Of a stretch of DNA of 64,000 nucleotides, positions 1-64,000 are shown one piece after another. The translations under genes were made by a program, and so were the position numbers. Source of the DNA: Verrucomicrobiales bacterium (GTDB taxonomy: Bacteria; Verrucomicrobiota; Verrucomicrobiia; Limisphaerales; UBA9464); contig JAIYBC010000064.1 in assembly GCA_027488845.1 (NCBI GenBank), positions 1 to 64,000 of the forward strand, in the 5' to 3' direction. Under the pieces are notes generated by a model. The model was given only the letters and a program-made list of their open reading frames with translations. It was not told the origin of the DNA and ran no database searches. Every line of letters begins with the position of its first letter. The stretch's first letter is position 1.

Positions 1-414
1 CAAAGCCGCTGGGGAGGGGGAGAGAAGCCGCTGAGTTCCCGCCGCGGAACCGTACCATCGAGTGGTGATCGCGGTTTCATACTCGATGAACTGTGGCCTC
101 GAGCGCCATTCCTGAGGTGTTTCTCCCAAGTCTCAGCGAGCTCCGCGTCTCCGCGGGAGAACGAATCCATCGTCGAGTTTTCTCCCGCAGAGACGCTGAG
201 GCGCTGAGGGATCCGAAGCTCGATGCCATCCAGCGGAGCCTTGGCGTATTTGCGTGAGGCCCGTCCGTGGGTCCGGGGTCGGTGAATGGAGAGGAGCCCG
301 CAGCGTGGCCGTCGCCGCTGCCGGTGACGGAAAATCATGAATCACGGATCCGGAATCACGAATGCGTTCCCGTCTTCGGGTTTTCCGTTGGCAGGACGGT
401 CTGCGAGGGGTTCG
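1..414. other. Gene-free left end
   Basis: I see no convincing gene here: the open frames on both strands lack a plausible start, codon bias or recognisable protein. Positions 140-212 hold a dispersed repeat (listed separately). A purine-rich GAGGGG just before 415 could help translation of the first gene. Confidence 0.6.
140..212. repeat. Dispersed CTCCGCGTCTCCGCG-type inverted repeat
   Basis: Two arms, CTCCGCGTCTCCGCGGGAGA and an imperfect reverse complement (TCTCCCGCAGAGACGCTGAG), surround a short centre and can form a long hairpin. Related sequence is seen near 10965-11200, 21245-21370 and 25695-25850, always between genes. It looks like a dispersed extragenic repeat family; function unknown. 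Confidence 0.6.
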
Positions 415-792
415 ATGACCACGATGAAAACCGCGATGGCCGTGGTGGCGGGCTATGTCGTCTGGACCCTGCTCTGGTTGATCGGCAACCAAAGCCTGAT
501 CGCCGCCGGGTGGCTGCCGAAGGATCCCCGGCTGAAGGTGGAGTCCATGGCGGGCCTCGCCGGTCTGCTGGCGCTGTCGATCGCGTGTTCCGTTTCCGGC
601 GGTGCCTCGGCGCGGCGCCTCGCGAAGGAATCCCGGACCGCCGTTACCATCCTCGCGGGACTGCTGCTCGTGACCGGTCTCGGCGTGCAATGGTCGATCC
701 GGGAGCTGATGCCGGTCTGGTACCACCTTGTGTTCCTGTTGCTCCTGATCCCGGCCACCTACGCCGGTGCCTTCGCGGCCAGCAAGAATTGA
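415..792 (+). CDS. Small integral membrane protein, unknown function
   Basis: A 125-residue protein I cannot assign to a named family. Four hydrophobic stretches (about residues 7-25, 46-62, 76-94 and 102-121) predict a four-helix inner-membrane protein with short loops; a basic loop near 67-74 (ARRLAKESR) probably faces the cytoplasm. I chose the ATG at 415 because the hydrophobic segment follows at once and GAGGGG lies just upstream; an in-frame ATG at 337 would add 26 residues without protein-like character. It stands alone, 188 bases before the next operon. The layout resembles small DUF-type membrane proteins, but no function is inferred. Confidence 0.65.
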   Translation: MTTMKTAMAVVAGYVVWTLLWLIGNQSLIAAGWLPKDPRLKVESMAGLAGLLALSIACSVSGGASARRLAKESRTAVTILAGLLLVTGLGVQWSIRELMPVWYHLVFLLLLIPATYAGAFAASKN

Positions 793-980
793 CCGCGAGA
801 CGGGCCTTGGGGGGCGGACGGATGGGGTCGACTTTCGGCGTAGCCGATGCCGCCGATGCCCATTCGGACTTTCCTCCGGCGGTCCGACGCCTTCATCCTC
901 CCCAGCGATCCCACAGGCCGGACGAACGCCGATTCTGAACCGAAGGCCCCGTGGGGAGTCGAAGCGAGTTCCCGCATGCG

Positions 981-2300
981 ATGAAGTCCTCCAAGCTCAT
1001 TCCGGTGCTCGTGTCGGTGAACCTCGTCCTCGCCGGGGTTGCGGTGTGGCAACGCCTCGGCAAATCCAGTGGCGAGGCTACAGAAGCTCCCTCAGGCACC
1101 ACCTCCCGGGAAACCGCGGACGAAGCTTCCGTCTCCTCCTCCAGCGCCACCGGGAGCCTGGTCGTCGAGAAGGCCGGCTTCTCCTATCGGGACCTGCTTT
1201 CGACGGATCTCCGGAAGTACATCGAGCGACTCCGTGCCGTGGAATGTCCGGAGCCCACGGTGCAGGACATCATCCTGGCCGAGGTGGACCGGCGATTCGC
1301 GGCGCGTGAGGCGGCGCTGGCGTTGCATCGGCACCAGCAGAACCCGTGGGATCCGGCGCCGCCCAACGGGGGGCGGAGCTGGGCCAAGTGGAACCAGCTG
1401 CGGGAGCTGCGCACGGAGAAGCAGGCCTTGGTGAAGGAGTTGCTCGGGATCGACATCCCGCTGGGGTTGCCCAACTGGACCAACGACCGGGATGGCAGCT
1501 TCGAGGCGGCGATGGCCTTGATCCCGGAAGCGAAGCGGCAGGCCGCCCGAGAGCTGCTGGAGAAGTTCAGGGACCAACGCCGGGAACTCCAGGAGAAGAC
1601 CTTCGGCTACTTCCTCCCCGAGGATGCCGAGGCGTATCTCAGGAACACCCGCGAACGGCGGCAGGAACTGGAGAAGCTGCTGGGCAAGGAGACGCTCGAG
1701 GACTTCGAGATCGCGGCGTCGCAGACCGGGATCGCGTTGCGCAGCCGGTTTGACGGGTTCGAACTGACCGACGCAGAACGGCGGTCGATCTTCCGCACCC
1801 AGTTGGCGGCGGACGAGCTGCAGGTGCCCGGGACCGTGGTCGGCCGTAGCGTGGAGGCCGGCGAGGAGGCGAATCGGCTGGCCACGGCGGCCCAATTGCA
1901 GGCCCAGCAGGAAGTCGCCTCGGTCCGGGGTGCGATGACCCCGGAGCGCCAGGCCGAATTCGACCGCTTCCAGGATCCCGCCTACCGGAACCTGGTGCAG
2001 CAGTTGAACCGGACCGGACTACCCCGCGAGACCGCGCTGCAGGTGTACGAGTTCTCCCGAGGGATACGCAACGAACTGAACGCGGTCCTGACCCAACCCG
2101 GTGTCGATCCGGCGCAGCGACAGGCCCTGGTGCAGCAGTTCCGAGCCGATGCGGAACAGCGGCTGAAGGAGATGGTCGGCGAGGAGGCGTTCCGGCAGCT
2201 GGGTGGCGGGGGGCGTATTCTCAGGATACCGAATCTGCCATCGCCGCAATCGATGTCCCCGGAGCTTCTCAACCGATACGGAATCACCCCCAGGCCATGA
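981..2300 (+). CDS. Membrane-anchored helical protein, paralogue of the next gene
   Basis: A 439-residue protein with an uncleaved-looking N-terminal anchor (residues 6-24), a Ser/Thr/Glu-rich linker to about residue 60, then a long, charged, mostly helical body. Residues 88-107 contain ECPEPTVQDIILAEVDRRFA; the next protein has ACPENTVRDIIVAEVNRRFA at exactly the same position, and the two also share a LLG-x-IPL segment and a C-terminal region around FDRFQDPAYRNL / FDRVQDPRFQNL, so they are paralogues. I recognise the CPExTxxDII signature as recurring in verrucomicrobial hypothetical proteins but know no function. Start ATG 981 puts the anchor at the terminus; an earlier ATG at 951 is in frame. 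First gene of a three-gene overlapping operon with a CotH-like protein, so it may be a partner or substrate (inference). Confidence 0.75.
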   Translation: MKSSKLIPVLVSVNLVLAGVAVWQRLGKSSGEATEAPSGTTSRETADEASVSSSSATGSLVVEKAGFSYRDLLSTDLRKYIERLRAVECPEPTVQDIILAEVDRRFAAREAALALHRHQQNPWDPAPPNGGRSWAKWNQLRELRTEKQALVKELLGIDIPLGLPNWTNDRDGSFEAAMALIPEAKRQAARELLEKFRDQRRELQEKTFGYFLPEDAEAYLRNTRERRQELEKLLGKETLEDFEIAASQTGIALRSRFDGFELTDAERRSIFRTQLAADELQVPGTVVGRSVEAGEEANRLATAAQLQAQQEVASVRGAMTPERQAEFDRFQDPAYRNLVQQLNRTGLPRETALQVYEFSRGIRNELNAVLTQPGVDPAQRQALVQQFRADAEQRLKEMVGEEAFRQLGGGGRILRIPNLPSPQSMSPELLNRYGITPRP

Positions 2301-3595
2301 ACCCGCGATTCTGGACAGGTCTCCTCGCAACCTCGGCCGCAATCCTCGCGGTCGTGCTCGTGTTGGGCCAACGGCGTGGCGGCGTTCCGACCGACAATTC
2401 CACCGGATCCGCCTCCCCGGATTCGCAGCCGGCGGCTTCGGGAAAACCTTCGGCTGGGGTCGCACGCAAGACACCGGACGCGTTCGCCACCGACTTCCGC
2501 TGGGAACGCGTGCTCACCAACGACCTGCACGTGTACATCCGGAACCTCCGGGCGATCGCCTGTCCCGAGAACACGGTGCGGGACATCATCGTGGCCGAGG
2601 TCAACCGCCGCTTCGCCCCCCGCGAGGCGCCGTTCCGCGATCCGGGCCAGGGCGACATCGCCGCCCCCGGCGAGACCACGGCGCAACGTCGGATCCGACG
2701 GAAGGCCGACTACCAACGGCGTCGTAACCTGCGGTTGGTGGAGAAGGAGAAGTCCGCGGTCATCCTCGACCTGCTCGGCTACCAGATCCCGCTGGAGCCG
2801 TTGAAGGGCTGGTACAGCCGGAACTACGAACGCATGGAGTCGGCGATCAACGGCGTGCCTGCGGAGAAGCGCGAACGGGTCCGCGAGGTCATGGAGGCCT
2901 ACTGGGAACTTTCCGACACGCTCAACGACGAGTCGGACGTGTCGAACAAGGGACGCGACGCGGCCTTCGCCGAGCGTTACCGCGAGAACAACGAACGCCG
3001 TCGGCTCGGGCTCGCGCAGGTCCTCACGCCGGACGAGTTGGAGCTGTTCGACATGCGGGCCTCGAGCGTGGCCGAGCGGCTTCGGAACCAGTTGGGCGCG
3101 ATGCAGCCGACCGAGGCCGAGTTCCGGGAGATCTACCGTCTGCGCCGCGACATCGAGGAGCCGTTCGGCGGCACGATGACCTTGGGCGACACGTCGGGCA
3201 TCGAGGCGGACCCGGAGGCCGAGACGCGCTACCGCCAACGCGTCGAGTCGCTCCTTCCGCCGGAGCGGTTGGCGCAGTTCGATCGGGTCCAGGACCCGCG
3301 ATTCCAGAATCTCCAGCAGCTCCGGGAGCGGTTCGGCCTGGACGAGGCCGTGGTGGACCAGGCCTACGGGCTGCTCAGCCAGGCCCAGCCGGTCAAGGTG
3401 CAGACGCAGGTCTATGAGGAGGGCCGCATCGTGGAGAGGGAGGTGACCGTCGGTCCCGGGCGTCCACCGGCGGAACAGTGGAACCAGATGCGCACGATCC
3501 TCGGGAACCAGGCGTTCCAGGTCCTGGAGGCGATGCTCCCCGACGCGCAGGGGACCGAGAGCCTCAACCTGCCGCTCCGCTTCCGGCAACCATGA
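2297..3595 (+). CDS. Membrane-anchored helical protein, paralogue of the previous gene
   Basis: A 432-residue protein starting in an ATGA overlap with the previous stop and without an obvious Shine-Dalgarno sequence, so it is probably translated by re-initiation. A hydrophobic anchor (about residues 7-24) is followed by a Pro/Ser/Gly-rich linker and a helical, Arg/Glu-rich body. Residues 88-107 carry the paralogue signature ACPENTVRDIIVAEVNRRFA. The body most likely lies in the periplasm. It sits between its paralogue and the CotH-type kinase, both overlapping it by 4 bases, which argues for one protein complex or pathway. No catalytic motif is visible; function unknown. Confidence 0.75.
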   Translation: MNPRFWTGLLATSAAILAVVLVLGQRRGGVPTDNSTGSASPDSQPAASGKPSAGVARKTPDAFATDFRWERVLTNDLHVYIRNLRAIACPENTVRDIIVAEVNRRFAPREAPFRDPGQGDIAAPGETTAQRRIRRKADYQRRRNLRLVEKEKSAVILDLLGYQIPLEPLKGWYSRNYERMESAINGVPAEKRERVREVMEAYWELSDTLNDESDVSNKGRDAAFAERYRENNERRRLGLAQVLTPDELELFDMRASSVAERLRNQLGAMQPTEAEFREIYRLRRDIEEPFGGTMTLGDTSGIEADPEAETRYRQRVESLLPPERLAQFDRVQDPRFQNLQQLRERFGLDEAVVDQAYGLLSQAQPVKVQTQVYEEGRIVEREVTVGPGRPPAEQWNQMRTILGNQAFQVLEAMLPDAQGTESLNLPLRFRQP

Positions 3596-5604
3596 GACCG
3601 ACCTCCGCCGGAACTCCGTGCCGGATGTTGGCTCGAACCCTGGCGGGCTCCCTCTTCCTCCTCGTCTTCGTCGTCCGCGGTCTCGGCGCCCCGGTGGTTC
3701 ATTCCCCGCGGTTTCCCAAGAGCGGGGAAGCCGTCCGTGTGACCGTCGAAGCGGCGGTCCGTCCTGGAACGAATGGGCTGGCTCTCGAGTACCAGGTGGT
3801 GGAGCCGGGAAGCTACGTGGCGAAGGACGATACCAAGTACAGCCAGGGCTGGAAGCGGCTTCCCCTTCCACCCGGGACCAACGGGACGTCCGTCGTCGAG
3901 GTTCCGTCGGAGGTTCAGCGGCATCGGCGGCTGGTGCGCTACCGGCTCGTCGAGGCGGCTTCGGGTCGTCAGGTCCATCCCAAGCCGGATGCCGAGGAGC
4001 CGAACCTCGCCTGGTTCGTCCACGACGGGATCCCGGCCTGGACCGGTGCAATCCGTCCGTCCGGTTCCGGGAAGGAGAGTGCGCCCATGACCATTCCTGC
4101 CACCGCGATGCGGCGGGTTCAGGCGTACCACCTGGTCACGCGTGCGGAATGGGTCGAGCAAAGCCAATGGACCCAGCCGACGCAGTTCGGGGACGAGGAG
4201 GCGCGCCGTGCGTACCGTTGGAGCGGGGCGTTGGTGGCGGACGACGGGACGGTCCATGACCACGTCCGTTTCCGGGCCCGCGGCGGCCAATGGCGGCACG
4301 CGATGGGCAAGAACATGTGGAAGTTCGACTTCAACGACGGCCACAAGTTCCAGGCCCGCGACGACTTCGGGCGCCCCTATCCGGCGAAGTGGGGGAAGCT
4401 CAACCTCGGCGCCTGCTTCCAGCAGGGCGACTACGGCATGCGTGGGGAGCAGGGGCTGTTCGAGTCGGTGGGATTCCGGCTCTTCGACCTCGCCGGCGTC
4501 GCCGCGCCGAGGACCCATTTCATCCAACTCCGGACCGTGACGGGAACCGGAGAATCGGGGCCGACCCAGTACGACGGCGACTTCTTCGGCCTCCACCTGG
4601 CGACGGAGAACGTGGACGGCGCGTTCCTTTCCGGACACGGCCTGCCGAAGCAATCCCTCTTCAAGATGGAGTTCGGCACGCCGACGGTGGCGTACGACGG
4701 GAAGGACGGAGTGGACGTCCGATCCGCCTCCCATTTCCTGGGATCCCTCATGGGCGGCCGTGACGAAGCCTGGTGGCGGAAGTCCGTCGACGTCCCCGCG
4801 TACTTCAACTACCGCGCCATCGTGGACTGCATCCACCACTACGACATCGGCAACGGGAAGAACTACTTCTTCCGCCGCGACCCGGTGTCGAGGAAGTGGA
4901 TCACGGTTCCGTGGGACCTGGACCTCAGTTGGTCCGAGCGGATGTACGGCGATGGTGCCGAGCCGTTCCTGGCAGGAGGCATCCTCGATCAGCCCGGCAT
5001 CCGGAAGGAGTTCCTGAACCGGTTGGGCGAGATCCTCCAGTTGCTGTACAGCGAGGAGGAGACCGGGGCCTTGATCGACGAGATGGCCGCGGTCGTGGCC
5101 GATCCGGCATCGGCGGCGACGTTGGCCGAGGCGGACCGACGGAAGTGGGACTGGCACCCGATCCTTTCCAGCCGTCATGTCATGCCCTTCAAGTCGACTC
5201 CCGGGGCCTTCTACCGGGCTTCGCCAACGCGCGACTTCCATGGGATGCGCTCGGTGATGAAGCGGTTCGTGGACCACCGGCGGGAACGGGTGGCCGAGAT
5301 GTACCAACTTCCCAGCGTGCTGACGCCCACCCCGGAGAGGAAGGCGACCCTCTTCCGGTATCGGGGAACCGAGGCCGCCCGCATCGAGTGGCGTCTGGGC
5401 GACGTGACGCGCGGAACGATCGGCAACGTCCGGACGCCGAACTCCTACGAGATCCTTCCGGTCTGGGCGACCAACGGCGTGCCCGAGGTCGAAGTGCCCA
5501 AGGCGGTTCTCAAGACGGGCCGGAAGTATCGGTTGCGGGTTCGGACTGTGGATTCAAAGGGGGTCGCCACGCTCTGGTCGGAGCCGGTGGAGATTTCTCC
5601 GTGA
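3592..5604 (+). CDS. Secreted CotH kinase family protein
   Basis: A 670-residue protein with a signal peptide (about residues 1-33). An N-terminal beta-rich region precedes the CotH core, recognised by DGDFFGLHLATENVDG (about 328-343), the GNGKNYFFRRDP loop (about 420-431) and WITVPWDLDLSW (about 436-447). CotH proteins such as those of Bacillus spore coats are atypical secreted protein kinases, so phosphorylation of an extracytoplasmic protein is the family-based expectation; activity here is inferred. A C-terminal domain (about 580-670) looks fibronectin-like. ATG 3592 overlaps the previous stop (ATGA); ATG 3625 is an alternative that still keeps the signal peptide. As third gene of the operon it probably acts with, or on, the two anchored paralogues encoded before it. 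Confidence 0.82.
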   Translation: MRPTSAGTPCRMLARTLAGSLFLLVFVVRGLGAPVVHSPRFPKSGEAVRVTVEAAVRPGTNGLALEYQVVEPGSYVAKDDTKYSQGWKRLPLPPGTNGTSVVEVPSEVQRHRRLVRYRLVEAASGRQVHPKPDAEEPNLAWFVHDGIPAWTGAIRPSGSGKESAPMTIPATAMRRVQAYHLVTRAEWVEQSQWTQPTQFGDEEARRAYRWSGALVADDGTVHDHVRFRARGGQWRHAMGKNMWKFDFNDGHKFQARDDFGRPYPAKWGKLNLGACFQQGDYGMRGEQGLFESVGFRLFDLAGVAAPRTHFIQLRTVTGTGESGPTQYDGDFFGLHLATENVDGAFLSGHGLPKQSLFKMEFGTPTVAYDGKDGVDVRSASHFLGSLMGGRDEAWWRKSVDVPAYFNYRAIVDCIHHYDIGNGKNYFFRRDPVSRKWITVPWDLDLSWSERMYGDGAEPFLAGGILDQPGIRKEFLNRLGEILQLLYSEEETGALIDEMAAVVADPASAATLAEADRRKWDWHPILSSRHVMPFKSTPGAFYRASPTRDFHGMRSVMKRFVDHRRERVAEMYQLPSVLTPTPERKATLFRYRGTEAARIEWRLGDVTRGTIGNVRTPNSYEILPVWATNGVPEVEVPKAVLKTGRKYRLRVRTVDSKGVATLWSEPVEISP

Positions 5605-5610
5605 GTGTGG

Positions 5611-5675
5611 GTTGTCCGTTGTCCGTCGACGCCCGCCGCCTGACGCCTGACGCCTGACGCCTGACGCCTGAAGCC
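5611..5675. repeat. Heptanucleotide tandem repeats
   Basis: After the CotH gene come two GTTGTCC units (5611-5624) and then four perfect TGACGCC units plus a TGAAGCC variant (5641-5675). The array lies between convergent genes. A related heptamer array is at 7962-8003. Confidence 0.85.
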
Positions 5676-5715
5676 CGACTTTGCGCGAGGTCCCTCCCTG
5701 TTCACGTCGAAGCGA

Positions 5716-7125
5716 TCAGCCCGCGCCGAATTGGAAATCCGGCTCTCCCAGGTTCCGCACCGACTCGGCTCCGGCATATCCGAATCCGTGGCAGTCCAAG
5801 GTCGAGAGGTCCACGCAGCCATTCCGTCTCCGATACAGCCCGGGATGGATGCGGGCCTCGGGTTCGCTCGCGGCCGGATAGAACTGCATGGCGTTGGTCT
5901 CGACTCCGAGAAGGGTCGGCAGGTTCGCGGCAAGCTGAACGTGGGGCAACTGCGCCAGCATCGGGTTCGTCAGGTCCTGGACCATCAACCCCATGCCGTG
6001 CGCCTGGGCCCAGCCCGCGGACAGGACGGCCCCGCTGAAGGTCTTGCAGGTCTTCAGGGCGACGCCGGTCCAGCCGAGCTCGCGGCCCAGTTGCACCAGG
6101 CGCCAGTCGTGGGCGCTCTCGTCGAGGTACAGGGGCTTCCGCCGGCTGACCTCCCGGACGTCGATCGGATTCGCCTCGAGGTCGTAGGGGAACGGTTGCT
6201 CGACGTAGAGCAGGGCGCGGTGGATCTCCGGACGGTCCCTTTCGAGGCGGTCGAGCACGTCGACGACGTAGGCGGGGTCGCGGACCGTGCAATTGAAGTC
6301 GGCGGTGTACGATCCCAGGCCGAACGCCCCGCCGATTTCCCCGACCTCCACGAGACGTCGGTAGTCCCATTCCGCATCGTTCCCGCGCAGCTTCACCTTC
6401 AGGCAGGTCAACCCATCCGTGTGGATCCAGTCGGCCAGCAACACCGGATGTCCGTCCTGCGGCTCCTTTCCGGTGAGCTCCTCGGGATGCAGCGGATCCA
6501 GTCCGCCGACGAGGTGCCAGGCGTCGAGACGTCGACGCGGGGTCGCAAGGAACGGCGCCGAAACGGGGTGTCCGGCCAGCGCGGGATCTTTCCTCGAATC
6601 CGGTGAGAGGAACTCCACCAACGGTTCGTCGAGCCAGGGGCCGCGACAGGCGTCGAATGGGGAGATTCCGTGGAGACGGCCGAAGGCGTCGTGCAGGGCG
6701 AGGTCGAACGGGGAGCTGCAGACCAAGGCCGCGAGCCGGGGCAGGGGATCCGACGCGGGCGCCAGCCCGGAGGCGTTGAAGTCCTCGCACAACCGGGGAA
6801 GCAGCAGTTCGTTGAAGTCGGTGCCGAGACGCAACGGATGGGCGACATCGCAGAACTGTCCCCAGGCCCGGGCCAGCATCCGCGTGAAGAGCCGCAGGGC
6901 CTCCAACCGGGTGGCATAGGGACTCGTCGACGGCCAGACCCATTGCACGCTCAACGGGGTCTCGCCCCAACCGGTCGCGCTGCGTCCGTCCGCGCCTTCG
7001 ACGGTCAACCGCACGCGGGCGCAGGTCACGGAGGTCAGCGCCTCGGTGCCGAACTTCAGCGGGACCCGGGTGGTCACCGGGAGGAACCAGAGCGCGACCC
7101 CGGTGATGCGGACCTTGGCGGACAT
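5716..7125 (-). CDS. Mandelate racemase/muconate lactonizing enzyme family protein
   Basis: A 469-residue enolase-superfamily enzyme, longer than the usual 360-400 because of insertions in the N-terminal capping half. The barrel half shows the expected order: CLKVKLRG (KxK acid/base pair), ADFNCT (first metal Asp), YVEQPF (metal Glu), LYLDESAHD (third metal acid) and VALKTCKTFSG (second-side Lys). Such enzymes abstract the proton alpha to a carboxylate, giving racemisation, cycloisomerisation or sugar-acid dehydration; the substrate cannot be read from sequence. The start at 7125 gives MSAKVRITGVAL, a typical first strand. It follows a sugar isomerase-like gene by 17 bases in the same direction, which suggests a carbohydrate or sugar-acid pathway. 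Confidence 0.85.
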   Translation of the reverse strand: MSAKVRITGVALWFLPVTTRVPLKFGTEALTSVTCARVRLTVEGADGRSATGWGETPLSVQWVWPSTSPYATRLEALRLFTRMLARAWGQFCDVAHPLRLGTDFNELLLPRLCEDFNASGLAPASDPLPRLAALVCSSPFDLALHDAFGRLHGISPFDACRGPWLDEPLVEFLSPDSRKDPALAGHPVSAPFLATPRRRLDAWHLVGGLDPLHPEELTGKEPQDGHPVLLADWIHTDGLTCLKVKLRGNDAEWDYRRLVEVGEIGGAFGLGSYTADFNCTVRDPAYVVDVLDRLERDRPEIHRALLYVEQPFPYDLEANPIDVREVSRRKPLYLDESAHDWRLVQLGRELGWTGVALKTCKTFSGAVLSAGWAQAHGMGLMVQDLTNPMLAQLPHVQLAANLPTLLGVETNAMQFYPAASEPEARIHPGLYRRRNGCVDLSTLDCHGFGYAGAESVRNLGEPDFQFGAG

Positions 7126-7142
7126 CGGTGTTCGGATGCGGT

Positions 7143-7955
7143 TCAGCCGAGATGCCGACGGAGGTGTTCGCGGCTGCGGAGGGCGATGGCCTCGGGGCCC
7201 TCCTCGAAGCGGAAGACTTCGACCGAGACCCAGCCGCCGTAGCCGACCTCCTTCAGCGCCGCGCCGATCGGCGCGTAGTCGGTGTCGCCGAAGCCCGGTC
7301 CCTTCAGGTTCTCGTCGTTGGCGTGGAAATAGGCGAAGCCGCCGGCGTTGGCCCGGATCGTCTCGGCGACAGGCCTCGCCTCCGAGGCCATCGCCTTCAC
7401 GTCGAGCATGATCGTGAACGCAGGGGAACCCATCTCCCGGGCGAGGGCCGCGGTGTCGGCCGCGGTGTTGAGGAAGTTGGTCTCCGAAGGTGCCAACGGT
7501 TCGAGGCAGATCGTCACGCCGCGCTGCTCGGCCAGGTGGGTCGCAGGACGCAACGTGTCGAGGGTCCACGCCCGGGCGTCGGCGGCGGAGACGCCCTCGA
7601 GGACGTCACGCCGCTTCGGGGAACCGAAGATCATGTGGGTCCCACCGAGGTCGGCGCAGAAGTCGACGGCCTCGCGGAGGTAGTCGGCGGCCCGCTGGCG
7701 CCACGCCGGATCCGGATGGTTCACGTGCATCCCCTCCGTGTAGGCGAGCACCCAGTGGATGCCGCTCACGGCGATGCCGGCGTCGGCGGCCATGCGGCGG
7801 ATCTCGCCGCGGCGTTCCCGGGTGATGTCGGTGACCAACGGGGCGAGGGTGAACGGGGCGACCTCGAAGCCCCCGTATCCGGCTTCCCGGGCGAAGCGCA
7901 GGGCGCGGTCGAGGGGCCAGTCCTTGAAGATCTCGCTGCAGATGGCGAAGCGCAT
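7143..7955 (-). CDS. Sugar phosphate isomerase/epimerase family protein
   Basis: A 270-residue TIM-barrel protein of the xylose-isomerase-like (AP endonuclease 2) superfamily. It begins FAICSEIFKDWPLDRALRFA, continues with GYGGFEV, then VTICLEPLAPSETNFLN (metal-binding Glu), TIMLDVKAM (metal Asp), FAYFHANDENLKGPGFGDTD (metal His) and WVSVEVF (final Glu), the usual divalent-metal site of this family. No signal peptide, so cytoplasmic. Its length is normal for the family, whose members interconvert keto- and aldo-sugars or inositols; the substrate is not predictable. It sits 17 bases upstream of an enolase-superfamily enzyme and is probably co-transcribed with it. A heptamer tandem repeat lies just upstream. 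Confidence 0.85.
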   Translation of the reverse strand: MRFAICSEIFKDWPLDRALRFAREAGYGGFEVAPFTLAPLVTDITRERRGEIRRMAADAGIAVSGIHWVLAYTEGMHVNHPDPAWRQRAADYLREAVDFCADLGGTHMIFGSPKRRDVLEGVSAADARAWTLDTLRPATHLAEQRGVTICLEPLAPSETNFLNTAADTAALAREMGSPAFTIMLDVKAMASEARPVAETIRANAGGFAYFHANDENLKGPGFGDTDYAPIGAALKEVGYGGWVSVEVFRFEEGPEAIALRSREHLRRHLG

Positions 7956-7961
7956 GTGGGG

Positions 7962-8003
7962 TATCGGGTATCGGGCGTCGGGCGTCGGGCGTCGGGCGTC
8001 GGG
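7962..8003. repeat. Heptanucleotide tandem repeat (TATCGGG/CGTCGGG)
   Basis: Six contiguous heptamers: two TATCGGG and four CGTCGGG. The array lies just upstream of the sugar isomerase start and just downstream of the lipoprotein stop. The reverse complement (CCCGACG) is close to the TGACGCC units at 5641-5675. Confidence 0.9.
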
Positions 8004-8006
8004 GCC

Positions 8007-8657
8007 CTACTCCAGGGTGCGGATGAAGGCGTCGGCCTGTTGGATGGAGCCGTTCATCTGGACGATGAGGTCCCGGATCTGTGTTTCGATCCGGGTCGCC
8101 TCGCCCTTGAGCGAACCGATGGCCGCGGCGTTGAGGTTGTGCTTCAGGTACAGGACGTGTTCCTGGAACGACTTGAGCACGGGCTCCATGGTGGACTCCG
8201 CGGAGCGCAGGGAACCGGCGAGCTGCTGGTATCTGGATCTCGTCTCGGAAAGCTTCCGGCGGCTGTCCGCGGCGAAGGCCGGATTCGAGAACTGGGCGAT
8301 CTCCGAGTTCCACTCCGCGAAAAGGTCCTCGGCCACGCGGTCCATGTCCCGGATCCGCTTGCGGGCGTCCTCGGCCCCGGAACGGCAGGAATCGAGGTCG
8401 GCCTTGAGCCGGCCATAAGTCTTCTCGAGGTCGCTCCCGGTCCCGCCGTACAGGACCTGGAGGCGGGTCAGGGCGTCCTGGAATTCCTTGCCGGTCTCCT
8501 TCTGTTCATCCCGGGCGAGCGCCACGGCCTTGCGGAGGAGGTCGCGCTTCTCCACGCCGAACTTCTCCATGACGCCGTAGTAGGCGGTCTGGCAGCCGGT
8601 GAGGAACGTCACCAGGAGCAGCCCGAGGAGGGCGCTTCGGACCGGGTACAGGTGCAT
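8007..8657 (-). CDS. DUF2959 family lipoprotein
   Basis: A 216-residue protein with a lipoprotein signal peptide ending LLVTFLTGC (lipid-attachment Cys at about 22). The body starts AYYGVMEKFGVEKRDLLRKA and stays almost wholly alpha-helical with heptad-like spacing, matching the DUF2959 family (VYYG-x-MEKFG-x-KRD signature). The role of the family is not established; a coiled-coil envelope lipoprotein is the safe description. A promoter-like pair TTGGCC-N17-TAGCGT (minus strand) ends 6 bases before the ATG, predicting a leaderless mRNA. It is divergent from the PDZ protein at 8787. Confidence 0.85.
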   Translation of the reverse strand: MHLYPVRSALLGLLLVTFLTGCQTAYYGVMEKFGVEKRDLLRKAVALARDEQKETGKEFQDALTRLQVLYGGTGSDLEKTYGRLKADLDSCRSGAEDARKRIRDMDRVAEDLFAEWNSEIAQFSNPAFAADSRRKLSETRSRYQQLAGSLRSAESTMEPVLKSFQEHVLYLKHNLNAAAIGSLKGEATRIETQIRDLIVQMNGSIQQADAFIRTLE

Positions 8658-8663
8658 CGGGCG

Positions 8664-8692
8664 ACGCTAGGCCGACCTCGATTCCCGGCCAA
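8664..8692 (-). promoter_or_regulatory. Leaderless-type promoter of the DUF2959 lipoprotein
   Basis: Read on the minus strand: TTGGCC (8692-8687), 17-base spacer, TAGCGT (8669-8664), six bases (CGCCCG), ATG. The transcription start would fall at or next to the start codon. Confidence 0.6.
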
Positions 8693-8749
8693 GGCAAACC
8701 ACGGCGGGGCGAGCGTGGTGTCGGTGTTGCGAACCGCCGAATTGCCCTG

Positions 8750-8778
8750 TTGGAGACTGTCGGGATTCGCCCTACGGT
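8750..8778 (+). promoter_or_regulatory. Promoter of the PDZ pseudo-protease gene
   Basis: TTGGAG (8750-8755), 17-base spacer, TACGGT (8773-8778), eight bases, ATG at 8787. Divergent from the lipoprotein promoter with about 60 bases between the two -35 elements. Confidence 0.55.
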
Positions 8779-8786
8779 CCGACCCA

Positions 8787-10943
8787 ATGATGCGCGCCGT
8801 CCTCCTGCTCCTGTTGTCCACCCTGGTGGCCGGAGCCGCCCCGCTCGCCCCCGCCAAGGTGATCGCCTCGGTCGCCAAGGGTCTCGTCCAGGTGGAATTC
8901 CACCTGCGGTTCGACAAGGGCGACGCCCCGCATGGCATCCTCGACCAGGATCCCCGTTCCACCGGTCCCCGCTTCAACACCCTCGCCGACATCATCGCCG
9001 AGGAGCGCCCGCTGGAGACCTGCGGCTACCTCGTCGGCGCGGACCGCGTCGTGGCCATGGATCCGTGCATCCACCCGCGCTTCATCGAGTCCATCGTCGT
9101 CCGCCAGGGCGACGTGACGACCACCGCCAAGGTCGAGGCCCACTTCCGCGACCAATGGGCGCTGGTGCTGACCCTGGACGCGCCGCTGAAGGGCGCCGTC
9201 CCGCTGCGGTTCGCCCCCAAGGGTTCGGAACCGCCGGTCGGGATCGTGACCTACTTCCGGCAGGACGGCCAACTGACCCGCGTGATGCTGCCGTTCGGCG
9301 GGCAGTTCCTCGAGACGCCCGACGGACGTGGCCACCGGATCACCGAGAACCAAGGCATCGCGGTCGCCGCGGACGGACGGGCGTTGGGGCTGGTGATGAA
9401 CCACCGGTCCGATCCGAACCACGGCTGGAAGGGCGATCCGCTGCGTTGGAGCCGTTTCTCCAGCGCCGAGTTCGCGGCGAAGCTCGCCGAATTGGAACGG
9501 CATACGAAGGAGTCGCTCTTCCGCGTGCGGCTCAGCTTCCGCAGTCCCAAGAGCACCCCGGCCTCGCAGAATGCGGGCCGGTTCCGCGGCCGTGGCGGCG
9601 ACGACGGGGAGGACGACGCCTCGACGGAGCGGGATGCGTTGGGCGTGCTTCTGCCCGGAGGGCGGATCGCGGTGCTCGTGGCATTGAAGCCGAACGTCAC
9701 CGCCCGCCTGGAGCGGATCACCGTGTTCCGGGGCAAGCCCGAGGGCGAGCCGGCCAAGTTCGTGGCCTCGCTGCGCGACCTCGGCGTGCTGGTGGCCGAG
9801 ATCGACGTCGCCGGTTCGAAGCCGTTCGAGGCCGACGCCGCCCATCCCGCCGACCTGCTGGGCCGGCTGTTGCTGCGGGCCGACGTCGATCTCCAAGGGG
9901 AGACGCGCACCGCCTACTTCCACCTCGCCCGCATCGCGGGCGTCCGCGTCGGGACCCGGCTGGAGGCCTATCCCGAGCTTTCGGACACCGAGGTGAAGGA
10001 CGCCTTCCTGTTCACCCCCGAAGGCCGTCTCCACGCCATGCCCATCGTCCGGAGGGACCGGAATCCCGGACGTGAAGGCGGCGGACAGAGCCGTCTGCTG
10101 ACCACCGCACGCCAGCTGTTCGCCGCGGTGCAAGGGGTCCCTGGAACCGCGGATCCGGCGAACGTCCCCGTGGCGGAGGCCGACGAGAACCGCCTCGCGT
10201 GGCTCGGAGTCGAGATGCAGCCGCTGTCGCGGGAACTGGCCCGGGCCAACAACGTCTCGGACCAGACCCGTGACGGACAGTCCGGCGGCCTGATCACGTT
10301 CGTCCACACGGACTCCCCGGCCGCCCGCGCCGGCATCAAGCCCGGCATGGTCCTCCTCCGCCTGCGCTCGCCGCTCCAGCCCATCCCGATCGAGGTCCAG
10401 TTGGAGGAGGACTTCGCCCGGGCCCAGGGCTTCCCTTGGGAGCGGCTCGACGAGATCCGCGACCAGTTCTTCGAACGCATCCCGACCCCGTGGCCGCCGG
10501 TGGAGACCTCGTTCACCCGCGCCCTGACCGACCTCGGATTCGGTTCGCGGTTCACCGCCGAGTTCATCGACGAAGGCCGTCTGGTCACGAAGGAGTTCAC
10601 CGTCGAGCCCGGTCCGTCCCACTACGAGGCGGCGCCGCGCTACAAGTCCGAGAGCCTCGGGATCACCGTGCGCGAACTCACCTACGACGTCCGCCGCTAC
10701 CTGCAGCGGCCGGCCGGCGAACCCGGCGTGGTCGTCTCCCGCATCGAACCCGGTGGCCGGGCCAGCGTCGGCGGGGTGAAGCCCTTCGAACTCGTCACCC
10801 ACGTGAATGAACAGCCGGTGATGTCGGTGGCGGACTTCGAGAAGCTCACCGCCGGCAACATCGAGCTCAAGCTGACCGTCAAGCGCATGTCCAAGGGCCG
10901 CCTCGTCACCATCAAGGCCTTGGCCGGCGAGAAGCGGGACTGA
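8787..10943 (+). CDS. Secreted two-PDZ protein with degenerate HtrA-like protease domain
   Basis: A 718-residue protein with a signal peptide (MMRAVLLLLLSTLVAGA). The first 200 residues resemble a trypsin-like HtrA fold: CGYLVGADRVVAMDP sits where HtrA has the His-containing motif and NQGIAVAADGRALGL where it has GNSGGPL, so by eye both the catalytic His and Ser are missing. Two PDZ domains follow, about residues 470-530 (LGVEMQPLSREL ... AARAGIKPGMVLL) and 628-706 (GVVVSRIEPGGRASVGGVK). The likely role is periplasmic binding or scaffolding rather than proteolysis (inference). The frame stays open far upstream of 8787, but the signal peptide and promoter fix this start. It stands alone. Confidence 0.78.
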   Translation: MMRAVLLLLLSTLVAGAAPLAPAKVIASVAKGLVQVEFHLRFDKGDAPHGILDQDPRSTGPRFNTLADIIAEERPLETCGYLVGADRVVAMDPCIHPRFIESIVVRQGDVTTTAKVEAHFRDQWALVLTLDAPLKGAVPLRFAPKGSEPPVGIVTYFRQDGQLTRVMLPFGGQFLETPDGRGHRITENQGIAVAADGRALGLVMNHRSDPNHGWKGDPLRWSRFSSAEFAAKLAELERHTKESLFRVRLSFRSPKSTPASQNAGRFRGRGGDDGEDDASTERDALGVLLPGGRIAVLVALKPNVTARLERITVFRGKPEGEPAKFVASLRDLGVLVAEIDVAGSKPFEADAAHPADLLGRLLLRADVDLQGETRTAYFHLARIAGVRVGTRLEAYPELSDTEVKDAFLFTPEGRLHAMPIVRRDRNPGREGGGQSRLLTTARQLFAAVQGVPGTADPANVPVAEADENRLAWLGVEMQPLSRELARANNVSDQTRDGQSGGLITFVHTDSPAARAGIKPGMVLLRLRSPLQPIPIEVQLEEDFARAQGFPWERLDEIRDQFFERIPTPWPPVETSFTRALTDLGFGSRFTAEFIDEGRLVTKEFTVEPGPSHYEAAPRYKSESLGITVRELTYDVRRYLQRPAGEPGVVVSRIEPGGRASVGGVKPFELVTHVNEQPVMSVADFEKLTAGNIELKLTVKRMSKGRLVTIKALAGEKRD

Positions 10944-11307
10944 GCCATCTTGCTGCGACTGGGGGGCTGCACGCGGAGACGCGGAGCCCGCGGAGGGAGC
11001 TGGAATAAGCCGTCGGGCGTGGCGCACGAGGCCAAGGGGAGGTCCCTGTCGGCCGGCGCTTCACCTCGACGGGATCCGCTTCGCACCCTTGGCACCCTTG
11101 GTTGTGAATCCCCTCGGCGTCTCCGCGTCACGGCGGGCGAAAACGCGGCCAAGGATTCGTTTTCGCGCGGAGGCGCGGAGTTCGCGGAGAAAAGCGCCGG
11201 AAACGCCTCAGGCATCGCGTCCGGGTTGAAGGAGAGCGTCCCGGGATGGGACCTGATGCCGAAGGGAGCTGCCCGCACCCTTCCTTCACCTCCGATCGAT
11301 GGGGGTG
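10944..11307. other. Gene-free stretch with dispersed repeats
   Basis: No gene seen. It holds repeat sequence: ACGCGGAGACGCGGAG near 10973, the CACCCTTGGCACCCTTGG unit near 11087 (reverse complement of units near 21325 and 25795), and CTCCGCGTC plus a GCGGAGGCGCGGAG arm near 11115-11190. It separates convergent genes. Confidence 0.6.
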
Positions 11308-12129
11308 TCAGGCCCGAAGCGGGGCGGTTCCGAGCAGTTCGGCAGCCTTCGCGGGAAGATCGCCGGTCTTCATCAGCGACTCGCCCACGAGAATGGCCCG
11401 GGCGCCGACGCGCATCAGGCGTTCCACGTCGGCCCGGACATGGATGCCGCTTTCGCCGACCAGCAGACGGTCGACGCCGTCGTCCGCTGAGAAGAGCATC
11501 GGGGCGAGCCGTTCGGTGGTTGCCAGGTCCACCCGGAAGCTCTTCAGGTCCCGGTTGTTCACTCCCACGAGTCGGGCACCGCAACGGAGCGCACGCACCA
11601 TCTCCGACTCGTCGTGCACCTCGACCAGGACCGCCAATCCCGTGGCGTCGGCAAGGGCGTGGAAGTGGGCGATCTGTTCGTCCGTGAGGATCGCGACGAT
11701 CAGGAGGATCGCGTCCGCACCCCACTCGACCGCCTCGAGGATCTGGCGTTCGTCGATGATGAAGTCCTTGCGGAGCAGGGGCAGGCCCACGGCGGCGCGG
11801 ATGTCGCGGAGGTAGCCGAGCGTTCCCTGGAAGAACTTCTCGTCGGTCAGCACGGAAAGGCAGCTGGCACCGGCCTGCTCGTAGTCGCGGGCGATGCGGA
11901 CGGGATCGAAGTCGGGGCGGATCACGCCGAGGCTCGGGGAGGCCTTCTTGACCTCCGCGATGAGCCCGACGTCCCCGCGGCGCGGGTTGCGCAAGGCGCC
12001 GAAGAAGTCGCGGACGCCGTCGCCGCGGTTCCGGACCGCCTCGCGCAGCCGGGATGCCGTGATCGCGCCGGCCGGAAGGCGGGCGACCTCGATCTGCTTC
12101 TGGGCAACGATGGTGTCCAGGATGGTCAT
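11308..12129 (-). CDS. trpC: Indole-3-glycerol phosphate synthase
   Basis: A 273-residue TIM-barrel enzyme of tryptophan synthesis, converting carboxyphenylamino-deoxyribulose phosphate to indole-3-glycerol phosphate. Visible motifs: LIAEVKKASPSLGVI (catalytic Lys, phosphate loop), LPLLRKDFIID (second Lys), AVLVEVHDESEM (catalytic Glu), VGVNNRDLKSF, and GESGIHVRAD plus AILVGESLM for phosphate binding. Length is normal. ATG 12129 is chosen because the family starts with ILDTIVAQKQIEV; a -10-like TACATT ends 9 bases upstream. Other trp genes are absent from the window, so the pathway is split. It lies 64 bases after glycerate kinase on the same strand. Confidence 0.95.
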   Translation of the reverse strand: MTILDTIVAQKQIEVARLPAGAITASRLREAVRNRGDGVRDFFGALRNPRRGDVGLIAEVKKASPSLGVIRPDFDPVRIARDYEQAGASCLSVLTDEKFFQGTLGYLRDIRAAVGLPLLRKDFIIDERQILEAVEWGADAILLIVAILTDEQIAHFHALADATGLAVLVEVHDESEMVRALRCGARLVGVNNRDLKSFRVDLATTERLAPMLFSADDGVDRLLVGESGIHVRADVERLMRVGARAILVGESLMKTGDLPAKAAELLGTAPLRA

Positions 12130-12193
12130 GTGGGGACGAATGTAGTCCGGCGAATCGGGCGGAATCACGCAGGAAGCGCGGTTGCGCCACGGT

Positions 12194-13318
12194 TCAGCCG
12201 AGGAACTCGCGTCCCACCTTCTCGGCAAGGCGGCCGAGCCAGAGGGAGGGCTTGGACTTGGCCTCGACCGGACTGGTGAGGGTGGGGGACATGCCGGCCA
12301 CCAGATGGAAGAGGCGTTGCTGGCCCGCGCCGACCTGCATCCCCTCGGTCATGCCGGCGAGGCCGATGCAGCGGACGCCGTGGCGTTGGCAGAGTTGGGC
12401 GACCTGGCCGGTGCCCTTGCCCATGTAGGTCTGCCGGTCGATGGCTCCCTCGCCGGTGATGACGAGGTCCGCGGTGGCGATACGTTCCTCGAGGTTCGCC
12501 TGCCGGCAGAAGATCCCGAATCCGGACTCCAGCGTGGCGCCGAGGAAGACCCGCAGGCCGAAGCCCAATCCGCCCGCCGCGCCCGCTCCGGGTTCGCTGG
12601 CGAGGTCGAAGCCCCGTTCGGCGGCCGCGAGTTCCGCGAGACGTCGCAGGGCGTTCTCGGCCATCGGCGCCTGCTCGGCCCGCAGGCCTTTCTGGGGACC
12701 GTACACTCGGCTGCATCCCTGCGCGCCGAGCAGCGGGTTGTCGACGTCCACCGCCACCGTCACCGGGCACGACGGAAGCTCGGACGGCGGGAACCAGTGG
12801 TGCAGACGGTCGAGCTGGATCCATTTCTCGATGGGCCGTTCCGAGGCGTCGCAGAATTCCCATCCGAGGCCGCGCGCGAGGCCGAACCCGGCGTCGTTGG
12901 TGGCGCTGCCGCCGATACCCACGAGGATCTCCGAGGCCCCGGCGTCGAGCGCCGAGCGGAACACGGCGGCGAGTCCGATGGTGTCCAGTTCGAACGGATG
13001 GAAGCGTCCCGGCGGAAGCTGCGCGAGGCCGACGACGGAGGCCGACTCGACGATGGCCCGGCCCGAGGCGGGGTCGAACCACCAGGTCGCCTTCAGCGGC
13101 CGATGGGCGGCGTCCTCGGTCTCCACGGTCCGTTCCTCCGCACCCAGCAGTTCGGCCATGATCGCCCCGAACCCGTCGCCGCCGTCGCTCATCGGAACCA
13201 TCTCCAGGTCGTCCATCGGACGCGCCGCCATCCAGCCCGTGGCGATCGCCTCGGCGGCGGCGCGGGCGGTGAGGGTGCCCTTGAACTTGTCCGGGACGAT
13301 CAGGACGCGGAGAGACAT
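12194..13318 (-). CDS. Glycerate kinase (GarK/GlxK family)
   Basis: A 374-residue cytoplasmic kinase that phosphorylates D-glycerate, the usual end step of glyoxylate and glucarate-type catabolism. Motifs typical of the family: VLIVPDKFKGTLTA at the N-terminus, VPMSDGGDGF (active-site region), ILVGIGGSATNDAG (nucleotide/glycerate site), GAGAAGGLGFGL and VITGEGAIDRQTYMGK near the C-terminus. Length matches the family. A promoter-like TTGCAC-N19-CAGACT ends 6 bases before the ATG, so a leaderless mRNA is likely. It is divergent from proB. Whether the product is the 2- or the 3-phosphate is not readable from sequence. Confidence 0.92.
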   Translation of the reverse strand: MSLRVLIVPDKFKGTLTARAAAEAIATGWMAARPMDDLEMVPMSDGGDGFGAIMAELLGAEERTVETEDAAHRPLKATWWFDPASGRAIVESASVVGLAQLPPGRFHPFELDTIGLAAVFRSALDAGASEILVGIGGSATNDAGFGLARGLGWEFCDASERPIEKWIQLDRLHHWFPPSELPSCPVTVAVDVDNPLLGAQGCSRVYGPQKGLRAEQAPMAENALRRLAELAAAERGFDLASEPGAGAAGGLGFGLRVFLGATLESGFGIFCRQANLEERIATADLVITGEGAIDRQTYMGKGTGQVAQLCQRHGVRCIGLAGMTEGMQVGAGQQRLFHLVAGMSPTLTSPVEAKSKPSLWLGRLAEKVGREFLG

Positions 13319-13324
13319 GGAGGG

Positions 13325-13355
13325 AGTCTGGTCGTCGTCGCCGCCGTGGGTGCAA
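13325..13355 (-). promoter_or_regulatory. Leaderless-type promoter of glycerate kinase
   Basis: On the minus strand: TTGCAC (13355-13350), 19-base spacer, CAGACT (13330-13325), six bases, ATG. The spacer is longer than usual; the position of the -10 matches the other promoters of the window. Confidence 0.5.
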
Positions 13356-13391
13356 TGCGAAAAACCCCGGGTCCCGGCTCCGACTCGGCCA

Positions 13392-13420
13392 TTGGCCCGC
13401 CGAGGGCTCTCTGCCAGTCT
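13392..13420 (+). promoter_or_regulatory. Leaderless-type promoter of proB
   Basis: TTGGCC (13392-13397), 17-base spacer, CAGTCT (13415-13420), six bases (CCACCG), GTG at 13427. The spacing decides the GTG start of proB. Confidence 0.6.
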
Positions 13421-13426
13421 CCACCG

Positions 13427-14503
13427 GTGCGTTCCACCGCGCCTACATCGTTCCGCCGGATCGTCGTCAAGCTGGGCACCGGCGTCCTCACCGACGCCAC
13501 CAAGCGGCCGGACCTGGTCCAGTTCGCCCAGCTGGTCGCCCAGATGTCCCGCCTCCGGTCGGCGGGACACGAGGTGGTTCTGGTGACCTCCGGCGCCGTC
13601 GGCGCCGGCATGGGGGTGCTGGGCTACGATTCGAGGCCTCCGAGCGTCGCCGAGAGGCAGGCCTGCGCCGCGGTGGGCCAGTCCCGGCTGATGGCGATGT
13701 ACGAGTCGCTCTTCCGGCACCATGAGATCCCTGTGGGGCAGGTGCTGTTGACCCACGAGGACCTCGCGGACCACACGCGCCATCTCAACGCCCGCAACAC
13801 GCTGCTCACCCTGCTCAAGCATGGTGTGCTTCCGATCATCAACGAGAACGACGCGGTCTCGGTGACCGAGCTGAAGTTCGGCGACAACGACCGGCTCTCC
13901 GCCCTCGTCGCCAGCCTGCTGCCGGCGGACCTCCTGGTCATCCTCACCACGGCGGAAGGCCTCATCGAGAACTTCGGCCGGCCCGACGCGCGTCTGCTGG
14001 AGGTGGTCGAGGGCATCGACGGCCGCATCGAGGCCATGGCCGGGGGCACGAGCAGCGTGACCGCGACGGGAGGCATGGCCACGAAGATCGCCGCCGCGCG
14101 GATCGTGGTGCGGTCGGGCATCCCGCTGGTGATCGCGCCGGGACACCGTCACGACGCCCTCGACCGGATCGTCCGCGGACAGTCCGTCGGGACCTTCTTC
14201 CGTCCGGAGTCCGGCCGGCTGCCGAGCCGCAAGCGTTGGATCGCCTTCTTCCACCATTCCCGCGGGACGCTCACCGTCGACGACGGCGCGGTGAAGGCGT
14301 TGCGCGACCAGGGACGGAGCCTGCTGGCTCCGGGCATCGCGGCCTGCGAGGGCGGGTTCGCGGTCGGCGACGTCGTGAAGGTCTGCGACGCGGCCGGGCG
14401 CGAGTTCGCCCGCGGCATCGTCCGCTTCGACGCCGCCGCGGTTCGCGGACGCGAGACCGGTCGCGCCGAGGTGGTCCACCGCGACGACCTGGTCGTGCTC
14501 TGA
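13427..14503 (+). CDS. proB: Glutamate 5-kinase
   Basis: A 358-residue enzyme catalysing the first step of proline synthesis, ATP-dependent formation of glutamyl 5-phosphate. The amino-acid kinase domain (about 1-255) shows RRIVVKLGTGVLT, VLVTSGAVGAGMGVLG, PIINENDAVS, KFGDNDRLSALVA and a TGGMATKIAAAR loop; a C-terminal PUA domain (about 270-358) follows, as in most bacterial ProB. Start is GTG 13427: it gives the normal N-terminus and lies 6 bases after a -10 hexamer. No proA is seen nearby. mazG follows on the same strand after 45 bases and may be co-transcribed. Confidence 0.94.
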   Translation: MRSTAPTSFRRIVVKLGTGVLTDATKRPDLVQFAQLVAQMSRLRSAGHEVVLVTSGAVGAGMGVLGYDSRPPSVAERQACAAVGQSRLMAMYESLFRHHEIPVGQVLLTHEDLADHTRHLNARNTLLTLLKHGVLPIINENDAVSVTELKFGDNDRLSALVASLLPADLLVILTTAEGLIENFGRPDARLLEVVEGIDGRIEAMAGGTSSVTATGGMATKIAAARIVVRSGIPLVIAPGHRHDALDRIVRGQSVGTFFRPESGRLPSRKRWIAFFHHSRGTLTVDDGAVKALRDQGRSLLAPGIAACEGGFAVGDVVKVCDAAGREFARGIVRFDAAAVRGRETGRAEVVHRDDLVVL

Positions 14504-14548
14504 TCCCGACGTCCCCCGAACCACCGCTTCCAACCTCCCACCCAGCCC

Positions 14549-15238
14549 ATGCGCAAAGCCCCCTCCCGACGCCTGCCGCCGATCCGCCAACTCCTGGAAC
14601 TGATGGCCGGCCTCCGGGCGCCGGACGGTTGTCCGTGGGACCGTGAGCAGGATCACATGTCCTTGCGGATGCACGCGGTGGAGGAGGTCTACGAACTGGT
14701 CGACGCGATCGAGGCGGGCGACGACGTGGAGATGGCGGAGGAGTTGGGCGACCTTTTGCTGCAGGTGGTCTTCCACGCGCAGTTGGCCGCGGAACGCGGG
14801 GCGTTCGACTTCGACCGGCTCACCCAGGTGCTGGTCGACAAGCTGGTGCGCCGGCATCCGCATGTCTTCGGCGACGTCCGGGTGAAGGACGTCGACCAGG
14901 TGTGGGCGAACTGGGAGGCGATCAAGAAGGCGGAAAAGGCCGGGTCCAGGCACGAGCGGCGTTCCGCGTTGGACGGGATACCGCGTCATCTTCCGGCGCT
15001 GATGCGGGCGCAGAAGCTGGTGAAGAAGGCGTCGAAGGCCGCGTTGCCGATGCCGGGAACGGTGCCGGAGGCGAAGGGGAAGGCGGCGGCCGCGGCGGCC
15101 CTGTTCGACTGGGTCCGGGCCTGCCAGGAGCGGGGCTGGAACGCGGAGGAGCTCCTGCGTGCCGAGACGGCGCGCCGGGAGAAGGCGCTGCGGGCCGTGG
15201 AGAAGCGTGGGTCGGCCGGGAAGACCCCGGCGAAATGA
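14549..15238 (+). CDS. mazG: Nucleoside triphosphate pyrophosphohydrolase MazG
   Basis: A 229-residue all-alpha NTP pyrophosphatase that hydrolyses (d)NTPs to monophosphates, a house-cleaning role. Motifs: LMAGLRAPDGCPWDREQ, HAVEEVYELVDAIE (EExxE metal site), EELGDLLLQVVFHAQL, and LVRRHPHVFGDVRVKD after the first domain. The C-terminal third is helical and ends in a Lys-rich tail (EKRGSAGKTPAK). Slightly shorter than E. coli MazG (263). It follows proB by 45 bases. A perfect 12-bp hairpin lies two bases after the stop. Confidence 0.93.
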   Translation: MRKAPSRRLPPIRQLLELMAGLRAPDGCPWDREQDHMSLRMHAVEEVYELVDAIEAGDDVEMAEELGDLLLQVVFHAQLAAERGAFDFDRLTQVLVDKLVRRHPHVFGDVRVKDVDQVWANWEAIKKAEKAGSRHERRSALDGIPRHLPALMRAQKLVKKASKAALPMPGTVPEAKGKAAAAAALFDWVRACQERGWNAEELLRAETARREKALRAVEKRGSAGKTPAK

Positions 15239-15240
15239 AG

Positions 15241-15268
15241 ACGCCCGACCGGGAGTCCGGTCGGGCGT
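15241..15268. terminator. Hairpin between convergent mazG and ilvD
   Basis: Perfect inverted repeat ACGCCCGACCGG / CCGGTCGGGCGT with a GAGT loop, placed between two convergent stop codons. There is no T-run, so it is a terminator-like or blocking structure rather than a textbook rho-independent terminator. Confidence 0.65.
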
Positions 15269-15289
15269 GGGGCCGGGCCGTTCGGCCGT

Positions 15290-17035
15290 TCAGAACTGGC
15301 GGTCGGTGACGGCGCCTTCGCTGGCGCTGCAGACGGAGGCCGCGTACTTGGCCAGCACGCCGCGACGGTAGTTCGGTTTCGGCTGCTTCCACTTGCGCAG
15401 CCGGGCGTCGAGTTCACGTGCGGGGATCCCGAGGGTGATCTCGCGCTTCTTGGCGTCGATGACGATCGGGTCGCCGTTGCGCACCACGGCGATCGGTCCG
15501 CCGTCGAAGGCCTCGGGGGTCACGTGGCCGATCACGAAACCGTGCGAACCGCCGCTGAAACGGCCGTCGGTGATCAGGGCGACCTCCTTGCCGAGTCCCT
15601 TGCCCATGATGGCGCTGGTCGGGGAGAGCATCTCGCGCATTCCCGGTCCGCCCTTCGGGCCCTCGCCGCGGATGACGATCACGTGGCCGGCCTTCACCTT
15701 GCCCTTGAGGATCCCCTGGAGGGCGTCCTCCTCGCGCTCGAACACGACCGCCTTGCCGGCGAACTGGAGGCCTTCCTTGCCCGAGATCTTGCCCAGTCCG
15801 CCACCGGGGCAGAGGTTGCCTCGGAACACGACCAGGTGGCTGTCCTTCTTGATGGGGTTGTCGAGGCTGCGGACGATGTCCTGTCCCTCCGGGTACTTCG
15901 GGGCGTTGCGGAGGTTCTCCGCCATCGTCTTGCCGGTGACCGTCATCACGTCGCCGTGCAGGAGCCCGGCGTCGAGGAGCATCTTCATCAGGGGCACCGT
16001 GCCGCCGATCTCGACGAGGCGGGCCATGACGTACTTGCCCGAGGGCTTGAGGTCGGCGAGGACCGGGACGCGCTTCCCGACGCGGGTCCAGTCGTCGATG
16101 GTGAGCTTCACGCCGGCGCAATGGGCCATGGCGATCAGGTGCATGACGGCGTTGGTGGATCCGCCGAGCGCGATCACCACGGTCATGGCGTTCTCGAACG
16201 CCTTCTTGGTCATGATGTCGCGGGGCCGGATGCCCTTGCGGAGGAGGTTGAGCACGGCGGCGCCGGCCTGTTCGCAGTCGACCGTCTTCTCCTGGGAGAC
16301 GGCGGCCTGGGCGGAGGAGTTCGGGAGGCTCATCCCGAGCGCCTCGATGGCGCTGGCCATGGTGTTGGCGGTGTACATGCCGCCGCAGCTTCCGGCGCCC
16401 GGGATCGCGACCTCCGCGATGGCCTCGACCTCCTCTGCGGAGCATTGGCCGGCGGCGTTCTTGCCGACCGCCTCGAAGATGTTCACCAGGTCGACGTCCT
16501 TCCCGCCGTGGGTGCCCGGGAGGATGGTTCCGCCGTAGACGAAGATGGCGGGGCGGTTGAGGCGGGCGATGGCCATGATGCAGCCCGGCATGTTCTTGTC
16601 GCAGCCGCCCACGGCGACGAAGGCGTCGAAGCCCTGGCATCCGACCACCGTCTCGATCGAATCCGCGATGACCTCGCGGGACACGAGCGAGTACTTCATG
16701 CCCTCGGTGCCCATCGAGATGCCGTCGGAGATGGTGATGGTGTTGAAGACGACCGCCTTGCCGCCGTTCTCGTTGATGCCCTGTGCGACGCTGACCGCGA
16801 GCTGGTCGATGTGCATGTTGCACGGCGTGACCATGCTCCAGGTGGAGGCGACGCCGACCTGGGGCTTGCTGAAGTCCTCCTTCTTGAAGCCGGTGGCGTA
16901 GAGCATCCCTCGGCTGGGGGCCCGCTCGATGCCGTCGACGACGATCGAGGAGAAGGCGCGTTCGGCGACGGAGGATCCGGACTTGGACGACTTGGCCGCC
17001 TTCGGGGCGGACTTGGACGGTGCGCTGCGTTTCAT
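15290..17035 (-). CDS. ilvD: Dihydroxy-acid dehydratase
   Basis: A 581-residue Fe-S dehydratase of valine, leucine and isoleucine synthesis. Fe-S and substrate motifs are clear: [55 protein letters not shown] and, near the end, [13 protein letters not shown]. It carries an unusual basic N-terminal extension ([20 protein letters not shown]) of about 20 residues before the normal [12 protein letters not shown] start. ATG 17035 is the best start; an internal start after the extension is possible but no ATG lies there. Convergent with mazG. Confidence 0.95.
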
Positions 17036-17216
17036 GTGTTGGGAAAAGGGTGAAACCCGGCCGATCCGTGGGGAAGCCGAAAGGTGCCGGCCTTCGCGAT
17101 CTCCCGGGACGGTGGAACACGGGATCGCACGCTTGCGGTTCCCGGGAATCATGCGATCCGGTACCTTTCGGAAGGCGGATCCAACCGTCCTTCGGAAGCC
17201 GCCGAGAAAGACCCCG

Positions 17217-18209
17217 ATGAGCCTCGAACTGTTTTCGGCCCTCTCCGCGAACCTCCTGTCTCCGGCTGTCCTGTTCTTCGTCTTGGGCGTTGCCGCCACC
17301 CTCGCCAAGAGCGACCTCCGTTTCCCGGAGGCGCTCTACGCGACACTGACCATCTATCTGCTCGTCGCCATCGGATTCAAGGGTGGCTCGGCCATCTCGA
17401 AGGCAGGTCTCGCGACGATCTGGAAACCGACGCTCCTGGCGATGTCGCTTGGCATGGTCATCCCTCTCCTGACCTATCCGGCGCTCCGGTTCCTCGGCCG
17501 GTTGTCCCCGGTGGACGCCGCGGCGATCAGCGCCCACTACGGTTCCGTCAGCGCGGTGACCTTCATCGCGGCGACCAACTACCTCCGGCATGTCCAGCTG
17601 CCGTACCAGGAGTATTCTTCGGCATTCCTGGCCGTCATGGAGGCGCCGGCGATCATCGTGGGGGTCGTGTTGGGACGCCTCGGCGATCCGGGCGCGCGAT
17701 CGATTTGGACCACGGTGCGGGAAGCCGTTCGGGAGGCGGTGCTTGGGCGTAGCGTGGTGCTGCTGGTCGGCGCGATGTTGATCGGTTGGGCCACCGGACC
17801 GAAGGGGGCCGAGACCACCGCGGGATTCTTCGTAGCCCCGTTCCAGGGCATCCTCGCATTGTTCCTCCTGGAGATGGGGATGGTGGCGGCACGGCGCTTC
17901 GGCGACCTGAGGAAGGTGGGGACGTTCCTCTTGGGCTTCGGGGTCGTCGCCCCGGTCCTGAACGCGCTGTTGGGCCTGCTGCTCGCCCGATCCATCGGGC
18001 TCGACCGGGGCACCGGTGTCCTGCTGGCCACCTTGGCGGCCAGCGCCTCCTACATCGCCGCGCCGGCCGCGATGCGTTTGTCGCTTCCCGACGCCAATCC
18101 GACCTTCTACCTGACCGCCTCGCTCGGGATCACCTTCCCCTTCAACATCACCGTAGGCCTTCCCCTCTACCTGGAGATGGCCCGGAGGATCCTGCCCCCA
18201 TCGCCATGA
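17217..18209 (+). CDS. SbtA-type sodium-dependent bicarbonate transporter family protein
   Basis: A 330-residue membrane protein with about ten hydrophobic segments, matching the SbtA/DUF897 family known from cyanobacteria as Na+/HCO3- symporters. Family features: [16 protein letters not shown] near the N-terminus, [16 protein letters not shown] in the middle, [11 protein letters not shown], and the C-terminal half repeat [20 protein letters not shown]. Length is close to SbtA (about 370). Bicarbonate as substrate is inferred from the family and from the PII-like gene that overlaps its end (ATGA), the same arrangement as sbtA-sbtB. GAGAAAGA lies about 5 bases before the ATG. In a presumed heterotroph it might supply bicarbonate to carboxylases (inference). 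Confidence 0.87.
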
Positions 18210-18520
18210 ACCCCAACGTCGTCACCCATCCCATGAAGCGGGTCACCATCGTCTGTGAGAAGTTCGCCCGGGAACCGGTCTTGGCACTGGTGTCGGAGAT
18301 GGGGGCCCATGGCTGGACGCTCTGGGAGGTCGAGGGTTCGGGGAACCAGGGGGTCCGCAGCGCGGACATCCCCGAGTTCACCAACATCCAGATCGAGGTG
18401 ATCGTGCAGCCGAGGGTGGCCGAGGCCCTTCTCGGAGGCCTCCAGCAACGGTTCTTTCCCCGGTACGCGATGATCGCTTGGGAAAGCGATGTCCGGGTCC
18501 TGCGAGCCGGTAAGTTCTGA
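18206..18520 (+). CDS. SbtB-like PII-family protein
   Basis: A 104-residue protein overlapping the transporter stop by 4 bases (ATGA). The fold pattern of PII-like proteins is visible: KRVTIVCEKFAREPVLALV, HGWTLWEVEGSGNQGVRS (T-loop region), NIQIEVIVQPRVAEALLGG and FPRYAMIAWESDVRVLR. SbtB trimers bind adenine nucleotides and plug SbtA. This copy ends with RVLRAGKF and lacks the C-terminal Cys-containing loop of cyanobacterial SbtB, so redox control is unlikely. Regulation of the neighbouring transporter is inferred from family and overlap. Confidence 0.82.
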   Translation: MNPNVVTHPMKRVTIVCEKFAREPVLALVSEMGAHGWTLWEVEGSGNQGVRSADIPEFTNIQIEVIVQPRVAEALLGGLQQRFFPRYAMIAWESDVRVLRAGKF

Positions 18521-18608
18521 CCTCCACCGGATGCGGGGGACCGTTGGGTTTGGCATTCGCCGGGAAGGACGGAGGTCCGCAGGACGGACGTTGTCGTAGA
18601 ACCGTGTC

Positions 18609-18638
18609 TTGACCGCCGGGCGCGGCGCGTGCTGGAAT
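18609..18638 (+). promoter_or_regulatory. Possible promoter of tRNA-Ser
   Basis: TTGACC (18609-18614), 18-base spacer, TGGAAT (18633-18638), about 11 bases before the tRNA. The -35 is good, the -10 moderate. Confidence 0.4.
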
Positions 18639-18649
18639 TTCGGCCCGGT

Positions 18650-18742
18650 GGAGAGGTGGCCGAGTGGCTGAAGGCGCTGGTTTGCTAAACCGGTTTACGG
18701 TCAAAAGCCGTAACGGGGGTTCGAATCCCCCCCTCTCCGCCA
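18650..18742 (+). tRNA. tRNA-Ser(GCU), CCA encoded
   Basis: Acceptor arms GGAGAGG (18650) and CCTCTCC pair perfectly, followed by discriminator G and an encoded CCA. The anticodon loop TTGCTAA is closed by CTGGT/ACCGG and gives anticodon GCU (serine AGC/AGU). The long variable arm (TACGG ... CCGTA) typical of tRNA-Ser and the GGTTCGAATCC T-loop are present. No sign of an integrated element at its 3' end: the epimerase gene follows at once with normal GC. Confidence 0.97.
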
Positions 18743-18802
18743 TCTTCCCCGGTGAAGCCGCTCTCGCCCGGATTCCGCTTCTCCTGCACCGTGGGCTGGA
18801 GG

Positions 18803-19864
18803 ATGAAGCTTTCGTTCCGCCGGTTTGATCTCGCCCTGACCCATTCCTGGGCCATCGCCACCGACGTCTCCGCCGGCAGGGTCGGCGGCAAGGACACCTA
18901 TCCTGTCGTCTTCGTGGAACTCCAGGACGCGGACGGCCGTTGCGGCATTGGGGAAGGATCCCCCTCCAGCCAGTACCACGAAAACTGGGAGACCGTCTTC
19001 CGCTTCCTGCGGCAGGTGGATCCGGACCGGCTCTCCTTCGACGACGTCGCGGGCGGCATGGAGTACCTCGCGTCGCTGCCCGGCGCGAGCATGCCGGCCT
19101 TTTGCGCCGTGAACCTGGCGCTGCTGGATGGCGCGGCCAAGGCGGCGGGGCGGCCGTTGCACGGGTTCCTCGGACTGGACTTCCCGGCGGAGGGAAGGGT
19201 CTCGTCGTTCACCATCGGCCTGGACACGCCGGAGATGATCGAGCGGAAGGTGCATGAGGCCTCGCGGTATCCGGTGCTCAAGATGAAGCTGGGTTCCCCC
19301 GCGGACCGCGAGAACCTCGCCGCCTTGCGACGCGCCGCCCCGGGCAAGAAGGTTCGGGTGGATGCCAACGCCGCCTGGAAGACCAAGGAGGAGGCCTTGG
19401 AACGGATCATATGGCTGGCCACGGACGGCGCGATCGAGTTCGTCGAACAGCCGATGCCCGCGTCCACACCGCTGAGCGACCTCGTCTGGCTCCGGGAACG
19501 GTCGCCGTTGCCCTTGGTGGGGGACGAATCGTACCAGGGAGCCGCCGATGCGGACTTCTGCTCGCAGGCCTACCACGGGGTCAACGTGAAGCTCGTGAAG
19601 ACCGGCGGGGTGAGCGCCGGCAAGGCGGCCCTCGAGGCGGCCCGTTCCAAGGGACTCAGGACCATGCTGGGCTGCATGATCGAATCGAGTGTCCTGATCA
19701 GCGCCGCGGCGCACCTCGCTTCGCTGACCGACTGGTTGGACCTCGATGGAAACGTGCTGATCACCAACGACCCGTACCGTGGCGTCGCCAACGTCGGCGG
19801 CCGGCTCGGATTCGGCTCCGGTGGGAGTCGCCCTGGAATCGGCGTGGTCGCCGCCGGCGCCTGA
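18803..19864 (+). CDS. L-Ala-D/L-Glu-type dipeptide epimerase
   Basis: A 353-residue enolase-superfamily enzyme that by family epimerises dipeptides such as L-Ala-D-Glu from cell-wall recycling. Residues visible in order: ECxGEGSPSSQY-like strand (CGIGEGSPSSQY), VLKMKLGSP (KxK), VRVDANAAW (metal Asp), EFVEQPMP (metal Glu), LVGDESY (metal Asp) and VNVKLVKTGG (Lys on the opposite face), followed by GCMIESSVLISAAAHL. The ATG at 18803 matches the family start (MKLSFRRFDLALTHSWAI); a GTG at 18752 would add 17 odd residues. It starts 60 bases after tRNA-Ser. Dipeptide specificity is inferred. Confidence 0.86.
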   Translation: MKLSFRRFDLALTHSWAIATDVSAGRVGGKDTYPVVFVELQDADGRCGIGEGSPSSQYHENWETVFRFLRQVDPDRLSFDDVAGGMEYLASLPGASMPAFCAVNLALLDGAAKAAGRPLHGFLGLDFPAEGRVSSFTIGLDTPEMIERKVHEASRYPVLKMKLGSPADRENLAALRRAAPGKKVRVDANAAWKTKEEALERIIWLATDGAIEFVEQPMPASTPLSDLVWLRERSPLPLVGDESYQGAADADFCSQAYHGVNVKLVKTGGVSAGKAALEAARSKGLRTMLGCMIESSVLISAAAHLASLTDWLDLDGNVLITNDPYRGVANVGGRLGFGSGGSRPGIGVVAAGA

Positions 19865-19872
19865 TGACGAAA

Positions 19873-19899
19873 AAGGCCGCCCCTTTCGGGAGCGGCCTT
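19873..19899 (-). terminator. Rho-independent terminator of the haem-motif lipoprotein
   Basis: AAGGCCGC and GCGGCCTT pair around an 11-base loop. On the minus strand the stem is followed by a run of five T, so it fits termination of the gene at 19939-20319; on the plus strand it may also stop the epimerase transcript. Confidence 0.8.
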
Positions 19900-19938
19900 G
19901 GATCGGTGGGATCCGACGGTTCGGATCCGTTCGTCGGA

Positions 19939-20319
19939 TCATTGCTTCTCGGGCTTGTGCACGCTGTGGCAGGCCTTGCAGTTGACCGCGGCCTTGTAGG
20001 CGTCCATCGCGCCGGGCTTGCCGGCGACGAGGTCGGCGGCGGCCTTGTTCAGCGCCACCGTCTTCTCGGTCCAGCTCGCGAGGTCGCCCGCGGGCGGCTT
20101 GTTCAGGGCCAACTGGGCGACAAGCTCGGCGAGATGCGCGATCTCGGCCGGGGTGCCTTGTCCCTTGGTGACGCGGGCGTTGAGGGATTCCTTGCCTTCG
20201 AAACCCTCTTCCATGACCTGTTCGACGGTCTTGGTGGGCTTGGAGGACATGGACGAGCAGCCGGTGGCGGCGAGCAACGCGACACCGGAGAGCAGGGTAA
20301 CGGTGATCTTGTAGTTCAT
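19939..20319 (-). CDS. Lipoprotein with one C-terminal CxxCH haem motif
   Basis: A 126-residue protein with a lipoprotein signal (MNYKITVTLLSGVALLAATG, then Cys 21), a middle helical region and, close to the C-terminus, NCKACHSVHKPEKQ, a CxxCH c-type haem attachment site. The four-helix length and the C-terminal position of the motif recall cytochrome c' / c-556-like proteins, but I cannot confirm the fold. It would sit in the envelope and could carry electrons. I use ATG 20319: TAATGT ends 5 bases upstream, so translation is probably leaderless; ATG 20328 is in frame but overlaps that hexamer. Confidence 0.75.
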   Translation of the reverse strand: MNYKITVTLLSGVALLAATGCSSMSSKPTKTVEQVMEEGFEGKESLNARVTKGQGTPAEIAHLAELVAQLALNKPPAGDLASWTEKTVALNKAAADLVAGKPGAMDAYKAAVNCKACHSVHKPEKQ

Positions 20320-20444
20320 GGGCGACATTAGACCCGCGGATGGAAACGGATCTCCCCGAGGAACTCAAGCCACGGGAACGAAACCGATGCGGAAGGGAGA
20401 GAATCAGCCGGGGCAATGGGGAGCCTCTTGCCGAATGAACGCGA

Positions 20445-20605
20445 CCTGGGGCGTCGCGAGAGCGTCGTGGAGTGCGCGCGTCCTCTCGCGCTTTCTTTGG
20501 GAGAGACACGGATTTCCACGGATTCCGCGGATTTCATTCGCACCTCCTGACCTGCGCCTACAACGGGGGGCGCACGCTCAGGCACAAAGCCGCGAAGGAA
20601 CGGCG
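20445..20605 (+). repeat. Direct repeat B, copy 1
   Basis: Begins CCTGGGGCGTCGCGAGAGCG, contains GCGAGAG ... CTCTCGC inverted arms, then CACGGATTTCCACGGATTCC and CACCTCCTGACCTGCGCCTA, ending near GGCACAAAGCCGCGAAGG. Near-identical copies in the same orientation lie at 21853-22060 and 25378-25580. Confidence 0.9.
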
Positions 20606-20699
20606 TCGGGCGGCTGGCGTTGGGGGGCGGAAAGTGGTTCGCTGAGAACGGCTGCAGAGCACGGAACCCGGAGATGGAGAAACCGCCGCAGGCCGCCCG

Positions 20700-20800
20700 C
20701 AGTCCCCCCGCAGGCCGCGTGATTGGCAGCCCGTTCCGCTGCGTTCCATGCCCGCCCCAGCATCTTGCCATCCCCTCTACGAGCGGTAGCCTGCTGACGT
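20700..20800 (+). repeat. Duplicated promoter element, copy 1
   Basis: About 75-100 bases ending CATCTTGCCA ... GGTAGCCT resemble 21395-21475 (CATCTTGCCA ... GGTAGCCT). Both precede the ORFs of the AT-rich stretch, so a promoter segment seems to have been copied. Confidence 0.6.
20765..20792 (+). promoter_or_regulatory. Promoter upstream of the HNH gene
   Basis: TTGCCA (20765-20770), 16-base spacer, TAGCCT (20787-20792). The HNH start is 50 bases downstream, so here a normal leader is predicted. Confidence 0.6.
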
Positions 20801-20841
20801 TTCCCTTGCCGGGCTCCAGGCGGTGTGTCGGGACTACGCTT

Positions 20842-21177
20842 ATGCCGAATCGATGGAACATTCCCCTCTGGCTGGAGCGTGAGATCCTTGAGCGAGACAC
20901 TTCGTGCGTTTACTGCGGTGTTGCGTTCCAGCGACCAGAAATTCCAAGACGATCGTGGCCTAGTTGGGAACATATCGTTAACGATGTGAGGGTCATCTCT
21001 CGATCCAATATTGCGCTTTTCTGTATTGGCTGCAACGCAAGTAAGGGGGCTAAGGATCTTGAGGTTTGGCTGTCATCGCCATACTGCCAAAGGCGGGGAA
21101 TCTTGCCAACGACGGTTGCGCCTGTGGTGCAAGAAGCGATCATTCGGCGCTCATCGCTCAACTCTTTTGGTGCATGA
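20842..21177 (+). CDS. HNH endonuclease family protein
   Basis: A 111-residue protein with the HNH/zinc layout REILERDTSCVYCGVAF (first CxxC), SWEHIVND (His of the nuclease motif), RSNIALFCIGCNASKGAKDL (Asn and second CxxC, with the final N-x-x-KG). This is the compact HNH form found in stand-alone nucleases, restriction enzymes and phage or defence genes; the substrate is not predictable. ATG 20842 starts right before NRWNIPLWLEREILERD, typical for these proteins. GC is lower than that of the surrounding chromosome. It lies between direct repeats B1 and B2, so acquisition or shuffling is plausible. No methylase or partner gene is adjacent. Confidence 0.82.
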   Translation: MPNRWNIPLWLEREILERDTSCVYCGVAFQRPEIPRRSWPSWEHIVNDVRVISRSNIALFCIGCNASKGAKDLEVWLSSPYCQRRGILPTTVAPVVQEAIIRRSSLNSFGA

Positions 21178-21473
21178 AGTTTCGAACTTCAGGCCATTCT
21201 GTGAATTTTGGACGTGTCTCTACCAACTGCTTGAATCTCCGCCATCCGCGTCTCCGCGTTGGAACGGATCACCAGTTGACTTTAGCTCGGCAAGCAGAGC
21301 CGCGTAGGAGTTTCGCAACCAAGGGTGCCAAGGGAACCAGGGATTCACCTCGAACCCGGATGCCCGATGCCCTAAGGTTGCGTTATTGCGGCCTAACGTG
21401 GCATTCCGCTCTGCCGCGATCCGTGCTTAACCGAACATCTTGCCAAGCTCTCTCGAAGGGGTAGCCTAAAGAC
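21178..21473. other. Intergenic stretch with dispersed repeats and a promoter
   Basis: Contains a CCGCGTCTCCGCG unit near 21245 and AACCAAGGGTGCCAAGGGAA near 21320, both related to repeats near 25700-25850 and 11087, then the promoter at 21440-21467. No gene seen. Confidence 0.6.
21440..21467 (+). promoter_or_regulatory. Leaderless-type promoter of the small membrane protein
   Basis: TTGCCA (21440-21445), 16-base spacer, TAGCCT (21462-21467), six bases (AAAGAC), ATG at 21474. One of the clearest examples in the window. Confidence 0.7.
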
Positions 21474-21770
21474 ATGACCCCGCTGGCCCGATTGACTGAT
21501 CGCAATACGATATCGATTATCGCGGATTATGCTCTTTTGTTTGTTGCAGGGCTCCTTCTAAGGCTGATCGATTCGCGAATTGCTGTGGGAGCTGTTTATG
21601 CAATTGTTTTCGGTGGGGTGGCTCTAAGTTTTCCGCTATTGTTGGAAATGCTTTTCAAGATCTCTGATGGAAATCGGATTTGGGTTCGGTTGGTTGCTGG
21701 TAAGTTTTCTGTTCTTGCGATAATATTTGCATTCTCGATTCAGCTTCTCAGATATAACCAATATTTGTAG
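21474..21770 (+). CDS. Small membrane protein, unknown function
   Basis: A 98-residue protein of low-GC codon use that I do not recognise. Three hydrophobic segments are visible: about residues 13-31 (SIIADYALLFVAGLLLRLI), 36-60 and 75-92 (KFSVLAIIFAFSIQLL), so an inner-membrane protein is expected. The start is supported by a strong promoter whose -10 ends 6 bases before the ATG. It lies between repeats B1 and B2 with the HNH gene. No motif hints at a role; it could be an immunity or toxin-like small membrane protein, but nothing in the sequence shows this. Confidence 0.6.
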   Translation: MTPLARLTDRNTISIIADYALLFVAGLLLRLIDSRIAVGAVYAIVFGGVALSFPLLLEMLFKISDGNRIWVRLVAGKFSVLAIIFAFSIQLLRYNQYL

Positions 21771-22439
21771 GCAGCCTGTATCAGTATTCAGGTGTGTTGA
21801 GTCCCGGCTTCAGCCGGTCGCGATCTACTCTCATCGAAACGCACCCTTTTTCAGACCCGTCCCCAAGCCGACCCCGGGCCTGAGCGCGCCAGGGGACTCG
21901 GCGGCGATCTGGGGCAGCGCGAGAGCGTCGTGGAGTGCGCGAGTCCTCTCGCGCTTTCTTTGGGAGAGACACGGATTTCCACGGATTCCGCGGAGTCGCT
22001 TCAGGCCTCCGGATCAGCGCATGCAAAAGGGAGCCGCACGCTCAGCCGCGAATCCGCAGCGTGAGGTGTTATGGCCGCAGTCGCTCGCCCCAGTGGTTCC
22101 TCCTCCCAAATCTTCGCGAGCTCGGCGGGAAAACAACTCTCCGGCCGGGCCTTCTTCAGCAGCACTCGAGTGGCGCAAGTAGGGCAGGAGGTTGGAGCCC
22201 CCCGCGATCGAGCCCCAGACTCTTTAAAACGTAAGTTTGGTGAAAATGGGGCGATGCCGATGGATCGGTGCCCTCAACTGATGAGCAGCGAGGCCCGCCA
22301 GTGCACGGCGAGCCTCAATCGTGAGTCTATCTCCGATGAATCTGCGTGGGTTGAAACATATGTTAGGTAAGTTAATCCTTTCACTTTTTGAATTGTTTGC
22401 CACGTGGTTCAATGAGGAAGGTAAACGTATAAAACAAAC
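21771..22439. other. Gene-free stretch with repeat copy 2
   Basis: Holds direct repeat B copy 2 (21853-22060). Base composition turns AT-rich from about 22210. A -10-like TATAAA (22428-22433) ends 6 bases before the next ATG; no convincing -35 is seen. No gene recognised. Confidence 0.6.
21853..22060 (+). repeat. Direct repeat B, copy 2
   Basis: Starts CAGACCCGTCCCC, continues GCCTGAGCGCGCCAGGGGAC, GCGCGAGAGCGTCGTGGAGT and ACACGGATTTCCACGGATTC, and ends near GAGCCGCACGCTCAGCC. It shares its left part with copy 3 and its centre with copies 1 and 3; its right part diverges. Confidence 0.9.
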
Positions 22440-23201
22440 ATGAAAAAATCTTCAGTGGCTATTTCTCTAGCGTTAGTAGCTTCAACGCTTGTAGGTCACG
22501 CAGGTGCGGTTCACGACGCTGGTCTCTTCAGTGTCAGTCTTGGAAGGAACGATGACTCCAGTTCTACGGCTGTTGAACTTGGATTCAATGTTTCAATTGG
22601 AGGAAGAACGTATTCTCGAGTATATGTGAACAACAATGGGAATGTTACATTTAACGGACCGCTTGCAAGCTTTATTCCATCCGCAATCAGTGCTGGAAAT
22701 TACGGTCCAATCATTGCCCCATTCTTTTCTGATATTGACACCCGTAATCCGGCTGCGAGCCCGGTTACCTACGGCCAAGGGGTAATTGGTGGACGTAGTG
22801 TCTTTGGGGTTAACTATTTGAATGTGGGAGAGTATCCGAACGGTGCGATCTTGAACCGAATCCAGCTGATTTTGACCGATCGTAGTGACGTTTCGATAGG
22901 CGACTTCGATATTCAATTTAACTACGATCAGATTGGCTGGGGGCAACGGAATGTCTTGGTTGGATATTGGACGGGCAACGACTCAACTTACACTTTGGAT
23001 GGATCGTTGAGCCCGGGTGCATTTTTAGATGGTGGGCCTAACGCGCTACGGGCGGGCTCGCTAAACAGTTCAGTAAATGGTCAATACAACTTCGCTGTTC
23101 GAGGCGGCGTCGCTTCAGTTGTCCCGGAGCCGAAATCCTTTATTTTACTTGGATTGGGTGCGGTGATCGTTTTTGGTTCTGTCCTGTGTCGCCAACATTG
23201 A
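22440..23201 (+). CDS. Nidogen-like PEP-CTERM exported protein
   Basis: A 253-residue protein with a signal peptide (about 1-23, ending VGHAGA). The body shows a nidogen-like pattern: VELGFNVSIGGRTYSRVYVN, NNGNVTFNGPLASFIPSA, GPIIAPFFSDIDTR, and later IQLILTDRSDVSIGDFDIQF. It ends with a PEP-CTERM sorting signal: VPEPKSFILLGLGAVIVFGS then a short basic tail (CRQH). Such proteins are cleaved and anchored or released by an exosortase, usually with exopolysaccharide; none is encoded here. Codon use is AT-rich. A -10-like TATAAA ends 6 bases before the ATG. A strong terminator follows. It is convergent with the LuxR operon. Confidence 0.88.
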   Translation: MKKSSVAISLALVASTLVGHAGAVHDAGLFSVSLGRNDDSSSTAVELGFNVSIGGRTYSRVYVNNNGNVTFNGPLASFIPSAISAGNYGPIIAPFFSDIDTRNPAASPVTYGQGVIGGRSVFGVNYLNVGEYPNGAILNRIQLILTDRSDVSIGDFDIQFNYDQIGWGQRNVLVGYWTGNDSTYTLDGSLSPGAFLDGGPNALRAGSLNSSVNGQYNFAVRGGVASVVPEPKSFILLGLGAVIVFGSVLCRQH

Positions 23202-23206
23202 CCAAA

Positions 23207-23246
23207 ATGGGTGAAGGTCAGAATTGACCTTCACCCATAGTTTTTA
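23207..23246. terminator. Bidirectional rho-independent terminator
   Basis: A perfect 14-bp stem ATGGGTGAAGGTCA / TGACCTTCACCCAT with a GAAT loop, followed on the plus strand by AGTTTTT and on the minus strand by TTTT. It serves the PEP-CTERM gene and the convergent minus-strand operon. Confidence 0.93.
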
Positions 23247-23250
23247 ACAG

Positions 23251-23556
23251 TTATATTCGATCAGAGAGTAGTATTAATCTTCTTCCTAGAGGCCGCAAGC
23301 CCACTGTCCGCCTCCATCTTGGTATATCATTGATGCCTCGGTTACGAAATGTTTGAACAATGCTGTTCAGTTCTTCGTTTGAAGCGGCGAGGCAACAGTC
23401 CTTTATCAACGTTGTGTCAGGGTCAAATTCGGAAGCGAAAAAAAAGAATCGGAAGAGTGGGAAGTAGAACAGGATTCGCCAATGCAAAGGTAGGCTGTCG
23501 ACTAAGATTTCGTTTACAAGGTATCCACCGTTAATTGTTTTGTACTTTTTAAACAT
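23251..23556 (-). CDS. Small hypothetical protein, last gene of the LuxR operon
   Basis: A 101-residue open frame whose start overlaps the 3' end of the LuxR-type gene by 8 bases and whose stop lies 5 bases before a strong terminator, so position supports a real, translationally coupled gene. Residues about 25-42 (LPLHWRILFYFPLFRFFFFA) form one aromatic-rich hydrophobic stretch; the rest is charged, with TLIKDCCLAASNEELNSIV and a basic C-terminus. No family recognised. AAGGAAG lies some 20 bases upstream of the ATG. It could instead be chance coding in AT-rich DNA. Confidence 0.45.
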   Translation of the reverse strand: MFKKYKTINGGYLVNEILVDSLPLHWRILFYFPLFRFFFFASEFDPDTTLIKDCCLAASNEELNSIVQTFRNRGINDIPRWRRTVGLRPLGRRLILLSDRI

Positions 23557-24487
23557 TGATGTTTAAGTTTAGGCTTCCTTGTTCGGTGAGCTTTCTGGCG
23601 GATGAAATGAAGTATCGAACCCTGCGAGCTGCATTCCTAGCATGGGCATAGACAGTCATTGTTGATATGTTTAGTCGTGTCGCCACTTCTTTGCAGGACA
23701 ATCCTACAGAGCGCAGGTTAAGAATTTCGGCTTCACGCGGAGAAAATCGTTCCAAATTCAAGTTTTGAACTTCAATGGGCAGGCAAATCGGTTCAACCGC
23801 ATTAGGTGATAGATCTCCAGTGTCAGTATTTTTGACCAAGGGTTTCAATCGCTGAAGGAGGGAAAATGAGTTGAGTTGAAGCTTCCCCTGCCCACTGGTA
23901 CTTTCCTGAATGGACGCGGCTTGAAATAGAAGGTTCCACTCTTGGAATGATTCTAGAACGAAAAGTGGAGTGTGATATGCTGTGTTTACATGACTCAGCA
24001 TTTGAATGAGACGGACGCCAACAGCTCCTTGTCCTAGAACACGAATTGCAGCGATATCTATGTGGCCGCAGTTGATTTGGTCTACAGCCTCTTCTGGAGT
24101 AGTTATGAAATCTACATTGAAATGTTTGCTGAATATGCTTTGATTAAAAATAAGGCGTACCGTTTCGGATGCGTCAATAATGCCAAGTTTAGGAGGGGTT
24201 GCTTGAAAAGTACTGGATTCGATTCCTCCTGATGGGCTCCGCTTGGGGAGCATTTGTCTCAAGTCTTCATGAAATCGATGGAAATCTTCTCCGAGTGAAT
24301 ACAGCGCCCCGTCTTCGCAGAGGCAAGCGTCTCCACAAACTGCAATGATGTTTGAGCTTCGAATAGTTGCCCCATCTTTGAAGGAATCGCTTCTCTGAAT
24401 AGTGCCAACGACTCGAACTCCATGACCGCAAGACTCGATTTTCCACTTTTTAAGAATAAACGCTCGTTGAGGGTCAAAAAGATTCAT
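23549..24487 (-). CDS. LuxR-type transcription regulator with degenerate receiver domain
   Basis: A 312-residue protein. The C-terminus (about 243-300) is a LuxR/GerE helix-turn-helix: LERFSPREAEILNLRSVGLS followed by CKEVATRLNISTMTVYAHAR. Residues about 100-185 look like a response-regulator receiver (KLGIIDASETVRLIFNQSIF ... TPLFVLES), but the acid pair is reduced to one Asp and the phospho-acceptor position in DIAAIRVLGQ is Arg, so phosphorylation is unlikely. The N-terminal 75 residues contain DGATIRSSNIIAV and EDGALYSLGE, a small beta-rich domain I cannot name. It is the middle gene of a three-gene minus operon and probably controls local genes, perhaps the convergent PEP-CTERM gene (inference). 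Confidence 0.8.
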   Translation of the reverse strand: MNLFDPQRAFILKKWKIESCGHGVRVVGTIQRSDSFKDGATIRSSNIIAVCGDACLCEDGALYSLGEDFHRFHEDLRQMLPKRSPSGGIESSTFQATPPKLGIIDASETVRLIFNQSIFSKHFNVDFITTPEEAVDQINCGHIDIAAIRVLGQGAVGVRLIQMLSHVNTAYHTPLFVLESFQEWNLLFQAASIQESTSGQGKLQLNSFSLLQRLKPLVKNTDTGDLSPNAVEPICLPIEVQNLNLERFSPREAEILNLRSVGLSCKEVATRLNISTMTVYAHARNAARRVRYFISSARKLTEQGSLNLNINV

Positions 24488-24502
24488 AAATTATTATGCA
24501 TT

Positions 24503-25039
24503 TCAGTTTTTGCTCCTAGACTGGTATGCTTCTACAAGAGTTTTGTATAGTGGATCCGAAGGCCGGAGACCGTGTCGATGCAATTCAATTGCTAGTTCGA
24601 TTTCTTCTCTCCACTCATGAAGGTTTCCAGAAATGACGGCCCAAGCTAGACGAAGCTTTCTCAGAATCTTCAGCTGTGATAAAAGATAGGAAAGAACCAG
24701 TGGATTTTTGAGAATATAGATTTTTAGTCGACGGTCGTAGGCTTTTGAATCATTCGTTGAATCAATGCTGGTCCTCATGGGGATGGCGTACCAGCACGCC
24801 CACAAGAGTTGGCAGATTAGTATGCTGCTGAAAAAGAATGGTGAGATTAAATCCGTTATTTCATTGGAATAAAGTCCCTCCCCTAAGAGTGCTGACAAGA
24901 GTAGCAAGACTCGAAGGTCGATTTCTCTTCTTTGGTGCCAAGCTTCGTCTCCTGATGGATTCGGTGAACGCTTGGCTATCGGTTCAGAACCGGCAGGATT
25001 CCCCTTTCGTTTTGGGTGGGAGGAGGTTTGGGCAACCAT
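24503..25039 (-). CDS. Hypothetical membrane protein upstream of the LuxR gene
   Basis: A 178-residue protein I do not recognise. After a charged, Pro/Ser-rich N-terminus (1-38) come two hydrophobic segments (about 42-54, LRVLLLLSALLG, and 66-86, ISPFFFSSILICQLLWACWY) and then a helical, positively charged cytoplasmic-type region (KIYILKNPLVLSYLLSQLKI; EEIELAIELHRHGLRP). The last part, with HRHGLRPSDPLYKTLVEAYQ, looks TPR-like. It precedes the LuxR-type gene by 15 bases, so a membrane partner of that regulator is possible. Low-GC codon use like the rest of the segment. Confidence 0.62.
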   Translation of the reverse strand: MVAQTSSHPKRKGNPAGSEPIAKRSPNPSGDEAWHQRREIDLRVLLLLSALLGEGLYSNEITDLISPFFFSSILICQLLWACWYAIPMRTSIDSTNDSKAYDRRLKIYILKNPLVLSYLLSQLKILRKLRLAWAVISGNLHEWREEIELAIELHRHGLRPSDPLYKTLVEAYQSRSKN

Positions 25040-25229
25040 TTCGGCATCAGACGCTTCGCGCCTCCATGACGGCTAGGAAAAAGGTTAGGTAACGCAGCAG
25101 GGAGGGTTCCCTGCAAAACGCTGTAAAATGTTAATAAAGTTGCCGCGCTTCGGATCTGTATAAAAAATAGGTATATAATGATGGCGGCATGGTCGCGTTA
25201 GTAGGGTGGCTGGTATTGGAAGTTTTTCT

Positions 25230-25250
25230 CATGAACCATTAAGGTTCATG
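25230..25250. promoter_or_regulatory. Palindrome, operator-like
   Basis: CATGAACC-ATTAA-GGTTCATG, an 8-bp perfect stem, flanked by a T5 tract on the left and an A6 tract on the right. It lies about 190 bases upstream of the LuxR operon. A binding site for that regulator is a guess. Confidence 0.4.
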
Positions 25251-25377
25251 CAAAAAATTCTTGGTCGTGTAAACCCTGGGAGAACCTTTTCTGAAGCGCC
25301 CTTCGAGGGCTGGTTAGGCAAATCCATTCAATGGGAGTGGCGAGTGCACTTTACACGGTGTCTCCAGTTGGTTTGCT

Positions 25378-25580
25378 TCAGACCCGTCCCCTAGGCCTGA
25401 GCGCGCCAGGGGACTTGGCGGCGATCTGGGGCGGCGCGAGAGCGTCGTGGAGTTCGCGCGTCCTCTCGCGCTTTCTTTGGGAAGGACACGGATTTCCTCG
25501 GATTCCACGGATTTCCTTCGCACCTCCTGACCTGCGCCTACAACGGGGGAGCCGCACGCTCAGGCACAAAGCCGTGAAGG
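25378..25580 (+). repeat. Direct repeat B, copy 3
   Basis: Starts CAGACCCGTCCCC as copy 2 does, shares GCGCGAGAGCGTCGTGGAGT and the CACGGATTT block, and then follows copy 1 through CACCTCCTGACCTGCGCCTA and GCTCAGGCACAAAGCCG. It closes the AT-rich stretch on the right. Confidence 0.9.
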
Positions 25581-25694
25581 GCGGGAAGGGGAGCGCAGGG
25601 CTGTCGGCGGGGAGCCTGAACACGGTCCAGTTTTGGCCAATTCGCTTCGGGGTTGCGATGACCTCGGCCGCCCGACCCGAGGGATCCTTCTCCC

Positions 25695-25850
25695 ATTTTT
25701 CCGTTGGCTCCGCGCCTCCGCGGGAGAACTGATTCTCCGCCGGCGTTTTCCCCGCCCGCGGAGATGCGGAGACGCAGAGGAGGTCCCCAACCAAGGGTGC
25801 CAAGGGTACCAGGGATACACCGCGGAATCGGCCGCCCGATGCTCGACGTC
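25695..25850. repeat. Dispersed CTCCGCG-type inverted repeat plus CCAAGGGTGCCAAGGG unit
   Basis: CTCCGCGCCTCCGCGGGAGA and GCGGAGATGCGGAGACGCAG form inverted arms, followed by CCAACCAAGGGTGCCAAGGG and CGGCCGCCCGATGC. The same order of units is seen, more degraded, at 21245-21370. Confidence 0.65.
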
Positions 25851-25970
25851 CAGTTGCTGCGTCTTGGCGCCTCGGCGGGAGGGTGCCTCTCTTCGGGCGG
25901 ACCTGTTCGACGCCGTCGCCCGGTGATTCCCTCCGTTGATTTGCCGTCGGTCTTGGGTTTCAATGCGCTC

Positions 25971-26318
25971 GTGATCCGGGAATTCAAAGGGGTGTCGTGG
26001 CTGTGCCTGCTGTTGGGAGTCTGGCTGGCGGCCGGTTGCCAAAGCGGGGCCAACAAACTGTGGAGCGGTCGGGTCGGGACCTACTCGATGGATGAGGCCA
26101 TCAAGGAACTCGGACCGGCGGATCGGCAGGCGACCACGACGGACGGCGTCACGGTCGCACAATGGCTGGTCGCCCGGTCCCGCGTCTATTCGCGGAACCC
26201 CGGTTTCGCGAGCTGGGGGATGTTCAATTCCGACATCTCCTCGACTCCCGAACTGTACCTGCAGCTCACCTTCGGCAAGGACGGGCGGCTCGCTTCGTGG
26301 AAAAAGGTCATGAAATGA
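25971..26318 (+). CDS. Small lipoprotein, unknown function
   Basis: A 115-residue protein with a clear lipoprotein signal: MIREFKGVSWLCLLLGVWLA then AGC (Cys 23). The mature part (KLWSGRVGTYSMDEAIKELG, later TTDGVTVAQWLVARSR, and YLQLTFGKDGRLASWKKVMK) recalls small outer-membrane-assembly-type (BamE/SmpA-like) lipoproteins that predict one scaled strand set, but I would not name it. I choose GTG 25971 because it gives the ideal signal peptide and lies 6 bases after a hexamer paired with TTGATT at 17 bases; in-frame upstream GTG 25923 is an alternative. The stop overlaps the next start (ATGA). Confidence 0.68.
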   Translation: MIREFKGVSWLCLLLGVWLAAGCQSGANKLWSGRVGTYSMDEAIKELGPADRQATTTDGVTVAQWLVARSRVYSRNPGFASWGMFNSDISSTPELYLQLTFGKDGRLASWKKVMK

Positions 26319-26713
26319 AACGGCAACGCACGGACTCCGGTGTGGACCACGGCTGGATGGGCGCGATGAACCGCGCCATCCGCTGGTGCCTTTTCCTCGG
26401 GATCATCGGTTTCATCGTCGCGCAGTACGTTCCGCTCATCCAAAAGAACCACCGGCTGAGGAAATCCCTGTCGGAATGGCGGGAATCCGAGTCGAGGCTG
26501 GCCTCCGTCCATGCGGCCAACCGGAAGCGCATCCAGGACCTGAAGGAGAATCCCGTCGTCATCGAACGCACCGCGCGGGAGATGCTGCAGTTGGCGCGGC
26601 CGGGCGAGAGCGTCGTCACCTTCCTCAATCCCGCCGGAGCCGGGACAGCGTCTTCCCAGGCATCCGCAGCACCGCCTGCGGTGGTGACCCCGGCCCTCGG
26701 TACCGTCCGTTGA
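26315..26713 (+). CDS. FtsB/DivIC-type septum formation initiator family protein
   Basis: A 132-residue protein with a short cytoplasmic N-terminus, one membrane helix (about residues 24-43, IRWCLFLGIIGFIVAQYVPL), then a coiled coil (KNHRLRKSLSEWRESESRLA) and NPVVIERTAREMLQLARPGE, the conserved tail of FtsB/DivIC proteins of the divisome. The Ala/Pro-rich C-terminus is extra. It starts in an ATGA overlap with the lipoprotein gene. Its role in division as a periplasmic coiled-coil partner (FtsL/FtsQ) is inferred from the family. Confidence 0.82.
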   Translation: MKRQRTDSGVDHGWMGAMNRAIRWCLFLGIIGFIVAQYVPLIQKNHRLRKSLSEWRESESRLASVHAANRKRIQDLKENPVVIERTAREMLQLARPGESVVTFLNPAGAGTASSQASAAPPAVVTPALGTVR

Positions 26714-26780
26714 GGGCCGGCCTCCTGGACCCACCCGATCGGCTCCCCACCGCGCCACTTCCGACGCCGAGCCACGACGA

Positions 26781-28808
26781 ATGGGCCAGATACGGGATCA
26801 GCAAGTCGCTTCCATCCGGACCGCGACCGGACTTCCGGAAACGGCCACGCTGTCGATCCTGATCCTCGGCGGCGGCCAACCGGATCCGGCTTCGTCCTCC
26901 TGGCCTTCCGCCGCGGCGGGGGTGCCTCTGGAACTGGTCCACGTCGCCGAAGCGGGCGCGGTGGCCCGAAGGCTCCTGGAACTGGCCCGGTCGGGACGTC
27001 CGCCCCAGTTGGTCCTCGCCGGACCGACCCTGCCGCTTTCCCACGTCCGCAAGCTGCTGTGGGAATGGAGGTCGGTCATCGGGGACCTCGAGGTGCTGCT
27101 GGTGGGCGCGCCCGGTTTCGCCGCGCGTCGCGAGGAGCCCTGCATCCAGGTCGTGCCGTCGGGATTGCAACCGGACCTGGTGGCCCTGGTGGCGGGCGGG
27201 ATCGCCCAACGGGTGGCGCAGGGACGTTCGCTGAGATTGGAGCTGGAGCGGGAGCGTTGCGAACGCGAGGTCCGGAGCGCCGAGATCCGGGAGACGGAAT
27301 CGCGTTTCGCGGCCGCATTCCGTTGCCTCCCCGTTCCGCTGGCGTTGCTCACCCCGGACCGCGGACGCGTCCACGAGGCGAACGACCGACTGCTGCAGCT
27401 GCTGGGACGCGACGTCCTGGGACTCGTCGGCTACACCTTCGAGGAGTCCGGTTGCCTGCTCGATCCCTACGCGTGGAGGGGCCTCCTGGAACGGTTCGCC
27501 CTGGAGGAACGCGTCCGCGACCAGCCGCTGCCGCTCCGGTGTGGTTCGAGGATCCTGGACACCCGGGTGTCCATGGAACCGCTGGGGCTTCCGGACAGCC
27601 GGTTGCTGTTGCTCATCATCGACGACCAGACCGAGCGGTTGGCCTTGGAACGGCAGCTCCGGCATTCCCAGAAGCTGGAGGCCGTCGGCCAGTTGGCCGC
27701 GGGGGTGGCCCACGACTTCAACAACCTGCTCACGGTCATCGACGGCTACACGGGGTTGCTGCTGGCCCGCGAGGACCTCGACGGCGAGGTGGTCGACGAC
27801 GTGAAGAAGATCGGGCAGGCCTCGGAGAGCGCCTCGGCGTTGACGCGCAAGCTGCTCGCGTTCTCGCGCAAGCAGGTGCTCCAGCCCCGACCGGTCCAGC
27901 TCAACGAGCATGTCCTCTCGCTCCAGGACATGCTCACGCGGCTCATCGGCGAGCAGGTGGAGCTGCGGTTCGAGCTGGGTCCCGGTGCGCCGACGGTGCT
28001 GGGCGATCCCTCGGGAATCGAACAGGTCATCCTCAACCTCGCCCTGAACGCCCGCGACGCGATGCCCGCGGGCGGCGTGGTGACCATCGGCACCTTGGTC
28101 CGAGAACTGGCCGCGCCGATGCCCCGGAACGCCGATCCCGCCCCGCCGGGCCGCTACCTGGAGCTGTCGGTGAGCGACACCGGAACCGGGATGACCGAGG
28201 AGGTGCGTGCGCGCATCTTCGAGCCGTTCTTCACCACCAAGGAACCGGGTAAGGGGACGGGCCTGGGGCTCTCGACGGTGTTGGCGATCCTGCGTCAGCA
28301 CGGCGGCTGGATCGACGTCCGGAGCCGCCTCGGCGAAGGCACCGTGGTCACGGCCTACTTCCCGGTCATCGAGACCGTGGCCCCTTCCGTGCAGCGCGTG
28401 CCGGTCCCCTCGTTGCCGGCGGTGTCGGGCAGGAAGGTGCTGCTGGTGGAGGACGAGGAGTCGGTCCGCTCCTACGCCAGGATCGTGCTGACCCGGGCCG
28501 GGTTCCAGGTGACCGAGGCGGAGAACGGGGACACCGCCCTGGAGCTGTGGAAGGGAACCGACGGCGGGTTCGGGCTGGTGGTCACCGACATGATCATGCC
28601 GGGCAGCCTTTCCGGCGGCGCCTTGGCGCTCGAGCTGCGGCGTGGCAATCCGAAGGTCCCGATCCTGTTCATCAGCGGCTACTCCGCGGAGCTGTCGGAC
28701 CATGAGCTGGTCCATGAGTCGGTGTTCCTCGCCAAACCCTTCTCGCCGGGCGCCCTGCTGGCCAAGGTCCAAAGCTGCCTGCAGGACCCGGGGGGAACCG
28801 GCGGTTGA
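26781..28808 (+). CDS. Hybrid sensor histidine kinase
   Basis: A 675-residue cytoplasmic kinase without membrane segments. Order: an N-terminal alpha/beta region (about 20-150) resembling a receiver with the acidic pocket lost ([22 protein letters not shown]); a short coiled coil; a PAS domain (about 170-290, [20 protein letters not shown]); HisKA with the phospho-acceptor in [16 protein letters not shown] (His 311); an ATPase domain with [17 protein letters not shown] and [10 protein letters not shown]; and a C-terminal receiver (about 550-670) with VLLVEDEE, phospho-acceptor Asp in VVTDMIMPG and FLAKPF. The signal is unknown. It starts 67 bases after the FtsB-like gene; no separate response regulator is adjacent. 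Confidence 0.92.
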
Positions 28809-28851
28809 CGGATTTGCTTCCAGGCCCACGCGGTCCCGCCATGCTTCGCCC

Positions 28852-29232
28852 ATGGATCAACAGGACCAGCTCCGGGAACTCTTCCGCATGCAGAAGGCGC
28901 TCAACGAGCGCATCGGCGTCGTCACCGACGGGATGTCCGAGGCGGACAAGACCAAGTGGGTGCTGAACTACACACGCGCCATGACCCAGGAGTTGGCGGA
29001 GCTGACCGACAGCGTCCCGTGGAAGTGGTGGGCGAAGTACCAGAAGTTCGACGAACAGAACGCCCGGGTCGAGGTGGTCGACCTGCTCCACTTCCTGATC
29101 AGCCTCGCCCAGGTCCTCGGGATGGGGGCCGACGACGTCTTCGCGGCCTACGTGAAGAAGAACGAGGTCAACTTCAAGCGTCAGGACACCGGCTACACCG
29201 CGAAGGACGCGGACGACTCGAGGCACATTTGA
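28852..29232 (+). CDS. All-alpha dUTPase-type nucleotide pyrophosphohydrolase
   Basis: A 126-residue protein of the all-alpha NTP-pyrophosphohydrolase superfamily, closest to the dimeric dUTPase family (dUTPase_2). Signature parts: KTKWVLNYTRAMTQELAELT, DSVPWKWWAKYQKFDEQNAR, VEVVDLLHFLISLAQVLGMG, and YVKKNEVNFKRQDTGY. It would hydrolyse dUTP (or a related dNTP) to the monophosphate and keep uracil out of DNA. Slightly short but all metal-binding E/D positions (QELAELT, NARVEVVDLLH) are present. CATGCT ends 6 bases before the ATG, without a clear -35. Confidence 0.85.
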   Translation: MDQQDQLRELFRMQKALNERIGVVTDGMSEADKTKWVLNYTRAMTQELAELTDSVPWKWWAKYQKFDEQNARVEVVDLLHFLISLAQVLGMGADDVFAAYVKKNEVNFKRQDTGYTAKDADDSRHI

Positions 29233-29256
29233 TCCCGGCCGTAGTTGGGTTAGATA
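29229..29256 (+). promoter_or_regulatory. Leaderless-type promoter of the TPR-like protein operon
   Basis: TTGATC (29229-29234, overlapping the previous stop), 16-base spacer, TAGATA (29251-29256), six bases (GGGCCC), ATG at 29263. Confidence 0.65.
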
Positions 29257-29262
29257 GGGCCC

Positions 29263-29955
29263 ATGAACGGTGACCGAATCCAGCCGCCGTGGCTGCGGCT
29301 GATCCTGGCCCTGCTGCTTTCCGGTGTGGCGGCCTTGGGATCGGACTTCCGCTCCGAGCTGGGGCGTCTCCAATCCGAGCTCGAGGGGCGGCCAGCCGAC
29401 GCGTCCCTCCTCCTGAAGCTGGGGAAGCTCTGCCACAACGAGTCGGCGCTGGGCCAATCGGACGCCAAGGAGACCGAGAAGCTCGCGTCACGCTACCTGG
29501 TCAAGCTGCGCGAACTCCAACCCACCAACGCCTTCGCCCGCGCGCTGCTCGGCAGCACGCGGACCCTCGGCGCCCGGCACGCCTTCCTGCCGACCACCAA
29601 GCTCCGGATGGTGCGCGAAGGGCTGAAGGAGATGGACGCCGCGGTGGAGGAGGCCCCGGAGGATCCCGACGTGCGCTTCACCCGCGCGGCCAACAACGTC
29701 TTCCTTCCCGACCTCTTCGGACGTCGTGAGACGGTGATCGCCGACTTCGTCTGGCTCTCGGACAAGGTGGCCGATGAACCGGCCCGGTTCGGGGACGAGT
29801 TCCGGCAGTACGTGGCGCTGTACCATGGAATCGCGGCCCGGAGGTACGGGGAGTTGGACAAGGCGACGCGGCTGTGGCAGTCAGGGCTGGCCATCAACCC
29901 AGGCTCCAAGGTGGCCGAACTCATCCGACTGGAACAAACCCGAAAGTCCTCCTGA
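29263..29955 (+). CDS. Secreted TPR-like protein, unknown function
   Basis: A 230-residue protein with a signal peptide (LRLILALLLSGVAALG, about residues 11-26). The rest is helical and built from TPR-like pairs, for example YLVKLRELQPTNAFARALLG, EGLKEMDAAVEEAPEDPDVR and DKATRLWQSGLAINPGSKVA. It likely acts as a periplasmic scaffold. A strong promoter precedes it and its stop overlaps the hpt start by one base (TGATG), so it heads the operon with hpt, moaD and moaE. No specific function is recognised. Confidence 0.72.
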   Translation: MNGDRIQPPWLRLILALLLSGVAALGSDFRSELGRLQSELEGRPADASLLLKLGKLCHNESALGQSDAKETEKLASRYLVKLRELQPTNAFARALLGSTRTLGARHAFLPTTKLRMVREGLKEMDAAVEEAPEDPDVRFTRAANNVFLPDLFGRRETVIADFVWLSDKVADEPARFGDEFRQYVALYHGIAARRYGELDKATRLWQSGLAINPGSKVAELIRLEQTRKSS

Positions 29956-30668
29956 TGCCCCTTTCCAAACCCCGTCTCGCCGACACCCTCATCCGAAGGA
30001 TCCCGCCGAGCCATCGGGCGGACCTCTCCGGCATCCTCATCCCCGAGTCCGAGCTGCAGACCCGTATCGCGGCCATCGGTCGCGCCATCGCGAAGGACTA
30101 TGCCGGCAAGGAGGTGCTCGTGGTCTCCCTGCTCAGCGGAACGGTGCTCTTCCTCGCCGATCTCCTGCGCCAGCTCCCTTTCCCCCTGCGCATCGACTTC
30201 ATGGGGGTCTCCTCCTACCACTCCGGCACCGAATCCGGACACCTGGTCTTCAACAAGGAGCTCAAGCTGGAGGTGAAGGGAAGCCATGTCCTGCTCGTGG
30301 ACGACATCCTCGACACCGGCAAGACCCTGCGTGCGGTCACCGCGAAGCTCGAGGCGCTCCAACCGGCGTCGATCCGCACCTGCGTGCTTCTGGACAAGAA
30401 GGAACGCCGGGTCGGGACGTTCGAGGCGGACTACGTCGGCTTCGTGATCCCGAACCTCTTCGTCGTCGGCTACGGACTCGACTACGCCGAACGGTATCGG
30501 AACCTGCCCTTCGTCGGCGTGCTCAAGCCCAGCGTCTACTCGGAGGTCGCGGAGGCGCCGCAACCGGTGCGGAATGCTGCGAAGAAGGCACCCAAGGCGG
30601 CCAAGGCCGCCGGGAAGTCCACCGCGGCCAAGAAGGGGAAGAAGGCCGGATCCACCGGGCGTCCATGA
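29955..30668 (+). CDS. hpt: Hypoxanthine phosphoribosyltransferase with basic tail
   Basis: A 237-residue purine-salvage enzyme converting hypoxanthine (or guanine) and PRPP to the nucleotide. The core (about 1-200) has EVLVVSLLSGTVLFLADLL, IDFMGVSSYHSGTESGH, the PRPP loop VLLVDDILDTGKTLRA and VGFVIPNLFVVGYGLDYAER. Usual length is about 180; here an Ala/Lys-rich tail of about 35 residues follows (AAKKAPKAAKAAGKSTAAKK), reminiscent of histone H1-like tails. It starts one base inside the previous stop (TGATG) and overlaps moaD by 4 bases. Confidence 0.93.
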   Translation: MPLSKPRLADTLIRRIPPSHRADLSGILIPESELQTRIAAIGRAIAKDYAGKEVLVVSLLSGTVLFLADLLRQLPFPLRIDFMGVSSYHSGTESGHLVFNKELKLEVKGSHVLLVDDILDTGKTLRAVTAKLEALQPASIRTCVLLDKKERRVGTFEADYVGFVIPNLFVVGYGLDYAERYRNLPFVGVLKPSVYSEVAEAPQPVRNAAKKAPKAAKAAGKSTAAKKGKKAGSTGRP

Positions 30669-30910
30669 CGGTCGAGGTCACCTTCTGGTCCTACTTCGCG
30701 GACCTCGCCGGCGCGGCTTCCGGGAAGTTCGACGTCCCCGTGGGGACCTCGGTCGAGGAACTGCTGGGGTCCGTCTATCGGTCCCATCCGCGCCTGTCCG
30801 CCCTGCGCAATTCCACGTTGGTGGCCGTCGGCGTGGAATACCAAGGCGGGTCCTACCTGCTGCAGCCCGGGGACGCCGTGTCGCTGTTCCCTCCGGTCCA
30901 GGGGGGCTGA
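30665..30910 (+). CDS. moaD: Molybdopterin synthase sulfur carrier subunit
   Basis: An 81-residue ubiquitin-fold protein ending in VSLFPPVQGG, the C-terminal Gly-Gly that is adenylated and thiocarboxylated to carry sulfur into molybdopterin. VEVTFWSYFADLAGAAS and GTSVEELLGSVYRSHPRL are typical of MoaD. It starts in an ATGA overlap with hpt and is followed 35 bases later by moaE, its partner. Molybdenum cofactor synthesis implies molybdoenzymes elsewhere in the genome. Confidence 0.93.
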   Translation: MTVEVTFWSYFADLAGAASGKFDVPVGTSVEELLGSVYRSHPRLSALRNSTLVAVGVEYQGGSYLLQPGDAVSLFPPVQGG

Positions 30911-30945
30911 ACGCTTTTCGTGGCACCCCCGAAAGACCTGTTCCG

Positions 30946-31344
30946 GTGAAGCAAGAGATCCTGATCACGACGGAAGCCATCGATGGCCCGGCGTTGGCCG
31001 CGGCCCGTGCTTCGGGGCCGGGCATGGGTGCGGTGGTCCATTTCCTCGGCGTGGTCCGAGGCAGCGAGGAGGGCGCTTCCATCGCGGCCATCGACTATAC
31101 GGCGTTCGTGCCGATGGCCGAGGCCCAGTTCCGAAAGCTGCTGGATGAGGCCGCCCGCCGCTGGCCGTTGGAGTCGGTCCGGGTCGTCCATCGGCTTGGG
31201 GTCGTCCGTGTCGGCGAACCGTCCTTGTGGATGGAGGTCGTCTCGCCCCACCGCGCGGAGGCCTTCGACGCGTGCCGGTGGATCATCGACGAGATGAAGC
31301 GCGTGGTGCCGATCTGGAAGCGCGCCGTACCGGTGGTCCCCTGA
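30946..31344 (+). CDS. moaE: Molybdopterin synthase catalytic subunit
   Basis: A 132-residue enzyme that with MoaD converts precursor Z (cPMP) to molybdopterin. Features: GAVVHFLGVVRGSEEGASIA, IDYTAFVPMAEAQFRKLLDE, VRVVHRLGVVRVGEPSLWME, SPHRAEAFDACRWIIDEMKR and the C-terminal VPIWKRAV with the catalytic Lys region. Start is GTG 30946, giving MKQEILITTEAI; no ATG is available upstream. Length matches the family. Last gene of the operon. Confidence 0.93.
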   Translation: MKQEILITTEAIDGPALAAARASGPGMGAVVHFLGVVRGSEEGASIAAIDYTAFVPMAEAQFRKLLDEAARRWPLESVRVVHRLGVVRVGEPSLWMEVVSPHRAEAFDACRWIIDEMKRVVPIWKRAVPVVP

Positions 31345-31770
31345 GGCGGTTGGCGTATCCCCGCTGGGCCCGCCTTCCGCCCGGCGGGAAGACGGACCTC
31401 CCGTCGGGTCGCGAAGCGAAGAAGAGGGAAGGGCAGGGGTTTGTCCCCCTTTGTGGCGCCGTTCACGGGTCCGTGCTTCCCGCTTCTCGTGTCGAAGGTC
31501 CAGTGCGGCGGATTTCCAACCTCGCCCCACATGTGGCGTCGCCCATTCCCTCCCGGCGCATGGGTCTGCCGACGCTGACTTCGACCGTTTCGGATCGTCC
31601 GCAGGTTCCGGCAGGGTGACGGGAATGCGGCCTTTCGACATCCCACGGACTCCGGGCTGCCATGGAATCGTCGCAGCATCGTGGGTGCCGTCGCCCCGAC
31701 GCGCCGTTGTAGCCTGTCCGTCTGTCCCTTGGGCGGCTTTCCGCCCGGACAGGAGAACCACTGCGGACCA
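31345..31770. other. Gene-free stretch with promoter and inverted repeat
   Basis: No gene seen. At its right end TAGCCT (31710-31715) looks like a -10 element; it overlaps an inverted repeat CCTGTCC (31713-31719) / GGACAGG (31747-31753) enclosing a second hairpin GGGCGG-CTTT-CCGCCC (31731-31746). GGAGA follows, 15 bases before the ATG. Confidence 0.5.
31713..31753 (+). promoter_or_regulatory. Nested inverted repeats in front of the giant surface protein
   Basis: Outer arms CCTGTCC/GGACAGG overlap the -10 and the inner GGGCGG/CCGCCC lies in the predicted leader. It could be an operator or an RNA leader hairpin next to the ribosome-binding GGAGA; this gene has a long leader, unlike most first genes here. 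Confidence 0.4.
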
Positions 31771-34700
31771 ATGAACAGACTACGATTCGACGATTCGACC
31801 CCCTGGGATTCCCTGCGACGCAAGGTCGGGAACTGGGTTGCCTTGACCGGAATGCTCGGATTCCTCGCCGCGACCGCCATTCCGGCCGACGCCGGTGTGA
31901 CGCCGCCGCACGGCGTTTCCGCCATCAACATCTCCGTCACGCAGAACGACACGGGCAACGGCGTGGAGTCGGTGACGCTCGGGTCGCTGCTCTCGATCAA
32001 CGACCTGCGGATCCGTCCCGGATCGAACCGGGGCGACTACAACCTCCAGGTCGGCGACACGGGCGCCGACGACGTGGACGCCGGCATCATGCTGGTCGCC
32101 GTCTCGGAAAACGGCCGCGACAACGGTGAACTCGAGAACCTGCTCGGCTACGCCGCGCCCTCCTTCGACTACGGTGCGGCGGGCTACTGGGCCGTGGTCC
32201 AGGACGTCACGTTCGACCGTGCCGAGTACAACATGAACGTCGCCGCGGCCTACTTCCGTTTCAGCGACTGGATCGCTGGCTTCGCCCGGAACGCGAACCG
32301 TTCCAATGGCGCCACCAACAACTTCCTCGTCGGCTCGCCCGGGCTCGTGTTGGGAACGCACTTCCGCGGCATCTCGGCCGGCCGCTCCCGCGTGGACCTC
32401 CGGACCCTCGGCATCTCCTCCACCAACTCCGGCATCCTCCTCGTGAACCACGCGAAGAACGAGGGCAACTACGCGAACTCGGTCGTCAACCCCGACGGCA
32501 CCTGGGAGATCTACATCAAGGACAACTTCGGCAGCGCCACCAATCCGCGCGCCCTGGAACAGGATCCCGCCGGATTCGTCTACATCCCGCGCTCCGACAC
32601 CAATGTCGTCGCAGGTCGGTTCGGCGTCGACGAGACGGGCACCAACGCGGTCGTCCTGCTCCACAACGACGTCGCACCCCGGTTCACCGTCACCCAACTC
32701 GAGCCCGGCCGTTTCCGCCTCCTGGTCACCGGTGGTTCCCCCAGCGCGGGCGTGCTGATCACCTCCATGGAGGGCGGCTTCACCAACAACTTCGACAACG
32801 TCCTCAGCTACCAGGCCGACGGCAACGGCTGGATCCTGGAGCACCGTGACACCGGCGTGTACCCGCCGGTGCTCGAGGCCTGCACCAACGAGCCCGTGGC
32901 CGCCTTCGTGTACATCCCCGGCGCCACGCCCGGCGTTTCCGCCTCGCCCGCCCGCACGGTGGTCACCACCGAAGACGGCGGCGCCGCCACGGTGGACATC
33001 GTCCTCGACGTTCCGCCGGCCGCGCCGGTCACCGTCCGTGTGGTGTCCACCGCGCCCGACGAGGCCACCGTCGCCCCGGAACTGCTCACCTTCCTCCCCG
33101 AGAACTGGAACGTCCCGCAGACGCTGAGGGTCTCGGGCCAGGACGATTCCGACGCGGATGGCGCCGCCGAGTTCCAGGTCGTCCTTTCGGTCGCCACCGG
33201 TTCCGATCCCGCCTTCATCGGTTCCGCGGACCTGCGCATCCCCGGCGTGAACTCCGACGACGAAACCGCCGGCGTCACCGGCTTCCCGGTGGATGGCCTG
33301 CGGGTCACCGAAGCGGGATCCACGGCCACCAGCGCCTTTCGGCTCAGCCGACCGCCGACCGCCGCCGTCCGGATTCCCATCACCGCCGTGAACCCGGATG
33401 AAGCCGTTGCCGAGCCCGCGGAACTGGTCTTCACCGCGGCCAACTGGAACGTCCCCCAGACGGTCACCGTTCGCGGCGTGGACGACGGCCGTCAGGACGG
33501 ACCTCAGCCCTTCGCCTTCCTTGTCGGACCTTCCGTCTCGGACGACTCCGCGTTCAACGGACTGTCCGGCCGGCGCATCCTCGGCGAGACCCGGGACGAC
33601 GACGTCTCACGTCTCGTCTGGAACTACTCCCTTCCGCTCACCGTGGTCGAATCCCAGTCGCTCACCTACACGGTCGCGCTGGGAACCCAACCGGACCTGC
33701 CTGTCCAGCTGGCCATCACCTCCGCGGTGCCTTCCGTGGTGATCGCTTCCCCTGCGGTCCTGACGTTCACCCCGGACGACTGGCGGACGCCCCGTGCGAT
33801 CACGTTGACCGCTCCGGACAACGCCACGAACCAGCCGACCCTCCTGCTCAACATCAGCCACGTCCTCTCGTCGTCCGACCCGGTGTACACCAACTTCGCG
33901 GGCAACACCCCGCTCCCTGCGGTGGTCGTGGACAACGAGACCGCCATCGGCCTGCCCTCAGGTCCGACTTTCTACAGCCTGGGGATGCCTCCGATTGCCA
34001 TCGACGGACGCGCCACCCTCTCCGATCCCGATGCGACCAACTTCAACGGGGCCCGGCTGACGTTGACCCTGTCTTCGGGTGGCGGTGCCGGTGACCGGAT
34101 GGAGATCCGGCCCCCGGCCTCCAACGGATTCCCGGTCGAAGTCGTCGGAAGCCGGGTCGTCCACGCCGGTCGCGGGGTCGGCACGATCACGGGAGGCACC
34201 TTCCCGACCCCGATGGAAATCTCCTTCGGTCTCGAGGCCACCGGCCCGGTCGTCGAGGACATCCTCCGCTCCATCACCTTCGTCGCCAACACGGCCGGAA
34301 CAGGTTCAAGGCTGCTGGTGGTCCGTTTCGACGACGGTTTGGGTGCGTCCGGCGTCGTCGAGAAGGTCGTCCGCGTGGGCCGCATCCGGCAGACCCAGTT
34401 CCAGGAAGGCGCCGACCACGGCTACGGCATCTACACCGGTGCCGGGGACATCGCCCTCTCCCAGGTCGGAAGCGCCACGCCTTGGCCCATCGGTCGCACG
34501 CCTTCCCCCGCGGAGGGCCTGCTCATGGACTGGCCCGATGGCGGCGTCCCCAACGAGTCCCAGATCCTGCTCCGGTTCGACGACCTCGTCGGGACCAACA
34601 GCTGGCAGGTTCCGCCCGGCGCCACCGTGCTCCTCGCCGAACTCGTCGTGCACGTGAACAACCCCGGAGACGGCGCCAAGCTGCACCGAATGCTCATCCC

Positions 34701-35844
34701 GTGGGATCGCGACGCCGCGACCTGGGACAGCCTTTCCTCGGGTGTGTCTCCGGACGGCGTCGAGGCCCGTTCCGTCTATGAGTCCCAGCTGGGACTCGAG
34801 GACGGCAGCGGCGGCACCGGACTCGGCTTCGCCACCATCGGTGTGACCCCGGACCTCCAGGCCTGGGTCCGGGGCGAGACCAACCACGGATGGGTTTTCC
34901 TTGGCTGGCCCCTGCGCACCGACGGCACCGGCATCGCGCCGTCCGAGATCGAGAACGTCGAACAGCGGCCCCGTCTGCGGGTGCTCTGGACGGACGCCAA
35001 TGCCCGGGTCGTCAGTTTCCAGCAGGGGATCGACGGCTATGAAGGCACGCGCGACACCCTGATCCGCCAGGCGTTGGCGGATGCCCCGCAGGTGGCCTCC
35101 GAGATCCTCTGGGCCGACTGGCCGGATGGAGCCGGCACCAACGCGATGCAGTCGCTCATCCGCTTCGAGGAGATCTTCGGCAACGGCGCGAGTCGCGTCC
35201 CGTCGGATGCCCGCATCGAGATGGCCTTCCTCGACATGCCCTCCGTGGGCCCCGACAACATGGGGGACGGTGGCGTCCTGCACCGGATGCTCCAGCCCTG
35301 GGATGACAGCCTCGCCACCTGGACCTCCCTGGGGAACGGGATCCAGGCGGATGGCATCGAGGCCGCCATCGAGCCCTCGGTCGTGATCGGGTCGACGAGC
35401 CTTGAGCCCGACGTCCAGGCCACGATGAACACGGTGGAGGTCACCTCGGACCTCATCGCCTGGCAGTCGGGGACCCCGAACCACGGCTGGGCGCTGCTAC
35501 CGTTGGCCGGCGGCGTGAACGGCTGGGGATTCCGGTCCTCCAAGTTCGTCAGCTTCGTGGATCCGCTGCGCCCCGAGGGTGAGCGTCCGAGGCTGCGGGT
35601 GTTCTACTCCGTCGCCGGTTCCGCGGTGGCGGCGGTCCTCGAGACCCCGTCCTTCCAGGGTTCCTCGATCCGGATCGGATTCACCGGCACCCCCGGAGCC
35701 GCGTACCGCGTGGTCCGCTCCGCAAGCCTGACCGGAACCTACGAGACCGTCGGCACGGCCACGGTGGATTCCAACGGACGCGGTTCGGCCGTCGACGCCA
35801 ATCCGCCGGGCGCGGGCGCCTACTATCGCGTCGTCGCCAACTGA
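31771..35844 (+). CDS. Giant secreted surface protein with Calx-beta-like and DNRLRE repeats
   Basis: A 1357-residue exported protein (signal peptide about 1-42, ending AATAIPADA). A beta-rich N-terminal region (to about 385) is followed by three Calx-beta/immunoglobulin-like repeats (about 390-730) sharing [20 protein letters not shown] / [20 protein letters not shown] / [20 protein letters not shown], a cadherin-like segment (about 735-870), two DNRLRE domains (about 880-1085 and 1090-1290) with [20 protein letters not shown] / [20 protein letters not shown] and [15 protein letters not shown] / [15 protein letters not shown], and a C-terminal sandwich ([20 protein letters not shown] ... YYRVVAN) common in this phylum. 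Adhesion or matrix binding is likely; no enzyme motif. A terminator follows the stop. Confidence 0.85.
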
Positions 35845-35866
35845 GCCCGAAGGCCGGCGACCCACG

Positions 35867-35906
35867 ACCGGAGGGGTGCGAAGGCACCCCTCCGGTTCCT
35901 TCGTTT
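35867..35906 (+). terminator. Rho-independent terminator of the giant surface protein
   Basis: Perfect 13-bp stem ACCGGAGGGGTGC / GCACCCCTCCGGT with a GAAG loop, followed by TCCTTCGTTT. It lies between the surface protein and the prepilin-like gene, so the latter has its own promoter or depends on read-through. Confidence 0.88.
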
Positions 35907-35942
35907 GAATCCACATCGTTTTCCAAAGATCCGCAGATCCCC

Positions 35943-36743
35943 ATGAACCTCCGTGAAGTGTCCCAACGCGGTGCCCGCCTCGGGTTCACCCTGATTGAAC
36001 TGCTGGTGGTGATCGCCATCATCGCGATCCTCGCCGGAATGCTCCTGCCCGCGCTCTCCAAGGCCCAGTCGCGCGCACGCCAGGTCGCCTGCATCAGCAA
36101 CCTCAAGCAGCTGGGCATCGCCTCCGTCCTCTACGCCCAGGACTTCCGTGGGCACCTCACCGCGCCCACCTGGGTCCAGGCCGACTACCAGCCCACGGAG
36201 TTCTCGGACCGCAGCGCTTCCGATGACGACGCCTCCTGGCTGTGGCCCTCGCTGGTGACGCCCTTCAAGAGCTACGTCTGTCCGTCCACCCGGAACTCGA
36301 TCCGCACGAACATGTATCGGAAGCCGTTCAGTCCATTGACCTTCGTGTACGACCTCACGGACAACGCCGTGAACCGGAAGACGTTCGGGACGAGCTACGA
36401 GATCTTCGGAACGATGTCCGAGCGACTCGCCGACGGCACGGTCGTGGCGGTCAAGAAGACCGAGTCTTCGGTGAACTCGAAGATCATCACCCGCTACACC
36501 GAGGCGCTGCGGACCGCACCGGGGCCGTCCAACATCCTCCTGATGCTCGACGCCGACGACAGCGGCGCCGAGGGCCTCGGAAGCTCCAACAACAACTGGC
36601 CCAACAGGGAGGACAACCACGGCGACTTCGGCACCTGCATGAACTTCACCGACGGCCATGCGCGGTTCGTGAGGCGCAGGGAGTACCTCCGCGTGCTCAA
36701 CATGAGCCAGGACTCCAACAACCGGGCGCCCGACGGGTTCTGA
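35943..36743 (+). CDS. Prepilin-like protein with type II secretion N-terminal methylation signal
   Basis: A 266-residue protein with a class III signal: basic leader ending RLG, then [20 protein letters not shown] with cleavage after Gly 14 and the conserved Glu at +5 of the mature chain. [20 protein letters not shown] follows, the form seen in many copies in Verrucomicrobiota and Lentisphaerota genomes. The C-terminal half is a variable globular head with [11 protein letters not shown] near the end, as in G-type pseudopilins of this group. It needs a prepilin peptidase, not present here. It stands just after the giant surface protein and may help export or display it (inference). Confidence 0.9.
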
Positions 36744-36963
36744 TCCAAGCCAAGGGGGCAAAGGCGGACCCACGCAAACGCCCCAAGACGCGGAGGCGGA
36801 GGCGGACCCGGAGACGAGGAATCCAACGTGCTTCGGTGTCCGGCTCCGATGTAGCGCCTTTTGCTTGGGGGTCCCTTCCAACTCGGCCAGCCGCCGATTC
36901 GACGTTGCGGTTCGAGGCTCCGTGCGGCGCCGCCGCAACATGAACCGGGGAGCGCGTGGGGCG

Positions 36964-38136
36964 TCAGATGGACACCCACTTCCGCCAACGGCTGCTGCGC
37001 AGGACCGCTTCGCAGAGCTTCACCTCGTGGTGTCCGTCCGCGGCCGTCGCGAAGAGCACCGGGGTTTGACGTCCTCCTGCGATGTGCTCGTAAACCGCCC
37101 TGTAATGCATCTTGTGGCTGTCCGGGAACCCTTCCGGATGTCCGCCCGGGTAGTCGGTGAATCCGGCCACGTCCGCCGAGAAGCCCGCGGTGCCACGCTG
37201 GAGCACCTGGTTCGGTTCGTCGCGTCGGCCGACGAGGATCTCGTTCGGTTGCTGCAGGTCCCAGCGCACGCTGCCCTTCGTCCCGTAGATCCCCACGGAG
37301 AGGCTGCATTTCCAGCCGGCGGCGACCTGCGAGATGGAGGCGTTGGCGTGCACCCGGTCGGCGAATCCATGGGACGCCTTCCCGAACCGGAGCAGCACGC
37401 TGCCGAAGTCCTCGGTGTCGACGCGGTAGGGTACCATGTCGGCGGGATCCACGGCGGCGAAGGTCTGGACCTCGCCCTGGGGCCGGAGGCGGTTCTTGTG
37501 GAAGGTCTCGACGTGGGCGAAGACCGATTCCGCCTTGGCGCCCAGGATGAACGAGACCGCATCGATCCAGTGGGTGCCGATGTCGCCGACCGCCCTCAGC
37601 TTGCCGCCCTCCTTGGCAAGGATCCGCCAGTTGTAGTCGGTCTCGTGGAGGAGCCAGTCCTGGAAGAAGTGTCCCTGGACATGGATGATCCTACCGAGGT
37701 CTCCGCGGGCCACCATCGCCCGCATCTGCAGCACCGCGGGAAAGAAGCGGCACATGTAGTTCACGGCGAAGACCGGGGCGCCGGGCTTCGCGACGGCCGC
37801 GACGACGCGGGCCGTCTCCCGCGTGTTCATGCCGAGGGGCTTTTCGCAGACGACGTGGCGTCCGGACTTCAGGCAGTCGAGCGCCTGGGCGACATGGGCC
37901 TTGTTGGGCGAGGTGATGTGGACCACGTCGACGTTGGGCGAGCGAAGCAAGGCCTTGTGGTCGTAGTCGCCGTAGACCTCCGGGATCCCCCATTGGCGGG
38001 CGCAGGCGGTCGCGGACCGCGTGGAGCCGCAGATGGCCGTGACCTGGACGCCGAGGCGTCGCAGGGCCTCGATGTGGACCGGTCCGATGAAGCCCGTTCC
38101 GATGACGCCGGCGCGGAGGTGGTGCAGGGAGGACAT
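36964..38136 (-). CDS. Gfo/Idh/MocA family oxidoreductase
   Basis: A 390-residue NAD(P)-dependent sugar-type oxidoreductase. N-terminal Rossmann fold: RAGVIGTGFIGPVHIEALRR, VDVVHITSPNKAHVAQALDC and the signature HVVCEKPLG (catalytic-region Glu-Lys-Pro). The C-terminal alpha/beta domain has GGKLRAVGDIGTHWIDAVSF, with the Asp-x-x-x-His pair of the active site. No signal peptide. Typical length for the family; the substrate (inositol, sugar or sugar derivative) is unknown. A TGGCCG-N17-TAGGAC pair ends 6 bases before the ATG. It lies downstream of a PEP-CTERM gene on the same strand, with a hairpin between them. Confidence 0.92.
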   Translation of the reverse strand: MSSLHHLRAGVIGTGFIGPVHIEALRRLGVQVTAICGSTRSATACARQWGIPEVYGDYDHKALLRSPNVDVVHITSPNKAHVAQALDCLKSGRHVVCEKPLGMNTRETARVVAAVAKPGAPVFAVNYMCRFFPAVLQMRAMVARGDLGRIIHVQGHFFQDWLLHETDYNWRILAKEGGKLRAVGDIGTHWIDAVSFILGAKAESVFAHVETFHKNRLRPQGEVQTFAAVDPADMVPYRVDTEDFGSVLLRFGKASHGFADRVHANASISQVAAGWKCSLSVGIYGTKGSVRWDLQQPNEILVGRRDEPNQVLQRGTAGFSADVAGFTDYPGGHPEGFPDSHKMHYRAVYEHIAGGRQTPVLFATAADGHHEVKLCEAVLRSSRWRKWVSI

Positions 38137-38142
38137 GTCCCC

Positions 38143-38171
38143 GTCCTAGCCGAGCGGCGTCGCGCCGGCCA
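38143..38171 (-). promoter_or_regulatory. Leaderless-type promoter of the oxidoreductase
   Basis: On the minus strand: TGGCCG (38171-38166), 17-base spacer, TAGGAC (38148-38143), six bases (GGGGAC), ATG. The six bases could also serve as a weak ribosome site. Confidence 0.5.
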
Positions 38172-38184
38172 CCGCAAACGTGGA

Positions 38185-38217
38185 ACGGCGGCCCAACCCG
38201 GGAAGGCGGGCCGCCGG
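38185..38217 (-). terminator. Hairpin after the PEP-CTERM gene
   Basis: CGGCGGCCC and GGGCCGCCG pair around a 12-base loop, 20 bases past the stop of the gene at 38238-38951. A T-rich tail is weak (GTTCCACGTTTG on the minus strand). Confidence 0.6.
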
Positions 38218-38237
38218 TCGTCGGGATTCCGCTGGGT

Positions 38238-38951
38238 TCAGGCGCGTTTCGCGGAGCGACGACGCCACTGCCAGCCGCCGATGAGGGCCATGGTGCCGAT
38301 GGCAGCCCAGGTGGACGGTTCGGGCACTGGGGTTCCGAAGTAGAACTCCACCTTGCTGCCTTCGGCCGAGCTGTTGAAGGAGGCCGCGGGGGTGAGATCG
38401 AGACTTCCTGTGAGGGTGAAGTCCGTGGCGAAGTCGAATCCGGAGACGGACCAGATCGAGGAGACGATCGTGCCGGTGCTCGAGCTGACGGCGATGGGGC
38501 CGCCGCCGATCGCGGAACCGTTGAGGATCAGGTTGGCGACGGAGACCGTTGCGGTGGTCGAGGAATTCGCCGACCTCGAGTAGATCCCGATGCGCAGCTC
38601 CGGGGCCGGCGTGGAGCCGGCCCAACCCCAACTCGAGGTGACACCTCCGATGACGGTCGTCAGTTGGTTGGCGGTCGAATCGTAGGAGATGGAGAACGGA
38701 TTTCCCGTGGGCGAGGTCGCGTACGTGATGTGCGATGCGGAACGGCCCAACGAGGCGCCGAGATTGCTGCCGATGTAGACCTCGTGGTCGGCGGGGCGGT
38801 TGAACGACCGGTAACGAACCCCGACCTGCGAGGCGAACCCCGGATCACCCGGAACCACCGGGTCCAACTCGTAGGTTTGACCGATTGCCTGGGCGGCAGC
38901 CATTCCGCCAGCCACGACCCCGGCGGCCAAAGGTGTCAGTCGAGTCTTCAT
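38238..38951 (-). CDS. PEP-CTERM exported protein
   Basis: A 237-residue protein with a signal peptide (MKTRLTPLAAGVVAGGMAAA ... IGQ) and a C-terminal sorting signal VPEPSTWAAIGTMALIGGWQ followed by WRRRSAKRA. The beta-rich body (HEVYIGSNLGASLGRSASHI, SISYDSTANQLTTVIGGVTS, LRIGIYSRSANSSTTATVSV) is Ser/Thr-rich and Cys-free, as usual for such proteins. No catalytic motif; presumably sorted by an exosortase and placed at the cell surface or in exopolymer. ATG 38951 gives the signal peptide; an in-frame ATG at 39029 would precede it with 26 residues. Downstream hairpin and oxidoreductase gene on the same strand. Confidence 0.9.
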   Translation of the reverse strand: MKTRLTPLAAGVVAGGMAAAQAIGQTYELDPVVPGDPGFASQVGVRYRSFNRPADHEVYIGSNLGASLGRSASHITYATSPTGNPFSISYDSTANQLTTVIGGVTSSWGWAGSTPAPELRIGIYSRSANSSTTATVSVANLILNGSAIGGGPIAVSSSTGTIVSSIWSVSGFDFATDFTLTGSLDLTPAASFNSSAEGSKVEFYFGTPVPEPSTWAAIGTMALIGGWQWRRRSAKRA

Positions 38952-39308
38952 GGAATTGAATCCATCCAATTGGGTGTCAGAAAAAATGACATGGGCGACT
39001 TTGTCGAACCGGAACTTTCCACCTCTCAATTCCCAGTCGGAACCCCACGGAATACCCTGGAGCGGATTCCTGTGTGTCGGGTTGACGGGTTTTGCCGGGA
39101 CCGAGGTGGAACCGTGTCGGGTTCCGGAGCTCCCTGCCTACCCGGATGAGGATCGACCTTCTGCCGCGCCCATCTCAACGAAGCCGAATTCCGAAAGCCG
39201 GGGTTGGCATTTCGGGGCCCTGGTCCGTTGTCGGACAGGAAGCCGATCCGGCTGGCCAGCTCGGGGCTTGGAGCCGCGCCGGGCTCCTCCTAGGCTTCGC
39301 CCAACTCC
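38952..39308. other. Divergent intergenic region
   Basis: No gene seen. It holds the promoter of the UPF0261 gene (39268-39296) and, near the PEP-CTERM start, TGTCA-N7-TGACA (38975-38991) with an A6 centre, a possible operator. Confidence 0.5.
39268..39296 (+). promoter_or_regulatory. Promoter of the UPF0261 gene
   Basis: TTGGAG (39268-39273), 17-base spacer, TAGGCT (39291-39296), twelve bases, ATG at 39309. A very short leader is predicted. Confidence 0.6.
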
Positions 39309-40529
39309 ATGGCCACCATCGCTGTTCTCGGGACATTCGACACCAAGGGTGAGGAACACCGCTATGTGGCGGACCTGATCCGCTCCCGCGGGCATTCCGT
39401 GGTGATGGTCGATGTGGGTGTGTTGGACTCCGGCGCGGGCGGTGCCGACGTCGGTCCGGCCGAGGTGGCGGCGGCCGGTGGCTCCGTGCTCTCCGAGTTG
39501 GCGGCCCGGAGGGACCGTGGCGAAGCGGTGGCCGCGATGACCCGTGGGGCCCCGCTGATCCTGTCGCGTCTCCAGAAGGACGGCCGCATCGACGGCGTGA
39601 TCTCCCTGGGCGGCGGCGGCGGCACGGCGATCTGCACGGCCGCGATGCGCGCCCTTCCGGTCGGTTTCCCCAAGCTGATGGTCTCGACGCTCGCCAGCGG
39701 CAACACCGCGCCCTACGTCGGTGTGAAGGACATCGTCATGATGCCCTCTGTGGTGGACGTCGCCGGCCTGAACCGGCTTTCGCGACGGCTCCTCGCGCAG
39801 GCGGCCGGCGCCATCTGTGGCATGGTCGAGATGCCCGTCCCCGCGGCGTCGACCCGGCCGGTGATCGTCGCGTCCCAGTTCGGCAACACCACCCCCTGCG
39901 TCACCGCGGCCCGGGGCATCCTCGAGGGTGCCGGGTTCGAGGTGATGGTCTTCGCCGCCACCGGGACCGGCGGGCGCACCATGGAGTCCCTCGTCGAGAG
40001 CGGGATGGTCTCCGGGGTGCTCGACATCACGACCACCGAGTGGGCCGACGAGGTCGCGGGCGGCGTCCTCTCCGCCGGACCCACCCGCTGCGAGGCGGCG
40101 GCGCGCGCCGGCGTCCCGGCCATCCTCACCCCCGGTTGCGTGGACATGGTGAACTTCGGCGAACCGTCCTCGGTGCCCGAACGGTATCAGGGCCGCCGCT
40201 TCTACCAGCACAACGCCCAGGTCACGCTGATGCGCACCAACGTGGAGGAGAACGATCGCATCGGCCGGATCCTGGCCGAGAAATGCAATCTCTCCACCGG
40301 ACCCGTCGAGGTGTTCCTGCCCCTGAAGGGCGTCAGCGTCATCAGTGCGCCCGGTCAGCCGTTCCATTGGCCCGAGGCCGACTCCGCCCTGTTCAACGCC
40401 TGGAAGTCCGGACTCCGCCCCGACATCCGCGTCACCGAGTACGACGGCAACATCAACGACCCCGAGTTCGCGAGGATCTGCGCCGAGGGACTGATGCGGC
40501 TGGTGGCGTCGGCCGCTGCGGCGCGCTGA
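39309..40529 (+). CDS. UPF0261 (Tm-1-like) family protein
   Basis: A 406-residue cytoplasmic protein of the UPF0261 family, which includes the ATP-binding N-terminal domain of plant Tm-1. Family motifs: IAVLGTFDTKGEEHRYVADL, GVISLGGGGGTAICTAAMRA, LMVSTLASGNTAPYVG, SQFGNTTPCVTAARG, EVMVFAATGTGGRTMESLVE and HNAQVTLMRTNVEEN. Length is normal. Members are often next to TIM-barrel signal-transduction-like hydrolases; here that partner is absent. The enzymatic role is not settled. It precedes a secreted sugar dehydrogenase by 77 bases. Confidence 0.9.
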   Translation: MATIAVLGTFDTKGEEHRYVADLIRSRGHSVVMVDVGVLDSGAGGADVGPAEVAAAGGSVLSELAARRDRGEAVAAMTRGAPLILSRLQKDGRIDGVISLGGGGGTAICTAAMRALPVGFPKLMVSTLASGNTAPYVGVKDIVMMPSVVDVAGLNRLSRRLLAQAAGAICGMVEMPVPAASTRPVIVASQFGNTTPCVTAARGILEGAGFEVMVFAATGTGGRTMESLVESGMVSGVLDITTTEWADEVAGGVLSAGPTRCEAAARAGVPAILTPGCVDMVNFGEPSSVPERYQGRRFYQHNAQVTLMRTNVEENDRIGRILAEKCNLSTGPVEVFLPLKGVSVISAPGQPFHWPEADSALFNAWKSGLRPDIRVTEYDGNINDPEFARICAEGLMRLVASAAAAR

Positions 40530-40606
40530 GGTCTGGGCTTCGGCGTCCGGAGCCTGCCGGGCATCGACTTCCTCCGGGGGACACGCTCGAATCCCCGGAG
40601 ATCCCG

Positions 40607-42031
40607 ATGACTTCCCGATTTCCCACGTTGGCGTTCCAGGCCGCCGTCGCGCTCCTGTGTCTCGTTGCAACGCACCGTTCGCACGCGGCGCCGGGGGCGG
40701 TGCGCAAGGTCGTGCTCGAGTCCGCCACCGACAACCCCATGGAGTTGGCTGCGCTTCCGGACGGACGGGTGCTCTTCGTCGAGCGGTTCGGAAAGGTCCG
40801 GATCTGGAAGCCGGACACCGGCTCGACCGTGCTTTCCGCCGCGATCGCCTCCCACGGGAACCTGAACGCCTTCAACGCCCGGCAACCCGATCGCGGCAGT
40901 TGGGAAGCCGGGCTGCTCGGCGTGGCGCCCGATCCGGACTTCGCCCGCAACGGCTGGGTCTACATCTACCGTTCGCCCGCCGGCGACGTCCCCGAGAACC
41001 GGGTTTCCCGCTTCACCCTGCGCGGCGACATCCTCGACCTCGGCTCGGAGAAGCCCGTGCTGAGCGTCCCGGTCCAGCGCGACGTCTGCTGCCACGAGGC
41101 GGGCTCGCTGGCCTTCGACGGGAAGGGGAACCTGTTCGTGTCCACCGGCGACAACACCAACCCCTTCCAGTGCGACGGCTACAACCCGATCGACTACCGC
41201 GATGGACGCCATCCCTTCGACGCGGCCCGTTCCGCCGGCAATGCGAACGATCTCCGCGGCAAGATCCTCCGCATCCGTCCGCGTCCTGACGGCGGCTACG
41301 ACATCCCGGAAGGCAACCTCTTCCCGGTGGGGACCCCGCGGACCCGTCCGGAGATCTTCGTCATGGGATGCCGAAATCCGTTCCGCATCGCGGTGGACCG
41401 TGAAACCGGGACCCTCGTCTGGGGCGATGTCGGGCCGGATGCGCGTGAGCCGCGGGAGGGGCGTGGGCCGGCGGGGTTCGACGAGTTCAACCGCACCACC
41501 ACCGCGGGCAACTTCGGATGGCCGTTCGTGATCGCCGACAACCGGCCGTACAGCACCCACCGTTTCGACACGGGCGAGAGCGGTCCCGCCTTCGATCCGG
41601 GGCTTCCCGTCAACCTCTCGCCGCGGAACACCGGCCCACGGGAACTGCCTCCGGCGAGGCCGGCCTGGATCCACTATCCCTACGCGGCCTCGACCCGTTT
41701 TCCGTCGGTGGGAAGCGGCGGCCGCACCGCCTGCGCCGGTCCCTTCTACCGCCATGATCCGGCGCTGAAGTCCACGCGGAAGCTTCCCGCCGAATACGAC
41801 CGGTGCCAGTTCCTCTACGACTGGGAACGCAACTGGATCCTGGCCGTGAAGACGGACGAGTCCGGCAAGCCGGTTCGGATGGAGCGCTTCGCCCCGGAGA
41901 TCCCGCTGAAGCGGCCCGCGGAGATGGAGATCGGTCCGGACGGCGCGCTGTACATCATCGAGTTCGGCACCGGCTGGGAGAACAACAGGGACTCGCAGCT
42001 GGTCCGGATCGAGGCCGCGCCCGCGGCCTGA
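40607..42031 (+). CDS. Secreted PQQ-dependent sugar dehydrogenase-like protein
   Basis: A 474-residue exported protein (signal about 1-27, ending RSHA). It has the six-bladed propeller pattern of glucose/sorbosone dehydrogenases: MELAALPDGRVLFVERFGKV, GSWEAGLLGVAPDPDFARNG, HEAGSLAFDGKGNLFVSTGD, GRHPFDAARSAGNANDLRGK, ILRIRPRPDG, EIFVMGCRNPFRIAVDRETG, GNFGWPFVIADN and DGALYIIEFGTGW. By family it oxidises sugars or sugar-like alcohols with PQQ in the periplasm; whether PQQ is bound here is not certain. ATG 40607 is preceded by CCGGAG. It lies between UPF0261 and a deacetylase-family gene. Confidence 0.88.
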   Translation: MTSRFPTLAFQAAVALLCLVATHRSHAAPGAVRKVVLESATDNPMELAALPDGRVLFVERFGKVRIWKPDTGSTVLSAAIASHGNLNAFNARQPDRGSWEAGLLGVAPDPDFARNGWVYIYRSPAGDVPENRVSRFTLRGDILDLGSEKPVLSVPVQRDVCCHEAGSLAFDGKGNLFVSTGDNTNPFQCDGYNPIDYRDGRHPFDAARSAGNANDLRGKILRIRPRPDGGYDIPEGNLFPVGTPRTRPEIFVMGCRNPFRIAVDRETGTLVWGDVGPDAREPREGRGPAGFDEFNRTTTAGNFGWPFVIADNRPYSTHRFDTGESGPAFDPGLPVNLSPRNTGPRELPPARPAWIHYPYAASTRFPSVGSGGRTACAGPFYRHDPALKSTRKLPAEYDRCQFLYDWERNWILAVKTDESGKPVRMERFAPEIPLKRPAEMEIGPDGALYIIEFGTGWENNRDSQLVRIEAAPAA

Positions 42032-42061
42032 ACCGTCGATGGCCGGCGTGCAATCCCGGTA

Positions 42062-42089
42062 TCGCCTCAAGCCCGTCCGCGGCTATCGT
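42062..42089 (+). promoter_or_regulatory. Leaderless-type promoter of the deacetylase-family gene
   Basis: TCGCCT (42062-42067), 16-base spacer, TATCGT (42084-42089), five bases (CAGGC), ATG at 42095. Confidence 0.55.
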
Positions 42090-42094
42090 CAGGC

Positions 42095-42958
42095 ATGACC
42101 ATCGTCCACGATCCCCGTTGCTCCGGCTACCACCAGCCGGGCCACCCGGAGAAGCCCAACCGGGTGGTCCGCTCGGCCGAGCAGCTGCGTTGGCAGAAGG
42201 CCCTCGAGCTCCGCTGGGCCGAACCCGTCGCGGTGTCGGACGAATTGCTGCTGCGCGGCCACACGCCCGCGCACCTCGAACGGATGCGCCAGCCCGGGGA
42301 TTTCGACGCCGACACGCCATGGCATCCCGAGATCGAGGCCCATGCGCGGCGTGGGGTCGGCGCCGCGGTCCGCGCCATGGAGCTGGCATTGGCCGGCGAA
42401 TCCGCGTTCAGCCTGATGCGGCCTCCCGGCCACCACGCCGAACGTGGCCGTGCCATGGGCTTCTGCTACTACGGATCCATCGCCCTCGCCGTCCTCGAGG
42501 CCCGGGCCCGGGGTGTCGGCCGCATCGCCGTGTTCGACTTCGACGTCCACCACGGCAACGGCACGCAGGACATCCTCGCGGGCGTGGAAGGGGTGACGTT
42601 CGTCTCCGTCCACCAAGGCGACGCCTATCCGGGCTCCGGTGTCGGGGACTTCGCCGGGAACTGCCTCAACTTCCCGGTGGCCGGCGGCCTCCCGCGCCGG
42701 GACTGGATCGCCGCATTCGAACGCGGCCTCGCCGCGGTTGCGGCCGCACGGCCACAGCTGCTCGCGGTCTCGGCGGGCTTCGACGCCTACGAACGCGACC
42801 CGCTCGCCGACGGCCGCCTGGAACGCGAGGACTACCATTGGCTCGGATCCCGGATCCGTTCGCTCGGTGTGCCGCACTTCAGCGTGCTCGAGGGCGGCTA
42901 CAGCCTCGACCTCCCCGACCTCATCCAACTCCACCTGCTCGGACTGGAAGGACGCTGA
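42095..42958 (+). CDS. Histone deacetylase family protein (amidohydrolase)
   Basis: A 287-residue zinc amidohydrolase of the arginase/deacetylase fold. Catalytic His pair in RPPGHHAER (His 113-114), zinc ligands in DFDVHHGNGT (Asp 150, His 152) and SAGFDAY (Asp 230), and a C-terminal VLEGGYSLD loop. Bacterial members deacetylate acetylpolyamines, acetoin-pathway or unknown substrates. No signal peptide. Length is slightly short for the family but complete. A promoter lies right before it; the flavin reductase gene follows after 2 bases, so they form an operon. Confidence 0.92.
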   Translation: MTIVHDPRCSGYHQPGHPEKPNRVVRSAEQLRWQKALELRWAEPVAVSDELLLRGHTPAHLERMRQPGDFDADTPWHPEIEAHARRGVGAAVRAMELALAGESAFSLMRPPGHHAERGRAMGFCYYGSIALAVLEARARGVGRIAVFDFDVHHGNGTQDILAGVEGVTFVSVHQGDAYPGSGVGDFAGNCLNFPVAGGLPRRDWIAAFERGLAAVAAARPQLLAVSAGFDAYERDPLADGRLEREDYHWLGSRIRSLGVPHFSVLEGGYSLDLPDLIQLHLLGLEGR

Positions 42959-42960
42959 CC

Positions 42961-43566
42961 ATGGAGATCGACCCCGAGGCCATCAACACGCGGCGGATGT
43001 ACGAGTGGATGATCCACACCATCCTGCCGCGGCCCATCGCCTGGGTGAGCACGGTCTCGCCGGAGGGGTTCACGAACCTCGCGCCCTTCAGCTTCTTCCA
43101 GGGCGTCTGCGCGAAGCCTCCCACGTTGATGTTCTGTCCGGTGAACAACCGGGATGGAACGCCCAAGGACACGCTGCGGAACATCCAGGCCACGGGGGAG
43201 TTCGTGGTCAACCTGGTGCGCCACGCCGACGTGGCCTCGATGAACGAGACCTCGGAGAACCTTCCTCCCGGCGACAGCGAGTTCGAACACTTCGGCGTCT
43301 CCGCCGTGCCCTCGGTCGTCGTCCGCCCTCCGCGCGTCGCCACCTCCCCGGTCTCGTTCGAGTGCCGGCTCGACCGCGTGATCCACGTCGGCGAGGGACC
43401 CGCCGGAGGCAACATCGTCCTCGGTCGCATCCTCCGCATCCATGTCGCGGATTCCGTGGTCGGTCCCGACGGACATCCGGATCCCGCGTTGCTGGACCTG
43501 GTCGGCCGGCTTGGCGGCGAGGACTACGTCCGCACCCGTGACCGCTTCGGCCTCGCCCGGCCGTGA
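42961..43566 (+). CDS. Flavin reductase family protein
   Basis: A 201-residue FMN-binding split-barrel protein. Signature: ILPRPIAWVSTVSPEGFTNL, APFSFFQGVCAKPPTLMFC, DTLRNIQATGEFVVNLVRHA, and FECRLDRVIHVGEGPAGGNI with VLGRILRIH. Members reduce flavins with NAD(P)H or bind FMN for an oxidoreductase partner. It begins 2 bases after the deacetylase-family stop, so translation is coupled. The family is broad; a defined substrate cannot be given. It ends 5 bases from the convergent PEP-CTERM gene. Confidence 0.9.
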   Translation: MEIDPEAINTRRMYEWMIHTILPRPIAWVSTVSPEGFTNLAPFSFFQGVCAKPPTLMFCPVNNRDGTPKDTLRNIQATGEFVVNLVRHADVASMNETSENLPPGDSEFEHFGVSAVPSVVVRPPRVATSPVSFECRLDRVIHVGEGPAGGNIVLGRILRIHVADSVVGPDGHPDPALLDLVGRLGGEDYVRTRDRFGLARP

Positions 43567-43571
43567 CGGAC

Positions 43572-44390
43572 TCAGCGCGGCGTCCGGCCATGCCGACGTC
43601 GCAGCAGGAACCCGGCGGCGGAGAGGCCTGCCGCCGCGGCGACGAATCCGTCCGGTTCCGGAACCGCCGTGACCGCCACCTCCATTCCCGGGATGGCCGT
43701 CGAGTAGTGGCCTTCCGTGCCGTTGGGCAGGAACAGCGTGCAGTTCAGGCTGTAGACATAGGACTGACGGGCGTCGAGCAGCAGGGTGGTTCCGGCGAAG
43801 CCCGACCCGAATGAGAATCCCGAAGGCAGCCCGTTGACCTCGCCGCGCAACGACACCCCGAAGGGCAGGGTGGAGGCGTCCGGCAGGGCCGGCAGCGTCC
43901 AGCGGTAGAACCCGGGATTCGCCTGGGCCGGCAACACGTGGCTGACCTCGATCACGATGGCGAGCGTGGCCGGATCCAGGCCGGATCCGACGCGGGCCGT
44001 CCGTGCGATTCCATGCAGGTCGAGCGAGAAGTCGACGCGGTCGGGTTGGCCGGGGCCTCCGTTGGTGTAGGCGTAGACCCCGTTGGCGCTCCCGAAGTCG
44101 CCGCTCGAGGTGAAGGTCGGAAACGCCGCCGCGGGCGCGTCGACCCGGAAGGTCTCGCCGGTGGCGAGCGCAATGCCGCCGGTGCCACCCATGATGCGGA
44201 TCTGTTCGATGTCCGACACCTCACCGGAGGCGCTCCGGTAGGAGATGATGCCCTGCATCTTCATGCCGAAGGCGTTCGCAGGATGCTGCGTGATCACCGA
44301 AGTGAAGGCCTGGGCGACCGCCCGTTGCGGAAGGGCTTCGATGGCGACGAGGGTGGCGATGACGGGAAGTGCGGATCGTAGTGGCGACAT
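43572..44390 (-). CDS. PEP-CTERM exported protein
   Basis: A 272-residue exported protein with signal peptide (MSPLRSALPVIATLVAIEAL ... AVA) and C-terminal signal AVPEPDGFVAAAAGLSAAGF followed by LLRRRHGRTPR. The middle is beta-rich: MQGIISYRSASGEVSDIEQI, TFTSSGDFGSANGVYAYTNG, RVDFSLDLHGIARTARVGSG, and SYVYSLNCTLFLP. No enzyme motif. I use ATG 44390 rather than the in-frame 44471 because it puts the signal at the start. It is convergent with the flavin reductase and divergent from an SGNH hydrolase. Confidence 0.88.
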   Translation of the reverse strand: MSPLRSALPVIATLVAIEALPQRAVAQAFTSVITQHPANAFGMKMQGIISYRSASGEVSDIEQIRIMGGTGGIALATGETFRVDAPAAAFPTFTSSGDFGSANGVYAYTNGGPGQPDRVDFSLDLHGIARTARVGSGLDPATLAIVIEVSHVLPAQANPGFYRWTLPALPDASTLPFGVSLRGEVNGLPSGFSFGSGFAGTTLLLDARQSYVYSLNCTLFLPNGTEGHYSTAIPGMEVAVTAVPEPDGFVAAAAGLSAAGFLLRRRHGRTPR

Positions 44391-44530
44391 ACGAACCTGC
44401 TTCCGCAGGACCGGTCGGGATCTTTCAGGAAATCCTTCGCGGGTGGATACGTTCCATTCCGATTGCGGCATCGGGCTGGCGGAGAGGTCGGGCTTGCCAA
44501 CCGGAATTCGCGGCGGAAGCTGACCCGCCG

Positions 44531-45592
44531 ATGAACCTGCTTGCCCGCCTGCTTCTGGTGTCGCCCTTGCTTTCCGCCGCGCTCCTGGCCGGACATTCCG
44601 CCATCGATCCGGCTCCGAGGACCGACAAGGGTTGGCAGGACCGGCAGGCGCTCCTGAACCAGCGTGCGGCCGAGGCCGGCGCCAAGGCCCAGGTGATCTT
44701 CGTCGGCGATTCCATCACCCAAGGCTGGGAAGGCGAGGGGAAGGAGATCTGGGCCCGCTACTATGCCCATCGCAACGCCGTGAACCTCGGCATCGGCGGG
44801 GACCGCACACAGCACGTCCTGTGGCGCCTCGCCAACGGAAACCTCAAGGGGCTCAAGCCCAAGGCCGCCGTGGTCATGATCGGCACCAACAACTCGAACG
44901 GCGAGGACAACACCCCGCAGCAGATCCTCGAGGGCGTGACCGCCGTGGTCCGACGTCTGCGCGCGGACCTTCCGGACACCAAGGTGCTCCTCCTCGGCAT
45001 CTTCCCCCGGGGCGAGAACTTCAGCCAGCAGCGTGGCAAGCTCGCGATGATCAACCAGGCGCTCCGTCGGGTGGCCGATGGCAAGGAGGTTCTCTGGGTC
45101 GATCTCGCCGACCGTTTCCTGGCCGATGACGGCACGCTGCCGCGCGAGCTGATGCCGGACTACCTGCACCTTTCCCCGAAGGCCTATGGGATCTGGGCGG
45201 AAGCCATCGAAGACCAACTCTCGTCGATCCTGGGCGACTCACGGGTGACCGCTGCAGCCACCGCCGCGACTGGCCCGCATCCGCTTCAGGGCGAGTGGAC
45301 CTGGACCATCAACGGCCCGGATGGCAATCCGGTCTCGGCACCGCTTTCGATCCGCGTCGAAGGAAGCAAGGTCACCGGACGGTTCCAGCGTGGCGGCGAC
45401 CGTTGGCTCGACATCTCGGGTGGGACCGTGGAAGGCAACCGCTTCCGTTGGACCGTGAAACGCGATCGTCCGGACGGCTCCTCGATGACCTACGAGATGA
45501 CCGGCACCGTCGACGGCGACGCGATCACCGGCGAGGCCAAGACCGACTTCAACGGTCCCCAGACCTCGTCATGGACCGCGAAGAAGAAGTGA
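44531..45592 (+). CDS. Secreted SGNH/GDSL-type esterase with C-terminal beta domain
   Basis: A 353-residue exported hydrolase (signal about 1-21). SGNH blocks: VIFVGDSITQGWEG (Ser), GIGGDRTQHVLWRL (Gly), VVMIGTNNSNGEDNT (Asn) and MPDYLHLSPKAYGIWA (Asp/His). The first domain resembles platelet-activating-factor acetylhydrolase beta-type esterases, often found in carbohydrate de-acetylation. A second, beta-rich domain (about 255-353, GEWTWTINGPDG ... VTGRFQRGGDRW) follows, possibly for substrate binding. It stands alone on the plus strand and precedes another SGNH gene. Confidence 0.9.
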   Translation: MNLLARLLLVSPLLSAALLAGHSAIDPAPRTDKGWQDRQALLNQRAAEAGAKAQVIFVGDSITQGWEGEGKEIWARYYAHRNAVNLGIGGDRTQHVLWRLANGNLKGLKPKAAVVMIGTNNSNGEDNTPQQILEGVTAVVRRLRADLPDTKVLLLGIFPRGENFSQQRGKLAMINQALRRVADGKEVLWVDLADRFLADDGTLPRELMPDYLHLSPKAYGIWAEAIEDQLSSILGDSRVTAAATAATGPHPLQGEWTWTINGPDGNPVSAPLSIRVEGSKVTGRFQRGGDRWLDISGGTVEGNRFRWTVKRDRPDGSSMTYEMTGTVDGDAITGEAKTDFNGPQTSSWTAKKK

Positions 45593-45800
45593 GCCGGAGC
45601 GTCCCGCTCGGGTAGCGGGTGATCGGGACGGCATCCATTTCGATGGAAGCCGGGCAGGTCGCCCGGTCCTGCTGAGGGCGAGGTAGGGGAAGGGACCCGT
45701 GACCTCGTCTCCTACGGCGGGGAATCGGATCTTCGATCCGAATCCGGGACCGATCCAGATCACCTCGCCGGTCCAGTTCTGCGGTGGTAGATTGGTTCCC

Positions 45801-46871
45801 ATGTTCCCCGCGTCGAAGCCTTCCAACCTCCGGAGCGTCTCCGGCGTCCTCGCCGCCCTGCTCCTCGCCCTCGGGCTGGTCGGATGCCATCCGATGGAAC
45901 GCTCCCGTCCGAGCCTGGTCCTTGGCGAAAGCGTGGTCCTGGTCGGAGAGGAACCGGCCCGTCTCGCGTGGATCCCGATCGCATCGAAGCCGATCCAGGT
46001 CCGGAACCGGTATCTGCCCGAACCGGGAGCCGAGACCTACGTCCAGGGGCGTGACTTCGTCTTCGACCCCACGCAGGGAACCCTCCGTCGCACACCGGGT
46101 TCCTGCATTCCCGACTTCCGGACCAACAGCCTCTTTGGAAAGGAGGACTTCGACCACTCGCGGTTTCCGGGTTTCGGCAACACGGGGTTCTTCGTCTTCG
46201 TCGACGACCAGCATCGGACGGAGTCGCCGTGGCCGGTCCAGCGACCGCAGGTCGGCCTGCTGCCGCGTGCCGCCGCGAAACTGGCGAAGGGAGGACCGTT
46301 CCGGATCGTCGCCTACGGGGACAGCATCACCGCCGGCGGCGATGCCACCCGGCCGGAATGGATCTTCTGGAACCGATGGGCCGAGGGACTTCGGAAGCGG
46401 CACCCGGGTTCCGGGATCACGATCCTGAACGGCGCCACTGGCGGGGACAGCACGGTCCAGGGGCTGCAGCGGCTCGAGGCCAAGGTGCTGGACCAGAAGC
46501 CGGATCTCGTCCTGATCGGATTCGGGATGAACGACCACAACCGGGGAGGGGTTCCGATCCCGCAATTCGAGGCGAACCTCCGGGAGATGATCCGCCTCAT
46601 CCGGGAATCCAACGGCGCGGAAGTGCTGCTGTTCTCCGCGTTTCCGCCGAACCCCAAGTGGAAGTTCGGATCACATCGCATGGAGGATTACGCCGCCGCG
46701 ACCCGCCGCGTCGCCGAGCAAACCGGATCGGCGTACGCCGACGTCCACGGCAACTGGCTGACCTGGAGCGGGCGGAAGAAGCCGGAAGACATGCTGGGGA
46801 ACAACATCAACCACCCCAACGATTTCGGGCACTGGCTGTACTTCCGGGTCTTGGAAGCCTGCGGTCTCTGA
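45801..46871 (+). CDS. SGNH/GDSL-type hydrolase lipoprotein
   Basis: A 356-residue protein with a lipoprotein signal (SGVLAALLLALGLVGC, Cys about 29). An N-terminal beta-rich domain (about 35-165, SLVLGESVVLVGEEPARLAW) precedes an SGNH domain: RIVAYGDSITAGGDATRPEW (Ser), GATGGDSTVQGLQR (Gly), VLIGFGMNDHNRGG (Asn) and NHPNDFGHW (Asp-x-x-His). The two-domain layout suggests a carbohydrate esterase acting in the envelope; substrate unknown. TAGATT (45788-45793) ends 7 bases before the ATG, again leaderless-type. An octamer array follows the gene. Confidence 0.88.
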   Translation: MFPASKPSNLRSVSGVLAALLLALGLVGCHPMERSRPSLVLGESVVLVGEEPARLAWIPIASKPIQVRNRYLPEPGAETYVQGRDFVFDPTQGTLRRTPGSCIPDFRTNSLFGKEDFDHSRFPGFGNTGFFVFVDDQHRTESPWPVQRPQVGLLPRAAAKLAKGGPFRIVAYGDSITAGGDATRPEWIFWNRWAEGLRKRHPGSGITILNGATGGDSTVQGLQRLEAKVLDQKPDLVLIGFGMNDHNRGGVPIPQFEANLREMIRLIRESNGAEVLLFSAFPPNPKWKFGSHRMEDYAAATRRVAEQTGSAYADVHGNWLTWSGRKKPEDMLGNNINHPNDFGHWLYFRVLEACGL

Positions 46872-46912
46872 ACCCGACGCCTCGCCCTCTCCCTCACCCC
46901 GTCAACCACCCC

Positions 46913-46960
46913 CTTCAACCTTTCAACCTTTCAACCTTTCAACCTTTCAACCTTTCAACC
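46913..46960. repeat. Octanucleotide tandem repeat TTTCAACC
   Basis: Five perfect TTTCAACC units (46921-46960) preceded by CTTCAACC. It lies between two convergent stop codons. Being a near-perfect short array, its copy number may vary between strains. Confidence 0.92.
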
Positions 46961-46970
46961 CCAACTCCCC

Positions 46971-47345
46971 TCACTCCACCGCGAGCACGTGGTCGAGCAG
47001 TTGCGGCAGCTGTTCCGGCAGGCCCTTCTCGGCGGCGACCAGCTTGGCCCCGGCCTTGACCGCCGCATCGACCAGCTTCTGGTTCTTGGGATCGCAGTAG
47101 CCGAGGATCGGGACGTGTTCGGTGTCGGCGGAGGACTTCAGCGACTGGATGACCGAAACGAAGTCGCCGGCACGGAGTTGCAGGTCGGCCACGATGACCA
47201 TTGGGCTCTCGGCACGGGCGAGCCGCGGGACCTCGGAGGCCAGTTGCGTGGCGGTGACGCGGTATCCGAGGTCGGTCAACCGGTTCACCACCTGGCTTCC
47301 CGGGAGGAGTTTTTCGTAGAAGACGATGGCGAGCGGCTTCGTCAC
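46971..47345 (-). CDS. Receiver-like (response regulator) single-domain protein
   Basis: A 124-residue protein of the CheY-like fold. The central strand VIVADLQLRAGDF keeps a phospho-acceptor-type Asp, but the N-terminal acidic pair is reduced (LAIVFYEKLLPG) and the Thr/Ser and Lys positions are unclear (ILGYCD; LVAAEKG), so it may be a weak or phosphorylation-independent receiver. No output domain. I choose GTG 47345, which begins at the fold and lies 8 bases after CAACCT paired with TTGCCT at 17 bases; ATG 47399 would add 18 odd residues. Confidence 0.68.
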   Translation of the reverse strand: MTKPLAIVFYEKLLPGSQVVNRLTDLGYRVTATQLASEVPRLARAESPMVIVADLQLRAGDFVSVIQSLKSSADTEHVPILGYCDPKNQKLVDAAVKAGAKLVAAEKGLPEQLPQLLDHVLAVE

Positions 47346-47353
47346 GGGCGCGG

Positions 47354-47382
47354 AGGTTGGGAGACGTCGGGCATGAAGGCAA
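47354..47382 (-). promoter_or_regulatory. Leaderless-type promoter of the receiver-like gene
   Basis: On the minus strand: TTGCCT (47382-47377), 17-base spacer, CAACCT (47359-47354), eight bases, GTG at 47345. The -35 is strong, the -10 weak. Confidence 0.45.
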
Positions 47383-47538
47383 GGGGCGGTCCGTGCCATT
47401 GTGCCCCGAGGGTTTTCCGTCGACCTGGGGCCATCCGATGACGAATCCGACGGTTTCGTCACCCGGGAGTTGCCACAGCCGGATTCGGCCGTTACTGCCG
47501 AAGCGGTCGCGGGTCCGCAAACCTCCGGCTGCCGTTCC

Positions 47539-48246
47539 ATGGACTCCTCCATCGCTTCGAGGGTTGGCGTGAAGCTCCGTCAGAAGGGCGACCTCAACCG
47601 CAGATCCTTCCTGTGCCTCGCCGCGGCGTGGAGCGTGGCCGCGCGCATCGGTGTCCACCACGGTTCCGCCGCCGAATCCGAATCCATGAATCCAAGGCTC
47701 TTCACGTTTGTCGGCGGGAACTCGGGTGCGTGGACCGTGACCCGGTTCAAGACGGTGATCGGGGACCCGATCGCCGAACCTTCGAAAATCGAGATCGTGC
47801 CGGGCGGATTGCCGGGATTGCCCGCCGGAGCGCAGTGGATGCTGAAGGGTGTGACCAGCAACGTCCGCTACGTCGAGCGGGACGAGAAGGTGGAGCTCGA
47901 AGCCAGGCAGGCGGCGTTGGGACGTCCGGAGGCCACGCACGGTGCGCTGATACCCATCCGCAAGAACGCGAAGTGGTGGGCCCTGACCCAGGATGAGCGT
48001 CGGGCGATCTTCGAGGAAAGGTCCCACCACACCGCCGTCGGCATGAAGTACCTGCCGTCCATCGCCCGCCGGCTGCACCACTGCCGCGACCTCGAGGGGG
48101 CCGAGCCGTTCGACTTCCTGACCCTTTTCGACTTCGCCGAGAAGGATGCGACGGCGTTCGAGGACCTGGTGGGGGCGTTGCGGGCGACCGAGGAGTGGAA
48201 GTATGTCGACCGCGAAACCGACATCCGCATGATCCGTCCCGCATGA
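47539..48246 (+). CDS. Chlorite dismutase family protein with Tat-like signal
   Basis: A 235-residue protein. The N-terminus carries NRRSFLCLAAAWSVAARIG, a Tat-like signal, then a chlorite-dismutase-family body: KWWALTQDERRAIFEERSHH, TAVGMKYLPSIARRLHHCRD (axial haem His region) and FDFLTLFDFAEKDATAFEDL with a closing ATEEWKYVDRETDIRMI. Most family members in bacteria are cytoplasmic HemQ-type coproheme decarboxylases; an exported form is unusual and may be a haem peroxidase or chlorite-type enzyme. The decisive Arg/Gln in the pocket cannot be set by eye. ATG 47539 is used; ATG 47401 is in frame. It overlaps the phosphoesterase start (ATGA). Confidence 0.8.
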   Translation: MDSSIASRVGVKLRQKGDLNRRSFLCLAAAWSVAARIGVHHGSAAESESMNPRLFTFVGGNSGAWTVTRFKTVIGDPIAEPSKIEIVPGGLPGLPAGAQWMLKGVTSNVRYVERDEKVELEARQAALGRPEATHGALIPIRKNAKWWALTQDERRAIFEERSHHTAVGMKYLPSIARRLHHCRDLEGAEPFDFLTLFDFAEKDATAFEDLVGALRATEEWKYVDRETDIRMIRPA

Positions 48247-49082
48247 TTTCGCGTCGCCAATTCGTCCGGCTCGGCCGCGCCGGATTGGGCGTCGGACTCG
48301 GGACCGGGCTCTACACCTGGCGCGTCGAGCCGCATTGGGTGGAACTGGTGGAGCGTCCCCTGCCGATCGCCAACCTCCCCGCCTCGCTGGCCGGGTGCCG
48401 GTTGGTCCAGCTCAGCGACCTGCATATCGGTCCGCGGGTCGACGATGGTTACCTGGAGGAGTGCTTCGCCCTGGCCCGTCGGCTCTCTCCGGATTTCGTC
48501 GTCTACACCGGCGACTTCACCGACTACGAGGGCGGCGACTTCACCCATGCCGAGAAGGTCCTTTCGCGCCTCCCGTTGGGCCGAAGGGGAACCCTCGGAA
48601 TCCTCGGCAACCACGACTACGGCCCCAACTGGTCGCACGACGACATCGGCACCCGGGTTGCGGGTTTCGCCACGCGAGCGGGCGTCCGGATGTTGCGGAA
48701 CGAGGCGGCCGAGATCGAGGGGCTCCACTTCTTCGGGCTCGACGACCTGTGGGCGGGACGGCTGGAGGTGAAACTGGGGCTCGAGACGATGGACCGGAAG
48801 CGGGCCAACCTCGTGTTGAGCCACAACCCGGACTCGGTGGACCTGGACGGGTGGGAGAACCACTCGGGTTGGATCCTCTCGGGCCACACCCACGGCGGTC
48901 AGTGCAAGCCGCCGTTCCTGCCTCCGCCATTGCTGCCCGTGGTCAACCGTCGCTACACGGCCGGAGCCTTTTCCCTGGAAGGCGGACGCAGCCTCTACAT
49001 CAGCCGCGGCGTTGGCCACGTCATGAGGGTCCGCTTCAACGTGCGGCCCGAGATCACGCTGTTCCACCTCCAGCAGGCCTAG
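48243..49082 (+). CDS. Tat-exported metallophosphoesterase
   Basis: A 279-residue calcineurin-like phosphoesterase with a Tat signal (SRRQFVRLGRAGLGVGLGTG). Metal-site motifs in order: LVQLSDLHIGPRVD (DxH), VVYTGDFTDY (GD), GILGNHDYGP (GNHD), LVLSHNPD (H) and WILSGHTHGGQ (GHxH), of the YkuE/YpbG type that can act on lipids such as UDP-diacylglucosamine or on phosphodiesters. It starts in an ATGA overlap with the chlorite-dismutase-family gene, so both are made together and exported folded. Substrate unknown. Confidence 0.92.
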   Translation: MISRRQFVRLGRAGLGVGLGTGLYTWRVEPHWVELVERPLPIANLPASLAGCRLVQLSDLHIGPRVDDGYLEECFALARRLSPDFVVYTGDFTDYEGGDFTHAEKVLSRLPLGRRGTLGILGNHDYGPNWSHDDIGTRVAGFATRAGVRMLRNEAAEIEGLHFFGLDDLWAGRLEVKLGLETMDRKRANLVLSHNPDSVDLDGWENHSGWILSGHTHGGQCKPPFLPPPLLPVVNRRYTAGAFSLEGGRSLYISRGVGHVMRVRFNVRPEITLFHLQQA

Positions 49083-49401
49083 AGCCCAACCCTTCCATGG
49101 GAGCCGACACGGACCTCACACGGGAACGCCCAGAAGCCAACCGGTGCTCCGGGTCCGGGGCCGAAACGGTCGACATCGGACGGCGTTCGCTCCAGCCAGG
49201 GGAAGTCCGCAAGGCTTCGGTCCGACGTTCGAGGCGTCGCGACCGCCTGCCGACCGGGACCTTGTCGGTTGCCTGCAGTTGGGTTTCCGGCAGGGTCGAT
49301 CCCGTCCGGGGTCGCAGGCAGCCAACCCGCTTCTTCTTCATTCCCGGGATCGGTCCGCGGCCCGGAATCAGGAGCCGCTTCCGCCATTCGTCCCCACCCC
49401 T
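49083..49401. other. Gene-free stretch
   Basis: GC-rich, no gene, repeat or clear promoter recognised. TTCCCGGGATCGGTCC near 49340 is the only notable palindrome-like sequence. Confidence 0.5.
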
Positions 49402-51999
49402 ATGATCAGGCGACTCACCGCAATCGGACTTCTCCTCGGAATCGCCTTGGAGCCGGCCATCGGACGCGACTCGGACACGGGCACGGCCCGGTTGGTCCTG
49501 GACGCGGATACCGGGATCTCGATCCGGGAGGGTTTCGACGCCGAGTTGCTCTACGAGGTGCCCAAGTCCCAGGGATCCTGGGTCGCGATGGCCTTCGATC
49601 CCAAGGGGCGACTGGTCGTCTCCGACCAGGACGACAAGGGTGTCTTCCGCGTGACGCTGCCGACGGAAGGGGCCCCGATCCGGGTCGAGAGCCTGCCGGG
49701 GTTTCCGTATGACCCCGTCGACTGGGGCAAGCGGAAGGTCGGCGGGGCCTACGGCTTCCTGTACGCCTTCGACAGCCTCTACATGTCCAACATGCGGGGC
49801 TTCTACCGGATCCGGGACACGGACGGCGACGACCGGTATGACGAGTTCCAGCTGCTGCGGAAGCTGGACATGGGCTACGAGCACTCGGCCCATTGCATCA
49901 TCCCGACTCCCGACGGGAAGGGATTGTATCTGGTGAGCGGGAACTTCACCGGCGTGCCCGAGGGAGCGTCTTCGGCACAGCCGCCGGTCTGGCAGGAGGA
50001 CACGCTGCTCCCGTCGATTCCCGACCCGATGGGACATGCCGTGGGACTGACGGCCCCCGGAGGCTGGATCTGCCGGATCTCGCCCGACGGCAAGGACTGG
50101 AAGATGATCGCCTCGGGGTTCCGGAACTCCGTGGACATCGCGGTGAACCGCGAAGGCGAACTGTTCACGTACGACTCCGACATGGAGTTCGACATCGGCG
50201 TCCCGTGGTATCGGCCGACGCGGATCAACCACGTCACCAGCGGTGCGGAGTTCGGCTGGCGCTCCGGGTCGGGAGTCTGGCTGGACCACTTCGCGGACAG
50301 CCTCGGGTCGGTGTTGGATGTCGGTCCCGGTTCGCCGACGGCGATCAGCTTCGGACATCACTCCGGCTTCCCGGCGGAGTACCAGGACAAGCTCTTCATC
50401 TGCGACTGGACGTTCGGGACGATCTTCACCGTGGAGCTGCAGGAAAGCAGCTCCAGCTACACCGGCACGAAGACGGAGTTCCTGCATGGCAGTCCGTTGA
50501 ACATCGCCGCGATGCGATTCGGTCCGGATGGGGCGATGTACTTCGTCACCGGCGGCCGCACCACGGCCTCGCGGCTGTATCGCGTCCGGCACACCGGTCC
50601 GAAGACGACGGGCGTGCCAAGACATTTGGTCGCCAACAGCGGGCTGCGGGCCTTGCGCCATTCTCTGGAGGAGTTCCACGTCCGCGGTCAGGGCGGCGCG
50701 ACGGCCGTCGAGCAGGCGTGGCCGCATCTTGCGCATTCCGACCGCAGCCTCCGCCACGCGGCACGTTTGGCCGTCGAGAACCAGGATGTGGCGTTGTGGC
50801 GGGAGAAGGTCTTCGCGGAGGGGAAGCCGCGGGCGGCGATCCACGCGGCCATCGCCTTGAGCCGCCACGGCGACAAGTCCCTTTCCGGACGGCTGCTCGG
50901 CAAGCTCGGCGAGATTCCCTTCGGCACCTTGGAGAGGGAGGACCGGCTGGCGCTGCTCCGGGCCTACGCGCTTTGCTTCCTGCGGATGGGGCGACCCGAG
51001 GGCGGTCAGGCGGCCGACGTCATCGCCCGTTTGGACGCCCATTTCCCCGATGCGGACGACACGGTGAACGCCGAACTCTGCCGTGTCCTTTCCTATCTGG
51101 ATTCACCGACGGTCGTGCGGAAGACCCTCGTGCTGATGAGATCCACGAAAGCGGCGACGGTGGACTACGACAAGGCGATGCTGGGTCGCCATGAGTACGG
51201 CGGGGCCATCCTGAAGATGATGGCCAACACGCCGAACACGCGGAACATCCACTTCGCCTACTGCCTCCGGATCGTCCGGAGCGGGTGGACTCCCGAGGAT
51301 CGGAAGTACTTCTTCGGATGGCTGAACGAGGCCCTGACCAAGGACGGTGGAAAGAGCTTCTCGGGATACATCCGTGCCATCCGGAAGGAGGCCATCGACC
51401 GGCTGGAGACCAAGGACGTCGAGCTGATGGTCGGAATGCTCGGGGACTTTCCCGCCACCGACCTTTCCAAGCTGCCGAGACCGAAGGGGCCGTCCGTGGC
51501 CTGGAAGGTGGACTCCGCGATGGAGCTTTTCTCAACGGCGCTTTCCGGCAGGGACTTCGGGAACGGCCGGAAGATGTTTTCGGCCGGGAAGTGCATCGCC
51601 TGCCATCGCTTTGGCGGTGAAGGAGGCATCTCCGGGCCCGACCTGGGATCGGTGGGTTCACGTTTTTCCGTCCGGGACATCCTCGTGGCCATCTGCGAGC
51701 CCAGCGCCTCGATCTCCGAGCAGTACATGGCGAGCCGGGTGAAGCTGAAGGATGGTGGCAGCCTCCATGGGCGGTTGATCCTCCGGAATGAGAAGGAAGT
51801 CGGTGTGGCGTCGAATCCGTTCGATTTGAACCAGGTCACGAAGGCTTCCTCCACGAACGTGGCGAGCATCGAGTTCTCGAATGTCTCACCGATGCCCCCG
51901 GGCATGATTTCCGGGATGAACCGGGACGAGCTGATGGACCTGATGGCCTACCTGCTTTCGGGTGGCGACCCGAACCACAGGGCGTTCCGGAAGGAATGA
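49402..51999 (+). CDS. PVC-type haem-binding dehydrogenase (propeller plus cytochrome c domain)
   Basis: An 865-residue exported protein (signal about 1-21). The first half is a beta-propeller dehydrogenase-like domain: VAMAFDPKGRLVVSDQDDKG, YDEFQLLRKLDMGYEHSAHC, DWKMIASGFRNSVDIAVNRE, TRINHVTSGAEFGWRSGSGV, FGHHSGFPAEYQDKLFICDW and FGPDGAMYFVTGGR. The middle is helical and HEAT-like. The C-terminus has GKCIACHRFGGEGGISGPDL (CxxCH haem site), then SRFSVRDILVAICEPSASIS and a MPPGM axial-ligand type loop. This architecture is typical of Planctomycetes/Verrucomicrobia and is thought to oxidise carbohydrates or alcohols in the periplasm; substrate unknown. Confidence 0.9.
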   Translation: MIRRLTAIGLLLGIALEPAIGRDSDTGTARLVLDADTGISIREGFDAELLYEVPKSQGSWVAMAFDPKGRLVVSDQDDKGVFRVTLPTEGAPIRVESLPGFPYDPVDWGKRKVGGAYGFLYAFDSLYMSNMRGFYRIRDTDGDDRYDEFQLLRKLDMGYEHSAHCIIPTPDGKGLYLVSGNFTGVPEGASSAQPPVWQEDTLLPSIPDPMGHAVGLTAPGGWICRISPDGKDWKMIASGFRNSVDIAVNREGELFTYDSDMEFDIGVPWYRPTRINHVTSGAEFGWRSGSGVWLDHFADSLGSVLDVGPGSPTAISFGHHSGFPAEYQDKLFICDWTFGTIFTVELQESSSSYTGTKTEFLHGSPLNIAAMRFGPDGAMYFVTGGRTTASRLYRVRHTGPKTTGVPRHLVANSGLRALRHSLEEFHVRGQGGATAVEQAWPHLAHSDRSLRHAARLAVENQDVALWREKVFAEGKPRAAIHAAIALSRHGDKSLSGRLLGKLGEIPFGTLEREDRLALLRAYALCFLRMGRPEGGQAADVIARLDAHFPDADDTVNAELCRVLSYLDSPTVVRKTLVLMRSTKAATVDYDKAMLGRHEYGGAILKMMANTPNTRNIHFAYCLRIVRSGWTPEDRKYFFGWLNEALTKDGGKSFSGYIRAIRKEAIDRLETKDVELMVGMLGDFPATDLSKLPRPKGPSVAWKVDSAMELFSTALSGRDFGNGRKMFSAGKCIACHRFGGEGGISGPDLGSVGSRFSVRDILVAICEPSASISEQYMASRVKLKDGGSLHGRLILRNEKEVGVASNPFDLNQVTKASSTNVASIEFSNVSPMPPGMISGMNRDELMDLMAYLLSGGDPNHRAFRKE

Positions 52000-52446
52000 T
52001 CCTCCGGTCGTCGCGGCGGTCCGCGGCGTCGGCCGCTCGGCTCGGGTGGAGAAGCCAGGAAGGCGTTGAATGTCCTGCCACCGATTGCCTCCACTGGATG
52101 GTTTCTGGGAAAGGCAGGCCTCCGGCACGGGGACGCTTGTCCTCAGCCTGGCCGCGTCGGAGATCCTGCGTGACCCGTCCGACCTCCTTGGGAGCGACAT
52201 TCCTCCCTGAAGTCGCGGTAGGAGCCGACGTCTCCCGGGTAGGCGTAGCCGTTGGGGCTGGGCGAGCAGGTCGGGCAATCGCACGATGGCAAGAACCCCA
52301 TGGCCCATGTTCTTGGGCGACCGCTTGTTCCCGACGCAGGTCGCCCATGGCCACTCCACCTTCTTGCCAGCCCGGATCAACGCCGTAGCGTGCGGAAGGA
52401 ATTCAAGACCGACGGAATCGGTGCGCCCCAGAACCCTTCGCGGAAA
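52000..52446. other. Gene-free stretch with a promoter
   Basis: No gene recognised. TTGCCA-N16-TAGCGT (52364-52391) is a good promoter for the DUF5069 gene; unlike most, it leaves a leader of about 50 bases that contains GGAAGGA. Confidence 0.5.
52364..52391 (+). promoter_or_regulatory. Promoter of the DUF5069 gene
   Basis: TTGCCA (52364-52369), 16-base spacer, TAGCGT (52386-52391). The start codon is 55 bases further, giving one of the few conventional leaders. Confidence 0.6.
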
Positions 52447-52872
52447 ATGATGAGTCAGGATCTTCCCGTCAGCGGCTATCAGAGGACCGAACGGTTGGTC
52501 TACTTCGCCCGGATGTGCAGCAAGGCCAGGCTGATGCTCCGAGGCGTTTTGCCGGAATCCTACCATGGGTTTCTCGGAGTGGGATTCGACGGCCGATGCT
52601 GCCGCTTCCTGGCGGTCGAGTATTCCGACATCAAGGAGTTGATCGCGGAGAATCGATCCGACGAGGAAATCCTGGCCTGGTGTTATCTCCATGGAAGGCG
52701 CCCCAACGACGAGGAGGTCTTCATCTGGAATCTGTTCATGGAGAAGCGGGGTTGGCGTGACGACGACAGCGCCTTGGTCCAAGCGGAGAAGGAAAGCATC
52801 GGCCTGGGTGATCGCGAGGAGATCCAGACTCTGTTCGACTTCTATGATTTCGATGAGGGCCGAAGAGATTGA
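52447..52872 (+). CDS. DUF5069 family protein
   Basis: A 141-residue cytoplasmic protein. RTERLVYFARMCSKARLMLR, then YHGFLGVGFDGRCCRFLAVE, IKELIAENRSDEEILAWCYL and a C-terminal acidic stretch (LFDFYDFDEGRRD) fit the DUF5069 family, which is helical, common in Verrucomicrobiota and of unknown role. ATG 52447 is followed directly by a second ATG at 52450; either may serve. Its promoter leaves a leader of about 50 bases. It stands alone. Confidence 0.8.
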   Translation: MMSQDLPVSGYQRTERLVYFARMCSKARLMLRGVLPESYHGFLGVGFDGRCCRFLAVEYSDIKELIAENRSDEEILAWCYLHGRRPNDEEVFIWNLFMEKRGWRDDDSALVQAEKESIGLGDREEIQTLFDFYDFDEGRRD

Positions 52873-53189
52873 TCCGCCGGCTCGGTTGTCGACGGGGCAT
52901 ACGGGCAACGAGGTTTCCTCTCCAAAGCCGCCTTGAAGGGGCGTGGAACTCGGGTGCCTGCGGTACCGGAATTCGAAAAGGATCTCGCCTCCTCCGTGAC
53001 GTCATCGCGTTCCGGCAGGACACTGACGCTTCAGATTCCGAATTTCCGGTTTGGTACCGCCTTCGGCTCCATGGGGCACAAGCGGGAATGGGATCTTCGG
53101 GCGGCAGCCTGGCGCAGCTCGATTCCACGTGTCGCACCGCGCCCGCAAATCTCTCTGTCTTCCGCGGCTCCGCTGCTATCGTCCCGCCC
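52873..53189. other. Gene-free stretch
   Basis: No gene, repeat or terminator recognised apart from the queE promoter at its right end (53155-53182). Confidence 0.5.
53155..53182 (+). promoter_or_regulatory. Leaderless-type promoter of queE
   Basis: CTGTCT (53155-53160), 16-base spacer, TATCGT (53177-53182), seven bases (CCCGCCC), GTG at 53190. This spacing decides the GTG start. Confidence 0.5.
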
Positions 53190-53966
53190 GTGCCGGATTC
53201 ACTCAACGTCAACGAAATCTACATCAGCCTCCAGGGTGAGAGCACCTTCGCGGGTCTGCCCTGCGTCTTCGTGCGCCTGACGGCCTGCAATCTCCGCTGC
53301 TCCTACTGCGACACCGCCTACGCCTTCACCCAGGGGAAGCGGCGTCCGATGTCCGAGGTGCGCGACGAGATCCTGAAGTTGGCCGAGCCGTACCAGAAGC
53401 TGGATCGCGCCCACTTCCCGCCTGTGGTCAACGCGGGTGACGCCTCCGCCCAGCACAAGCTGCCGTTGGTGGAATTCACCGGGGGGGAACCGCTGCTCCA
53501 GCCGAATGCCGCGAAGCTGATGCGCCGTCTGGCCGACGACTGCTTCACGGTCCTCGTCGAGACGAGCGGGGCGCATGACATCTCGCACCTCGATCCGCGC
53601 ATCCGCCGGATCATGGACCTCAAGTGTCCGGGCAGCGGCGAGTCGGCCCGCAACCGGTGGGAGAACATCGGGCATCTGCGTGCGACGGACGAGGTGAAGT
53701 TCGTGATCGGATCCTGGGAGGACTACGACTGGGCGTGTCGGACGGTGTTGGACCGCCGGATCGACCAGCGTTGTCCGGTGCTGTTCTCGTGGGTCGCGCC
53801 GTTGTCCGAGGCGCAGCGGGACGCGTCGCTCAAGCCGGTGCCGCCGGGCCACCGGCCCATCACGCGCCGGGAACTCGTGGAGGCGATGGTGAAGGACCAG
53901 GTGCCGGCGCGGTTCCAGTTGCAGATGCACAAGTTCATCTGGCCGCCCGACGAACGGGGAGTGTGA
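53190..53966 (+). CDS. queE: 7-carboxy-7-deazaguanine synthase
   Basis: A 258-residue radical SAM enzyme making the deazaguanine core of queuosine. N-terminal NVNEIYISLQGESTFAGLPC, the Fe-S cluster Cys in ACNLRCSYCDTAYAF (CxxxCxxC), then EFTGGEPLLQPNA (SAM-binding GGE) and FTVLVETSGAHDI are all diagnostic. Start is GTG 53190, which gives MPDSLNVNEIYISLQG and lies 7 bases after the -10. The stop shares one base with the aminotransferase start (TGATG). Other queuosine genes are not in the window. Confidence 0.94.
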   Translation: MPDSLNVNEIYISLQGESTFAGLPCVFVRLTACNLRCSYCDTAYAFTQGKRRPMSEVRDEILKLAEPYQKLDRAHFPPVVNAGDASAQHKLPLVEFTGGEPLLQPNAAKLMRRLADDCFTVLVETSGAHDISHLDPRIRRIMDLKCPGSGESARNRWENIGHLRATDEVKFVIGSWEDYDWACRTVLDRRIDQRCPVLFSWVAPLSEAQRDASLKPVPPGHRPITRRELVEAMVKDQVPARFQLQMHKFIWPPDERGV

Positions 53967-55354
53967 TGCCGACCGCCTCCGAAAAGGTCCTCGGACAGCT
54001 CCGCCGGCACGAGTCGAGGAACATCCTCTTCACCGAGCCGGACGGCACCGGCCCGATCGTCTGGGACCGGGCGAAGGGCTGTCAGGTGGTCGATCTCGAG
54101 GGCCGGAGGTTTCTCGACCTGACCGCGGCGTTCGGCGTGGCAGCGGCGGGGCATGCGAACCCGGCCGTGGTCCGCGCGGCCCGGAACCAACTGGGCCGCC
54201 TCGTCCATGCGATGGGCGACGTGCATCCGCATCCGGGCAAGGCCCGCCTCGCCACGGAACTGAGCCGCCTGACCTATGGACGTTGGTCGCGGCGGGACGG
54301 CGGCCGGGAGACCGGGAAGGTGATCCTCGGATCCTCGGGTTTCGAGGCGGTGGAGGCGGCTTTGAAGACCGCGCGGCTTGCGACGGGACGCCCCGGCATC
54401 GTCGCCTTCGAGGGCGGCTACCACGGCTTGGGATACGGCGCCTTGAACGGAACCCAGCGGGCCCATTTCCGGGAACCGTTCCGCGACCAGTTGCGCGGGT
54501 TCGGCCGGTTCCTTCCGTTTCCCGGGACCGCGGCGGACCTCGATGCCCTGGAGCCGTTGCTCGCCGAGAAGCTGGCCGACGATGCGGTCGGCGCGGTGCT
54601 CGTCGAACCGATGCAGGCGCGCGGTGGAATCCGCATTCCGCCGCCGGGATTCCTCCGGATGCTGCGGCGCTTGGCCGACGCCTCGGGACGCCTGTTGATC
54701 CTCGACGAGATCTACACCGGCTTCGGCCGGACCGGGGCGTGGTTCGCCTGCGAACACGAGGCGGTGGTCCCGGACCTGATCTGCCTCGGCAAGGCGCTCA
54801 CCGGAGGCTTCCCGCTGAGCGCCTGCGTGGGACGGACCCGGGTCATGGACGCCTGGCCTCCGTCGGACGGCGAGGCGGTGCACACCAGCACGTTCCTGGG
54901 GCACCCCGTCGGCTGTGCGATGGCGCTGGCGCAGATCGCCGAGCTGGAACGGCTGCGGCTGCCTGCCCGGTCCAAGCGGCTCGGGAAATCGCTGCAGGCC
55001 GGCCTGGAGGCCGTGGCCGCGGAGTTCCCGGGCGTGGTCCGTCGTGTGTCCGTCTCCGGCCTGATGGGCGGGATCGAGTTCCGCACGGAGGACGGCGGTC
55101 CGGGCACGACGCTTTCCCTGGGAGTGATGCGGAGCCTCCTGGATCGGGGATTCATCGTGCTGCCCGAAGGGGCGGCGGCCGAGGTGATCGGATTCACGCC
55201 ACCGCTGACCATCGGCGAAGATCAGCTCGGTCGTGCCTTGGACGCCTTGGCGGACTCCGTGCGGGGGCTCGTGGCGTCGACGTCGGCGCCGCGGAAGAGG
55301 ACTGCTGCGAAAGTGCGGCGCCGAGTGAAGACCGTGGGGAAGGGGAGACCATGA
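53966..55354 (+). CDS. Class III (PLP-dependent) aminotransferase
   Basis: A 462-residue pyridoxal-phosphate enzyme of the ornithine/GABA aminotransferase class. Motifs: FLDLTAAFGVAAAGHANPAV, KVILGSSGFEAVEAALKTAR (PLP phosphate loop), AFEGGYHGLGYGALN, LLILDEIYTGFGRTGAWFAC (PLP Asp) and DLICLGKALTGGFPLSACVG (Schiff-base Lys), HTSTFLGHPVGCAMAL. The donor and acceptor are not predictable. It ends in a basic tail (APRKRTAAKVRRRVKTVGKG). It lies between queE and rsmA with overlaps of 1 and 4 bases, so all three are co-translated; why a transaminase belongs with RNA-modification genes is unclear. Confidence 0.88.
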   Translation: MPTASEKVLGQLRRHESRNILFTEPDGTGPIVWDRAKGCQVVDLEGRRFLDLTAAFGVAAAGHANPAVVRAARNQLGRLVHAMGDVHPHPGKARLATELSRLTYGRWSRRDGGRETGKVILGSSGFEAVEAALKTARLATGRPGIVAFEGGYHGLGYGALNGTQRAHFREPFRDQLRGFGRFLPFPGTAADLDALEPLLAEKLADDAVGAVLVEPMQARGGIRIPPPGFLRMLRRLADASGRLLILDEIYTGFGRTGAWFACEHEAVVPDLICLGKALTGGFPLSACVGRTRVMDAWPPSDGEAVHTSTFLGHPVGCAMALAQIAELERLRLPARSKRLGKSLQAGLEAVAAEFPGVVRRVSVSGLMGGIEFRTEDGGPGTTLSLGVMRSLLDRGFIVLPEGAAAEVIGFTPPLTIGEDQLGRALDALADSVRGLVASTSAPRKRTAAKVRRRVKTVGKGRP

Positions 55355-56238
55355 CGCTGACCGAGATGCGCCAACTGCTGGAGTCGCGGGACATCCAGCT
55401 CACGAAATCCCTTGGGCAGAACTTCCTCCACGACGGCAACCAGCTCCGCCGCATCGTGGCGGCGGGAGCGGTGGAATCCACGGACCGCGTGCTGGAGATC
55501 GGACCCGGATTGGGGCCGTTGACCGCGCTGTTGTTGGAGAAGGCGGCCGGGGTGCTCGCGATCGAGAAGGACGCACGTCTGGTGGCGGTGCTTCGGGAAC
55601 GGTTCCCGGCATTCGTCGTCCCGACCGGCGATGGTGCTGCCGAGAGGCCTGCCGGGGAACTGCTGCATACGGACGCCTTGGAATGGCTGCAGGACAACCC
55701 GCGCGACTGGAGCGGCTGGAAGCTGGTGGCGAACCTGCCGTACTCGGTCGGTTCCCCGATCCTCGTTGAACTGGCCGAGGCGCCGGTCCCGCCCGATCGG
55801 TTGGTGGCGACGTTGCAGACCGAGGTGGTCCGCCGGATCGCCGCCCGGCCCGACACCGACGACTACGGCCTGCTGACGCTGTTGCTGGGACTGCGGTACA
55901 CGGTGAAGGAAAGCTTCGGCATCCCGCGCGGGTGCTTCCATCCGGCGCCGGACGTCGATTCGGCCTGCGTGACCCTGGTCCGTCGGAAGGAGCCGCTTCT
56001 CGATGCGGAAGGCGGACGCGTCTTCACCCAGTTGGTCAAGCTGGCCTTCTCGCAACGCCGCAAGATGATGATGAAGCTGCTGAAGACCCGCTGGCCGGCT
56101 CCCTTGCTGGAAGAGGCCTTTGCGGCGTGCGGGATTCCGGCGGGCGAGCGGGCCGAGAAGCTGCCGGTCGAGACCTTCGTCGCCCTGACGCGTCGGCTCC
56201 GCGACGCCCCTGCCGCCGCCGGGGTTCCGCCGGGTTGA
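55351..56238 (+). CDS. rsmA: 16S rRNA (adenine(1518)-N(6)/adenine(1519)-N(6))-dimethyltransferase
   Basis: A 295-residue methyltransferase (KsgA) that dimethylates two adjacent adenines in helix 45 of 16S rRNA during 30S maturation. Clear motifs: LTKSLGQNFLHDGNQLRRIV, RVLEIGPGLGPLTALLLEKA (SAM motif I), LVANLPYSVGSPILVELAEA (catalytic NLPY), and VDSACVTLVRR, AFSQRRKMMMKLLKTRW at the C-terminal domain. ATG 55351 overlaps the aminotransferase stop (ATGA) with a strong GGAAGGGGAG upstream, one of the few overlaps with a real Shine-Dalgarno sequence. Confidence 0.95.
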   Translation: MTLTEMRQLLESRDIQLTKSLGQNFLHDGNQLRRIVAAGAVESTDRVLEIGPGLGPLTALLLEKAAGVLAIEKDARLVAVLRERFPAFVVPTGDGAAERPAGELLHTDALEWLQDNPRDWSGWKLVANLPYSVGSPILVELAEAPVPPDRLVATLQTEVVRRIAARPDTDDYGLLTLLLGLRYTVKESFGIPRGCFHPAPDVDSACVTLVRRKEPLLDAEGGRVFTQLVKLAFSQRRKMMMKLLKTRWPAPLLEEAFAACGIPAGERAEKLPVETFVALTRRLRDAPAAAGVPPG

Positions 56239-56262
56239 CTTCGTCGCCACCGCCGGTATTGC
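56235..56262 (+). promoter_or_regulatory. Promoter of the ferredoxin gene
   Basis: TTGACT (56235-56240, overlapping the rsmA stop), 16-base spacer, TATTGC (56257-56262), 27 bases before the ATG. A short conventional leader is predicted. Confidence 0.5.
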
Positions 56263-56289
56263 TCTGGCGTCCGTCCGATCCCCGATTCC

Positions 56290-56577
56290 ATGGCCACCAT
56301 CACGATCCTGCCCTCCAACGCCACCGCGGAAGTGCCCGACGGCGAACTGCTGGTCGAGGCGGGCGAGGTCGCCGGCGTCGAGATGGAGGCCGGCTGCTTC
56401 AACTGCTCCTGTGGCACCTGCGTGGCGGAGGTGGTTTCCGGCATGGAAAACCTCTCCGAGGCGACCCCGGAGGAATTGGATGTGCTCGACCAGTGGAACA
56501 AGGACCCGGAGAAATTCCGGCTCACCTGCTGCGTCCGGCTGCTCCGCGGCGCCTGCACGCTGCGGGCCGGCCACTGA
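56290..56577 (+). CDS. 2Fe-2S ferredoxin
   Basis: A 95-residue plant-type ferredoxin. AGCFNCSCGTCVAEV supplies three cluster cysteines (C-x4-C-x2-C; a fourth Cys inside the loop is extra) and FRLTCCVRLLRGACTLRAGH the last ligand; ATITILPSNATAEVPDGELL is the N-terminal beta sheet. It would shuttle electrons in the cytoplasm. Two adjacent Cys in the C-terminal motif (TCC) leave the exact fourth ligand open. It has its own promoter after rsmA. Partner enzyme not obvious. Confidence 0.9.
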   Translation: MATITILPSNATAEVPDGELLVEAGEVAGVEMEAGCFNCSCGTCVAEVVSGMENLSEATPEELDVLDQWNKDPEKFRLTCCVRLLRGACTLRAGH

Positions 56578-56769
56578 GCCGTACGGAAGAGTCCGGCACT
56601 CCAGTCCGTGAGGCGATGGTGACGAATCACGGGGCCTGCGGCAGGGGAGCAGATCGTCGTCGTCGGTGATCTTCCGGGCCCCGGCCTCTGCTTGCCGTTT
56701 GCGCCTTCGCGAGTTTGCGTGAGGTCACAACTGCCCCCCCGGATCCGATCCGGCCCCGGCGTCGGCGGA

Positions 56770-57393
56770 TCAGAGGGCGGCGATGTCGGCCATGATCCGG
56801 TTGGCGATCTCCTGGTAGATCGCCTTCACGCGCGATTTCTCCGCGTTCGCCAGTTCTGCACGAAGCTCGGCGAAGTCCCTCGGCGCACCGAAGCGGACGG
56901 TGACCTTGCGTGGACGCGGAAGCGCCTGGTGGCGTCCCCAGGCCTCGTACGAACCGTGGATGTGCACCGGCACGACCGGGGCCGTGGACTTGGCCACGAT
57001 CAGGCCGATTCCGGATTTCGCGGGCTGGAGTTTCCCGTCGTGGGTCCGGGTGCCTTCCGGGAAAAGGATGATGCCCCCGCCCGAGTTGAGCCGGTCTAGG
57101 ATGGCCTTCAAACCCGGGCCGCCGCCGCCCTCGCGGTTGACCGGCACGGCGTTCAGCCGCCGGATGTAGGAACCGAGGACCGGCTTGGAGAACAGGGTGT
57201 CGCGGGCGAGGTAGCTGATCTCCCGATCGACGGACGTCCCGACGAGGGGCGGATCGGCGAAGCTGGCGTGGTTCGAGGCGAGGATCACCGGTCCGGTCAG
57301 GGGGACATGGTGCGCGTCCACGGCGCGGGCCCGGAACCAGACCTTGGCGAACGTCCCGAGGACGATCCAGGTGAGTCGATAGGTCGGAGTCAT
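56770..57393 (-). CDS. Lysophospholipid acyltransferase (PlsC family)
   Basis: A 207-residue membrane-associated acyltransferase making phosphatidic acid or related lipids. Motifs: ILASNHASFADPPLVG (catalytic NHxxxxD), FSKPVLGSYIRRLNAVPVNR, IILFPEGTRTHDGKLQ (FPEGTR, acceptor binding) and APVVPVHIHGSYE. A single hydrophobic N-terminal segment precedes the domain. Length is usual for the family. ATG 57393 is in the gap of 7 bases after the upstream MBL-fold gene, so the two are co-transcribed. The acceptor cannot be distinguished by eye. Confidence 0.9.
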   Translation of the reverse strand: MTPTYRLTWIVLGTFAKVWFRARAVDAHHVPLTGPVILASNHASFADPPLVGTSVDREISYLARDTLFSKPVLGSYIRRLNAVPVNREGGGGPGLKAILDRLNSGGGIILFPEGTRTHDGKLQPAKSGIGLIVAKSTAPVVPVHIHGSYEAWGRHQALPRPRKVTVRFGAPRDFAELRAELANAEKSRVKAIYQEIANRIMADIAAL

Positions 57394-57400
57394 CGGCGGT

Positions 57401-58183
57401 TCAGGGGCAGACCACGCGGAGTCCGTCCCAGGCCAACTCCACACCCGCGGGCATCTCGGCCTGGTCGCGGTCGTGGTCGTAGTGGTGGGTGAGGTGCGTC
57501 AGGTAGGTCCGGCCGGCCCCGATCCGGCGGGCCGTCGTGAGCGCCTCGTCGAGGCACATGTGGGTGGGATGCGGTTCCGGCCGAAGGGCGTCCAACACGG
57601 CGACCTGCACCCCGCGCGCGTGCTCGACGGCGGTTTCGGTCACTTCCTTGCAGTCGCTGAAGTAGGCCAGCCGCTTCACGCCGTCCTGCTCGAAGACCAG
57701 CCCGCTGGTGGTGATCCGGCCATGCGGAAGCTGATGGGGAGTGATGCGAAGGTCCCCGATCTCGAAGGGACCGTCGAACACCCGGGGAAGCGGGTTGAAG
57801 TAGCTGGTCGGGATCGGACGCCCGTCGAAGGCGTAGACGTAGATCCTCCGCAGGTGGGACATCGTCTCCTCGGTGGCGTGGATCGGAAGCGCGCTTCCCC
57901 GGAGGTCGCAGACGCGCCGGCTGTCATCGAGTCCCATGATGTGGTCCGCATGGGCGTGGGTGATGATGATCGCGTCCAGGAAGCCGAGGCCCTCCCGGAG
58001 CATCTGCGTGCGGAAGTCCGGCGTGGTGTCGACGACGATCCGCGTGGTCGGGGTCTGGACGTAGATGGACGAGCGGAGACGGTGGTTGCGCGGGTTGGCG
58101 AGGTACTCCGGCGGATGCTCCTTCCCGATGATCGGCACCCCCTGGGAGGTGCCGGTGCCCAGGAATCGGAACTCGAACGACAT
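57401..58183 (-). CDS. MBL-fold metallohydrolase (PhnP-like)
   Basis: A 260-residue metallo-beta-lactamase-fold hydrolase. [20 protein letters not shown] at the start is typical of the PhnP-like branch (phosphodiesterase of cyclic phosphates), then [16 protein letters not shown] (zinc motif HxHxDH), FSDCKEV (Asp) and THLTHHYDH (final His). No signal peptide. The -35/-10 pair TTGACA-N18-CAGTCT ends 6 bases before the ATG, a very good leaderless-type promoter. plsC follows after 7 bases. Confidence 0.9.
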
Positions 58184-58189
58184 GGGCGA

Positions 58190-58219
58190 AGACTGCGAGG
58201 GCGGGGGAACCGATGTCAA
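58190..58219 (-). promoter_or_regulatory. Leaderless-type promoter of the MBL-fold gene
   Basis: On the minus strand: TTGACA (58219-58214, perfect), 18-base spacer, CAGTCT (58195-58190), six bases (TCGCCC), ATG at 58183. Confidence 0.7.
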
Positions 58220-58376
58220 AGGGTCCGGCGAACCGCTGTCGAAGGGGGGTCCGGTCCGTCGGCCCCCGACTTCCGTCCATGCCGGCGTCGGCGGAGAGGG
58301 GCCCCGGGCCGGAGCCGTGTCGGGCGGGCCGCGGTTTCCTGTTCCCCTTTTCCCGCGCGCCCATTCTGCTCTTCCG

Positions 58377-60068
58377 GTGCTCAGCACGCTTCGGATCAAG
58401 AACCTGGCGCTCGTGGCGGACCTCACGTTGGAGCTGCCCGCGGGGTATGTCGCGGTCACCGGCGAGACCGGTGCCGGCAAGTCGGTCATCCTCGGTGCGT
58501 TGAACCTGGTGCTTGGGCGCAGGGCCGACCGGGGAATGATCCGGTCCGGTGAGGACGCCTGCACGGTGGAGGCGGTCTTCGACGTGAGGTCGCTCCGTCC
58601 GCCGCTCGACGCCTTCCTGGAAGAGCATGGGCTGGAGCCCTGTGACGGCGGGCAACTGGTCCTGAAGCGGGCCTTCACCGCGGCGGGAACCAACCGTCAG
58701 TTCGTCAACGGTTCGCCCACCACGCTCTCCACGCTGGCGGAACTCGGGGGACGCCTCGTGGACCTCCATGGTCCGAACGACCACCGCTCGCTGCTCCAGA
58801 CCGCGCGTCAGCTGGACATCCTGGACGCCTACGGCGGCCTCGAGGCGTTGCGTGGGGCGTACTCGGCGAAGGTGCGTCGCCGGGCGGAACTCGTGGCCGA
58901 GGTGGCGGCGTTGGTGGTGGACGAGCGGACCTATGCCCAGCAGTTGGACCTGCTCCGGCACCAGGTGCGGGAGATCCAGGGAGCGCGGCTGCGGGCAGGC
59001 GAGGAAGAGGAGGTTGTTGCGGAGCATCGCCGGGCCGCGAACGCCGCGCGGTTGCTGGAGCTTTCCGGGGCGGCGCTCGAGGCCTTGGGCGAAGGGGAGG
59101 GGGCCGCGCTCACCGTGCTGGGGGCCGTTGGAAGGCCGTTGCACGAACTGGCGCGCATCGACCCGACGGCGGAGGGCCTCGTCGAGACCCATTCCCAGGC
59201 GGTCGCGCTGTTGCGGGAACTCCAGACGGGCCTTTCGCGGCAGGCGGACCGCATCGAGCTGGATCCCGCCCGGCTGGCGGAACTCGAGGAACGCCTCAAC
59301 CTGCTGCAATCCCTGAAGCGGAAGTACGGCGGGACCTTGGACGAGGTGCTCCGGTTCGGCGCGGAGGCGTCGGAGCGGCTGGCCCAGCTCGAGGGGCGCG
59401 ATGGCGAGCTGGAACGGCTGCGGTCGGCCATCGCCGGCGTGGACCGCGAGATCCTCGAGGCGGGGCGGGCCCTTTCGTCGGGACGCCGGGAGCTGTTGCC
59501 GCGGCTGGATGCGGCGGTGTGCCGGGAGCTGCGGTCGCTCGGATTCCGACAGAGCCGGTTCGAGGTCGGGATGGTCACCGCGGAACCCGAGGACGTCCCC
59601 GATCCGGGCGGCTTCGACCGGGTGGAGTTCCAGTTCGCACCGAATCCGGGCGAACCCGGCCGTCCGCTCCGGGCCATCGCCTCGAGCGGCGAGCTGGCGC
59701 GGGTGATGCTGGCGGTGAAGACGGTGCTCGCGGACCAGGACGAGGTCCCGGTGCTGGTCTTCGACGAGGTCGACGCGAACGTGGGCGGAGAGACCGCGCA
59801 CGCCGTGGGGGCGAGCATGGCACGCATCGCGAAGCGGCATCAGGTGCTGTGCATCACCCATCTCGCGCCGGTGGCGGCCCAGGCCTCGGCGCACCAGGTG
59901 GTCTCGAAGGAGACGCGCGGAGGACGGACGGAGTCCCGGATCGAGGCGGTCGAAGGGGAGGCCCGTGTCGACGAGTTGGCCCGGATGCTGGGAGGCGGCG
60001 AGGCCGCGCGGAACCACGCTTCGGAGCTCCTGCGCCTGGCAACGGGTCGTCCCAAGGGGAAGAACTGA
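58377..60068 (+). CDS. recN: DNA repair protein RecN
   Basis: A 563-residue SMC-like ATPase for double-strand break repair. Walker [21 protein letters not shown] (about 29-48), the Q/lid region [13 protein letters not shown], a long coiled coil in the middle (about 160-380), SGGELxR-type signature [14 protein letters not shown] and Walker [17 protein letters not shown] with [15 protein letters not shown]. All functional parts are present and length is normal. Start is GTG 58377, giving [13 protein letters not shown]; a CATTCT hexamer lies 9 bases upstream. It is divergent from the MBL-fold gene. Confidence 0.95.
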
Positions 60069-60103
60069 CAGCCCTGCCCGTCGGGATCCGGCTCCGTCCG
60101 GGA

Positions 60104-62707
60104 CTACCTCGGGCGTTCCGCGATCGCCTCGCGGAGCCGGCGGGCGCGTTCATTCCAAGGGGCCGCCGCCGAGGGCAGTTCGCGGGCGGCGTTCTCGTAG
60201 AGGCCCGCCGCCTGACGCGTGCGGCCCAATCGTTCCAGCACCTCGCCACCGAGGCGTGAGGCCTCGGCGAGGGTGGTCGGGGGAAGCGTCTCGCCGGGTT
60301 CGAGCACGCGACCGTAGGCGATGTCCTCGTAGATCCGGATGGCCCGGTCGAGCAGTTCGGTCGACTCCGCCCCGGACCGGAGTTCGGCCTGCTTCCTCAG
60401 CACCTCGGCAAGGCCGAGTTGGGCCTGCGACCGGGTCACGATCCCGGCGCCGGGGGCGGAGGTGGCGCGGCGGTAGAGTTCGGCGGCGCGGTCGTAGTTG
60501 GCCGGGTTGAGCGTCCCCAGCTGGAAATGGCAGTTGGCCATCATCCCCAGCGCGGGCGTGGCATAGGGGCTGTTGGTGAACTCGGGCACGCGGGAGAACG
60601 CCTCCAGCGCCAGCCGGAAACCCGCGAGCGGCTCGGCGCCGGGGGCCGGCGGCTTCTCGAGGAGCATCTCGCCGTAATGGAAGTACGCGGCGGCCTGGAG
60701 GTCGGGCGGGGTGGACTTGTCGTTGAGCAGTTCGCGGAACTGGTCGGCGGCGGAGTCGTAGTTCTGGAGCTTCCGGCCGGCCTCGGCGGCCCAGAGCTTC
60801 GCACGGTGCCAGGTGCCCGAGGTGCCGACCCTCGCGTTGGCGTTGGTCAGGATGGCCGCACAGGCCTGCCCGGCACGGAGGAAGTCCTGGCGCTCGAAGA
60901 AGTTCCCCGCCAGCCACAGCTGTGCGGTCAGCGCCTCGGGATCCTCGGGATGCGCCGCGGCCAACCGCGAGAACTGGTCCATCGCCGCCGTCGGGTCGCC
61001 GGAACGGGCGAGCGCGTACGCGAGGTGGAATCCGGCGCGGACGCCGGAGGGGTGGTTCGTGTACATGCCGATCCAGTGCCTCAGGTCGGCCACGGCGTTG
61101 GTCCACCGCTCCTCGTGCAGGGAGATCGCGGCGAGTTCCAGCTCCACCTCGGGTCGGACGGGGCTGTTGGTGAAGCGGCCGAGGAACTCCTGGAGGAGCC
61201 CGCGTCCGGCGTCGCCGAAACCGCGTCGCGCCAGCGTGCCTCCCAGCAGCAGGGCGCTGCGCCCGGCGACGACCGAGGCGTTGGGCAACGCGAGGAGCCG
61301 GCGGAGGGACCTTTCCCCGGCGGCGGCGTTGGTCACGGCGAGGGCGTTGACCACCGACTGCTCCAGGGCGGCGGGAACCAGCTCGTCCCGCACCGCAGGG
61401 TCCGCCAGGTCGGAGTCTGCGACGGCCAGGTAGCCCGAAAGGGCGGCGGCGGTGTCGCCCAAGGCCGCGGCGGCGTCGGCGGCCTTGAACCGCGCCACTT
61501 CCCGATCGGCGTTGGCGGGGAGGAGCACGACGGCGTTGCTGAATCCGGAGAGGGCGTTGGACAGGGCCGCCCTCGACCCGGAGGCGACGCCCTCCTCCCA
61601 CCAGCACCAGGCACGGGCGAGGCTCCAAGGGCCGCTCAGCGCCCCCGTCGACGCATTGGTCGCCGCACGGTCCAGCTGCGTGGCGGCCGACGTCAGCAGG
61701 GCGAGTCCCTCCGGGCCGGGACTGTTGGTCCCGCGGAGCCCTTGGAACTGGCGAAGGAGAACCTGGGCGAGTCGGATCCGGACCTGCGCCGTGTCCGTCT
61801 CCGCGGCCGAAACGGCGAGGGCGCGTTCGAGCTGTTCCCGGGCGCGGGCCAGTTCGCCGCGCTGGATCCACCATTCCGAAAGCCGTTCTATCGCCTCCAG
61901 CCGCCATGGAGCGGGGACCTCCGGGGCGAGGTTCTCCTCCAGGGCCGCCGAGGCCCGATCCGGCTGGCCGACCTCGAAATAGAGCCGACCCAGCAGCGCC
62001 GCGGACTCCGGCCGTTGTGCGGAAAGGGATGGATCCCCGGCCAACCTGCGCAGTTCGTCGGCGGTGGCCACGGCGGTTTCCCGGTCGCCGAGCAGTTCCA
62101 GCGTCCGAAGCTCCATCCGGACCCGTTTCCAGTCCTCGGCGGGCGTTCGTGCGAAGGCGGCCGATTCCTGCGCGAACCTGCGGGCGGCGCCCGCATCCTT
62201 CAGCGCCAGTTTCGCCTCCGCACCCAGCAGGAGTCCCGAGAAGAGCACGGCGCGGGGTTCCTTGGTCGCCATCGAGCGACGGAAGGGGCCGTCGGGACGT
62301 TCCAGCGTCGCGGCCGCCCGGGCCGGATCCCCGGCGGCCAACCAGGCGCCGGCCTCGCGCAGTGCCGCGTCGGCCGAGAGTTCGCCATCCGGGAAGGCGG
62401 TTTGGAAGGCGGCGAAGACCGCGGCCGCACCGGCATGGTCCCCGCGCTCGCGGTCCGCCTCTCCGCGGGCGAAGAGCGCGCGTCGGACCGCTGCCGGCCG
62501 CAGTGTCGAGTTGGGAAAGCGGTTGGTGAAGTCGCCGAACTCGCCGGCCGCGCGGGCATGGGAACCCGCCACGAAGGCCCGGAGCGCCGCATCGTAGGCG
62601 TTCTGCTCCGCCACATCCGCCGCGGTCGCCCGCGACATCGCCCCGCACACGAGGGCGACCACGGTGGCCATGGGCCACCGCCAGTTCCGACGTGTCCGGT
62701 TCAGCAT
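60104..62707 (-). CDS. Long secreted TPR-repeat protein
   Basis: An 867-residue exported protein (signal about 13-29, MATVVALVCGAMSRATAA). Nearly all of the rest is TPR-type helical repeats, for example AFVAGSHARAAGEFGDFTNR, DHAGAAAVFAAFQTAFPDGE, DPTAAMDQFSRLAAAHPEDP, NYDSAADQFRELLNDKS and NYDRAAELYRRATSAPGAGI. At least a dozen repeats in a solenoid suggest a periplasmic or outer-membrane assembly scaffold of the BamD/YbgF type but far longer. TTGCCC-N17-GACACT ends 6 bases before the ATG. It is convergent with recN and divergent from the FIST gene. Confidence 0.82.
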   Translation of the reverse strand: MLNRTRRNWRWPMATVVALVCGAMSRATAADVAEQNAYDAALRAFVAGSHARAAGEFGDFTNRFPNSTLRPAAVRRALFARGEADRERGDHAGAAAVFAAFQTAFPDGELSADAALREAGAWLAAGDPARAAATLERPDGPFRRSMATKEPRAVLFSGLLLGAEAKLALKDAGAARRFAQESAAFARTPAEDWKRVRMELRTLELLGDRETAVATADELRRLAGDPSLSAQRPESAALLGRLYFEVGQPDRASAALEENLAPEVPAPWRLEAIERLSEWWIQRGELARAREQLERALAVSAAETDTAQVRIRLAQVLLRQFQGLRGTNSPGPEGLALLTSAATQLDRAATNASTGALSGPWSLARAWCWWEEGVASGSRAALSNALSGFSNAVVLLPANADREVARFKAADAAAALGDTAAALSGYLAVADSDLADPAVRDELVPAALEQSVVNALAVTNAAAGERSLRRLLALPNASVVAGRSALLLGGTLARRGFGDAGRGLLQEFLGRFTNSPVRPEVELELAAISLHEERWTNAVADLRHWIGMYTNHPSGVRAGFHLAYALARSGDPTAAMDQFSRLAAAHPEDPEALTAQLWLAGNFFERQDFLRAGQACAAILTNANARVGTSGTWHRAKLWAAEAGRKLQNYDSAADQFRELLNDKSTPPDLQAAAYFHYGEMLLEKPPAPGAEPLAGFRLALEAFSRVPEFTNSPYATPALGMMANCHFQLGTLNPANYDRAAELYRRATSAPGAGIVTRSQAQLGLAEVLRKQAELRSGAESTELLDRAIRIYEDIAYGRVLEPGETLPPTTLAEASRLGGEVLERLGRTRQAAGLYENAARELPSAAAPWNERARRLREAIAERPR

Positions 62708-62713
62708 GGGCCG

Positions 62714-62742
62714 AGTGTCCTGTGACGGACACGTCGGGGCAA
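62714..62742 (-). promoter_or_regulatory. Leaderless-type promoter of the TPR protein
   Basis: On the minus strand: TTGCCC (62742-62737), 17-base spacer, GACACT (62719-62714), six bases (CGGCCC), ATG at 62707. Confidence 0.6.
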
Positions 62743-62787
62743 GCGCCGGCGATCCCGCCTGCGGGCCTCAGGTTTTCCACCCCCGCC

Positions 62788-62815
62788 TTGCCTCCCACAT
62801 CGCCCTGCCTAGCCT
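62788..62815 (+). promoter_or_regulatory. Leaderless-type promoter of the FIST gene
   Basis: TTGCCT (62788-62793), 16-base spacer, TAGCCT (62810-62815), six bases (TGTCCC), ATG at 62822. With the TPR promoter it forms a divergent pair. Confidence 0.7.
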
Positions 62816-62821
62816 TGTCCC

Positions 62822-64000
62822 ATGCAGGTCGCAAACGCGGTGACCGGTTGCTGGAAGGGGGGCTGGGACGAGGCGGGCGTCGCCCATTGGGCCGCGGGCC
62901 TGCGCCGTCGCCTCGCCGCGCCTTCGGTCACCCTGGGTTTGGTGTATCTCAGTCCGGACCATTTCGATCGGGCCGCCGAGGTCCTCGAGGTGCTCCGCCT
63001 CCACGCACGCATCCCGCTCCTGGTCGGTTGCTCCGGATCCGGGCTTGTCTGCGACGGCGAGGAACGGGAAGGGGAACCGGGCATTGTCCTCGCCCTTCAC
63101 CACCTGCCCGGAGCCCGGCTGAAGGCGAGTCACCTGACACCTGCGGACCTCGAGGCGCCCTCAGACCCCACCGAATTGAGGAACCGGCTCGGTGTGTCGG
63201 ATTTCCCGCCGAACGCGTGGCTGATCCTCGGGTCGCCGGCCGGCCTGCCCGGGGAGGCGTGGGTCCGCCGTTGGAACGCCGCCTTTCCGGGCGTGCCCGC
63301 CCTCGGCGGGTTGGCGAGCGGCACGGTTTCCCCGTTGGCGGTCCAGCTCTATCTCGATGGCGATGTCCACGAGGAAGGACTCGTGGCGCTCGCGGTCGGC
63401 GGCGACATCACGGTCGAACCGCTCGTCTCCCAAGGCTGCATGCCGATCGGCCAATCCTGGGTGATCACACGTTCCGATCGGAACTTCATCCTCGGCCTCG
63501 GCAACCGGCCCGCCTACTCGGTGCTGGTGGACACCTTCAACGGCCTGGCTCCGGAGGACCAGGCCCGCAGCCAGAACAACCTCTTCATCGGCTTGGCCAG
63601 CGACGAGTACCACGAGGAGTTCCATGCCGGCGATTTCCTGATCCGCAACCTCCTCGGCGCCGATCCGGGCAGTGGGGTCCTCGCGGTCGGCGCCTATCCG
63701 CGGACCGGCCAGACGCTCCAGTTCCATCGGCGCGACGCCGCGGCCGCTGGGCAGGAGCTGGGGCGACTGCTGGAACGGCTTCGCGAGCGCGTTCGGGGGC
63801 GCACCGTCCACGGCGGGCTGCTGTGCCTCTGCCTGGGCCGTGGAGCGCGGATGTTCGGCCGTCCGGATCCCGATGCCGCCCTGGTGCAGGAGCAGTTGGG
63901 GCCGCTTCCCATGGCGGGCTTCTTCGGAAACGGCGAGATCGGTCCCGTGGGCGACGCCAACTTCCTGCACGGCTACACCGCCGTCCTCGGCCTGTTCGTC
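62822..64000 (+). CDS. FIST-domain protein, partial at the window end
   Basis: The frame from ATG 62822 stays open to the end of the window (393 codons), so the C-terminus is missing. The N-terminal part has VGCSGSGLVCDGEEREGEPG and FPGVPALGGLASGTVSPLAV, and the second half NFLHGYTAVLGLFV after GGLLCLCLGRGARMFG, MAGFFGNGEIGPVG: this is the FIST_N/FIST_C arrangement of small-molecule sensory proteins that may bind amino acids or similar ligands. No signal peptide or kinase domain is seen in the visible part. A strong promoter with a -10 ending 6 bases before the ATG fixes the start. Confidence 0.88.
   Translation, partial: MQVANAVTGCWKGGWDEAGVAHWAAGLRRRLAAPSVTLGLVYLSPDHFDRAAEVLEVLRLHARIPLLVGCSGSGLVCDGEEREGEPGIVLALHHLPGARLKASHLTPADLEAPSDPTELRNRLGVSDFPPNAWLILGSPAGLPGEAWVRRWNAAFPGVPALGGLASGTVSPLAVQLYLDGDVHEEGLVALAVGGDITVEPLVSQGCMPIGQSWVITRSDRNFILGLGNRPAYSVLVDTFNGLAPEDQARSQNNLFIGLASDEYHEEFHAGDFLIRNLLGADPGSGVLAVGAYPRTGQTLQFHRRDAAAAGQELGRLLERLRERVRGRTVHGGLLCLCLGRGARMFGRPDPDAALVQEQLGPLPMAGFFGNGEIGPVGDANFLHGYTAVLGLFV

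Follow-up and report, generated by a model that had tools for sequence, protein, structure and literature searches.

The minus-strand operon of an AT-rich island in a Verrucomicrobiales bacterium has, in our judgment, an even chance of encoding a phosphorylation-independent regulator of the NarL/FixJ type that is controlled by a co-transcribed membrane partner. The island lies within a window of 64,000 nt (contig JAIYBC010000064.1, assembly GCA_027488845.1), by which we mean the whole stretch of DNA that was analyzed; the features in and around the island are the following:

20409–20598, plus strand: third copy of the dispersed repeat, left border of the entire variable slot (20.6–25.4 kb)
21850–22062, plus strand: dispersed repeat, left island boundary (repeat comparison)
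22440–23201, plus strand: 253-aa nidogen-like (NIDO) PEP-CTERM protein, convergent with the operon (Pfam, TIGR02595)
23207–23238, no strand: hairpin of 14 perfectly paired bp around a 4-nt loop, located between the convergent units and probably a terminator for both directions
23251–23556, minus strand: 101-aa ORF overlapping the regulator stop, dispersed small-protein family, not operon-specific
23549–24487, minus strand: 312-aa NarL/FixJ-type regulator with pseudo-receiver (Pfam, alignments, fold searches)
23582–23755, minus strand: GerE/LuxR helix-turn-helix, residues 245–302 (Pfam)
23906–24196, minus strand: pseudo-receiver domain, residues 98–194, with Arg149 at the phospho-Asp position and invariant Glu179
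24251–24460, minus strand: N-terminal beta domain, residues 10–79 (predicted model; SANTA-like in fold search; Pfam in relatives)
24503–25039, minus strand: 178-aa membrane protein, operon gene 1, hydrophobic stretch at about residues 61–86
25230–25250, no strand: palindrome with 8-bp arms, candidate site, not above chance
25377–25580, plus strand: dispersed repeat, right island boundary, 86% identity to the left copy

In the regulator, an N-terminal beta domain is followed by a receiver-like domain and a helix-turn-helix (HTH). The latter matches GerE (PF00196) with an E of 1e-8 and 35.1 bits, exceeding the cut-off of 23.5, while Pfam Response_reg remains sub-threshold on the window regulator with just 11.9 bits. 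The receiver fold is supported by Foldseek, where RcsB gives the best value (E 1.6e-5), DesR and NarL also stand within the ten best and VpsT is included among the matches, as well as by VIA-align, for example with DivK (1mb0; Z 9.3, rmsd 3.4, 95 aligned); the VIA-align rows shown range from Z 9.7 to 8.4, and some few of them are HTH matches. AF2 modeled the full-length protein poorly (pLDDT 55). The phospho-acceptor aspartate is absent: its position is taken by Arg149 in all 10 aligned sequences, and both Arg149 and Glu179 are invariant in the 10 proteins of alignment A1 and likewise in the 10 of alignment A4, which includes the L064 protein. Taking both alignments together, 11 of 11 different regulators carry arginine at the phospho-Asp site, whereby the equation of Arg149 with the aspartate and of Glu179 with the threonine was judged by eye. 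The missing phospho-acceptor makes the receiver-like domain a pseudo-receiver, and a LuxR-type regulator of this kind, as postulated in the preliminary description, is thus borne out. VpsT-type c-di-GMP regulators carry a W[FLM][TS]R motif; upon reading of the alignment this motif is absent, since in the window Trp184 precedes NLL and in the relatives, with a gap in between, VEI. Names assigned to the regulator by PADLOC and PHROGs were rejected, as these matches are confined to the HTH.

Full-length relatives of the regulator are present in 10 of the 18 other genomes of the same genus (26–28% identity, E 6e-16 to 4e-19) and were not found in the remaining eight, some of which are incomplete. 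A pattern scan using the window regulator alone retrieved no relatives, and in a phylum sample (n=387) the single match at E 1e-8 was the window regulator itself. Each of the 10 loci has a small gene directly upstream of the regulator, at a distance of 21–52 nt in the nine loci measured, which encodes a partner of 111–121 aa with no membrane segment evident upon reading of its sequence. Partner and regulator are divergent to an ordinary two-component system consisting of a Reg_prop kinase and a NarL-type regulator; at one locus, the Pfam names of the neighbors are Reg_prop/HisKA_3/HATPase for the kinase, Response_reg-GerE for the regulator, and PGM/PMM. A 20-nt intergenic sequence is exact in nine of the 10 loci and its CTTTTGTGGA core in all of them; with at most one mismatch, this core does not occur in the island and has a single match in the window, at 51142. 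Since the order of partner and regulator is kept at 10 of 10 loci and no relative of the surface protein turned up among the ORFs around them, regulator and upstream partner form a conserved unit, and the surface protein seems to be their co-resident in a variable gene slot.

Whether the membrane protein in the window corresponds to this partner is less clear-cut. Its residues 87–178 are weakly similar to the relatives' partner: the full-diagonal score was reached by none of 1000 shuffles and the overlap score by one of 300 with the whole protein and none of 300 with the C-terminal half. On the other side, local scores were matched by 3–6% of the shuffles, the local HMM score was reached by 16 of 425 scoring whole-protein shuffles (500 made) and, for the C-terminal part, by 13 of 500, and hhalign yielded a P of 0.048 and a probability of 1%. 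The sequence comparisons, in part contradictory, hence suggest a relationship that would be weak at best. No homologue of the membrane protein was found in 319 other genomes of the order (E 0.01) or in the 18 of the genus (E 0.1).

The mechanism we propose starts from the pseudo-receiver: because the aspartate is an arginine, aspartate phosphorylation would be unable to switch the domain. The activity of the regulator may then be set by the upstream-encoded partner and by protein–protein contacts that the N-terminal beta domain makes, so that the membrane partner would probably hold or release the regulator. Control through its amount is probable as well, since the relatives' unit is divergent to a two-component system with a conserved intergenic sequence. 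The unit in the window would be an orphan in a repeat-bounded, AT-rich and exchangeable slot, with the PEP-CTERM protein and the 101-aa ORF as co-residents rather than proven partners.

The preliminary description had instead regarded all four genes as one self-contained surface or exopolymer control module, which would have the regulator control the PEP-CTERM gene. This reading, which we consider quite improbable, draws on the fact that the four genes have one AT-rich island and one terminator in common. The hairpin at 23207–23238 is perfect, its folding z amounts to −6.7 on the plus and −7.4 on the minus strand, and no 12-bp arm appeared when the island was shuffled 40 times under a first-order Markov model, in line with the proposed shared terminator. 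The LuxR-type pseudo-receiver regulators VpsT and CsgD, moreover, control matrix genes, and VpsT is among the fold matches. Yet the convergent layout of the PEP-CTERM gene and the operon leaves no shared promoter, and the palindrome put forward as the regulator site, although its 8-bp arms are real, is at chance level: chance alone would give 0.45 perfect repeats of 8 bp or more within the island, and with up to two mismatches the pattern occurs three times in the window versus 2.1 expected. Among the ORFs around the 10 related regulators, we found relatives neither of the NIDO PEP-CTERM protein nor of the 101-aa ORF, and a rough PEP-CTERM tail pattern picked up one 87-aa ORF in L033 and nothing credible there; this pattern is incomplete, as it finds the tail of the window protein and misses a TIGR02595 match at window position 38256. 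Conversely, around 10 loci of NIDO-protein relatives, none of the three operon proteins has a relative within flanks of about 1.5 kb, and the 37 PEP-CTERM matches in the bacterium's own genome equally argue against a single module. What stands of the four-gene proposal, and of the anticipated co-occurrence of the three minus-strand proteins, is the regulator with its upstream gene, to which the membrane protein is linked by weak similarity.

The assignment of the surface protein itself is solid for the NIDO domain (E 5.6e-13) and weak for the PEP-CTERM tail, which has VPEP, a hydrophobic stretch and one arginine: the tail reaches 16.5 bits with Pfam (cut-off 20.7) and, with TIGR02595 (cut-off 16), 14.4 bits in the protein scan and 18.3 bits in the genome search. 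A literature search found no paper pairing nidogen with PEP-CTERM. The coding status of the 101-aa ORF is supported by credible homologues in six other genomes and at two further places in its own genome; matches in G096 and G066 were rejected as too weak. The idea, conceived by eye, that this ORF is itself a homologue of the relatives' partner was also rejected (overlap z −0.4, hhalign P 0.15).

The island occupies a swappable, repeat-bounded and AT-rich gene slot. GC per kb is 0.62–0.73 throughout the window except at 21–26 kb and falls to about 44–45% across 23–25 kb; the four ORFs have a GC of 0.42–0.48 and a GC3 of 0.40–0.45 versus 0.88–0.90 in three flanking genes (18752, 19939, 26781), in agreement with the AT-rich codon use noted earlier. 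Direct repeats, missing from the preliminary description, border the island on both sides. In the close relative G025 the slot is empty, with one repeat copy and no island, and in another relative, G032, it is occupied by other genes; such a regulator can thus come and go among close relatives. An Rfam scan of 20000–26500 gave two matches, both far under the gathering threshold. The base composition, the bounding repeats, the empty or differently filled slots and the lack of sequence homologues of the membrane protein would also fit foreign DNA that was taken up recently and whose genes drift as mere cargo with no joint role. We deem this unlikely: the ORFs are intact, the key residues and HTH of the regulator and the operon order are kept with the relatives, and function is suggested by the strong terminator and by the overlap at the start of the 101-aa ORF.

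For the N-terminal domain, for which a structure prediction had been suggested, the model (pLDDT 82) has a SANTA domain as its top match: Foldseek ranks that of M18BP1 (9r6h) first (E 0.085, prob 1.00, TMq 0.51), as does VIA-align (Z 5.8, rmsd 5.3, 76 aligned), where the next row at Z 5.1 makes it a tie. Pfam SANTA (PF09133) is matched by eight of the 10 isolated domains of the relatives over profile positions 1–75 of 92, of which L064 with 22.5 bits is the sole one above the cut-off of 21 and seven lie at 18.3–20.6, while two gave no match. As whole proteins, L064 (19.2 bits) and L065 (17.3 bits) stay under this cut-off, and L063, L067 and the window regulator are not listed; neither the isolated domain from the window nor four reversed and five shuffled control domains matched. 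SANTA motifs, according to PMC9210943, are an N-terminal VxLxDW and a C-terminal GFxxxxxxxFxxGFPxxW. The first is exact in one of the 10 relatives (L063) and relaxed to VxLxxW in nine, with just L..W in the window; the second is absent from the domains by reading, and the PF09133 match stops at 75 of 92. The domain may resemble SANTA, which is known from eukaryotic centromere proteins. A fold search of a viral library gave a best E of 3e-3, with uncharacterized or unnamed proteins first. Two further domain matches were rejected: in G025:C105 (E 0.002) the translation shows no such protein, and in G306 the nearest listed ORF is sugar-kinase-like by reading and the domain was not seen.

Instead of being SANTA-like, the domain could in principle be a degenerate blade of the PQQ-propeller type that just stabilizes the receiver, which we consider doubtful. 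Over 40 residues, profile A9 aligns with one blade of the PQQ protein 3hxj (E 1e-5), more weakly with other queries (E 0.024 and 0.0059), designed Cake propellers are matched as well, with scores summed over repeated blades, and these sequence searches, which extend to an E of 10, do not list the SANTA chain 9r6h. However, the Pfam listings for the isolated domains, again up to an E of 10, contain no PQQ model, no propeller is among the best 50 structural matches shown, and the propeller match spans about half of the domain, compared to positions 1–75 of 92 for the SANTA profile. That Verrucomicrobiota carry true SANTA-type domains, in pseudo-receiver LuxR regulators and in stand-alone proteins of about 105–120 residues, is a tentative proposal with the likelihood rather against it. 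If true, SANTA, described as a eukaryotic centromere-protein module, would predate eukaryotes or occur outside them as well, and it would originally have served protein–protein contact in DNA-binding regulators; a SANTA relationship would also give the kinetochore-assembly domain a small and easily studied bacterial counterpart. A literature search by title and abstract start found no bacterial SANTA domain; one may still be in print.

PMC12632262 calls the switching of pseudo-receivers a mystery. The present family, for which our literature search found no paper on pseudo-receivers in Verrucomicrobia, offers a simple test case: a single regulator is kept together with a single co-transcribed partner in 10 genomes, and in it an invariant arginine and glutamate replace the catalytic aspartate and threonine.

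Among known systems, the XrtB/PEP-CTERM-associated regulator EpsA (TIGR03020) likewise has a LuxR-type HTH near a PEP-CTERM gene, but the TIGR03020 match covers only the HTH and scores 23.8 bits, where the cut-off is 170. The SANTA domain (PF09133) of KNL2/M18BP1 is the best solved-structure match of the N-terminal domain, whose VxLxxW start in relatives recalls the VxLxDW motif; the N-terminal domain differs in being bacterial and fused to a response regulator, in that GFPxxW was not seen, and in that the window copy is below detection. As in Clostridioides difficile CmrRST (PMC12632262), the pseudo-receiver regulator of the relatives adjoins a sensor kinase together with a regulator of the normal kind; unlike there, the units are divergent, the window copy stands without such neighbors beside it, and the family is of the NarL/FixJ type, CmrRST being of the OmpR type according to PMC12548384. 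For the control of pseudo-receivers by partners or by their amount, PMC12632262 discusses CmrRST and BldM/WhiI. A close parallel is given by the aspartate-less or pseudo-receiver regulators of the NarL/FixJ type BldM, WhiI, VpsT and CsgD, which combine a receiver fold with a GerE/LuxR HTH; in such proteins (PMC12632262, PMC4395418), the phospho-Asp is missing or unused and action is presumed to be phosphorylation-independent, and the latter source reports 63 sequences with arginine at this site. From these, the window regulator and its family are set apart by an extra beta domain, about 75 residues long, at the N-terminus, by the arginine at the aspartate site and by a co-transcribed upstream partner.

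The window sits inside the 105,782-base contig C35, part of a draft genome of 5.39 Mb, and the four ORFs that the preliminary description had combined into a surface or exopolymer control module were all found at their positions. Their AT-rich codon use was likewise borne out, with a GC3 of 0.40–0.45 (GC 0.42–0.48) versus 0.88–0.90 in three flanking genes, and so was the 14-bp terminator on which the convergent units were said to end. The AT-rich block holding these genes, here called the island, and its surroundings comprise the following features:

20441–25580: variable gene slot edged by direct repeats, with counterparts in relatives (L094 and L095)
20692–21177: HNH endonuclease-like ORF in the slot (phrog_1271, E 3e-6)
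21474–21770: AT-rich ORF in the slot for a hydrophobic protein of 98 aa, 78% identical at the DNA level to a stretch in genome G032
22440–23201, plus strand: nidogen-like PEP-CTERM protein
23207–23238: hairpin with 14-bp arms and a 4-nt loop between the convergent units (folding z −6.7 and −7.4)
23251–23556, minus strand: 101-aa ORF
23549–24487, minus strand: 312-aa regulator
24503–25039, minus strand: 178-aa membrane protein

Full-length relatives of the regulator occur in 10 of 50 family genomes (26–28% identity, E 6e-16 to 4e-19), and all 10 belong to the window's own genus, which contributed 18 other genomes to the set. An order-level profile search of 293 genomes, in which at most seven candidates were scored per genome, returned full-length matches only from the window's genome and six of these ten, along with partial matches; in a sample of 387 phylum genomes, only the window's genome was retrieved at E 1e-8. 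The loss of the phospho-acceptor from the receiver-like domain holds throughout the family: In an alignment of 10 regulators, matched by eye to the receiver positions, the place of the phospho-aspartate is invariably taken by Arg149 and that of the conserved threonine by Glu179, and Asp105 as well as the stretch R-x-x-G-x-G-A-x-G-V are also invariant. An eleventh regulator (L034/L064), omitted from this alignment for an upstream frame extension and included in a second one, retains these residues. The full-length AF2 model of the regulator is poor (pLDDT 55); its middle part nevertheless matches receivers.

In 10/10 relatives a protein of 111–121 aa, the partner, is encoded just upstream of the regulator (gap 21–52 nt at the nine loci measured), and a phosphoglucomutase/phosphomannomutase-like ORF follows downstream (10/10; Pfam for L038). 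At the three loci whose ORFs were listed completely, the genes divergent to this unit encode a Reg_prop sensor kinase together with a NarL-type regulator, assigned by reading and for L038 by Pfam. The sequence CTTTTGTGGAYCTTCCGTTA lies between the divergent units as an exact 20-nt match at nine of the ten loci (L031–L040), ~120–130 nt upstream of the partner gene; its 10-nt core CTTTTGTGGA is present at all ten, and an inverted second copy of the core (≤1 mismatch) lies ~120 nt away at seven. This conserved intergenic sequence is a candidate regulator site, and no counterpart was found in the island. The palindrome at 25230–25250, previously proposed for this role, exists, but 0.45 repeats of equal strength are expected in the island.

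The comparison gave no support for membership of the PEP-CTERM protein in the module. Its relatives (E 1e-12, 37–44% identity) turned up in 8 of the 292 other order genomes, all outside the window's genus and family; the 10 loci encoding them contain no relative of the three operon proteins within flanks of ~1.5 kb, and around the 10 regulators neither a relative of the protein nor, using a rough pattern, any credible PEP-CTERM tail was detected. Among 37 PEP-CTERM matches in the window's genome it ranked 35th. The 101-aa ORF is probably protein-coding but not peculiar to the operon, because credible relatives sharing a C-terminal motif occur in six genomes (G030, G032, G025, G064, G006, and G008) as well as twice more in its own genome, whereas no homologue was found among the ORFs around the 10 regulators. 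Neighbors of this family vary between loci. In G064 a member (L120:6330–6719) is divergent to a receiver-histidine kinase gene (Pfam), which hints at a possible signaling link; in G006 and G008 members stand beside secreted-looking proteins, one with DUF3466 and Ig-like domains, and the five of these that were read lack a PEP-CTERM tail. The remaining neighbors read as housekeeping-like.

For the 178-aa membrane protein, neither the other 319 order genomes (E 0.01) nor the 18 genus genomes (E 0.1) yielded a match. An ungapped alignment joins its C-terminal 92 residues to the partner family, the full-diagonal score being reached by 0/1000 shuffles and the overlap score by 1/300 whole-protein and 0/300 C-terminal shuffles. 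Local measures are much weaker (57/1000 and 35/1000; 28/300 and 13/300; a further one 16/425 scored and 13/500), and hhalign gives P 0.048 at a probability of 1%. Judged by these alignments, the protein may be a relative of the partner family with an acquired membrane segment.

Of two close relatives in which both flanks can be aligned (91–95% DNA identity), one is empty at this place and the other carries different genes, so the island represents DNA that was either gained or lost within a variable, repeat-bounded slot. In G025, window position 20598 is joined to 25421 via one single repeat copy, and the HNH-like gene, the 98-aa ORF, and the entire island are missing; in G032 the place is occupied by an ORF related to the 98-aa one, a 172-aa ORF, a further copy of the repeat, and a PIN-domain gene preceded by a small ORF. 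The island's composition suggests gain. The dispersed repeat is present at 20409, 21872, and 25389, and 31 matches to it, mostly partial, are spread across the window's genome. Several copies in G000 are found at contig ends (C9, C18, C23, C36, and C37, each within ~400 bases of the contig start), so the assembly may be interrupted by identical copies of greater length. In L028, a copy adjoins an AT-rich stretch (GC 0.41–0.53, ~1.3 kb), possibly a second slot.

The regulator's isolated N-terminal domain was predicted with confidence (pLDDT 82) as five strands and one helix. Its top match among 350,542 solved chains is the M18BP1 SANTA domain 9r6h (E 0.085, probability 1.00), which VIA-align also ranks first (Z 5.8; second row 5.1). 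For the relatives' isolated domains, SANTA was the sole Pfam family listed in 8/10 (18.3–22.5 bits, cut-off 21; E 1.6e-4 to 3.3e-3), and 7/10 members of the domain alignment matched it; the isolated domains of L062 and L066, the window's own copy, and nine reversed or shuffled controls did not. Against a SANTA assignment, sequence searches of solved structures retrieved one PQQ-propeller blade (3hxj, E 1e-5) and designed propellers but missed the SANTA chain even with E values up to 10 allowed; that the domain is a degenerate PQQ-type blade is a reading we hold to be rather unlikely. Whole proteins score lower for SANTA (L064 19.2 bits, L065 17.3 bits) or do not list it (L063 and L067, the same protein as L038), which shifts weight from a true SANTA domain toward the blade. 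The domain also occurs in stand-alone proteins, in G014 (E 3e-5) and more weakly in G052, G083, G110, and G192:

L087:14260–14586 and L127, L128, L129, L130: stand-alone domain proteins of roughly 105–120 residues, without a Pfam name

None of the five scanned matched SANTA, and that of L087 had no NCBIfam match. It is doubtful that Verrucomicrobiota possess true SANTA-type domains in pseudo-receiver regulators and stand-alone proteins. Because of the propeller matches without a SANTA chain and because the C-terminal SANTA motif, as described in PMC9210943, is absent from the regulator domains, we label the domain SANTA-like rather than a SANTA member.

As the upstream partner is conserved, control of the regulator by this co-encoded protein would be the most economical reading. 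Partner binding is one of the modes of pseudo-receiver control named in PMC12632262, next to the binding of ligands, altered abundance, covalent modification, and redox. SANTA domains are reported (PMC13294675 and PMC9210943) to provide contacts in dimers and to mediate the binding of CENP-C.
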